This document shows positions 1 to 39,730 of a stretch of 39,730 nt of DNA, piece after piece (position 1 is the first letter of the stretch; the number at the start of each line of letters is the position of its first letter). The DNA lies in NCBI GenBank assembly GCA_018816705.1, contig JAHIVG010000046.1:1-39730 (forward strand). Reading direction: 5' to 3'. The notes beneath the pieces are model-generated. The model made no database searches and was not told the DNA's origin. It saw only the letters and a program-made list of their open reading frames with translations. Source of the stretch: Nanobdellota archaeon. GTDB taxonomy: Archaea > Nanobdellota > Nanobdellia > Woesearchaeales > JAHIVG01. The translations under genes and the position numbers were made by a program.

Positions 1-1
1 G

Positions 2-82
2 TTAAATCTTCCAAGAAAATCTTTTGAAGAAGATGTCATGGAAAAATTAAATAACTTTAAATTTGGAGTGCATTTCTATGTT
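2..82 (+). CDS. 3' end of an ORF entering from outside the window (LNLPRKSFEEDVMEKLNNFKFGVHFYV*)
   Basis: Open frame from the window edge to TAA at 80-82; the stop overlaps the ATG of the next ORF. Confidence 0.4.
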
Positions 83-698
83 TAATCTAGCGGAACTTGA
101 GCAATATTTTCCAGAACCAAATAAGCCCATTCTGGATGGGCGTTATATCTTTACTATAACAATACAGCAAGATAAAGACTCTTTTGCTCTTAATCTGAAG
201 ATAAAACAGCATGACACCGGAGAGGAACATCTTATTAAATTTAGATTTGGTATTAGTAAACATAAAGAAACTCTGTCTGCTTCTCATGATACTGAACAAC
301 CTCATTTTGAGATTGACATTTATAAACGAGAAAAGGATGCATTCTCTGCAAGAGTGTATTTTACTTTCCAAAATCCAACTGATGAGCAACTGTTAGATTA
401 TGCTAAAGGAACTGTTGTCATTATGAATAAAATCATTAAACACTTTATTCAAAACCAAGGTCTGGATGAAGCCATCATTGGTCGGTTAGTTTATGATAAA
501 GCCGTAATTGGTGAGCTTAGCATTTTTGAGCCTAAACTGATTGAAGCGCTATGCGAATGCTATAAGCATAGTCATCTTGTAGTAAGACAAGATGGAAAAA
601 CAATTATTATCAAAACGCCGCATAACTTAAGAAAGTATCTTGGAGTAACTGATTTAGAACCTTTATACCTGCTTTTGCTTGAGAAAATAGAAAAATAA
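78..698 (+). CDS. hypothetical protein
   Basis: Long ORF; ATG at 78 (MFNLAELEQYF) preferred over the TTG at 63; overlaps the upstream stop. Confidence 0.65.
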   Translation: MFNLAELEQYFPEPNKPILDGRYIFTITIQQDKDSFALNLKIKQHDTGEEHLIKFRFGISKHKETLSASHDTEQPHFEIDIYKREKDAFSARVYFTFQNPTDEQLLDYAKGTVVIMNKIIKHFIQNQGLDEAIIGRLVYDKAVIGELSIFEPKLIEALCECYKHSHLVVRQDGKTIIIKTPHNLRKYLGVTDLEPLYLLLLEKIEK

Positions 699-772
699 CT
701 GTGATATTATCGAGTCCCTCCGGATCATCGGACACCCCTAACCCCTGGCGGGGCTAGTAGTAGTTCGATGGT

Positions 773-800
773 GCGGGTGGGTCTATCACTTACCCACCGC
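773..800. other. GC-rich hairpin (gcgggtgggt-ctatcact-acccaccgc)
   Basis: Near-perfect inverted repeat in non-coding DNA; preceded by smaller hairpins (cccc-tggc-gggg). Confidence 0.5.
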
Positions 801-866
801 ATTGTCTTCTTTCTGATATACATCCTCCGAGCTTTCCCTTTCTAGTTTTACGACCTTTGGCCTTGT

Positions 867-992
867 ATGGTCACGTTGAACAGGATCGAGTGCGTGGACT
901 GCCTTGAGTATCTCAAGAAGATACCGGATAACTTTGTCGATCTTGTGGTGACTGACCCACCATATAACACACCCTTGAAGAAAGTTGAATAG
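867..992 (+). pseudogene. truncated DNA methyltransferase N-terminus (MVTLNRIECVDCLEYLKKIPDNFVDLVVTDPPYNTPLKKVE*)
   Basis: 41 codons containing the DPPY catalytic motif of N6-A/N4-C methyltransferases, then a stop; not in the supplied ORF track. Confidence 0.7.
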
Positions 993-1134
993 ATCACTTC
1001 TTATTGCTGATTTCTGAAATTCATTTTACTAATTCAGTCCATAAACCGAAACATATTTATATTAGTATACACATATATATACATGTATCGACATAAACCA
1101 ACCGATTACCATATATCCCTCCAGGTGCCATGAA

Positions 1135-1389
1135 ATGCCACGCATAATCAAGAAGAAAGGTGAATGGAAAGATAGGTCTGGCCGCGTCTTCGTTGAGAAA
1201 GCGGAGCTCTTGAAAGCATTGAAGCAGGCGGAAAGGTTCAAGGGCTCCACCAAGACCTTCCTCAGGAAGTGGGGCAACTCTACAGCCATAAGAATCCCGA
1301 AGCGCCACCTGGAGGAGATCAGGGTCAAGCAGGATGACTCAGCCTTGGTCTACACAGAAGGCGACAAGATTATCATCTCTAAAACCTGA
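1135..1389 (+). CDS. AbrB/MazE-like swapped-hairpin DNA-binding protein
   Basis: C-terminal RKWGNSTAIRIPKRHLEEIRVKQDD...GDKIIISK typical of AbrB/SpoVT/MazE domains. Confidence 0.7.
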   Translation: MPRIIKKKGEWKDRSGRVFVEKAELLKALKQAERFKGSTKTFLRKWGNSTAIRIPKRHLEEIRVKQDDSALVYTEGDKIIISKT

Positions 1390-1681
1390 AAATCCTGTCA
1401 GAGAAATCTTTTATCTTCCCATCTACAATCTCTACGCCCTCAGCCTCCAGCAGCCGCTTCTTCTCCGCAACCCCTTTGGCGAACCCGCCTAAGCTGCCAT
1501 CAGAAGCGACGATCCTGTGGCACGGCACATCCGGCCAATAAGGATTACTCTTCATGGCCATGCCCACGGCCCTATAGGCCTTCACACCAAGAGCATCAGC
1601 TATCGCTTTATAAGTAGAGACCCGGCCTGCAGGTATCTTCCTAGATACTTCATACACCCTCTCTTGGAACTCGGTTGCCAT
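1379..1681 (-). CDS. MGMT-like (O6-alkylguanine-DNA alkyltransferase, C-terminal domain only)
   Basis: PCHRIV active-site motif, GRVSTYKAIA and AVGMAMKSNP. Confidence 0.85.
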   Translation of the reverse strand: MATEFQERVYEVSRKIPAGRVSTYKAIADALGVKAYRAVGMAMKSNPYWPDVPCHRIVASDGSLGGFAKGVAEKKRLLEAEGVEIVDGKIKDFSDRIFRF

Positions 1682-1721
1682 AACCTCACGATCTTGCCCA
1701 AATATTTAAATATTATCTCAT

Positions 1722-1743
1722 ATACCCCCCTTAAGGGGGGTAT
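1722..1743. promoter_or_regulatory. perfect 22-bp palindrome ataccccccttaaggggggtat, candidate operator
   Basis: Directly upstream of the ATG at 1747, between divergent genes and adjacent to a TATA-like aaatatttaaatatt. Confidence 0.5.
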
Positions 1744-1746
1744 GTT

Positions 1747-2157
1747 ATGAGATACGATGATTTCATGGAACATGTAGTCCGGTTGTTCACGCCGGACAGG
1801 TACAGGATCAGCAGGGACAGGCCGATATTCACCGATGAGGTCAATAAGCCGCAGCTCGAGATTCCCCTGGAATTCAGTCTCTCTGGATGCCAGGGCCTCA
1901 AGGACATCCTTCGCAAAGGATTGCATGTCGGCCTGATGACCGTCCAGACCAGCAATAGGTCTGCCACCTATTCCCCCACAGCGGCCCCGACTGACGACAG
2001 GTTCCTTGCCCAGGTCTTCGACACAGCAGGCCAGGAACCAGAGCCTGGCAGAGGATACACTTTGGTGGCGAGGATGGATTCCTTGACCGGTGGAGTCCTG
2101 AATATCCAATATTGCTGGGGCATCGAGAGATTCAGGCCTGACAATCCTGAAGGTTGA
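1747..2157 (+). CDS. hypothetical protein
   Basis: ORF with coding-like composition; 4-bp overlap with the following gene. Confidence 0.65.
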   Translation: MRYDDFMEHVVRLFTPDRYRISRDRPIFTDEVNKPQLEIPLEFSLSGCQGLKDILRKGLHVGLMTVQTSNRSATYSPTAAPTDDRFLAQVFDTAGQEPEPGRGYTLVARMDSLTGGVLNIQYCWGIERFRPDNPEG

Positions 2158-2573
2158 TCATGGAGCTCAGCCCGGAGCAGGTATTGAAGCTGGAACAGGA
2201 AGTCCAGGCAGAATACGCAAGAAGCCGACCAACCAAAACCTACCTATGTCTAGGAGATTATCTTGCTGATGTCATGAAGGATAAACATCGTGATGTGCGA
2301 ATCCATTTCATCACCGGCCATGAACCCACCCTCGAAGAGTTAGATGTCGAAGAGGCTTTCTTTAGCAGGGAGCGTGCTGAAGGGTTCATGAATTCCTTGA
2401 AGCCGAGCATAAGATCATATTACCATCATCTCTCCGGGACAGTGGATGAGCTGGAGAATGATGGGATATGCTTTGTTGAGACAGGAGAACCGATAAGGGG
2501 CCCGCAAAGAAAGGATGTCTATCGGTGCCTGTTTGAAGAGATGCGAAAAGAATATGGTTGTTTTAGGTCTTAG
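2154..2573 (+). CDS. hypothetical protein
   Basis: ORF translationally coupled to the preceding gene. Confidence 0.6.
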   Translation: MIMELSPEQVLKLEQEVQAEYARSRPTKTYLCLGDYLADVMKDKHRDVRIHFITGHEPTLEELDVEEAFFSRERAEGFMNSLKPSIRSYYHHLSGTVDELENDGICFVETGEPIRGPQRKDVYRCLFEEMRKEYGCFRS

Positions 2574-4920
2574 TCTGTATGTATCTGTCCAGCTTGCTCT
2601 GCTCTTTCGGTTCTAGGTCCTCTGCCTTGAAGCCGATGAGGTTCATTATCTTCTCCACTGAAGGTATCACCTGGTTCTTGATGTAGTACTCGGAATCATA
2701 ATCGTCCTGTCCCACGTCTTCTGGCGGCTTGGCCCTGTCCCTTATCAGTTCCTTTCCTTTCACCACCACAAAGCTGATTATCGTGCCAGGCCCTACATCC
2801 ACTCCCTTCTCCTTGAGGAGCTTGGCAACAGCCACATGCGGACCTACTGTCTCATATGCCTCGATGCTCTTCTGCAGCTGGGTCTTTATCACAAGCTCCT
2901 CGACCTGGACCTTGTGCTGGACGAGCCTGCTTATCCTGTCCAGAACATGTTTCAATGCCTTGTCCTTGTCCTGGTGCTCTAGGATGATCTCTAACAGCTC
3001 GCGCTGGGTCCTCTTCGCGTAATCCGAGAAGTTCCTGCGCACCAGCTCGAACCCCCTTATCTTCATGGTGCCGTCTTCCCGAAGAAGGGCATACTTCTTC
3101 TTTGCTCCGAAGCCGCCTTCCTTGGCCTCGACGAAGAGGCCGGCGGGATAGTAGCCTTCCAGTTCGAGCTCCATTATGCCTGGCAGCTCCAGGTTTATCT
3201 TCTCTGCAAACCGGTCTGCATCAAGCCTCTTCTTATTGCCCAATAACAGGAAGACAGAGTCAGTATCCCCATATATGACCTTGAAGTCCTTCTTCGCCTG
3301 GTCGATGACCTTGTTGATGTACTCCCTGCCCAGCCTTGTGACCTCTCTCGCGCTCTCGAGCGAGTACCATCTCGATGCGAAGAATCCCATGTATCCGTAG
3401 AATGAATTGGCCAACAGCTTCAAGGATTCGCACCTGGCCCTGAGGAATACGCTTTCCTTATCCATTATCTTCTCTATGCGAGCCCTCCTGGTGATTATGT
3501 CAGATATGACCGATGATACGAAGCCCTTGCGCTTCTCGCAGTACCATATCTCTGAGCCCGGTTTCTCGCAGCAGCTGCATCTTTGTGTGTCAGGTCCTAT
3601 GTTGTGGCTGCTTATTATGCTCGGGTAGAGGCTGCGGAAGTCGAAGACCATGATGTCCTTGTACAGCCCTGGCTCCGGCTTCAGCACGAAGCCCCCTGCA
3701 TATGTGGCCTTCCTGCGCACCTGCACCTCAGCATGGCTGGGCCTGTTCGGTGATATCTCGTTGAACTGCGGCGCCATCCTGAGCAGGTACCATTCGACCA
3801 GCCTCGAGAACCCCATCCTCGTCACATCGAACAACGGGAGGCCGATCAGCTTCATCAGCTCTATCATCTGGGGCATCATGAGCTTTGCCAGCTGGAATAT
3901 TATTCCTGCGTTCTTCGCAGAGGCTGCGCATAGGTCTGGCAGGCTGTCTGAGTATGGCTCCTGCTTCAATCCGAGGAGCTGCTCTCCCACCGCCCCCAGC
4001 TCGAGCTCGTCCTCCTCCAATGAAGTGAACCTGTCGATGAAGTTGTGCATGTCCAGGTGCTGGATTCCGACGATGGATGCAGAGTCCCCCTTCAGCCTTA
4101 TGCTTGAGAAGTCGAGCCCCAGCTCTAGGTGTATCTTGTACTTGTCTGCCCTGGCCTGGATGTGGGGCAGGTCGAACGAGTCTGACATGTAGCCGGCCAG
4201 CACATCAGGATTCTGTGCTTCTATCGTTTCCTTGAGCTTCTCCAGCAGCGCTACCTCGCTGTCCACGAATTCTACGTAATCTGGCGGCTTGTCAAAGGTC
4301 TTCCATGTCAACACCTTATTGTATTTATCAGATTTGAGAGCTATAAGGGATATTGCGCCTGTGTCCAGGGTCTCTATCCTTATGGAGAGTATCTTCGGCT
4401 CGTGGTAGGATTCCTCTGTGGAGGCCAACAGTTTTACTGCCCTGAATACGGGAATCTTGCTCTTCTGGGTGATGAATTCGCCTTCGAAGGCTGAAAGCCC
4501 GTAAGGAGTGACGTTGTTGTCTATCAGCCATTTCCTGGCAAAGGGTATGTCATATTCATAGCAGTCCTTTACACCTATGATGCCCTTGATATGCGACTGC
4601 AGCGTGGCTATGTGGCTTGGCTGCGTAACATAGACCTTGAGAAGCTTGAGCTCCTTGCCTAGCAGCCTTTTCGTGACAGTCTCAACCTCTGTCGGCGATA
4701 TGACCTCTTCCTTGAACTCGATGCGCGCTTCCAGGATACTGTTCTTCACGGCTTCGGTCTCTGCCTTGGGTTCCGGAAGTACATATAAGTAAGGCCTGAA
4801 TCCTTCATCCAGCAGGCAGACCTGCTTCCCATCGAGCGTCCTGCCGTATGCGCTGATGATAGATTTATCGTTGACTGTCCTAAGCGTCACATCGGTCGGG
4901 AAAAACTGAAGAGTTGCCAT
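2563..4920 (-). CDS. polB: DNA polymerase family B (polymerase motifs intact, exonuclease motifs degraded)
   Basis: Motif A DFRSLYPSII, motif B KLLANSFYGYMG, motif C YGDTDS. Confidence 0.95.
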   Translation of the reverse strand: MATLQFFPTDVTLRTVNDKSIISAYGRTLDGKQVCLLDEGFRPYLYVLPEPKAETEAVKNSILEARIEFKEEVISPTEVETVTKRLLGKELKLLKVYVTQPSHIATLQSHIKGIIGVKDCYEYDIPFARKWLIDNNVTPYGLSAFEGEFITQKSKIPVFRAVKLLASTEESYHEPKILSIRIETLDTGAISLIALKSDKYNKVLTWKTFDKPPDYVEFVDSEVALLEKLKETIEAQNPDVLAGYMSDSFDLPHIQARADKYKIHLELGLDFSSIRLKGDSASIVGIQHLDMHNFIDRFTSLEEDELELGAVGEQLLGLKQEPYSDSLPDLCAASAKNAGIIFQLAKLMMPQMIELMKLIGLPLFDVTRMGFSRLVEWYLLRMAPQFNEISPNRPSHAEVQVRRKATYAGGFVLKPEPGLYKDIMVFDFRSLYPSIISSHNIGPDTQRCSCCEKPGSEIWYCEKRKGFVSSVISDIITRRARIEKIMDKESVFLRARCESLKLLANSFYGYMGFFASRWYSLESAREVTRLGREYINKVIDQAKKDFKVIYGDTDSVFLLLGNKKRLDADRFAEKINLELPGIMELELEGYYPAGLFVEAKEGGFGAKKKYALLREDGTMKIRGFELVRRNFSDYAKRTQRELLEIILEHQDKDKALKHVLDRISRLVQHKVQVEELVIKTQLQKSIEAYETVGPHVAVAKLLKEKGVDVGPGTIISFVVVKGKELIRDRAKPPEDVGQDDYDSEYYIKNQVIPSVEKIMNLIGFKAEDLEPKEQSKLDRYIQTKT

Positions 4921-4968
4921 TGGTTAGTGATATGCAGAAGGATTATTTAAATATGACGGTAAATTTGC

Positions 4969-5532
4969 CTAAGAGATATCCTTCTTGCAGCCTTGGCAGA
5001 CCATCGAGCCCTCCACTTCGAAGAGCTTTTCAGCGTAGTTTCCGCAGAGCTGGCAGTTGCCTTCGGTCTCGCGCCGCCTGAATATGGGTTTGTTCTCCTC
5101 CTCGCGGAGCTCGATCTTCTCCACCATGAGGTCAAACATCTGCGGCTGGATCTTTAGGACGTCCTTGAGGGTCAACAATCCGACGAGCTTGTCATCCTCC
5201 ACCACCGGGAGATGCCTTATGTTGAGGTCGCGCATCTCAAGCAAGGCGAAGTAGATGTCCTCATCCTCCGAGATGGTATGCAGCTTCTTGACCATGAGCT
5301 CATCCACCGTGGTCTTCTTGAGGTCAAGGCCCTCTGCGACAGCATTCCTGGTGATGTCCTGCTCTGAGATGACCCCTTTCAGCTGGTCACCTTCAGTTAT
5401 GAGAAGTCCTCCTATGTGGTTGTCCCTCATCACGGTCGCAGCTTCTATGAGAGATATGCCTGGACTGACCGTTATCGGCTTCTTGGTCATCACGTCCACA
5501 ACCTTGTAGCCCGTCCTCATTATTCCCCTCAA
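4969..5532 (-). CDS. tandem CBS-domain protein with C-terminal zinc ribbon
   Basis: Two CBS repeats (MTKKPITVSPGISLIEAATVM..., MVKKLHTISEDEDIYFALLEM...) and CQLCGNYAEKLFEVEGSMVCQGCKK. Confidence 0.88.
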   Translation of the reverse strand: MRGIMRTGYKVVDVMTKKPITVSPGISLIEAATVMRDNHIGGLLITEGDQLKGVISEQDITRNAVAEGLDLKKTTVDELMVKKLHTISEDEDIYFALLEMRDLNIRHLPVVEDDKLVGLLTLKDVLKIQPQMFDLMVEKIELREEENKPIFRRRETEGNCQLCGNYAEKLFEVEGSMVCQGCKKDIS

Positions 5533-5574
5533 CTCAGTTCCTAAGCATTTGAACTTAAAAAATCTTTCTAATTT

Positions 5575-5940
5575 TTACTGATACTCGTCATACTTGAGGT
5601 TCTTCCCCTTGACCTTCTCAGCAGGGTACTTCTTCTCTGTCAGCTCGAGCTTCTCTGCCAGGGCATGGCTCAGGTCGATCTTGGTCGAGTCTGAGAATAG
5701 CAGGAGATACGAGAGGATGTCAGCGCATTCGTGGCTTATCTCCCTCTTCACCTCGGGATCTGCCAGCATGGCCTCTATCTCCTTCTCGTCGTGCCACTGG
5801 AAGTGCTCCAAGAGCTCTGCGGCCTCAGTGCTTATCGCTATCGCCAGGTCCTTTGGGCGATGATACTTTCGCCACTCCCTTCTGTCGCGAAAGGTCAGGA
5901 GGCGGCTGCGGAGCTCGCTTAACGTTGATTTTTGGTCCAT
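5575..5940 (-). CDS. MazG-like nucleotide pyrophosphohydrolase (dCTPase/RS21-C6 type)
   Basis: HRPKDLAIAISTEAAELLEHFQW and ECADILSYLLLF (EExxE..D type MazG motif). Confidence 0.85.
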   Translation of the reverse strand: MDQKSTLSELRSRLLTFRDRREWRKYHRPKDLAIAISTEAAELLEHFQWHDEKEIEAMLADPEVKREISHECADILSYLLLFSDSTKIDLSHALAEKLELTEKKYPAEKVKGKNLKYDEYQ

Positions 5941-6544
5941 CCTTGATGGGTGTTGCTGCCTTGCTAACAGGTGTCGATATCCTGCTGACTGGTGTTGATG
6001 CCTTGTTGATATGTGTTGTTGCCCTGCTCGTCGTTCTCCTCGTGCTTGACCGGAGGAACTTCATCGGTGTCTTGTCGAGGTCGGTATAACTGTCCACCTC
6101 TTCTATAAGCTTGGATGAAGCAGACTTGCCGAAGGCTATCAGCTCGACCCTGCATCCTAAGGCCCGTCTCAGGTGCTGCACGAGCGGTATGAAGTCCCCG
6201 TCACCTGAGATGAGGACCATGGTGTCCAATTTCGGGGCCAGCTCGATCATGTCCATGGCGATGCCGATATCCCAGTCGCCTTTCTTGTGGCCTCCGGGGA
6301 AGGTCTGCAGGTCCTTTGACCTGACTTCGTAGCCGATCGCTCGCAGGGCGTCGAAGAAGTTGGCTTCATCCTTGACATCGGCCTTGATGACATAAGTCAT
6401 GGCGCGGATAAGGCTCCTTCCCTTCACCGCTTCCCTGAGTATGGCCTGGAAGTTGACCTTCTTATGGTAGAAATCCTTGGCTGAATAGTATAGGTTCTGG
6501 ACATCGACGAACACGCCGATCCTCTGATGTTTTGACTGGTTCAT
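5825..6544 (-). CDS. NYN-domain (LabA/DUF88) putative RNase with repetitive C-terminal tail
   Basis: RIGVFVDVQNLYYSAKD...VLISGDGDFIPLVQHLRRALG; start set at ATG 6544, overlapping the upstream stop. Confidence 0.85.
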   Translation of the reverse strand: MNQSKHQRIGVFVDVQNLYYSAKDFYHKKVNFQAILREAVKGRSLIRAMTYVIKADVKDEANFFDALRAIGYEVRSKDLQTFPGGHKKGDWDIGIAMDMIELAPKLDTMVLISGDGDFIPLVQHLRRALGCRVELIAFGKSASSKLIEEVDSYTDLDKTPMKFLRSSTRRTTSRATTHINKASTPVSRISTPVSKAATPIKDGPKINVKRAPQPPPDLSRQKGVAKVSSPKGPGDSDKH

Positions 6545-6660
6545 TCGTTCACCCTCAATATCGGTTCTGAGTAATTGCAGTTCCTGCATCTCAGGCTGTT
6601 CGACCCTTCGTCGAAGTACAAGCCTTGCTTGCCGCACTTCGGGCAGCGCTGCTCTTGCAT
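6541..6660 (-). CDS. 39-aa zinc-ribbon protein (MQEQRCPKCGKQGLYFDEGSNSLRCRNCNYSEPILRVNE)
   Basis: CPKCG...CRNCN; ATGA overlap with the NYN gene; missing from the ORF track because it is short. Confidence 0.8.
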   Translation of the reverse strand: MQEQRCPKCGKQGLYFDEGSNSLRCRNCNYSEPILRVNE

Positions 6661-6750
6661 GGAATAAGTATTGCGCCCTGGCTTTATATAGTTTTTGTAT
6701 GGCCTCTTCAATCGAAAAGCTTTTAAACGCAGATTCTTGGATTATGACTG

Positions 6751-7284
6751 ATGTCCCACAAGATCAACATCCTCGACCCGAACCAGGAGCTTGTGATCAA
6801 ATGGTCCGGCCTCATAGACATGGACGGATTATACAAGAAGATATGGGAATGGTACAAGAACCGCAAGTTCGAGGTGCATGAGAAGACCCTCAAGGACAAG
6901 GGCCGGGCAGAAGGCAGGGAAGAGGAGATAAAGATCGATGCTTTCAGGAATGACACTGATTTCTTCCGCGTCTGGATCAACCTCTACATCCATACCTGGG
7001 AGCTCAACAGGGTGGACGTTGTCGTGGACGGCAAGAAGAAGAAGATGGAGAAGGGTCGCTTCAAGGTGACCATGCGCCTTGTCTTCGAGGCTGATTACGA
7101 GAACCGGTGGGAAAAGAGCAAGTTTTTTATAGGCCTCAGGACATTTTACCTGAAGTACTTCATGAACAGGAAGATACAGACGTACGGCGATAAGCTGGAG
7201 TATGAGCTACACAACCTGCACGAGGTCATAAAGCAGCATCTCGGCATGGAAGCAGCAGGAAACCAGTATTCGGACATGTGGTAG
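6751..7284 (+). CDS. hypothetical protein, tandem paralog A
   Basis: Shares [YENRWEKSKFFIGLRTFYLKYF] and the general layout with the next ORF. Confidence 0.75.
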   Translation: MSHKINILDPNQELVIKWSGLIDMDGLYKKIWEWYKNRKFEVHEKTLKDKGRAEGREEEIKIDAFRNDTDFFRVWINLYIHTWELNRVDVVVDGKKKKMEKGRFKVTMRLVFEADYENRWEKSKFFIGLRTFYLKYFMNRKIQTYGDKLEYELHNLHEVIKQHLGMEAAGNQYSDMW

Positions 7285-7285
7285 A

Positions 7286-7786
7286 ATGGTCGAAAGAAGG
7301 ATTATCGTGGATGGGATGAAGCTTTCTTACACTGGATTGTTCAACGCTGCCGAGCTCTACAAGCTCGTCGATTATTACTTCCGTGAGCGGGCCTACACCA
7401 AGCACGAGCTGAAGAACGACGAGATAGTCCTGCCTAGCGGCAAGCAGATCGCATTGGTCAAGGAGCCTTACAGGAAGATCACTGACTATGCCAAGTACGT
7501 CATCAGGGTGACGATAAACATGGATGAGGTCAAGGAGGTTGCAGTCGAGAAGGACGGCGCCAAGGTGAAGCTGAACCAGGGCAGCGTCGAGATGACCTTT
7601 GACGGCTTCCTCGAGCTCGATTACGAGCACCGCTGGGAGAAGAAACCGTTGTTCTATTTCCTCCGAGCATTTTTTGACCAGTTCGTCTACAAGGTGCATA
7701 CCGAGCGCTTCGAGCAGGGCCTCCAGGAAGAGGTCGGAGACCTCCACGCCCAGGTCAAGGGATTCCTGAATCTGTACAGGTATTAG
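7286..7786 (+). CDS. hypothetical protein, tandem paralog B
   Basis: YEHRWEKKPLFYFLRAFFDQFVYK aligns with paralog A. Confidence 0.75.
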   Translation: MVERRIIVDGMKLSYTGLFNAAELYKLVDYYFRERAYTKHELKNDEIVLPSGKQIALVKEPYRKITDYAKYVIRVTINMDEVKEVAVEKDGAKVKLNQGSVEMTFDGFLELDYEHRWEKKPLFYFLRAFFDQFVYKVHTERFEQGLQEEVGDLHAQVKGFLNLYRY

Positions 7787-7796
7787 AAAATATCAA

Positions 7797-8390
7797 TCAA
7801 GTAATGCTCCAGTTGCCATTCTTGCACAGCACTCCGGTCCCATTCTCGAGCAGGTCACGTCCGCCATCGATGACGCAGATCCCTGCCGGGTCGAGGATGG
7901 AGGCGCATTCGAAGTCGTAGCAGCAGTACCTCTCCTGCATGCCATACCTCCCTGAGTCCTTGCACACCATATTGGAGGTGCAGTTCTCGTCATACATGCA
8001 TCTCTGGCCGCGGTTCGAGGATGAGCATTCTCCCCTGTAGCAGCTCTGGTTGAAGTCGCACGGCATGGGCAGGGACCACTCTATGCATGGGTCGTCGTCG
8101 AATTCCCCGCATTCCTTGTAGCCGGAGGCTTCGCAGACCTTCAGGCCTGGGTCGTGGCAGTCGTCGTCGCAATCACCCATTGGGTGGCAGCAGGTCTTTA
8201 TCATCGATTCAAGCCCGCAGCCCGCGTCGAAGGGATGCTCGTATTCCAGGCAGGCCTTCCTGCATGTCCCCTTCTTCCTCTCGCATTCCGAGGGCACAAG
8301 AATTATGACAATTGTTAATATGATGAGTCCGATAAGCACCCAAATAGCTATCTTTACCTTTCCAGGGATCTCCCTCTTTTTTTTCACCAT
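7797..8390 (-). CDS. membrane-anchored Cys-rich extracytoplasmic protein
   Basis: N-terminal TM (IAIWVLIGLIILTIVIILV) then many paired Cys. Confidence 0.75.
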   Translation of the reverse strand: MVKKKREIPGKVKIAIWVLIGLIILTIVIILVPSECERKKGTCRKACLEYEHPFDAGCGLESMIKTCCHPMGDCDDDCHDPGLKVCEASGYKECGEFDDDPCIEWSLPMPCDFNQSCYRGECSSSNRGQRCMYDENCTSNMVCKDSGRYGMQERYCCYDFECASILDPAGICVIDGGRDLLENGTGVLCKNGNWSIT

Positions 8391-8411
8391 GGCTGATCAT
8401 CCGTAAGATTG

Positions 8412-9284
8412 CTATAAATACTTTTCGTCATGCACGAACTTGACGAGCTCTGCAGCCTTCTCCAGTTCGAGGAAATCCTTCTTGGACATGGCAGGATGCC
8501 CCTTCGGCTTCTTCTTCTTGAATATGACAAGGTTGTCGGCGTCGATCATCATCGACAGCGAGGACAGGTGCTTGGAGGGCTTGTCGCCTACACCCGTGAG
8601 GATCAGCTCGTTGTCCTTCTTGGCGATCACGTCGAACGGCACGTTCTTGGTCATGGAGGCATCGAAGCCGAGGTCCTGGTATTTCTTGGTCAGGACGCTG
8701 CCTTTCTCATGGTCCGGCTTGCCCACATGTGAGAATATCTCCACCTTGTCGAATACCTGGTGCCCCAACAGGTCGTAGAGCTTGGCTGCCTTGGACAGGG
8801 TTATGTCAGCCCCCTCGTTCTCATACTTGGATATCATCCTTCTGGATACCCCTATGCTCCTGGAGAGGTTCTGCAGTGATAGCTCCTGTTTCTCCCTCAT
8901 CCGCTTCAGTTCTTCTCCCTTTATGTGGGCTGTGATCCCAGCATTTGTCCTGCGCAGGAACGGCAGCCTGTTGTCGAGCGCCAGCTCAAATGTCTTCGGT
9001 GTGAGGGTGAATATGTTGAACCTGGAATATATGATGTTGTCCTGCAGCATATCACCAGCTTTCTCAGAGATTATCAAAGGAGAAGCATTAAGGTAGCTGG
9101 CCACCCTGTTCATATCGAGCGTGTGCTCGAAGCTCACCGAATTGGCGTCCTCCAGGACCTTCACCAGCAGTATCTTCCCATCCTTCCTGGCCAAGAGGTC
9201 GAAGCAGGTCCTTGTGAGATTCTTCACCACAAAGCCTTTCCGGAGCAGCATTATGCCCAGGCCGTCTACTATCTGGGGTTTCAT
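8412..9284 (-). CDS. archaeal HTH (XRE) transcriptional regulator, COG1395-like
   Basis: Internal HTH LSLQNLSRSIGVSRRMISKYENEGADITLSKAAKLYDLLG with restriction-like N-domain layout. Confidence 0.8.
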   Translation of the reverse strand: MKPQIVDGLGIMLLRKGFVVKNLTRTCFDLLARKDGKILLVKVLEDANSVSFEHTLDMNRVASYLNASPLIISEKAGDMLQDNIIYSRFNIFTLTPKTFELALDNRLPFLRRTNAGITAHIKGEELKRMREKQELSLQNLSRSIGVSRRMISKYENEGADITLSKAAKLYDLLGHQVFDKVEIFSHVGKPDHEKGSVLTKKYQDLGFDASMTKNVPFDVIAKKDNELILTGVGDKPSKHLSSLSMMIDADNLVIFKKKKPKGHPAMSKKDFLELEKAAELVKFVHDEKYL

Positions 9285-9358
9285 GGGCAGAACCGTTGCA
9301 GACTATGTTTTAAAGCTTTTCCCAAATATTTAAAAGCCCCAACACACTTTTTCCCTTT

Positions 9359-10327
9359 ATGGCGCTCACATATGACCTGGACAAGCTGCTGGATGAATTA
9401 AAGGTCCATGGGCCCAAGAAAGTATTGCTGCAGCTTCCCGAGGGCCTGAAGCCCAAAGCCCTTGAGATAGCAGAAGCCATTGAAGGCATCGGCATAAGGG
9501 TGATAGTCTCTGGTGAGCCGTGCTGGGGAGGCTGTGCGCTGGCAGCGGATGAGGCCTCTAACTTGAATGCAGACCTCATCGTGCACTTCGGCCATGCAGA
9601 ATTCAAGAAGGATTATCCTGCCATCTACGTGCATGTGGCAGATGACACGAAGATTAAATCCCTTCTCAAGAAATCCATGTCCAAGCTGAAGAGATTCAAG
9701 AGGCTAGGCATATCATGCTCGATCGACCACCTTGGGAAATCCCAGCAGGTGTATGAGTTCTATTCAGCAGAAGGCAAGGATGCAATCCTGTCAGAGAAGG
9801 CCGGAAGGGCGACCTGCAAGGGGCATATCATAGGCTGCGATTACTCGGGCATGAAGGCCATCCAACCGAAAGTGGATGCTTTCGTGGTGATAGGCAACAA
9901 TTTCCACAGCAAGGGCGCAGCACTCGCTCTGAACAAACCTGTTTTCCTGCTCGACACGCAAAACAGGAAGGTAACCAAGATGAACAGGGATAAGTTCCTC
10001 AAGCAGAAGGCCATCGCAATCGACAGGGTCAAGAACGCGGAAAAGCTCGGCATAATAATCAGCACCTCACAGCGCTTCGGCGATGACAAAGAATTGGCGC
10101 AGGAGCTGAAGGCGATGGGCAAGAAGGCCATGATAATATCCCTTACCGAGATAACCCCTGATAAATTAGCAAATTTTAATAATCTAGAAGGTTTTATCAT
10201 CCTTGCGTGTCCAAGGCTCGCAGATGACATCCAGCAGTTCGGAAGGCCGATGATCACCTACAACGAGGCAATGGTCGCCATGGGCAGGAAGAGCTGGGAG
10301 GACATGCTGAAAGAGGGTTTCACTTGA
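9359..10327 (+). CDS. dph2: diphthamide biosynthesis radical enzyme Dph2
   Basis: GEPCWGGCALAADEA, ATCKGHIIGC, ILACPRLADD: three Cys positions of archaeal Dph2. Confidence 0.9.
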   Translation: MALTYDLDKLLDELKVHGPKKVLLQLPEGLKPKALEIAEAIEGIGIRVIVSGEPCWGGCALAADEASNLNADLIVHFGHAEFKKDYPAIYVHVADDTKIKSLLKKSMSKLKRFKRLGISCSIDHLGKSQQVYEFYSAEGKDAILSEKAGRATCKGHIIGCDYSGMKAIQPKVDAFVVIGNNFHSKGAALALNKPVFLLDTQNRKVTKMNRDKFLKQKAIAIDRVKNAEKLGIIISTSQRFGDDKELAQELKAMGKKAMIISLTEITPDKLANFNNLEGFIILACPRLADDIQQFGRPMITYNEAMVAMGRKSWEDMLKEGFT

Positions 10328-10827
10328 ACATCGCGAATGCGTTAACTGTGGCGAGGATCATCCTTTCCCCATTCATCATCCTGTTCCTTCTACTCGATTT
10401 TCCCAATCATGAGTTCTATGCGCTCGGCATTTTCCTGATTGCAGCCTTCACAGACATAATCGACGGTCCCATAGCCCGTAAGAGGGGTGAGGATTCCAGG
10501 TTCGGCGCTTCCTGGGACCCGCTCGCGGACAAGCTGTTGATTATCCCGCCGCTCATAACGATAGCCTTCCAGATGAACCTGCTCTGGCTCTGGCTCGGCG
10601 CCATCCTGTTGGTATTGAGAGAGATGTTCATGGTCGCGATGCGCAGGAAGGTCTCGAAGAATGGCCTCTCGGTCAAGGCCGGCTGGGAGGGCAAGTACAA
10701 GATGTGGCTGCAGGGCCTCACCGTGGTCGCGCTCATGATCAACAGCTTCATCGCGCCTTACGTCCTCTGGCTGGCTGTCTTCCAGACCTACTTCTCAGCT
10801 GTAAGGAACGTATTGAGATGGCGCTGA
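10324..10827 (+). CDS. CDP-alcohol phosphatidyltransferase
   Basis: DIIDGPIARKRGEDSRFGASWDPLADK signature. Confidence 0.9.
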   Translation: MNIANALTVARIILSPFIILFLLLDFPNHEFYALGIFLIAAFTDIIDGPIARKRGEDSRFGASWDPLADKLLIIPPLITIAFQMNLLWLWLGAILLVLREMFMVAMRRKVSKNGLSVKAGWEGKYKMWLQGLTVVALMINSFIAPYVLWLAVFQTYFSAVRNVLRWR

Positions 10828-10845
10828 CTTAAGATTATTCTCGAA

Positions 10846-11202
10846 TTAGTTACCTTCCAGCGCTTTCAAGACCTTATTGGCAAGACTCACAGTGTTTTCA
10901 ATTTTCGGTCTCGCTTCATCGATCGGAGTGGGTGTGAAATTCGTCATTTGTAACAATGGCGCTCCGGTGGGTCGTGGTGTCTCATTCCATTCGGCCTGGG
11001 TAGCGGCCAAGTCTCTGAGATTTGTCACTTCAGTAACAGCCTCGTCCGGGGGCATGGCATTGATGCTCGCAAAAAAATGTTCAACGTTAAGCACTGCATA
11101 ATCCAGTGCTATGCCGCTCTCTATTGGTTTGTATATTCCGCATTCTCTGCCATCGTGGACAACAGGATTGCCATGAACTTTGTATTCCATCATATCACCC
11201 AA
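10846..11202 (-). CDS. hypothetical protein
   Basis: ORF only. Confidence 0.5.
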   Translation of the reverse strand: MGDMMEYKVHGNPVVHDGRECGIYKPIESGIALDYAVLNVEHFFASINAMPPDEAVTEVTNLRDLAATQAEWNETPRPTGAPLLQMTNFTPTPIDEARPKIENTVSLANKVLKALEGN

Positions 11203-11276
11203 TACTTATTTGGAAGTGATGACATCATTTTTATATCTTTCGCTCGAGCGGCATCAATAGCTGGGTGTTTAGATTT

Positions 11277-11440
11277 GGCAATAACATTGGTGCGCTGGGA
11301 AGACAGAAATTTTTAGGTTCCTAGAGGTATCCCAACTGAACCGTAAAAATTTCTGGCTGACAGGACAATCTTTCCGACCATAGACACTTCAATTTATAGG
11401 AGGAAAGTTGGACGTGAGCGCCGCCAGTGATGTTGTTGCC
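11277..11440. repeat. palindromic structured intergenic element A
   Basis: Outer arms GGCAATAACATTGGTGCGC / GCGCCGCCAGTGATGTTGTTGCC; inner hairpin CAGAAATTTTTAGGTTC / GAACCGTAAAAATTTCTG (11304-11320 / 11338-11355). Confidence 0.75.
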
Positions 11441-11475
11441 GGGCCAATATTTAATGAACTCAATAACATACCAAT

Positions 11476-12393
11476 ATGATACTGACTCTACATAAAATTT
11501 ATAAGCCATCGCTTAATCTCAGCTCTTGGGTGAGGATTTTGCTGAAAAAAATCACTGACATAAAAGAGCTGAAGCTGATGGCCAACACCATCCGCCAGGA
11601 CATAATCAAGATGCTGGCAGAGGCCAAGTCCGGCCACACCGCCGGCGCCCTCGGCATGGCAGACATGTTCACAGGGTTGTTCTTCAATGCCATGGACCTT
11701 GATCCCAAGAACGTTGATTGGGAGGGCAGGGATTATTTCGTGCTCTCCAACGGTCACATATGCGCAGTGCTATATGCTGCCATGGCCAACGCAGGCTATT
11801 TCCCCAGGGAGGAGCTCATGACATTCCGCAAGCTCGGCAGCAGGCTGCAGGGGCACCCTCACCGCAAAATGCTCCCTGGCCTGGAGACCACTTCCGGGCC
11901 CCTCGGCTGCGGGCTCTCGCAGGCAGCCGGCATGGCTTATGCCTTCAAGCATGATAAGAAGCCCAACAAGGTATTCTGCTTCTTAGGAGACGGCGAGCTG
12001 CAGGAGGGTAACATCTGGGAGGGCATGATGTTCGCAGCCAAGCATAAGCTTGATAACCTCATCTGCGCTGTGGACAGGAACTACATCCAGATTGACGGCA
12101 ACACCGAAGACGTGATGCCGCTCGACCCATATGACAAGAAGTGCCAGGCCTTCAACTGGAACACTATCACCATCGACGGAAATGACATGAAGGAGATTGT
12201 CGAGACTTTCAAGAAGGCTAAGGAGAACAAGGGCAAGCCCCTCATGATCATCGCTCGTACAGTGGCGTGCAAGGGCATCTGTGACATCGAGGGTGACTGC
12301 GGCTGGCACGGCAAGCCTCCCACGCCGGAAGAGGCGGTTGACATGCTTAAGGAACTCCAGCAGACCAGGAAGACCCTGGAGGCGAAAAAATGA
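11476..12393 (+). CDS. transketolase, N-terminal (TPP-binding) subunit
   Basis: GHTAGALGMADM, GDGELQEGNIWEGMMFA; exact start uncertain. Confidence 0.93.
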   Translation: MILTLHKIYKPSLNLSSWVRILLKKITDIKELKLMANTIRQDIIKMLAEAKSGHTAGALGMADMFTGLFFNAMDLDPKNVDWEGRDYFVLSNGHICAVLYAAMANAGYFPREELMTFRKLGSRLQGHPHRKMLPGLETTSGPLGCGLSQAAGMAYAFKHDKKPNKVFCFLGDGELQEGNIWEGMMFAAKHKLDNLICAVDRNYIQIDGNTEDVMPLDPYDKKCQAFNWNTITIDGNDMKEIVETFKKAKENKGKPLMIIARTVACKGICDIEGDCGWHGKPPTPEEAVDMLKELQQTRKTLEAKK

Positions 12394-13379
12394 ATCTCAA
12401 CAATCTCAAAGGGCTGAACAAGGAGCTCCACCTGGAGTTCTCAGACAAGCGGATACCGACCAGGAAAGGCTACGGCGACATGCTTGTCGAGCTCGGCAAG
12501 ACCAACAAGGACATCATGGTATTGTGCGCAGACCTCACAGAGAGCACGCAGGTGCACATGTTCAGGGACGCTTACCCGAAGCAATTTGTGGAGATGGGCG
12601 TTGCAGAGCAGAACCTCATCACCATCGCCGGCGGATTGGCCCACGTGGGCAAGATACCTTTCATCTCCAGTTACGCAATGTTCTGCCCAGGCAGGTGCTG
12701 GGAACAGGTGAGAACCATAGCAGGTTACAACGAGTCCAACATCAAGGTCATCGGAGCGCACTCAGGCATCTCTGTAGGCCCTGACGGTGCCACGCACCAG
12801 GCCCTGGAGGACATTGCCACAATGAGAGTGATCCCAGGCATGGTGGTCATCGTGCCTGTTGATTATGAGCAGACCAGGCAGGCCACAAAGGCCATAGCCG
12901 CACACAAGGGCCCTTGCTACATGCGCTTCGCCCGTGAGAAGACCCCTGTGATAACGACTCCGAAGACGCCTTTCGAGATAGGCAAGGCCCAGCTCATAAA
13001 AGACGGGGATGACATAGCATTGATAGGTGCTGGACCATTCTTCTACGAATGCCTACAGGCAGCCATGAAGCTGCAGGAGGAGGGCATAAATGCATTGGTG
13101 CTGAACCTGCACACCATCAAACCCATTGATAAAGATGCCATAGTCTCAGCTGCCAAGAAGTGCGGCTGTGTGGTGACGGTCGAGGAGCACCAGGTCATGG
13201 GCGGCCTGGGAAGCGCTGTGGCTGAGGTCCTCGGTGAGCACTACCCGACTCCGATGCGTTTCATAGGCATCCAGGACAGATACGGGGAGTCAGGCCCGCC
13301 TGACGACCTGATAAAGCATTTCAAGTGCTCTACAGATGACATAATCAAGGCAGCCGAGGAGCTGATGAAGAGGAAATGA
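12390..13379 (+). CDS. transketolase, C-terminal subunit
   Basis: ADLTESTQ, GVAEQNL, pyrimidine-binding and C-domain motifs; overlaps the N-subunit gene. Confidence 0.93.
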   Translation: MNLNNLKGLNKELHLEFSDKRIPTRKGYGDMLVELGKTNKDIMVLCADLTESTQVHMFRDAYPKQFVEMGVAEQNLITIAGGLAHVGKIPFISSYAMFCPGRCWEQVRTIAGYNESNIKVIGAHSGISVGPDGATHQALEDIATMRVIPGMVVIVPVDYEQTRQATKAIAAHKGPCYMRFAREKTPVITTPKTPFEIGKAQLIKDGDDIALIGAGPFFYECLQAAMKLQEEGINALVLNLHTIKPIDKDAIVSAAKKCGCVVTVEEHQVMGGLGSAVAEVLGEHYPTPMRFIGIQDRYGESGPPDDLIKHFKCSTDDIIKAAEELMKRK

Positions 13380-13383
13380 CAAA

Positions 13384-14295
13384 ATGACATACGATGTAGC
13401 CATTATCGGAGGAGGGGTCGGCGGACTCAGCGCAGCCATGTACTGCGGGCGTTTCGGCCTGAAGACGGTAGTAATAGCCGAGAAGCGCGGCGGCACTGTC
13501 ATGATAATCGGCGACATCCACAACTATCCAGGGTTCAAGGAGATAAACGGCATGGAGCTCGCGCAGAAGATAGAGGAGCATGCCAAGGAGTACGAGGTCG
13601 AATTCATTGACCGACGCGTCGACAGCCTCGAGAAGAAGGGTGATGAGTTCATCATCACCATGGGCGAGGACACGATCAAGTCCAAGACAGTCATATTCGC
13701 CACAGGCGGGGACTGGAAGAAACTCGGCGTTCCGGGCGAAAAAGAATATTTGGGCAAGGGCGTGCACTATTGTGCTGTCTGCGACGGAGCATTATACAAG
13801 GGCAAGACCTTGGGAATTGTAGGTGGTGCGAACGCTGCTGCCAAGGAGGCCATGATCCTTGCGGAATATGCTGACAAGGTCTACATGATCTACCGCCAAG
13901 ATGAGATAAGGGCTGAGCACCACTACAAGCAGTTGGTGGAGAAGAATCCGAAGATAGAGATAATAACGAATGCTAAAGTGACTGAGATCAAGGGCGAGAA
14001 GTTCGTCAACAGAGTCATTCTTGATAAGGAGCATGAAGGTTCTAAAGAGCTGGCCATGGATGGCATCTTCATCGCCATCGGCCATGTGTCGGTCTCAGAG
14101 CTCGCGGGCGAGGCAGGCGTCAAGCTCAACAAGGAAGGAGAGGTAATCACCGACATCGAGATGCAGACCAACATCCCTGGCTTCTTCGCTGCCGGCGACG
14201 TCACAAACCAGAAATACAAGCAGGCTATCGTGGCAGTGGGCGAAGCAGTCATCGCCGCGCACTCGGCGTATTACTTCTTGAAGCAGAAGAGTTAA
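13384..14295 (+). CDS. trxB: thioredoxin reductase-like FAD/NAD(P) oxidoreductase
   Basis: GGGVGGLSAAMYCGRFG, CAVCDG redox motif, GFFAAGDVTNQ. Confidence 0.9.
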   Translation: MTYDVAIIGGGVGGLSAAMYCGRFGLKTVVIAEKRGGTVMIIGDIHNYPGFKEINGMELAQKIEEHAKEYEVEFIDRRVDSLEKKGDEFIITMGEDTIKSKTVIFATGGDWKKLGVPGEKEYLGKGVHYCAVCDGALYKGKTLGIVGGANAAAKEAMILAEYADKVYMIYRQDEIRAEHHYKQLVEKNPKIEIITNAKVTEIKGEKFVNRVILDKEHEGSKELAMDGIFIAIGHVSVSELAGEAGVKLNKEGEVITDIEMQTNIPGFFAAGDVTNQKYKQAIVAVGEAVIAAHSAYYFLKQKS

Positions 14296-14362
14296 GTTAT
14301 TTATTACTTAGCAGAGAGAATATCGGAAAACTTTTTATATCCCTGATGGCTACCACAACCAC

Positions 14363-14722
14363 ATGATAGATAATATGTTAGCAACATATAAGGATAATTA
14401 TAGAGGAATTCCACCTGATGTAATATTGAAAACCCGTGAATCTGGGCCTGAGATAGATGAGCCCATTGAGGCCGGATTAGAATGTCATGTCGAGGACACC
14501 ACCCAAGAGTATATGATATTCACAGTAACACCGAAGGATGTTGGAGTCAGCGAGATATATCTTGACCAGCTTATGGGAGAATCAATGCTGGGCACAAGGG
14601 AGATAGACAACGATCCTATCCCGAAAATGCTCAAATGGATGGAAGGGCTATACGAGGTCCCTGGCGAATTTTTCACACTAATGCGTCTCGATCCAGCGGG
14701 ATTGAGAAAAAAGAAACATTGA
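14363..14722 (+). CDS. hypothetical protein
   Basis: ORF downstream of TATA-like ctttttatatccc. Confidence 0.6.
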   Translation: MIDNMLATYKDNYRGIPPDVILKTRESGPEIDEPIEAGLECHVEDTTQEYMIFTVTPKDVGVSEIYLDQLMGESMLGTREIDNDPIPKMLKWMEGLYEVPGEFFTLMRLDPAGLRKKKH

Positions 14723-14723
14723 G

Positions 14724-14990
14724 CTAATTGGATTTTTTCTTTATTTTGCCATTCAGCTCCTCGACCATCTTCTTCAGTTTTTCATCCTTCATGCCGTGCG
14801 CCTTGGTGCCCTGCTCTATGGTCTCGGTGAAGGCGAAATGGCAGCCTATGCAGTGCAGGCCGTGGTTGAAGAACACCTCTGCTGCCTTCGGGTGTTTGCT
14901 CAGCACGTCGCCGAAGGTCATGTCTTTTGTGATCTGAGTTGGTTTGGATGGTTTTTTCTTCGCGGCCTTTACTTGTTCGGTCATGATCAT
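14724..14990 (-). CDS. DUF1858 / hybrid-cluster-associated redox disulfide domain protein
   Basis: DMTFGDVLSKHPKAAEVFFNHGLHCIGCHFAFTETIEQGTKAHGM; start chosen at MIMTEQ (the ORF track extends to 15068). Confidence 0.8.
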   Translation of the reverse strand: MIMTEQVKAAKKKPSKPTQITKDMTFGDVLSKHPKAAEVFFNHGLHCIGCHFAFTETIEQGTKAHGMKDEKLKKMVEELNGKIKKKSN

Positions 14991-15181
14991 CACCTTTATT
15001 CTCTGCATTTGGTTCTTGTTTAAATAATTATTGTCATGATCATTGTCATCATTCCTATCTCCGTCCACACCCGCCAGCCTTTGTCCAGGTCCGCCATCAA
15101 ATAAAAAGATTTATATATTAGTATACAATTCCCCATACCAACATTAATAGGGATTAATCGATAATATAGAGGTGACCATAG

Positions 15182-15973
15182 ATGCGGAAAATATGTATTA
15201 TCAACCAGAAGGGTGGTGTGGGCAAGACCACGACAACAGTGAACCTGGCAGCAGGGCTTTCAAGGAACGACCGAAAGGTCCTCGTCCTCGACCTGGATGC
15301 TCAGGGGAACATCGCCAGCTGCCTGCCTGTTACTTCGCAGAAGGACATCTTCAATTTCCTGCTGGAGAACGCAGACATCGGCGAGTGCATCACTCCCATG
15401 GGCCGCAACCTGGACATTGTGAGAAGCAACGAGCGCATCGCCAAGGCAGAGTACTACCTTTCGAAGGAGAAGTTCAAGGAAGGCGTGCTAAGGAAGAGGA
15501 TGCAAGACATCAAGGGCTATGACTACGTGCTGATAGACTGTCCGCCATCGCTCGGTCTCTTGAACCAGAACGCCATGCTGTACGCAACAGAAGCGATAAT
15601 CCCCACGACCACCGAACCCTTGGGCATCGAGGCAGCCAGGAAGATGGTCGAGATATTGAAACAGATCAACGATGTCTTCGAGCACAACATCAGCATATCC
15701 AAGGTCGTCCCCACGTTCTTCGACAGGCGCAACAAGATATGCAAGACCATCTACAATGAGATACAGAACGAGTTCTACGAGCTGACGTCTGACCCGATAA
15801 GGATCAACAGCAAGCTCAAGGAGGCACCGCTGAAGAAGCTGTCGATCTACAAGTACGACAAGAACGGCAACGGGTCGAAGGATTACATGTCCTTGGTGAA
15901 GTCTGTGATGCGGGACGAGCCCAGGTTCCAGGAGGTCGGCTCCTCCCAGCCTGCCGAGGCCGTGTCAGGTTAG
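15182..15973 (+). CDS. ParA/Soj family ATPase
   Basis: Deviant Walker A QKGGVGKTTTTVNLAAGL, DLDAQGN, YVLIDCPPSLG. Confidence 0.92.
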   Translation: MRKICIINQKGGVGKTTTTVNLAAGLSRNDRKVLVLDLDAQGNIASCLPVTSQKDIFNFLLENADIGECITPMGRNLDIVRSNERIAKAEYYLSKEKFKEGVLRKRMQDIKGYDYVLIDCPPSLGLLNQNAMLYATEAIIPTTTEPLGIEAARKMVEILKQINDVFEHNISISKVVPTFFDRRNKICKTIYNEIQNEFYELTSDPIRINSKLKEAPLKKLSIYKYDKNGNGSKDYMSLVKSVMRDEPRFQEVGSSQPAEAVSG

Positions 15974-16152
15974 ACCATCGTGTCGTTGATGTATTGGCTG
16001 ACTGAGTCCCTGATTTGGTCGTAGGTCATGTATTGTTCTTCCCAGATGTAGAGGCTGGGTGTGATGTTGACCATGTTGGTGTAGTCTTCGCCGTTTGTGA
16101 TGTAGTTGAAGGCCCAGTACTGGCTTTCACTCGTGAGTGTCCTCAAATCTTT
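15970..16152 (-). pseudogene. orphan C-terminal coding remnant (KDLRTLTSESQYWAFNYITNGEDYTNMVNITPSLYIWEEQYMTYDQIRDSVSQYINDTMV*)
   Basis: 60 sense codons with coding-like composition, bounded upstream by TAG; no ATG before the conserved-looking portion; stop overlaps the parA stop. Confidence 0.5.
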
Positions 16153-17284
16153 CTAAGTGATAATGTTTTATTTTCAACCACCCACTAGGTGTGTTGTATG
16201 GTGTGTTGTCATAGTTGCTTCCGCCATATAGGTGATATGGGTCGTCACAGATGCCATTGGAATTAGCGTCATCACATCCTTCTTGTGGCTGGTCATATGC
16301 CATGTAGTAATTGTTTTTCCAAGTGCTCTGTCCAGGGTCTTCTCCTGCTTTAATGGTGCTGATCCAGAAGTTGTTGTGCTCTATGGTGTTTGTTGAGTGG
16401 ATTACCATGACTCCTCGGCTCATCCCAGTAAGATTATTATTTGACACATTTGCGTTATTGTTTACTGCGATGTCAATTCCCCAGACACCCCCATAGTTCG
16501 TGTAAAATATGTTATTGTGAATTAAAGCATTATCACAGCCAACACCCAAATAAATGCAAGTTCCAAGGTCATCAATGAATAAAAAAGTGTTGTTAACAAT
16601 GATTGCATCCGGAACTTCATCTAAGAAAAGGCAATCAACATTCTTAACAGAATTACCAATAAAATGAAATGAGTTTGCACCAGAAATCATATTATCTGTT
16701 GCTCCAACTTTCCAACCTTCTATGTTGTTGTCTTTGATGATGAGGTCTCCCGAGCTGCCTATGCTCAAAGGTTCGCCTCTGCTGTAGATTCTGTTGTTGG
16801 TGATGTTGAGGTTGCCTGCTTGAACTGTGTCTATTGCTGATATGATGGTGTTCCAGATTGTGTTGTTGGCTATGGTGTTGTTTTGTCCTTCTTTGATCTT
16901 TATTCCGAAGTCAGTGTCATGCACTGTGTTGTTTATGATTTTTGAGTTAGAAGGGTATTCATACTGCCTGTCTTCTTTGAATAAGGGCAAGGAATCACCT
17001 ATCTTTATTCCGGTCTTGCTGCCATTCACAACACAGTTTATTATCGTAACATTCTCGCTATTGTAGGAATAAATTCCGATCTTTTCGAAATGGAACTCGG
17101 TGCTTACTCTGTGGCCATTACAGTCCAGGATGACATTGTTTGCTGCAATTACAACGCCGTTGGTCTGCCCACAATACAAGTCTTCTGTAAGAACCGTGCT
17201 TTCTGTTATGCTTTGTCCGCAGACCAAAGCATAACTCACAGGCAGGCACAACAATAATATAATCAGGAGCGTGATTTGTCTCAC
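16127..17284 (-). CDS. secreted right-handed parallel beta-helix (NosD-like) protein
   Basis: Signal peptide; repeated NNTVHDTDFGI/NNTIWNT/NNRIYS type coils. Confidence 0.88.
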   Translation of the reverse strand: MRQITLLIILLLCLPVSYALVCGQSITESTVLTEDLYCGQTNGVVIAANNVILDCNGHRVSTEFHFEKIGIYSYNSENVTIINCVVNGSKTGIKIGDSLPLFKEDRQYEYPSNSKIINNTVHDTDFGIKIKEGQNNTIANNTIWNTIISAIDTVQAGNLNITNNRIYSRGEPLSIGSSGDLIIKDNNIEGWKVGATDNMISGANSFHFIGNSVKNVDCLFLDEVPDAIIVNNTFLFIDDLGTCIYLGVGCDNALIHNNIFYTNYGGVWGIDIAVNNNANVSNNNLTGMSRGVMVIHSTNTIEHNNFWISTIKAGEDPGQSTWKNNYYMAYDQPQEGCDDANSNGICDDPYHLYGGSNYDNTPYNTPSGWLKIKHYHLERFEDTHE

Positions 17285-18471
17285 GCTCCCGCCTCCTGAG
17301 GTTCGAGCGCTATGGTGAGTATCTTTTTCATTAGTATCGGGCTTCCGCTTGGCCTTTTGAAGTTTTTTAGCCAGCCGCTTGGCTGGTTGTATGGTTTGGT
17401 ATCATGGTTGTCGCCTCCGTATAGCGGGTAAGGATCATCACAAACGAGATTTTGGTCCGAGTCATAGCAGCCTTCTTCCTCCTCGTCGTAAGCCAAATAA
17501 TAATTGTTCCTCCAAGTGCTATTCCCATTGTCTTCGCTAGCTTTGTCAGTAGTCACCCAAAAGTTGTTGTGTTCGATGACATGGCCTGATGTGAAAGCCT
17601 GTACGCCTCTGCTCATGCCTGTGAAGTTGTTGTTGGAAATGTTTGAGTTTGTTGAAGGTAGCAGGTTTACTCCCCATACGCCGTAGTAGTTCGTATAGAA
17701 TACATTGTTGTGCACAAGGGCGTTGTTGCTTCCTGAGGCAAAATAGATACCTGTGCCTAATCTGTCAATGAATAAGAAAGTGTTGTTTACGATGATTGCG
17801 CCTTCAATCTCATTTATGAAAATTAACTCACCAACATTCTTGACAATGTTGTTGGTAAACAATAATGATTCCGCAGAGTTTATCAAATTGCTGAAAGCAC
17901 CCGCCTCCCCCCCATCTATGTTGTTGTCCTTGATAATTAGGTTTCCTGAGGCTCCAATATCGAGTGGTTCTCCTCTGCTGTATATCTTGTTGCCGGTGAT
18001 GTTGAGGTTGCCTGCTTCGCTTGTGTCGATGGCAGAGAGGATTGTGTTCCATACTGTGTTGTTGGTGATGGTGTTGTTTTTTGCTCCGAAGATGAATATT
18101 CCGTAGTCTGTGTTGTGGATGGTGTTGTTAATGATTTTATTGAGTCCTAAATAGTCAATCGGATTTATTAGAGTGAGAGCAAAAGCATCGATTTGGACGC
18201 CAACATGTGTCCCGTTCAACACGCAGTTCTTTATTGTTACGTCAGTTGAGTCAAAAACGTGAACGTTAGCGCCATCATGATAGAAAGAGTTGCTGATACG
18301 ATGGCCATCACAATCAAGGACAACATTGTCGGCATTGATTATCAGGCCTTGGTGGCTGTCACAATACAAATCCTCAGTAAGAACTGTGCTTTCATAGATC
18401 CATTCTCCGCACTCCACAGCCATCACTGTAGGAAAAAGTAATAAAATGATCAGCAAAGAGTACGCTTTCAT
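17281..18471 (-). CDS. secreted right-handed parallel beta-helix (NosD-like) protein, tandem paralog
   Basis: Aligns end to end with the downstream gene; 4-bp overlap. Confidence 0.88.
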   Translation of the reverse strand: MKAYSLLIILLLFPTVMAVECGEWIYESTVLTEDLYCDSHQGLIINADNVVLDCDGHRISNSFYHDGANVHVFDSTDVTIKNCVLNGTHVGVQIDAFALTLINPIDYLGLNKIINNTIHNTDYGIFIFGAKNNTITNNTVWNTILSAIDTSEAGNLNITGNKIYSRGEPLDIGASGNLIIKDNNIDGGEAGAFSNLINSAESLLFTNNIVKNVGELIFINEIEGAIIVNNTFLFIDRLGTGIYFASGSNNALVHNNVFYTNYYGVWGVNLLPSTNSNISNNNFTGMSRGVQAFTSGHVIEHNNFWVTTDKASEDNGNSTWRNNYYLAYDEEEEGCYDSDQNLVCDDPYPLYGGDNHDTKPYNQPSGWLKNFKRPSGSPILMKKILTIALEPQEAGA

Positions 18472-18514
18472 CCCAGATTATTGTAAAGTGAAGTGGGTTT
18501 ATATGCTTTTTGCC

Positions 18515-19345
18515 CTAGACCCCAATCAGCGCAGGATTCACGAGGAGTATGATTCCGAGCAGGAGCATTATCGCGCCGCCCACGAATTTTATGTATGACA
18601 TGATGGCAGGGCTTATCTGCTTCCCCTTGAAGGTGTTGCCGAACACCAGGATTATCACTCCCAACGGAAGCACGTAGACCAGGTTGTACAGCGCAAGGTA
18701 GGCATAATACAAGAATGTGTTCTCCAAGAATTGGCCTGTGAGCACTGCAGTGTATATCACCGGGAAACCCGCGGTACAGGGCAGTTCGACGAGCGAGGAG
18801 AAGACGGCCAACAGCACAGAAGAGCCGATCAGGCTCGCCATGGATCCCTTCTTGACGAGATCAGCCACATGATTTATCCTCTTCTTCAATGGCCCCACAT
18901 GCTTGTCCTGCACCATTAGGGTTATCCCTTTCCTGTAGAAGAACAGCTCTTTCATGTTTATCAGCCCCGCTATGAGGGCTATGATTGCGATGGCTATCCT
19001 TATGGGCTCGACAAAGCCGATGTAGGTGAAGATGTTCAGCCACGCTGCCATGAAAAGGAAGTAGAAGCAGAACACGACCGTGATGAAGCTGAAGCCCACA
19101 GCGTATACCCTCTTCCTGGAGTGCGACGCAGATATCATCAGCGTCAGCAGGAGGGTCAAGATAAACAGGTTGCATGGGTTGAATCCGTCGACAAAGGCTA
19201 TGAAGAAGGTGAATATTGGCAGGGGCAAGGACCCTCCTAGCTCTTGCAGTAACTCTCCTGAGACCTTATGGGTGAGGAAGTAGAATGCGACCAACAGGAT
19301 CGCGGTGATCCCGAGCATGAGCAATTTTTTTCCCTTCTCATCCAT
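18515..19345 (-). CDS. CcdA/DsbD-like transmembrane thiol-electron transporter
   Basis: Multi-TM; FNPC and ELPCTAGFP Cys motifs. Confidence 0.8.
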   Translation of the reverse strand: MDEKGKKLLMLGITAILLVAFYFLTHKVSGELLQELGGSLPLPIFTFFIAFVDGFNPCNLFILTLLLTLMISASHSRKRVYAVGFSFITVVFCFYFLFMAAWLNIFTYIGFVEPIRIAIAIIALIAGLINMKELFFYRKGITLMVQDKHVGPLKKRINHVADLVKKGSMASLIGSSVLLAVFSSLVELPCTAGFPVIYTAVLTGQFLENTFLYYAYLALYNLVYVLPLGVIILVFGNTFKGKQISPAIMSYIKFVGGAIMLLLGIILLVNPALIGV

Positions 19346-19796
19346 TCTTGTCCGCCTCCAGGAATCCATCGAGCAATTCTAAGTAACCCGCTTTGGGTCT
19401 TGTGCCCACCATGTACTCGCATCCGAATATGAAGGTGGGAGTGTATTGTATCAGGATTACGAAATCTCCCATGGCGACGCGTCCTTCCTTTGTGGAGATG
19501 TCCAATACCGAAGGGGTGATGTTCCTTTCCTGGCATGCCGCAATAAAATCAGGAAGGGTCGCCGTGCAATGACCGCAGTATTCGGACTGGATCATTATCA
19601 CCTTGTCATCAAGGTTTCTGTTGATGCATTCCTGCTCCGGAAAAGAGCCGCTCTGGGTGATGGTGAAGAAATCCAGCGGCGGTCTGATCTCAGGAGGTGT
19701 CTCATTGATCGGATCATCAGGGGGCATAGGTGGACTGGGCTGCGTGCAGCTGGCCAATACAAATATGAGGACCATGATTGCGGATAATATTCTCAT
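19338..19796 (-). CDS. thioredoxin-fold lipoprotein (CGHC)
   Basis: Lipobox VLASC and MIQSEYCGHCTATLPDF. Confidence 0.82.
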   Translation of the reverse strand: MRILSAIMVLIFVLASCTQPSPPMPPDDPINETPPEIRPPLDFFTITQSGSFPEQECINRNLDDKVIMIQSEYCGHCTATLPDFIAACQERNITPSVLDISTKEGRVAMGDFVILIQYTPTFIFGCEYMVGTRPKAGYLELLDGFLEADKNG

Positions 19797-19826
19797 TTTG
19801 CTTAGGAAAGTTTTTTATACCCTTTC

Positions 19827-19865
19827 TGTTACAATGCGTGTAACAATATATAAATCTTTGTTACA
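19827..19865. promoter_or_regulatory. candidate operator: TGTTACA / TGTAACA / TGTTACA flanking TATA box atatataaat
   Basis: Perfect 7-bp dyad at 19827-19833 and 19839-19845, third half-site 19859-19865, TATA at 19846-19854. Confidence 0.6.
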
Positions 19866-19869
19866 GAAA

Positions 19870-20367
19870 ATGAAACTCGGGTTTTTCAAGGAGAACAAAG
19901 CGGTTAGGAACATTTTCCTGGCGTTGACCTTACTCCTTGGGTTCATATTCATGGTCTCTATCTCCACATTCTATGTCTCAGATGCCATACGGAACAACAA
20001 CGCTTGCGGTTGTGTGATACCCATACCTTATATGATACTCATACTGTCCTCTTTGGGGCTCTTTGTGGGGTGCCTGGTCTTCTACCTGTTCATCTCAAAG
20101 CATATGCATGAGAAGAAGGAGATAGATAAGAACGTGATGGCGACTCTCAACTTCCTTGAGAAAGACGAGAGGACAATGCTGAATGAGCTGATAAGGAACA
20201 GGGGGGAACTGAGCCAGTCAGGGTTTGAGAAGGCAACAGGCATCCATAAGGTGAAGGTTTACAGGGTCCTTGAGAGATTGAGGTCAAAGGGGATCATAAT
20301 CAAGGACAGCCAAGGGAAGACCAACCGCATAGTCCTTAGCGAAGAGCTGAAGAGATTATTCTTATAA
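19870..20367 (+). CDS. membrane-anchored winged-HTH transcriptional regulator
   Basis: Two TM segments then LNELIRNRGELSQSGFEKATGIHKVKVYRVLERLRSKGII wHTH; start placed downstream of the TATA box. Confidence 0.8.
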   Translation: MKLGFFKENKAVRNIFLALTLLLGFIFMVSISTFYVSDAIRNNNACGCVIPIPYMILILSSLGLFVGCLVFYLFISKHMHEKKEIDKNVMATLNFLEKDERTMLNELIRNRGELSQSGFEKATGIHKVKVYRVLERLRSKGIIIKDSQGKTNRIVLSEELKRLFL

Positions 20368-21240
20368 GCCGATATTCTGCTTCACCTTATCCCTGATCTC
20401 ATGGAACATTGATGTATATGACCTGTCGTAGACAATCAGAGGCTCGAGGTTCACGAGTGCGTATGTGAAGCTCTTGTCATAGGGGATCTTGGCCAATACA
20501 TCGATCTTGGAGCGTCTCGCGAATCTGAGTATCTTTCCGGTCTGGCTCTTGTTCAGGTCAAATTTATTCACAATGATTCCGCAAGGTATACGGAAATGAC
20601 TTGCGAGCCTTAGCGCGCGTTTCAGGTCAGAGAATGCCGATGGGCTCGGTTCCGTGACAGCGATGATATAATCGCTTCCCACGACAGAGGCGATCACAGG
20701 GCATCCTATCCCCGCAGCTGCATCAACCAAAACTATATCTGCAGGGCTTTTCGCTGCCAAGGACCTTACTTCAGAGACGACCTTACCAGAGCCGGATTCT
20801 CCCATCTTAAGCTGCGCCGAGACCACATCGAAGCCAAATCTTGTCCTTGAATGACCCAACTTGGCATTCTTTACTTGATATGGGCTTATGGCATTCTGAG
20901 GGCATAACATTTCACATACCCCGCAGCCTTCACAGCTGTATTCCCTGAGCCTGGGCCTGTTATTGATCCAATCAATGGCATTGAAATAACAATTATCTAC
21001 GCATTTTCTGCAAGAGCCGCACTTGTCAAGGTCAAATCTGACCTTTTGATTGGTCGAGATGTCTTTCCACTCCGAATAGTCTTTTTCCTTAACACCTAGG
21101 ACCAGAGCCAGATTGGAAGCATCAACATCGCAATCAGCGCATATGATCTTATTTTCCTTAGACATGGCTACTGCCAATGACGCAGTTATGCTGCTCTTTC
21201 CAACTCCTCCTTTGCCGGACAGCACTGTTATTGTTTTCAT
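20362..21240 (-). CDS. MinD-superfamily P-loop ATPase with inserted 4Fe-4S ferredoxin domain (COG1149 type)
   Basis: GKGGVGKSS and CGSCRKCVDNC / CEGCGVCEMLCPQNAI. Confidence 0.92.
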   Translation of the reverse strand: MKTITVLSGKGGVGKSSITASLAVAMSKENKIICADCDVDASNLALVLGVKEKDYSEWKDISTNQKVRFDLDKCGSCRKCVDNCYFNAIDWINNRPRLREYSCEGCGVCEMLCPQNAISPYQVKNAKLGHSRTRFGFDVVSAQLKMGESGSGKVVSEVRSLAAKSPADIVLVDAAAGIGCPVIASVVGSDYIIAVTEPSPSAFSDLKRALRLASHFRIPCGIIVNKFDLNKSQTGKILRFARRSKIDVLAKIPYDKSFTYALVNLEPLIVYDRSYTSMFHEIRDKVKQNIGL

Positions 21241-22064
21241 GATTCACCGATGATTCCCGTAAGATCAAGCTTGATCGGGGTCCCTTTTGAATATGATTCC
21301 AATATTTTTTTCGAGAAGCGGATTTTTTTTGATATGCCAAGCCGATATTTTTTCAATAGGTTTTTCACTATTCGTATTTCACCTATGTCTGAGCGATTGA
21401 CGATCACCCGGGTTTCCTTACCCATGTGCTTCAGTAGATCAAGTATCAACTTCAAGTCATGTGCTCCAAGAGGGGTCGGTTCAGTCACCGCAATTACCTT
21501 ATCACATTTTTCAAGAGCTGTAATGACAGGGCAGTGGGTCCCTGCAGCAGTATCAATAACAACAAAATCATATTGTTTTTTCTTAGTTTCCATAATCTTA
21601 TTCAATGAGTTTACAACAAGTTCGGAGACCGGTTCATTGACCGCTAATTCACCGGATAATAGATTGATGTTGTGATTTTTTCCAGAGTAGATCCTACCGA
21701 TCTCTTTTTCACCCCAGGATATCGCGTCTGAAGGGCACTTGAAGAAGCATGCTCCGCAACCGTTGCACTGCGGCTGCATTAATAGCGGATACTTCCCTTT
21801 GATCGATACGACAGCATTGTTTCTGCAAGCCTTGCTGCACAATCCGCATCTTGAGCATTTCTTCAGATCAAAAATGGGGATCCTCTGCATCACAGCCTTG
21901 ACCTTGCATCTTTTTATTCCTAGGAGGAGATGGTCATTAGGGCAGTCCACGTCAGCGTCTACCAAAAGGACATTGTATTCCTTAGCTAATTCATAAGCGA
22001 GGGCTGTAGCTACCGTAGACTTCCCTGTTCCGCCCTTGCCGCCGGTGATGCCGATGATGCTCAT
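21237..22064 (-). CDS. MinD-superfamily P-loop ATPase with inserted 4Fe-4S ferredoxin domain (paralog)
   Basis: GKGGTGKST and CSRCGLCSKACRNNAV / CNGCGACFFKCPSDAI. Confidence 0.92.
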   Translation of the reverse strand: MSIIGITGGKGGTGKSTVATALAYELAKEYNVLLVDADVDCPNDHLLLGIKRCKVKAVMQRIPIFDLKKCSRCGLCSKACRNNAVVSIKGKYPLLMQPQCNGCGACFFKCPSDAISWGEKEIGRIYSGKNHNINLLSGELAVNEPVSELVVNSLNKIMETKKKQYDFVVIDTAAGTHCPVITALEKCDKVIAVTEPTPLGAHDLKLILDLLKHMGKETRVIVNRSDIGEIRIVKNLLKKYRLGISKKIRFSKKILESYSKGTPIKLDLTGIIGES

Positions 22065-22699
22065 CGAAATGCCCTTTTCTTATGTTTACCATAATCAAGC
22101 CGCTTAGCATTCTTTTTCACGAATAATAACGGAAATATTATGTCACTAAGACAGCAAGGGATCAGGACCGCAATGAATAAGAATATGAAGATGATCAGGG
22201 TCAAGCCCAGGTTGATGATTGTGCCGCCCAAGGCCATGATGATATGGAACAATGATGCCCAAGTGCTTAAAAGTACGTGTCCTGCATGCGGAAATTTGGT
22301 TGTCGGATTGAAATACGCGATTGCGACACCTATGAGTGCCAGAGGATTCACCAACCACCATTTCTCGATGAAGCCTAGATGGATACCTTTATTTGGCAGA
22401 TTTAGCAGGACCTCTCCAATATACGGGATTATAGAGTCGCTAATGGTCGCTATCCCCACAGAGCCCACGTAACCGATCAGTACAAGGAGGAGGGGATTTG
22501 CCTTCTTTGCGTAAATCTTGTACATTGAGGCTGTCACAAGGGCGCTGAGGATGACATGGATCGGATGGAGTGTGTAGAAGATATCATGGGCTGTTTTAGT
22601 CGGTATATTGTAGAAAAGTAGCATGATGATCATTCCGGTCACAGCCCCGAAGAGAGTGAAAGGCGAATGCTTCCTTAACTCTTTTAATATTACCTTCAT
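22061..22699 (-). CDS. multi-TM membrane protein of the MinD cluster
   Basis: Several hydrophobic segments, intramembrane His and CC; ATGA overlap with the MinD gene. Confidence 0.75.
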   Translation of the reverse strand: MKVILKELRKHSPFTLFGAVTGMIIMLLFYNIPTKTAHDIFYTLHPIHVILSALVTASMYKIYAKKANPLLLVLIGYVGSVGIATISDSIIPYIGEVLLNLPNKGIHLGFIEKWWLVNPLALIGVAIAYFNPTTKFPHAGHVLLSTWASLFHIIMALGGTIINLGLTLIIFIFLFIAVLIPCCLSDIIFPLLFVKKNAKRLDYGKHKKRAFR

Positions 22700-22742
22700 T
22701 TTATCCCTTTAGTTATGTTTCTGCTAATGCTGTGATGGTGTA

Positions 22743-23342
22743 TTAGGCAGCCTCATCCATTTCTTCATCGCCCTCGGCTTGTTCGCCCTCTTCAGGCTCT
22801 CCTGCATCATCGTCGCTCCTGTCGTAGCCAAGCCCTTTGGGCTTGCCTTCGGCTTTCCTGCCATATTTCGTTCCAGATTCTAGTCCTACTTCCTCCTGCT
22901 CCTCAGGTGGATGACCTCCCCTGCCCTTTAGGGCCCTTACTCCTTTACCCGCACCGCTACGTACAGGAACACGTATAGTCTCTGCCTTATCAATGGCTGC
23001 TAGATATAGCTCAATCTCCTCATCAAATTCTCCTTCCTGGTATCTTTGCATGATACTTTCTATCGATCCTTCTCTGACATTCAGCAGCGCTCTTGCCTTA
23101 TAGCCAGGCGGACCCCTCAGTTCACCTGTAACAACAGCTTTTGCATCGGGATGCTTAGAGTCCACATATTGCAGGAAGTCCTGTCCAGGCGTCTTTGAAC
23201 CGGGCTGTCCGCTGTAGCTGGTACTTTCCACAGAGCCATCCTTATAGGCGCGCACAACGCTGTCAATAGTGTCAGCATGCCCTGCTACTTTACCTTCCTT
23301 GCTTGCTCCAATCAAGATATATTCTCCTGGCATTTTTATCAC
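22743..23342 (-). CDS. hypothetical protein with acidic C-terminus
   Basis: ORF with low-complexity E/G-rich tail; same strand as the cluster. Confidence 0.6.
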   Translation of the reverse strand: MIKMPGEYILIGASKEGKVAGHADTIDSVVRAYKDGSVESTSYSGQPGSKTPGQDFLQYVDSKHPDAKAVVTGELRGPPGYKARALLNVREGSIESIMQRYQEGEFDEEIELYLAAIDKAETIRVPVRSGAGKGVRALKGRGGHPPEEQEEVGLESGTKYGRKAEGKPKGLGYDRSDDDAGEPEEGEQAEGDEEMDEAA

Positions 23343-23355
23343 CTATGCATATTTT

Positions 23356-24066
23356 TCAATGTCCGCAATCCTCGGAAAGCTCACTCAGATCATTAAGGTT
23401 GGCAACCATCTCTTTCACGGTCCGGAAATCTCCTGTCCTCAACCTGATATTCTCCTCTTCCAGCAGCTTTATGGCTCTTCTTCCTATCTTCTGCGCAAAG
23501 ATGATCGTCGGTGAGAATTTCTCCTTAATCTGCTGTATGGGTGAAATGGTGTCGTTGTTGTGTTCAAGCTCATTCTGTACTATTCTTAACTCTTCAGTGT
23601 GTGTATCATACATGGCAAAATATGGTGCATGGCCGAAATGGGGTGATATCTCCGAATCCAAGCCTTTATCTTCCATGAGAGGGATGAATATCCGTTCATG
23701 TTTCATTGGATGCGCATTTTTGGTGGCACTCGAGATATGTTCAAGCCCGGAGCCGAGCATGTCAATGATAGCCTCTTTGACAGGGCCAGAAGCCCTGAGA
23801 ACAGGTATCTCCAGTTCTTTCAATATGGATTCGGCGTTAGGTCCGAGGTTGCCTGTCATGACCTTGTCAGGCTTTAGGTCTGCTACCAGCTGTGCTGCCT
23901 TGACACCGGCGCCATGTCCATGGCTCGCGCCAGAATTTTCTATAGCCTCTACTAAGGTGGTCTCTCCGTTGTGGACTTCGACAACAAGGAAATATTTGCA
24001 TCTGCCGAACCGTTGATCTACACTGCTTTCAACTGTCTTTCCATCTGCGCTTATTACGATTTTCAT
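23356..24066 (-). CDS. tandem-domain dinitrogenase FeMo-cofactor (NifX/NifB-C-terminal-like) protein
   Basis: MKIVISADGKTVESSVDQRFGRCKYFLVVE and second domain FIPLMEDKGLDSEISPHFGHAPYFAMYD. Confidence 0.85.
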   Translation of the reverse strand: MKIVISADGKTVESSVDQRFGRCKYFLVVEVHNGETTLVEAIENSGASHGHGAGVKAAQLVADLKPDKVMTGNLGPNAESILKELEIPVLRASGPVKEAIIDMLGSGLEHISSATKNAHPMKHERIFIPLMEDKGLDSEISPHFGHAPYFAMYDTHTEELRIVQNELEHNNDTISPIQQIKEKFSPTIIFAQKIGRRAIKLLEEENIRLRTGDFRTVKEMVANLNDLSELSEDCGH

Positions 24067-24398
24067 CTTCCCCTCCAACCATGACCGCATCGTCCTGGCC
24101 TGTTTCTGTGAATTGTATAATTTCCGCCCTCTACCCGTATTGCCTTTCCGTTGACTAAGGCATCACCGATCTTTTTCCTGGCTGTTATGACCAGCCTATG
24201 GAATGAGGGCTGCGAGATGCCCATCTCCCTTGCTGCCTCTTCCTGGTCCAGGCCGAGAAGATCTTTCAGGCGTATAGCCTCGAATTCATCCACTCTCAGG
24301 ACCGATTCATCTAGGTCAATCATCCTGACGCCGGCAGGTTTGAAATAGGTCACTTCTGGGTGGAATGCTACCCTCCTGCATCGCATGGGTCTAGGCAT
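24063..24398 (-). CDS. DUF134 (UPF0251) HTH protein
   Basis: MPRPMRCRRVAFHPEVTYFKPAG...LGLDQEEAAREMGISQPSFHR. Confidence 0.9.
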   Translation of the reverse strand: MPRPMRCRRVAFHPEVTYFKPAGVRMIDLDESVLRVDEFEAIRLKDLLGLDQEEAAREMGISQPSFHRLVITARKKIGDALVNGKAIRVEGGNYTIHRNRPGRCGHGWRGR

Positions 24399-24633
24399 TG
24401 TCCAGTTCCTGCTTCCTTTTCTCCAAGGCCTGCTTCTCGGTCTCTAATTCCTTGAGTTCTGCTTCGAGGATTCTCTTTTCTTCTTCATTTGTAGGGGCTT
24501 GTGGTTCAGGCGCCCTTCGCCTTCGATAGCCTCTACCGTTGAAGCCTCTTGCTAAGCCTCTTCCACACTGTCCTAAACCGCGGCCGGTCATCGGCCCCTC
24601 TCCGCATGGTCCTGTCCTGTCATTTCCTGGCAT
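24391..24633 (-). CDS. DUF5320 family protein
   Basis: MPGNDRTGPCGEGPMTGRGLGQCGRG. Confidence 0.85.
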   Translation of the reverse strand: MPGNDRTGPCGEGPMTGRGLGQCGRGLARGFNGRGYRRRRAPEPQAPTNEEEKRILEAELKELETEKQALEKRKQELDNA

Positions 24634-24654
24634 ATTTATCCCTCCAACAATTTG

Positions 24655-24674
24655 TTATGAATATATATTCATAA
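24655..24674. promoter_or_regulatory. perfect 20-bp palindrome ttatgaatatatattcataa upstream of the DUF5320/DUF134 operon
   Basis: Perfect dyad 22 bp upstream of the DUF5320 ATG (24633). Confidence 0.55.
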
Positions 24675-24746
24675 TTAATATATAAATCTTCCTGTTTTTC
24701 CACACCAGGAAGGATATTCAAAAGATTTATATATCCATTCATCCAG

Positions 24747-25160
24747 ATGCGCAACCCCATGATAGACGTGAAAGAGGTAAGGTCAGTCTGCAGGAGATGC
24801 GGAAGAGATGCACCGGCAGAGAAATTCGTACTTGACCATTTCTACAAGCTGGTGGTCTGCCCCACATGTGCCAGGGAGCATGATGGCGGGGTCAATACGG
24901 CTGAAGCCGCTGGAAAGGCAGCCAAGTTGCCCAGCAAGCAGCCTGGAACATTGGGCGCGAAGCCGGCAGGCATGGCAAGGCCGGCTGGCCAGCTGGATCG
25001 GCAGGCAAGGCCGATGGAAAGGAACATTCCCAAACCTGGCCATGAGTCTAAAATCAAGCTGCAATGCCACAAGTGCAGATTCAAATTCAACTTCAACAAG
25101 GAAAGGAGGGCTCCGAGAATATGCCCCTACTGCGGCACCCCGGTCCCAGAGATTAGATAA
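24747..25160 (+). CDS. double zinc-ribbon protein
   Basis: CRRCG...CPTC and CHKCRFKFNFNKERRAPRICPYCG; true start may be 24759. Confidence 0.75.
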   Translation: MRNPMIDVKEVRSVCRRCGRDAPAEKFVLDHFYKLVVCPTCAREHDGGVNTAEAAGKAAKLPSKQPGTLGAKPAGMARPAGQLDRQARPMERNIPKPGHESKIKLQCHKCRFKFNFNKERRAPRICPYCGTPVPEIR

Positions 25161-25180
25161 GCCAGTTCTGTTGGTATATC

Positions 25181-26002
25181 ATGATGAACTTCAGCTACAT
25201 GCTAGCTCCGATGGAAGACATAACAGGCACCGCTTTCAGGTCCACATGCTTCAGGCATGGGGCTGATATGACCTTCACTGAGATGACTAGGGTGGAGGGC
25301 CTGTCCAGGAGGAACAGGAGCACTTGGTCGCGAATCTTATTGAAGGATGATACACCTACGGTAATACAGCTGATTGGGGCCAAAGAGGACCATCTCAAGA
25401 GGTTTCTAGGGATGTTCAAACCCCAGCCAGGATTCATGGGATTCAACCTGAACCTCGGGTGCCCTAGCCCGGATGTCATAAGGCTCGGCCTGGGCTGTGC
25501 CATGATAAGGAGGATCACGAAGACAAAGAAATTGGTCGCAATCCTAAAAGACCGGGGCTTTGCAGTCTCGGTCAAGTTGAGGCTAGGCATGAACAGGCAG
25601 GACAAGGACCGCAAGGTGTACCTGCACCTGATAGATGCAGTAGATGCCGACTGCTTCATCGTGCATGCCAGGCACGGCCAGGAATCGCTTGACGCCCAGG
25701 CAGACTTCAGTGTCTATGACGGGTGCGTGAAGACAGGCAGGCCCATCATCGCCAACGGCGGCATCAGCGGATGCGGCCAGGTCAGGGAACTGAAGGATAT
25801 GGGTGTGAAGGGAGCCATGATCGGGAGGGCGGCTGTCCTCGAACCAGCGATATTCAGCAGGCTGAAAGGCGGTCCATGCCTTCCATACGATTCGGTGTTG
25901 AAGGAATTCATCTCGTTGTCACAAAGGTTCGACGAGCCCAACAAATACCGGAAAAATGTCCTGAAGCGCAGTCCCGAAGGGCTTTCAGGCCGGCGATACT
26001 GA
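25181..26002 (+). CDS. tRNA-dihydrouridine synthase family protein
   Basis: LAPMEDITGTAFR, FNLNLGCPSPDV, ANGGI, GAMIGRA. Confidence 0.88.
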   Translation: MMNFSYMLAPMEDITGTAFRSTCFRHGADMTFTEMTRVEGLSRRNRSTWSRILLKDDTPTVIQLIGAKEDHLKRFLGMFKPQPGFMGFNLNLGCPSPDVIRLGLGCAMIRRITKTKKLVAILKDRGFAVSVKLRLGMNRQDKDRKVYLHLIDAVDADCFIVHARHGQESLDAQADFSVYDGCVKTGRPIIANGGISGCGQVRELKDMGVKGAMIGRAAVLEPAIFSRLKGGPCLPYDSVLKEFISLSQRFDEPNKYRKNVLKRSPEGLSGRRY

Positions 26003-26929
26003 GCAGACCTTTATTTCCATAACGCCTGCCAAGCTTCCGGTGTCTGTGCATCCCGATATCTCCTGCCTCAGCCTGGCAGCCCCTTTAATCCCTTTGGTGA
26101 AATGCATCGCATGCCCCTTGGCCTGGTTCAACGGGATCCCATGCCTCTCCGCCAGTTCGAGGTATCCCTTGAACTGCTCTCTACTATCCTCCTTTTCGTA
26201 ACCGCCTTTTTTCAGGAAATCATCGATCTGCCTGAACATGTAAGGGTTGCCCATCGCTGCCCTGCCGATCATTACATAATCAATCCCGCTTTCATCTAAG
26301 CGCTGCTTGAACACTTCAGGCGAATCAACATCTCCATTGCCTATGACAGGGATACTGACTGATTCCTTGACTTTCGCGATCATGTCCCAGTCAGCCTTGC
26401 CTTTGAAACCCTGCTTCTGTGTGCGGCCGTGTACGGTTATGGCTGCCGCGCCGGCTGACTCGACCATCTGCGCCACCTCGACGACGTTGATGTGCCTGCT
26501 GTCGATGCCGGTCCGGAGCTTGACAGTGATCGGTCTATCGACAGCCGATACGAGTTTCTCGACCAGGGACACTATCTTTTCTGGTCGCTTCAGCATCTCT
26601 GATCCTGCTCCGGTCTTGATGACTTTCCAGGCCGGGCAGCCGCAGTTGATGTCGATGATATCAAACCGCTCCTCGAGTTGTTTCGCTGCTCCGATGATCT
26701 CCTTCTCGTCAGAGCCGAAGACCTGCACTGCCGAGGGCTTCTCTGATGGGTCCAGCTTGAGCAGCTGCAGGCTCTTCTTGTTGCCCCTGACGAGCGCGGC
26801 GCTGGAGACAAACTCAGTATATGTCAGCCCTGCACCATATCTTTTGGCCAGCGCCCTGAACGCCACGTCTGTATAGCGTGACATCGGCGCGAGGATGGCC
26901 TTTGACTTCAGCTTCGGGAACTTCTTCAT
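25985..26929 (-). CDS. tRNA-dihydrouridine synthase
   Basis: LAPMSRYTDVAFRALAKRYGAG, DINCGCPAWKVIKTGAGSEML, GNGDV, MIGRAAMGNP. Confidence 0.9.
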   Translation of the reverse strand: MKKFPKLKSKAILAPMSRYTDVAFRALAKRYGAGLTYTEFVSSAALVRGNKKSLQLLKLDPSEKPSAVQVFGSDEKEIIGAAKQLEERFDIIDINCGCPAWKVIKTGAGSEMLKRPEKIVSLVEKLVSAVDRPITVKLRTGIDSRHINVVEVAQMVESAGAAAITVHGRTQKQGFKGKADWDMIAKVKESVSIPVIGNGDVDSPEVFKQRLDESGIDYVMIGRAAMGNPYMFRQIDDFLKKGGYEKEDSREQFKGYLELAERHGIPLNQAKGHAMHFTKGIKGAARLRQEISGCTDTGSLAGVMEIKVCSVSPA

Positions 26930-26970
26930 GCAAGCGAAAGAATCAGTATGGTTTATAGATTTTTCCGAAA

Positions 26971-27187
26971 TTGACCTGATTTTTTCCGGAAAAAGGTCAA
27001 TCGAATTTTCTATTCCGAAAACTCGCTATAAGTATGAGGAGCGTAATATTCCGCCTAAGGGCGGAGATAGTTCCGAACGCGAGTTTTCGTTATTAAACAA
27101 AAGAAAATGCACCAGACCGATTGTCTGGTGAGACTCCCAGTCTCCTGCGGGTTCAAATGGGAACTGAGAGTCCCGTCCACGCCGCCC
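26971..27187 (+). ncRNA. strongly structured non-coding locus; 3' part resembles a tRNA 3' half (variable-arm-like and T-arm-like)
   Basis: Inverted repeats TTGACCT..AGGTCAA, CGAAAACTCGC..GCGAGTTTTCG, TCCGCC-taag-GGCGGA, CACCAGAC-cgatt-GTCTGGTG, GAGAC-tccca-GTCTC, GCGGG-TTCAAAT. Confidence 0.45.
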
Positions 27188-27807
27188 TAATCAAAGATTC
27201 CCTGATCCTGATTGGGCTGTAAGATCCTGCTTGAATCCTTGCCGACATTCTTCACAGTATTCTTGGTCTTGAATTTGGCTGATTCAACGCACAGCGCCAG
27301 CAGATCCAGGCCGACATGCGCATCAGCAGGGTGTCCGCTGGCGATACCTTCCATGGGCATTATCCTCGTCCTTGAGAAGTCAGTATAGAGTCTTAGCAGT
27401 TCTTGAATGTGATATCTGCAATCGTAGGCCACACCAATAATTCCATTGTTTCCGACATATTCATGGCGTTTATGAGGTGTATAATGAGAGTCGCTACTAT
27501 AAGGCCACCGGATCCGGCTGATGAGCTCCATACTCAATAATTCTATCATCCCACTATCTATTGCAACCATAAGGAAAGGGTAATTGTCAGATAATAGTTG
27601 GGATGATTCATAAATGAGGACTCCTTCATACTTCCTGGGTATATCTTTCTCGAACAATCGTAAAATCAGGTCGGGATACACTGGCGGCTTACTCTTGTCC
27701 TCAAGAACGCTCCTGCCATGCATCCTGAGGGAATCACTGTGCTCCCGGAGGTAGTCCATCTTCTCCTTATTGCTCCCTCCCAATCCTCTGACTTCTACGA
27801 ATGGCAT
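27187..27807 (-). CDS. member 1 of tandem MPFVEVxGxGGS protein family (tautomerase-like N-terminus?)
   Basis: MPFVEVRGLGGSNKEKMDYLRE...HVGLDLLALCVESAKF. Confidence 0.8.
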   Translation of the reverse strand: MPFVEVRGLGGSNKEKMDYLREHSDSLRMHGRSVLEDKSKPPVYPDLILRLFEKDIPRKYEGVLIYESSQLLSDNYPFLMVAIDSGMIELLSMELISRIRWPYSSDSHYTPHKRHEYVGNNGIIGVAYDCRYHIQELLRLYTDFSRTRIMPMEGIASGHPADAHVGLDLLALCVESAKFKTKNTVKNVGKDSSRILQPNQDQGIFD

Positions 27808-27809
27808 TT

Positions 27810-28394
27810 TCAGAACGGGTCACAATTGTTGATGTGGTCAAGGTTGGCTCTCATCACTGCCATGACCAGCAGCTCCAGCCCGATGAATGAGTTGTCAGGC
27901 GGGCCGTCTGCCAAGCCCAGCAGGGGTATGAAGCTTATCTTTTTCACCTTATGGAACTCTTCATGCTTCTTCCGGAAGTCGCAATCAGTGACATAGACCC
28001 TTCCGTGGTATCTCTTCATCATGTACTGCCTGTCCTCAGTCCAATAGCCACGGCTCTCCTTGCCGGTCCAAGAATGCCTTAACCCCACGCCGGCTATCTT
28101 CTCCTGGAACTCTGCAATCGCCTCTTTGCAGTCATCTTCTGAATATCCTACCAATATAAATGGATATGTCTTATGTATCTCTTTTGAGCATTCGCACAAT
28201 GCGAGACAGGTCTCAGCGCCCCAGAATATATGGTTCACAGCCCGCTTTATCTGGTCAGGGTATACAGGTATATGCTCAGGATTCTCATACCTGCTCCGGC
28301 CGAAGCGCAGCCTGTCAAAATTCTGCCTGAGATACTCGGTCTTGGCGGCTGTGCTCCCTCCCAATCCCCTGACTTCTACGAATGGTGACATCAT
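27810..28394 (-). CDS. member 2 of tandem MPFVEVxGxGGS family
   Basis: MMSPFVEVRGLGGSTAAKTEYLRQ...FIGLELLVMAVMRANL; start overlaps the upstream stop (ATGATG). Confidence 0.8.
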   Translation of the reverse strand: MMSPFVEVRGLGGSTAAKTEYLRQNFDRLRFGRSRYENPEHIPVYPDQIKRAVNHIFWGAETCLALCECSKEIHKTYPFILVGYSEDDCKEAIAEFQEKIAGVGLRHSWTGKESRGYWTEDRQYMMKRYHGRVYVTDCDFRKKHEEFHKVKKISFIPLLGLADGPPDNSFIGLELLVMAVMRANLDHINNCDPF

Positions 28395-28948
28395 TTCCAC
28401 ATGTGATCTATCAATGAAGGATCTGCTCGAGTTTTGTGCATCGAGCTCGCTGACTCCACGCAATGGATGAGGACGTCGAGGCCCACAGTCCTTCTGTCCG
28501 ATTCCACCAAGCCGGGTATCGGCCTGAATTCCACTTTCTTCCAATAGGATTCCCACCCGCCTTTTTCGATATCCTTTCGGAAATCATGGTATGCCCGGTA
28601 TATCCCCCCATAAAATCCATCTGATTTTTCATAAGGATCTAAGATTATAGGGGCAGAAATTGAGTTGATGTTTCTTATGCAGATATAACCGGTTTGCTCC
28701 CTTTCCCTATCTGATCCCATTATTATGAAATTAAAAAATTTGGCCAGGTCATTGGAATCATCATATAATACAGCTGCCTCGGTCTTATGGAAATCAATCG
28801 TTGCGAAGGCATCATCTATCTGTCGGTATAGCCGGACTCTTCTTTCAGGATTGTCAAGGTTCTCTTGCACAAGATCAGGGTGATCATGAAAATATCTATG
28901 CTTCTGCGCTGTTGATCCGCCAAATCCCCACACTTCTACGAATGGCAT
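28391..28948 (-). CDS. member 3 of tandem MPFVEVxGxGGS family
   Basis: MPFVEVWGFGGSTAQKHRYFHD...TVGLDVLIHCVESASS. Confidence 0.8.
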   Translation of the reverse strand: MPFVEVWGFGGSTAQKHRYFHDHPDLVQENLDNPERRVRLYRQIDDAFATIDFHKTEAAVLYDDSNDLAKFFNFIIMGSDREREQTGYICIRNINSISAPIILDPYEKSDGFYGGIYRAYHDFRKDIEKGGWESYWKKVEFRPIPGLVESDRRTVGLDVLIHCVESASSMHKTRADPSLIDHMWK

Positions 28949-29001
28949 GAAGCTGGGAGAGAAACAGCGTTTTTATACTTTACCATGTAAAAATGACAAA
29001 A

Positions 29002-31074
29002 TCATACCAGCTCTGCTGTCTCGACCCGCTGGGCGCTGCCCGTCTTCAAGGCATCATCTATCTTGATTGCAGTAAGCGTGGCCACCGCCGCTTCCCTGAG
29101 CCCGAAGTCAGGCTTCTTCTTGCCAGTCATGACATCAGAAAGGTACTGCAATACTGCTTTCCTGCCGCGGTTGGCCTTCTTCAGCGTGAAGACCTTGTCG
29201 TTTATGCTCAGCTCGATGAAATCATCCAGCACCATGACTGTCTTGTTCTTGTACAGCTCGAGGTATTCCTGCGGCAATGAATCGTTCCCGCTCACAGAAT
29301 AGACCAGGTTCACGATAGAGCCGTCTGCATACTTGATTATCGCCACAAAATCGTCCTTGTTGCCTGCTGTGTGCCTCGCGATGACTTCGACCGGGTCAAC
29401 ACCGATAAGGAGATTCAGCATGTCGATATGGTTGCATGCATCTCCCAATAATGCTCCACCTCCTTCCTTCTTGTCGAGCAGCCAGTCGTGTCGGGGCAGC
29501 GGATTGTTGATCCTGAAAGTGATGAGTGTAGGCCCGGATTCCTTGGGCAGGGCATTGAGCATCTTCTCCACCAGCGGCGAGAACCGCCTGTTGAAGCCTG
29601 TCATGTAGAAATTGCCCCCATGCTTCACAGCAGAGATGACTTCCTTGAGCTCATCCATCTCCAGTGCCATGGGCCTCTCGCAGAACACTGCCCTGCCAGC
29701 TTTTGCAGCCTCGATGCTGAGCTTGGCATGCAGGTTGTTCCTCGTCGCCACCATTATGAGGTCATGGTATTCGAGCACGTCCTTGTAGTCGGTGCTGTAC
29801 TGCTTGATGCCGTATTCCTCTGCTGTCTCCTTGGCGTTCAGGCCGTTCTTGGTCACTATGCTCTGCAGCTTGAACTCTTCCATCCTCTTGAGCAGCGGAA
29901 GGTGCACCTTCTTGACATAGCTGCCCGCCCCGATCACCGCAGTGGTTATCTGCCCAGAGACCTTGACAGGGTTATGGAACATCGTCTCATCTGTGGGTTT
30001 GGAGTATGTGAATAGCACGCCGAAGCTGGGATTCTTCTCGACAAATGCATAGGCAACATCGCCCTTCTCGAACGGGAAGAGCTGTGTTATCAGCGGTTTA
30101 AGATTGACCTGTTTTTTCTCGACCAGCTCAATGAATGCCTCCATGTTGCGCCTCTCAGTCCAGCGCACATAACCTATGGGGTAATCTATCCCATGCTTCT
30201 CATAGCTCTCGTCATATCTTCCCGGGCCATAAGAGAAAGACACCTTGACGTCCAGCTCCTTTGCATACAGCTGGGCCCTTTCGAGCTCCAGGCCGATGTC
30301 TCCCAGGATTACGACGCTGCCCTTCTTCCTGCACATGTGGAACGCCTCGTTTATGGCAGTGCTGTCCTTTGATGATGCAGCGATCAGCACCCCGTCGCAG
30401 CCGTTGCCCTTGGTCTTGCTCAGCACGAACTCAGCCGCGTCCTTGGACGCACCCTCCATGTCCCAGTGCTTGTTGGCGAACAGCACCATCTCCTCATGCT
30501 TGTCTATGCCTATCACATTGCAGCCATTGGCATTGAGCAGCTGGCAGCATAGCTGGCCTATCAGCCCCAGGCCTATCACTGCTATAGTCTCTCCCAGCTG
30601 TGGATTCAGTCTTCTGACGCCCTGCAGCGCTGTCGCCCCCACTGACGTGAAGGCCGCTTCCTCGAATGATACCTTCTCTGGCAAGCGCACAGCCAGGTTC
30701 TTGGGCACGAGCACGTATTCGCCATGAGATGCATAGCCGAAGCCTGCGCATGCCACCCTGTCGCCGATGGCGAACCCGGTGTCATCCTGTTCGACGACAA
30801 TGCCTGAAGAGCTATATCCCAGCGCTGTGAGCTCGGACATCCTATCTTTTACCTTCACCATGGTCGCTTTGACCCCTTCCTTCTGGATGCTCTTGAAGCC
30901 TCGCTTCAGCACTTCCTCGCTCTCGACTATCTGGGGTGCTGCCAATGCCTGCTCCTGGCCTTTGCTTATGAGAGAATTCTTGTTCTCCACCACGATGTGG
31001 CCCGGCTTAGCGACCGGCCGCGGGAACTCCTCATACACAATCCCCTTCATGTTGTGGTGGAAGAGCTGTTTCAT
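29002..31074 (-). CDS. fused Zn-type medium-chain dehydrogenase + GFO/IDH/MocA oxidoreductase (bi-domain)
   Basis: N-half AVIGLGLIGQLCCQLLNANG; C-half TTAVIGAGSYVKKVHLPLLKRM...CERPMALEMDEL. Confidence 0.9.
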   Translation of the reverse strand: MKQLFHHNMKGIVYEEFPRPVAKPGHIVVENKNSLISKGQEQALAAPQIVESEEVLKRGFKSIQKEGVKATMVKVKDRMSELTALGYSSSGIVVEQDDTGFAIGDRVACAGFGYASHGEYVLVPKNLAVRLPEKVSFEEAAFTSVGATALQGVRRLNPQLGETIAVIGLGLIGQLCCQLLNANGCNVIGIDKHEEMVLFANKHWDMEGASKDAAEFVLSKTKGNGCDGVLIAASSKDSTAINEAFHMCRKKGSVVILGDIGLELERAQLYAKELDVKVSFSYGPGRYDESYEKHGIDYPIGYVRWTERRNMEAFIELVEKKQVNLKPLITQLFPFEKGDVAYAFVEKNPSFGVLFTYSKPTDETMFHNPVKVSGQITTAVIGAGSYVKKVHLPLLKRMEEFKLQSIVTKNGLNAKETAEEYGIKQYSTDYKDVLEYHDLIMVATRNNLHAKLSIEAAKAGRAVFCERPMALEMDELKEVISAVKHGGNFYMTGFNRRFSPLVEKMLNALPKESGPTLITFRINNPLPRHDWLLDKKEGGGALLGDACNHIDMLNLLIGVDPVEVIARHTAGNKDDFVAIIKYADGSIVNLVYSVSGNDSLPQEYLELYKNKTVMVLDDFIELSINDKVFTLKKANRGRKAVLQYLSDVMTGKKKPDFGLREAAVATLTAIKIDDALKTGSAQRVETAELV

Positions 31075-31107
31075 TGAAAGGAGAGAATTTGGGCGGGTTT
31101 AAATGTA

Positions 31108-31968
31108 TTACCGTCTTGCACGTCTTTCTGCAATCTCGAGCAGCTGCATGGCCCTCTTGAACGGCATCACAACTACTTCGCCCTTGGCGATAGGCCTGCC
31201 CTCGTCGCTGGTCATCATGACTTCGCATTCGGTCTTTCTCGCCGATGACTCCTTTGGGCTTATGAGATATGTGACCTTGACCCCATCATTCAATCGTTCG
31301 TATGTCTCCCGCAGGGCTTCCATGTCGATGGTGAACCTCTTCTCCTTGAACATTGCAGGGTTCTCGACCAGGCTGTATCCGTGGTTGCTCATCAGTTCAT
31401 ATCCTAATGGTTCGGTGAGGAAGCCGGCCACGAACGTCGGATGGACGACGTCCTGCCATCCCTGTATCAGCCTGTAAAAGTTGCCTAAATCATATTGGTC
31501 TAAGCGTTTCCGTAAGAGAATCCCTTTATCGGTTTCTACGCATTTATTGGTTTCCTCATGGCTGAGCATGGCTTCCCTTACTTCATCATCGATGGTTAAG
31601 GTCCCGCCGGGCGTGACTTTGGCTGTAATCACTTCTACTTCCTTGCCGTCCCTCTCGACATGGCCTCTCCAGCAGGAGCCGTCTTCTGAGGGCGGTATCG
31701 TCAAGGTCTCGCCCCTGTAGAGCCAGTTCGGGAATGTGTACTCCACCGAAAAGATTCCGTCTTCAGCCACAGATTCCAGGTATGCCCTTTCGATGACGCC
31801 TTCTGTGAGGAATCCTGGTGCTACAGTATCCTTCAGGGGCATCTTCGGGAATTGCCTTCTCACCCTCCATATATCATCATATCTATGGAAGAGGTTAGGG
31901 TCATTCACGAGTACGCAGAAGTCATGGAAATACACCCCATCAGCAAGATATTCTATCTGTTCAGCCAT
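31108..31968 (-). CDS. conserved protein, possibly double hot-dog (MaoC-like) fold
   Basis: VEYTFPNWLYRGETLTIPP and VVHPTFVAGF; fold guess only. Confidence 0.6.
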   Translation of the reverse strand: MAEQIEYLADGVYFHDFCVLVNDPNLFHRYDDIWRVRRQFPKMPLKDTVAPGFLTEGVIERAYLESVAEDGIFSVEYTFPNWLYRGETLTIPPSEDGSCWRGHVERDGKEVEVITAKVTPGGTLTIDDEVREAMLSHEETNKCVETDKGILLRKRLDQYDLGNFYRLIQGWQDVVHPTFVAGFLTEPLGYELMSNHGYSLVENPAMFKEKRFTIDMEALRETYERLNDGVKVTYLISPKESSARKTECEVMMTSDEGRPIAKGEVVVMPFKRAMQLLEIAERRARR

Positions 31969-31978
31969 GTTGAATTGG

Positions 31979-31991
31979 GAGTTGACAACTC
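31979..31991. promoter_or_regulatory. candidate operator GAGTTGaCAACTC between TATA-like atataataat and the start codon (minus-strand gene)
   Basis: Perfect 6+1+6 dyad 10 nt upstream of the ATG at 31968; TATA-like element around 31992-32003. Confidence 0.5.
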
Positions 31992-32103
31992 ATTATTATA
32001 TCTTTCCATTGTAACCTTTCTTGAGTGATGACTGGAGCTTCCCTTGCAAGGGAGATAGAATATAGAAGGGGAAATCTAGGTTATTAATGCATTTTATCCC
32101 AAG

Positions 32104-32385
32104 TCACTTCTTCTTCAACGCTATGTCTATGGTCGATACCCTGACCTGTCTTCCTTCCTGGTTCTTGAACTCTTCCGAGTCGATCTGTATTCCTGATATC
32201 TCGACCTGGCCGACCAGGAACCTCTTCGATGCGACCTCAACCACATCTACTGCGCGCGAGATGAACTTGCCTCTCGCCTTCACCACCACTTCGTCTGCTC
32301 CCTTGGTCGTAAACTGCATCACTACGCCGGTCACATAGTTCATGAACGGCTTTCCTCCGATGAAAATCGAATTCTCGTCTGACAT
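32104..32385 (-). CDS. albA: DNA/RNA-binding protein Alba
   Basis: IFIGGKPFMNYVTGVVMQFTTKGADEVVVKARGKFISRAVDVVEV. Confidence 0.92.
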   Translation of the reverse strand: MSDENSIFIGGKPFMNYVTGVVMQFTTKGADEVVVKARGKFISRAVDVVEVASKRFLVGQVEISGIQIDSEEFKNQEGRQVRVSTIDIALKKK

Positions 32386-32473
32386 CGCTCTCACCCCTAG
32401 GTCACTGATTCACTCAAGGAGTATTAAGGCTTTAGACTATTTAAACCTTTTGGCAATATATTAATAATTTTCG

Positions 32474-33031
32474 TTAATGCAAAAATTCTTGGATTATTTT
32501 CACAGCGTTATTCAGCCCGAGATCATGGAAGTCCTTATCATGGTCGTAATCCACCAGCTCAAAGGCCTTTAAGTTCCTCAATCGCTTCAATCTCGACAAT
32601 AAGTACAGCAATTGCCTTGGAGAAAGCCCGCCTGCTACCCCGACGCCCGGAGCGAAGGCAGCATCAAGCACCGAAAGACTTACCGATATATACACAGAAT
32701 CCCAATTCCTGGCAGTAGACATGATCGAATCAGCAGCTTCATGCATGCCCATGCCATAGAGCTCGTTCATGCCGAAGATGTTGCCCCCGGTACTATCAGC
32801 CCCCACCAAGACCTTTTGCTTCACATCTATCTCAGGCGCATTGGAGCTCAGGGCAACGAGGCCCGGATTGTCAGATATGGCCTTCAGGCCATCAGCACTC
32901 CTCCCATTGCCGACGATGCCGAAAGGGCATCCCTGGATGCGCAGCTCTCCAGGCACATAGACCATATCAGGATGACTCATCCTGGCCTGCAGCCTCTTCG
33001 CATTCTCTCCGACGAAGTATAGTTTCATCAT
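32474..33031 (-). CDS. truncated arginase/agmatinase-fold protein lacking canonical metal ligands
   Basis: VYISVSLSVLDAAFAPGVGVAGGLSPRQLLYLL aligns with the ureohydrolase SxDxDxLDPxxxPGxGxPxxGGLxxRE signature. Confidence 0.7.
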   Translation of the reverse strand: MMKLYFVGENAKRLQARMSHPDMVYVPGELRIQGCPFGIVGNGRSADGLKAISDNPGLVALSSNAPEIDVKQKVLVGADSTGGNIFGMNELYGMGMHEAADSIMSTARNWDSVYISVSLSVLDAAFAPGVGVAGGLSPRQLLYLLSRLKRLRNLKAFELVDYDHDKDFHDLGLNNAVKIIQEFLH

Positions 33032-33059
33032 AAGGAGAATGGTGTCAGGATATATTAAA

Positions 33060-33782
33060 TTATCCCCCAGAGATGAGCTCAGCTATCCTCTCGCCACCTA
33101 TCTTCTCCGGCATGATTATCTTATTGGCCCCCACGATCCTGAGCTTCTCTTCGATGTCAGGGTAGTTGGCCCTGGCAATTATCGTGACAGACTTGTTGAG
33201 GTCCCGGGCGAGGAGGACCTGCACCACATTGTCAGGGTCGTTTCCCAGGCAGCTCACTACTGCGTCCGCCTTGCCTATGTTGGCTGTGATGAGGCTCTCT
33301 TTCTTTATCGAATTCTCTGCTAATACGGGGTGGCCCTTCTTTTTGAGGGTTGCACCCACTTCGGCGTTGCTCTCTACGATCACATACTTCTTGCCCATCT
33401 TCTTCAGCTCATCAGCGATGCTGCTGCCGACGCGTCCGCCACCGCATATGATAGTATGATTCTCCATTTTCTGGATCCTTCGCATGTTGTACACCTCCTG
33501 TACTGCGGCAGAGAACCTGCCGCGGAAGAATATAAGGATTATGACATAGATGAGATAGATGTAGATGATCGATCCCGCTATCGAGAGCACGAAGAACAAT
33601 GGCGCGTTCGGTCCGGGCTCCGCATATGTGTGGGTTATGATTGTCGTGGCCTTGAATATGGACTCCGGCCAGTTATTTGTCTGGTCATACATGAGTTCAG
33701 ACCCGATGTAGATGAAGAAGATGAGTACAATACTGCTGACGATCACTTTGATAAGTACATCATGCTCCTCTTTTTTATCCAT
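33060..33782 (-). CDS. 2-TM K+-channel-like protein with TrkA-N/RCK domain; atypical pore
   Basis: Two TM helices around a P-loop, then HTIICGGGRVGSSIADELKKMGKKYVIVE. Confidence 0.82.
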   Translation of the reverse strand: MDKKEEHDVLIKVIVSSIVLIFFIYIGSELMYDQTNNWPESIFKATTIITHTYAEPGPNAPLFFVLSIAGSIIYIYLIYVIILIFFRGRFSAAVQEVYNMRRIQKMENHTIICGGGRVGSSIADELKKMGKKYVIVESNAEVGATLKKKGHPVLAENSIKKESLITANIGKADAVVSCLGNDPDNVVQVLLARDLNKSVTIIARANYPDIEEKLRIVGANKIIMPEKIGGERIAELISGG

Positions 33783-33827
33783 ACGCTTATCCCTTCGGGG
33801 TTTGGGTATTTAAATATTTGGGTTTCA

Positions 33828-33947
33828 GGCCCTGTTGAAAATCGATAGCGGAAAATTCATTTTTATCCGTTCACTGTGATCTATGAGCGCAATAATTATT
33901 GAAATCAGGAGGAACGGATAAAAATGAACAAGATTTTCAACAGAGCC
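33828..33947. mobile_element. 120-bp palindromic MITE-like element with IS6/IS26-like ends
   Basis: Ends GGCcCTGTTGAAAATC / GATTTTCAACAGaGCC and internal perfect 17-bp arms TTCATTTTTATCCGTTC / GAACGGATAAAAATGAA. Confidence 0.65.
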
Positions 33948-33996
33948 TTTGCTAACAAGAAAACTTTAAAAGGGAATGATGATATAATCGTGTCAG

Positions 33997-34203
33997 ATGA
34001 TAGTATCCAAGAAGAAGGGCATCGAGGCATTGTTCGCAACAGTAGTGGTCATCGCCCTATTGATGGCTTTGATAACCATCGTGTTCTCTCTCAGCTCTGA
34101 GCTGATGGAAGAAAGTACTGGGGACAAGGTCCATCCCCCTGTCCAGCCTGAGCAGGTCTTAGAGGGGTCCTATGACCCTACTGCCAATATCACTGAGTAT
34201 TGA
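33997..34203 (+). CDS. small type IV pilin-like / single-TM protein
   Basis: MIVSKKKGIEALFATVVVIALLMALITIVFSLSSEL resembles an archaeal prepilin N-terminus. Confidence 0.55.
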   Translation: MIVSKKKGIEALFATVVVIALLMALITIVFSLSSELMEESTGDKVHPPVQPEQVLEGSYDPTANITEY

Positions 34204-34969
34204 CGCATCTCACTACATTCGGCAGTCCGGGCTCTGAGATGCATTCTGTCCCTTCGGGACAAGGATAATGGTCGCAGTGGTCCCTTGAGCACACCGCATC
34301 CTGGCTGTCAGGGAACCTGGTGCATTCATAGCCCTCAAGGCAGGGAGTGTTCTCCTCACAAAGGAAATTGGTGATCTCCCCTTGCCAGTAGAGCGGCGCG
34401 ATAAGCTTATCCAGATACTTATCAGTGTCCATCACCCGATAGACCATCTTGTGTGCGCACTGGCAGTCTGTCTGTGAATCATCGAACTCAAAGAAGAGCA
34501 GGATGACATCATAGAATATCTGGTAATAGCCCCTGGCCTGTTCCACTCCGCAGTCTCCCCTGACATAAGTCGTGAAAGTATAGCCTTCCTCGTCGAGGAT
34601 CTCGTCCTTGATGCCCATGTTGGCATCATCCGTATGGTCCACGCTCCCGTCGCATCCGAGGAACTGGAATCCGTCCTGGGAGTTGTAAGCCTCGATGGAA
34701 AGGCATTCTATGACGCACATGCCTGAGTGGCACTTGCCTTCACCGGGGCAGAACTTCCCTGCCAGGCAGTCTTGGTCGATGATGCATTCTGCTTCCGGCT
34801 CCAACACCTTGACTGTGCAGGCGATATCTCCGTCGTCGCATCTGCATGTCTTTCCAGGCTCTTCCCATTCCATCCCATGCTCCCTGCTGCCACAGTCCTC
34901 GAACTGCGAGCCGCAGCCGGCCAGGATCAGTCCCAAAAAGGCCAATGTGATGATGATATGTTCTTTCAT
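34190..34969 (-). CDS. Cys-rich lipoprotein
   Basis: Lipobox LILAGC then many Cys pairs. Confidence 0.75.
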   Translation of the reverse strand: MKEHIIITLAFLGLILAGCGSQFEDCGSREHGMEWEEPGKTCRCDDGDIACTVKVLEPEAECIIDQDCLAGKFCPGEGKCHSGMCVIECLSIEAYNSQDGFQFLGCDGSVDHTDDANMGIKDEILDEEGYTFTTYVRGDCGVEQARGYYQIFYDVILLFFEFDDSQTDCQCAHKMVYRVMDTDKYLDKLIAPLYWQGEITNFLCEENTPCLEGYECTRFPDSQDAVCSRDHCDHYPCPEGTECISEPGLPNVVRCVNTQ

Positions 34970-34973
34970 GGTC

Positions 34974-35822
34974 TCACCCCATTTTTTTCACCCTTTTCAG
35001 GGCGGCAATCGCCACCTGGAGCTGCTTCTTGTCAGGCTCCGAGGTAGTCAGGTGCTGGAACAGCATGCCGGGCCAGAGGACAGCGTAGAAGATCCTGTTG
35101 CCCCTGAACCTATGCTCCAGCCTGATGATCTCATAGGATATCCCTGCGATAAGCGGTATGAACAGCAGCCTCAGCATGAGCTTGGTGAGCAGTGTCGTCT
35201 CCATGGGTATGAATGCGTACACGACGATGCTCAGGATGAGGACCAGCGCGATGAATGACGTCCCGCACCTCGCATGGAGTGTAGAGAATTTCTTGACACT
35301 GTCGACGGTGAGTGGCTGTTCGGCCTCGAATGCGTGCACTGTCTTGTGCTCTGCGCCATGGTATTCGAACACTCTCCTTATGTCCTTGAACCGGCGGATG
35401 AAGTATACATAGAGGAAGAATATCGCTATCTTGACCAGGCCGTCGATGAGCGCGAACGTCCATGAGCTCTTGCTGCTGCCGACAGCCAGCTGGGCCACGG
35501 ACAGCGGTATGAACTTGAAGAGCAGCACAGCCAACACCAGCGAAACCGCCATTGTGAGGAACATGCTCCAGCCGGATATCTTCTCCTCTCCAGAGGCAAG
35601 ACTGGCGGATATGTTAAGCGCCCTGAAACCCAGTATGAGCATCTCGATGAGGTTGACGATGCCTCTGACCAAAGGAAGCCTGGCCCATCTATGTCTCGAG
35701 GAGAACGGCTTCAGTCTCTTCCCGATGATCTTTATGTCCTTTCCATCCCTCATGCCGATGGCCATGGAGCTGTCAGATTTCATCATCACCCCTTCTATGA
35801 CTGCCTGCCCACCGATCCTCAT
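34974..35822 (-). CDS. DUF1385 family membrane protein
   Basis: MRIGGQAVIEGVMMKS and EYHGAEHKTVHAFE. Confidence 0.92.
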   Translation of the reverse strand: MRIGGQAVIEGVMMKSDSSMAIGMRDGKDIKIIGKRLKPFSSRHRWARLPLVRGIVNLIEMLILGFRALNISASLASGEEKISGWSMFLTMAVSLVLAVLLFKFIPLSVAQLAVGSSKSSWTFALIDGLVKIAIFFLYVYFIRRFKDIRRVFEYHGAEHKTVHAFEAEQPLTVDSVKKFSTLHARCGTSFIALVLILSIVVYAFIPMETTLLTKLMLRLLFIPLIAGISYEIIRLEHRFRGNRIFYAVLWPGMLFQHLTTSEPDKKQLQVAIAALKRVKKMG

Positions 35823-35899
35823 TCATCATCTTTCAATATCACTGGTTTTTAAATGTTAGGGTTAGGAAAGTGATACCAAAGCAACATCAACAGGACTTC

Positions 35900-36004
35900 G
35901 GCAACAACATTGGCGCGCTTAGGCGGTAACAAGAGCGAGCATTGGCAACACCACTGGCGCGCGGCTAGACAGTTCGCCAGAGGGGAGGCAGCAACAATGG
36001 CCGG
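35900..36004 (+). repeat. three tandem degenerate arms, 43-44-nt period (35900, 35944, 35987)
   Basis: GGCAACAACATTGGCGCGC / GGCAACACCACTGGCGCGC / GGCAGCAACAATGGCCGG. Confidence 0.65.
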
Positions 36005-36103
36005 ATGGAGCTGACCGGGTTCCAGTTACGAAGTCCTGGGTTCCGGTCAGCGGAATAGGGCAAATGCCGGCATTTGACCGTCCGTGCCATTATTGTTGCT
36101 GCC
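35987..36103 (+). ncRNA. structured element B, candidate three-way-junction RNA (strand uncertain)
   Basis: GGCAGCAACAA/TTGTTGCTGCC, TGGC/GCCA, CGGATGG/CCGTCCG, GCTGACCGG/CCGGTCAGC, CAAATGC/GCATTTG all nest consistently. Confidence 0.6.
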
Positions 36104-36133
36104 GAGAAGATTGGAATCAATAAGTTTTCAAAC

Positions 36134-36295
36134 TCACTTCCACACCCTGGGCAGGAAGAAAGCGAAGATTGCCGTACACAAGAGAACGATCCAGAACGTG
36201 GTCCATTCTATGTAGTCCATCACTGCCGCAGTGAGCGTCCCTACTAGGAACAGCGCCAGCAATACAGAAATCACTTTGATGAACATCCTGTACAT
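36134..36295 (-). CDS. small two-TM membrane protein
   Basis: MYRMFIKVISVLLALFLVGTLTAAVMDYIEWTTFWIVLLCTAIFAFFLPRVWK; start placed downstream of tatataaat at about 36316-36325. Confidence 0.65.
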   Translation of the reverse strand: MYRMFIKVISVLLALFLVGTLTAAVMDYIEWTTFWIVLLCTAIFAFFLPRVWK

Positions 36296-36390
36296 GTTGG
36301 GAAGAATGGTGTTCGTATATAAATAATTTTTGGCGATTTCCTCACCCATCACCGATGTATTTAAATATCCTGACTTAGTATCTTTGTGGC

Positions 36391-37488
36391 ATGTCACTCA
36401 CATCGAACCAGCAGTATGCATTGAAGAAGTTCATCAAGGGACTGGAAGTCCATCGAGGTAGGCATACCGAGCTCGTCTCGGTGTATGTGCCGTCCGGCTA
36501 TGACATGAACAAGGTCATAAACCACCTCAGCCAGGAGCAGGGCACTGCCAGCAACATCAAGTCCAGCTCCACTAAGAAGAATGTCATCGATGCCCTGGAG
36601 AAGATGATCCAGCATCTCAGGCTGTATAAGCGGACGCCTGAGAACGGCCTGGCAGTCTTTTCAGGGAATGTGGCTGAGCGCGAGGGCCAGCAGGACTTCA
36701 AGGTGTGGTCAGTAGAGCCCCCTGTCCCGTTGAAGACACGCATCTACCGCTGTGATAAGGAGTTCCAGCTCGACCTCTTGAGGGTGATGCTTGAGAGCAA
36801 GGAGATTTACGGCCTGATCGTGATGGATAGGCGGGAGGCCAATATTGCTCTGCTGAAGGGTAAGGCAATAATCCCTCTGGTGAGCTCGCATAGCTATGTG
36901 CCCGGCAAGTTCAAGGCAGGAGGGCAGAGCGCAGCCAGGTTTGCCAGGCTGAGAGAGGGCGCTGCGAAGGATTTCTACAAGAAGATCGCTGAGTATGTGA
37001 AGGAGCAGTTCCTGGGCATGGCAGAGCTCAAGGGTATCATCGTCGGAGGCCCGGGCCCTACCAAGTACGAATTCGTCGACGGCGGTTACATAACCACCGA
37101 GGTCAAGAACAAGATAATCGCAATAAAGGACATCTCCTACACAGACCAGTTCGGCCTGCAGGAACTGCTGGACAAGAGCCAGGATGTCCTCGCCTCAGAA
37201 GAGGTCACAAGCGAGAAGAAGATCATGAACCGGTTCTTGCAATTGTTGTCGACAAAGCCCCTGATGGTCTCCTATGGCGAAGCCGAGGTCGGAAAGAACC
37301 TGAAGAACGGCACTGTCGAGGTCCTCCTCTTGTCTGAGGCCTTGGACGATGAGCAGATAGATGGGTTCGAGACCACGGCCAAGGAGTTCAGCACAGACGT
37401 CAGGATAATCTCTATCGAGACCAGGGAAGGCCAGCAGCTCAAGGACATCGGCAAGGTCGCGGCTATATTAAGGTATGAAGTCCACTAA
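36391..37488 (+). CDS. prf1: peptide chain release factor subunit 1 (aRF1)
   Basis: NIKS motif and KFKAGGQSAARF. Confidence 0.96.
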   Translation: MSLTSNQQYALKKFIKGLEVHRGRHTELVSVYVPSGYDMNKVINHLSQEQGTASNIKSSSTKKNVIDALEKMIQHLRLYKRTPENGLAVFSGNVAEREGQQDFKVWSVEPPVPLKTRIYRCDKEFQLDLLRVMLESKEIYGLIVMDRREANIALLKGKAIIPLVSSHSYVPGKFKAGGQSAARFARLREGAAKDFYKKIAEYVKEQFLGMAELKGIIVGGPGPTKYEFVDGGYITTEVKNKIIAIKDISYTDQFGLQELLDKSQDVLASEEVTSEKKIMNRFLQLLSTKPLMVSYGEAEVGKNLKNGTVEVLLLSEALDDEQIDGFETTAKEFSTDVRIISIETREGQQLKDIGKVAAILRYEVH

Positions 37489-37521
37489 AACCTTATATAT
37501 CATCCTGCTATACCCCTGCCA

Positions 37522-38553
37522 ATGAATATAAAGGGGATTATCGATAAGGCAGTCGAAGAGTTGGGCCCAGACATCCATATCACCAGGCACTGCGGCTCGT
37601 TCGTTGCAGTGAAGGATGGCAAGGCTGTGAAGGCCTATGGAGAACCCCTGTGCTACTGCCCTATTGCCACCCATCTGTACGGCATAGAGAAATCCGATTC
37701 TCCTATCCCTCGGGATGTCGTTGTCCAGACTGTTCAGTCCAAGATAGACAAGTTCGGCATGTTCACCGACAATAGGGAGCTTTGGGTCGAGGACACCGCC
37801 ATCCAGTTCGGCGCCTCGGAGATGGTCATGTTCGGCCTGAAATATGGGGCGATAGATTATTTCGTCACGGTCTGCGAAGGTGCAGGCACAGTCATCACAG
37901 ACAACCCCTATGTGGCCCAGGGCATCGGCGCCAGGATGAACGGTATCTTCTACACGACCCCGATAAGAGGTATCGTGGACAAGCTGCTAGGATATGGTGC
38001 TGTCGTGCCTTTCGAGGATGCCAGAATCGATCAGCGTGCAGGAGTGGAGATGGCTCTTGAGACAGCGATCGAGAGGGGGAACGAGGAGCCGAATATCGCG
38101 GTCACCGTCAATGGATATTCTGCAGAAGACCTCGGCCAGATAGAAGTTTTTAAACATATCGAAGGACTCAATTTGACAAAGTTGGTGGTCTGCACCACCG
38201 GCATCAGCAAGGATGATGCCTCCTTCATAAAGGAATACGCTGACATGGCATGGGGCTGCGCCTCGAGGGAAGTCATAGAGGATGTAAGCGACAAGGCGAT
38301 GGTGCAGCTGGGCCAGCTCGTGCCCGTCTACGTCTTGACCCAGACCGGTCTTGACCTTCTCTTCTCCTACAGTCCCGACGGCTCGCTGAAGAGCATGATA
38401 GAAGAAGGGAAAAAATATGTCATTAACTTCAGCACCATGGGGGATGCTTCAAAGTCTGTGAATCTAGGCGGCAAGGAATGCCACCTAAGGGAGGTCGAGT
38501 CACTCCCCTTACGCTCCAGGAACGAGCCCAGGCCTCTCAGTCCTAGCCGATGA
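37522..38553 (+). CDS. DUF2099 / methanogenesis marker 8-like protein
   Basis: CYCPIATHLYGI, DNRELWVEDTAIQFGASEM, VCEGAGTVITDNPYVAQGIGARMNG. Confidence 0.8.
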   Translation: MNIKGIIDKAVEELGPDIHITRHCGSFVAVKDGKAVKAYGEPLCYCPIATHLYGIEKSDSPIPRDVVVQTVQSKIDKFGMFTDNRELWVEDTAIQFGASEMVMFGLKYGAIDYFVTVCEGAGTVITDNPYVAQGIGARMNGIFYTTPIRGIVDKLLGYGAVVPFEDARIDQRAGVEMALETAIERGNEEPNIAVTVNGYSAEDLGQIEVFKHIEGLNLTKLVVCTTGISKDDASFIKEYADMAWGCASREVIEDVSDKAMVQLGQLVPVYVLTQTGLDLLFSYSPDGSLKSMIEEGKKYVINFSTMGDASKSVNLGGKECHLREVESLPLRSRNEPRPLSPSR

Positions 38554-39280
38554 CCTTCTGCACACACACGTTGTTCTCGCACTCACCGACGATGAGGACA
38601 GGATCATTTGCCACCGTGTAACATTTTGAACCTATGTCTTTTGCAGCGGGGTCGCAACAAGGTTGGCCCGTGCCTCCGCACGCTGCGATGCAGGTATTCG
38701 TAATCGAGCAGACAAGGCCCTCGTTGCATTGCTTCCAGCTGTTCGTGGAGTCCATGAAGCACGGTTGTCCCAGGGCTCCTGATTGCGTCCGGACGCATCT
38801 CCAGTTCTCCTTCTTACATACAAGACCATGGTCGCAGATTTCATCTTTGCAGCAGCGTCCGTTCTCCATGCCGCATTTTCCGAAGACCTTGTCCAGGCAT
38901 TTCTCCTTGCTGATGCCTCCTGGGTTGACATCATTCCCAGAATGGGTATATGAGCCTATCTTATCGCATAGCTTCGTGTTCTCCTGCGCTATGGCGATGA
39001 GCATCCAGCACTGCTGTTTGTCATAGGCGCCGGATCCGGTCTTCATATTCTCGCAGAATTCGATGTTCTGCTGCTTCTTCGCTAGCATCATCCAGCATTT
39101 GCTGTGCGGCCCGGGCTTCTCGATCTTGTCACAATAATCCTCCTTGTCCCAGCGCTCAGCAGCGTCCTTCCAGCAGTGGTCATCCTTCCATACTCCCTCG
39201 CAGATCCATTCCTGGAATATGCAGCCTGACAGCAGGAATGGCATCGATAGAATCATGATCATGAGCAGGTATCTTTTCAT
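38543..39280 (-). CDS. Cys-rich lipoprotein
   Basis: Lipobox FLLSGC; more than 30 Cys. Confidence 0.75.
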   Translation of the reverse strand: MKRYLLMIMILSMPFLLSGCIFQEWICEGVWKDDHCWKDAAERWDKEDYCDKIEKPGPHSKCWMMLAKKQQNIEFCENMKTGSGAYDKQQCWMLIAIAQENTKLCDKIGSYTHSGNDVNPGGISKEKCLDKVFGKCGMENGRCCKDEICDHGLVCKKENWRCVRTQSGALGQPCFMDSTNSWKQCNEGLVCSITNTCIAACGGTGQPCCDPAAKDIGSKCYTVANDPVLIVGECENNVCVQKVIG

Positions 39281-39370
39281 GAGTTCACCCCCCTCATAGT
39301 CCCGGAATCAGGAGTATAAATAATTTTCCATCAAAATCTTTATAAAGAGGACACCTTTCTTATGCCACAT

Positions 39371-39507
39371 AGCGGGGTAGGGCAGTCAGGAGACATGAAT
39401 AATGCCTGAATGCCCGGAGAGATTCATTGGATCCCGGATGGCTCATAACCCTCAGGTCGGTGGTTCAAATGAGGGAGTCAATCTCTCTGGATGTCCACTC
39501 CCCGCTA
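39371..39507 (+). tRNA. initiator tRNA-Met(CAU) with two apparent non-canonical introns (D-arm and T-loop)
   Basis: Removal of 38 nt (about 39393-39430) and 24 nt (about 39471-39494) gives AGCGGGGTAGGGCAGTCAGGAGATCCCGGATGGCTCATAACCCTCAGGTCGGTGGTTCAAATCCACTCCCCGCTA; TATA box tttataaa about 28 nt upstream; T-run downstream. Confidence 0.8.
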
Positions 39508-39591
39508 TTTTTTTTCTCACTCCCCACTGGACATTCTTGTGTGAAGCATTTAAACTCGAGAATATTTTTTTCTATATGAGTTCAACAACTC

Positions 39592-39730
39592 AGGCTGTCT
39601 CATAATTCGCAACATTTAAATAATAGTTCTCGTCTATAAATTAATAATTTGTCGTCGGTACAAAGAGGTGTTTTATGGCATATATCCAATCGTTTGAGGG
39701 ACAGAATTGGCTTCTTCCTCTCTCTATAAA
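39592..39730 (+). mobile_element. 5' end of an insertion sequence: possible terminal repeat plus partial transposase
   Basis: ggctgtctcataattcg followed by partial CDS 39675-39730 MAYIQSFEGQNWLLPLSI, resembling N-termini of IS1182-type transposases. Confidence 0.5.

Follow-up and report, generated by a model that had tools for sequence, protein, structure and literature searches.

Gene, protein and catalytic residues

The window, meaning the whole 39,730-nucleotide stretch of DNA analyzed, carries on its minus strand a gene for a family-B DNA polymerase of the B3 type (PolB3). Pfam matches to DNA_pol_B (E 3.5e-61) and DNA_pol_B_exo1 (E 3.6e-18) were obtained, and the closest solved structures, in sequence as well as in fold, were the PolBs of Pyrococcus and Thermococcus (33-35% identity). 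The features of the locus are listed below.

2563..4920, minus strand: window PolB3, a B3-type family-B DNA polymerase with its exonuclease site lost; a single uninterrupted 785-aa frame
3871..4428, minus strand: 3'-5' exonuclease domain (residues 165-350), fold retained and catalytic site lost (AF2 and alignment)
4369..4386, minus strand: Exo I, SIRIET, with R181 in place of Pfu D141 and E183 corresponding to E143 (alignment and codons)
4171..4191, minus strand: Exo II, YMSDSFD, with D250 corresponding to Pfu D215 (alignment)
3889..3927, minus strand: Exo III equivalent, AASAKNAGIIFQL, with A333 in place of Pfu Y311 and N337 in place of D315 (alignment and codons)
3613..3642, minus strand: polymerase motif A, DFRSLYPSII, catalytic D427, intact (alignment)
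3391..3420, minus strand: polymerase motif B, KLLANSFYGY, K501, intact (alignment)
3256..3273, minus strand: polymerase motif C, YGDTDS, D552 and D554, intact (alignment)
2578..2601, minus strand: C-terminal QSKLDRYI, resembling a PCNA-binding motif (PIP-box) and found at the same position in relatives (C-termini compared by eye)
5825..6637, minus strand: NYN-domain (PIN-like) protein, a neighbor of PolB3 in several relatives and the synteny anchor (domain match and neighborhood)

The polymerase domain match stops at residue 761 of 785, and only the PIP-like tail lies beyond it. Directly upstream of PolB3 on the same strand, positions 4969-5940 encode a CBS-domain protein and a MazG-like protein, with a possible role in dNTP house-cleaning. 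Elsewhere in the window, positions 1379-1681 (minus strand) encode a 100-aa protein that consists mainly of an MGMT-type DNA-binding domain and keeps the PCHR cysteine.

Residues were assigned from a multi-sequence alignment with relatives, as the HMMER pairwise alignment places Exo I wrongly. R181, E183, D250, A333, and N337 aligned with Pfu D141, E143, D215, Y311, and D315, respectively; three of the five catalytic positions are thus lost and two are kept. The codons at the changed positions are AGG (R181), GCC (A333), and AAC (N337); to arise from Asp or Tyr codons they need several independent substitutions, which excludes a single base error. In the aligned set of 286 rows, which takes in Pfu PolB and the second PolB of the same genome (G000), 279 read DEDYD at the five positions, four were truncated, and one each read DEVYD and DEDHD, with the window PolB3 reading REDAN. 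After removal of near-copies, 228 of 230 distinct near-full-length rows were DEDYD, the two departures being the window PolB3 and one Archaeoglobales protein (Tyr to His); these homologues were gathered by similarity to the window PolB3, so that strongly degenerate B3 proteins are under-sampled here and were sought separately. In the polymerase domain, D427, K501, D552, D554, and the Tyr steric gate were all intact, and the uracil-pocket positions were mostly kept. The earlier note had described intact motifs A, B, and C, an Exo I Asp changed to Arg, a retained Exo II Asp, and Tyr-to-Ala and Asp-to-Asn changes in Exo III, and the alignment agrees with it at each of these positions. Its description of a replicative-size PolB that would lack editing also fits a 785-aa protein of this kind. 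Judged from its sequence, the window PolB3 has lost editing selectively and kept polymerization.

Exo I contributes the Asp that bridges the two metals. An exonuclease that still works through E183, D250, and other acidic residues substituting for the lost ligands would draw on the two of four carboxylates that remain and on two Asp residues nearby in the sequence, D186 near Exo I and D329 near Exo III. However, Arg occupies the position of the bridging Asp, Exo III has lost both its Asp and its Tyr, D186 follows the Exo I strand, and D329 precedes N337 by eight residues. We regard a working exonuclease as very improbable; weak residual activity may persist, since E183 and D250 remain.

Selectivity and descent of the loss

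The exonuclease domain was further compared at 27 columns conserved at ≥90%. The window PolB3 breaks four of them (K320Q, D181R, Y333A, and D337N). K320Q is common to the intact B3 of a sister genome, G436; the other three are all among the five catalytic positions, and the 21 columns besides these five and K320 are unbroken. In the polymerase domain, two of 74 conserved positions are broken. The ratio of exonuclease to polymerase terminal-branch length was 1.41 (median, 1.07) and became 1.16 (median, 1.09; rank 29 of 68) when the catalytic columns were left out. This ordinary ratio indicates that the exonuclease scaffold is not decaying, and relaxed selection across the whole exonuclease domain is unsupported. 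The AF2 model had a pLDDT of 87.8 overall, with the exonuclease domain mostly at 80-96 per block, so that the fold is predicted with confidence.

In a tree built without the catalytic columns, the window PolB3 paired with the B3 of G436 (SH-aLRT, 99). The G436 protein keeps all five exonuclease residues, which places the site loss on the window PolB3's own branch; G436 also carries a B7 polymerase. Both proteins lack two short segments of the exonuclease domain, one following Exo I and the other preceding Exo III; these deletions therefore predate the site loss. They were considered as part of the exonuclease loss and rejected, as G436 has both together with all five residues.

The closest relatives in sequence and fold were B3 polymerases rather than B1, B2, or Pol II-like enzymes. 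The PolB-NYN (and TrxR) gene neighborhood is conserved in several relatives, and the adjoining PolB and NYN-domain genes point to an ordinary, orthologous B3 locus. Membership in B3 stands despite REDAN because tree and synteny make its descent clear, and the Exo I-III residues are typical of the group without defining ancestry. The REDAN-type enzyme was held by one genome only: no other genome sharing the exonuclease loss was found among 279 genomes sampled from the phylum, 40 of the relative set, and 353 sampled from the order, in which G000 is the sole member of its own family. In a named collection, most of the nearest records were 'Candidatus Woesearchaeota' metagenome-assembled genomes. 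Single-protein scans of genomic and viral contig collections returned no relative; an alignment-based rescan returned 80 cellular loci and viral matches that were mostly distant PolBs. A recent viral origin is unsupported, the best full-length viral match having only 28% identity.

G000 (1.74 Mb, 94% complete) is a draft in 114 contigs, and one might suspect an artefact of assembly or sequencing, or a chimera. Against this, three separate codons are changed, the frame is open throughout, all other motifs are intact, and the two short deletions recur in G436; as for a chimera, the best matches of the exonuclease part and of the polymerase part alike are B3 genes from the same order. The probability of an artefact appears close to negligible.

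Companion polymerases and degenerate PolB3 in Woesearchaeales

We examined the other polymerase and repair genes of G000. PolD is present, with phosphoesterase motifs SDLHVG, GDLVDG, GNHD, and GHIH in DP1 and DCDGDEC in DP2. A second PolB, L002, has GWN at Exo II, intact exonuclease residues, and DTDS, and it passes the NCBIfam DNA polymerase II cut-off, which identifies it as Pol II-like (B7). GWN is the mark of the Pol II-like clade, and archaeal group B7 has been described in Woesearchaeota and Pacearchaeota (PMC7544198). Exo II of the window PolB3 reads GYMSDSFD, with no GWN, which places it outside B7. These B3 and B7 enzymes are the only two PolBs of the genome, which accordingly has no PolB2. 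The earlier note had named a second, exonuclease-intact PolB or PolD as something to look for, and both are there, PolD with intact motifs. Given these two polymerases, the window PolB3 is probably accessory and not the sole replicase. NucS is also present. No Y-family polymerase was found in G000, and a search with PF00929 found no separate exonuclease of the DnaQ/RNase T type to supply editing in trans.

The lack of a detected Y-family polymerase and of PolB2 would suit a dedicated translesion polymerase, one that, like eukaryotic Pol zeta or archaeal PolB2, extends past damage where an editing enzyme idles; inactive exonuclease domains accompany translesion synthesis in both (PMC7544198, PMC12926913). 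However, 38 of the 40 genomes of the relative set (G000 included) had no Y-family polymerase, those with an intact B3 retain the editing site, no damage-response genes were identified among the neighbors, the polymerase site has no special change, and B7, related to the translesion enzyme Pol II, may already fill the role. We consider a dedicated translesion role possible though rather unlikely. The idea that missing Y-family polymerases caused the loss is itself weakened, since nearly all relatives are without them too.

Across the 40 genomes of the relative set, B7 was found in 18, B3 in about 25, and both in six; most relatives have one or the other. B7 accompanies an intact B3 in four genomes (G014, G017, G081, and G436), so that B7 permits editing loss without forcing it. 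By following genomes with weak exonuclease matches, we found B3-type proteins in which both active sites are lost in seven genomes of several families: L391 (G222), L393 (G341), L394 (G227), L397 (G123), L389 (G201), L398 (G392), and L422 (G340). These are mostly full length, and the NYN neighbor adjoins the gene in four of the genomes (G222, G341, G340, and G201). In G164, G418, and G411 the site loss was partial, and G320 and G285 each had a more divergent case. All these genomes except G285, in which no B7 was found, also encode a B7 with intact sites, the gene of G341 being fragmented. Within the relative set by itself, the association of B7 with B3 degeneration was only suggestive (Fisher p 0.09); over all genomes p was 4e-7, and by family 1e-4, but both figures are biased, since the added genomes, selected for their weak exonuclease matches, are not independent.

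Pairs of degenerate B3 genes had dN of 0.37-0.93 with saturated synonymous sites. In the pairs among G222, G341, and G340 and in G164/G418, dN was 0.37-0.67 with synonymous sites near or at saturation, which suggests that selection has kept most of the frames in these pairs open. In the tree, a single branch separated the degenerate rows from the rest, subject to long-branch warnings, and the window PolB3 stood apart from them, so that at least two loss events are needed. These both-site-lost proteins in B7-bearing genomes raise the alternative that the window PolB3 is at an early stage of the same decay, with loss of polymerization to follow and a structural role to last. However, its polymerase domain is as constrained as that of normal relatives, with the two broken positions noted above against 39-42 of 74 in the dead proteins, and the degenerate group, with which it is not grouped in the tree, erodes the polymerase domain more than the exonuclease domain. 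We judge early decay unlikely, more so than a translesion role.

Several other PolB forms were observed in the survey. The B3 of G164 (L051/L434) and that of G418 (L392/L435, spread over two overlapping frames) keep Exo I and Exo III and have lost the Exo II Asp; the G164 protein also has changes in polymerase motifs A, B, and C, which make it a near mirror image of the window PolB3. L425 (G424), L426 (G142), and L427 (G133) represent a third, PolB2-like kind with motif C HGIVDS in some Woesearchaeales. PolB3 frames of 1135-1377 aa, probably containing inteins, were found in G258 (L390, in which the polymerase match is interrupted near motif C), G345, G357, G382, G183, and G429. The G285 protein (L407/L423; 941-970 aa) is very divergent and PolB-like, with nearly all catalytic residues replaced.

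Proposed role and comparison with known systems

In the reading that we favor and consider probable, the window PolB3 is maintained as an accessory polymerase that does not edit, a state permitted by its redundancy with B7 and PolD; both its role and the causal part of B7 are what we infer. The enzyme would bind primer-template and add nucleotides, with the C-terminal motif probably holding it to PCNA. A mispaired 3' end would not be hydrolysed, owing to loss of the metal-binding Asp residues of Exo I and Exo III and of the Exo III Tyr, and the exonuclease domain would be retained as a scaffold. Fidelity would be left to PolD, with its intact DP1, and to the exonuclease-intact B7. B7, by its presence, probably rendered editing by PolB3 dispensable, and PolB3 may then have persisted in gap filling or strand displacement, or in extension that tolerates lesions. 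In Thermococcus, PolB aids Okazaki-fragment maturation by strand displacement, PolD alone can replicate the genome, and a PolB stripped of exonuclease activity by the D141A/E143A pair is tolerated (PMC13136892). A broader scheme, to which we give somewhat less credence than to its negation, is that gain of B7 in Woesearchaeales frees PolB3 for different fates: a selectively maintained, non-editing polymerase analogous to Pol alpha or Pol zeta here, and a selected, non-catalytic, full-length PolB3 elsewhere. If true, the link between B7 and PolB3 decay would make the division of labor among archaeal polymerases a comparative and testable question. As its nearest relative, G436, is intact, the window PolB3 is also a natural case in which the benefit to a replicative-type PolB of giving up editing can be tested directly.

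With the catalytic exonuclease residues absent and the polymerase site intact, the window PolB3 is predicted to be an exonuclease-deficient family-B polymerase. It has its domain order, polymerase motifs, and PIP-like C-terminus in common with archaeal PolB3 (Pfu, KOD, and 9N), and its predicted fold is nearest to these enzymes (TM ~0.85 to 9N), whereas Arg, Ala, and Asn replace the Exo I Asp, the Exo III Tyr, and the Exo III Asp. The degenerate Woesearchaeales PolB3 proteins resemble it in having an orthologous B3 locus in several cases and a B7 in the genome; they have lost both active sites, whereas the window PolB3 has lost only the exonuclease site.

Like archaeal PolB2 and bacterial G2, the enzyme has lost exonuclease residues and coexists with another PolB. 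In PolB2, however, polymerase motif C is changed to a single Asp with a conserved His and Exo III is entirely missing (PMC7544198); the window PolB3 has DTD in motif C and an Exo III helix that is present though altered, and so falls outside PolB2. The earlier note had called it the opposite of PolB2-type decay, which holds for motif C and needs the qualification that the B3 of some relatives in the order has decayed at both sites.

The catalytic subunits of eukaryotic Pol alpha and Pol zeta are family-B enzymes with a working polymerase and an inactivated exonuclease domain (PMC7544198). The window PolB3 appears to share this state, with its polymerase site intact and its exonuclease site lost, but belongs to a separate lineage and has neither the C-terminal metal-binding domain nor known subunits. 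Pol alpha and Pol zeta are thus precedents for losing proofreading while conserving the polymerase site, and PolB2 for losing it together with changes in the polymerase; neither PMC7544198 nor PMC4104785 reports proofreading loss with a conserved polymerase site in the B3 group, to which the window PolB3 belongs.
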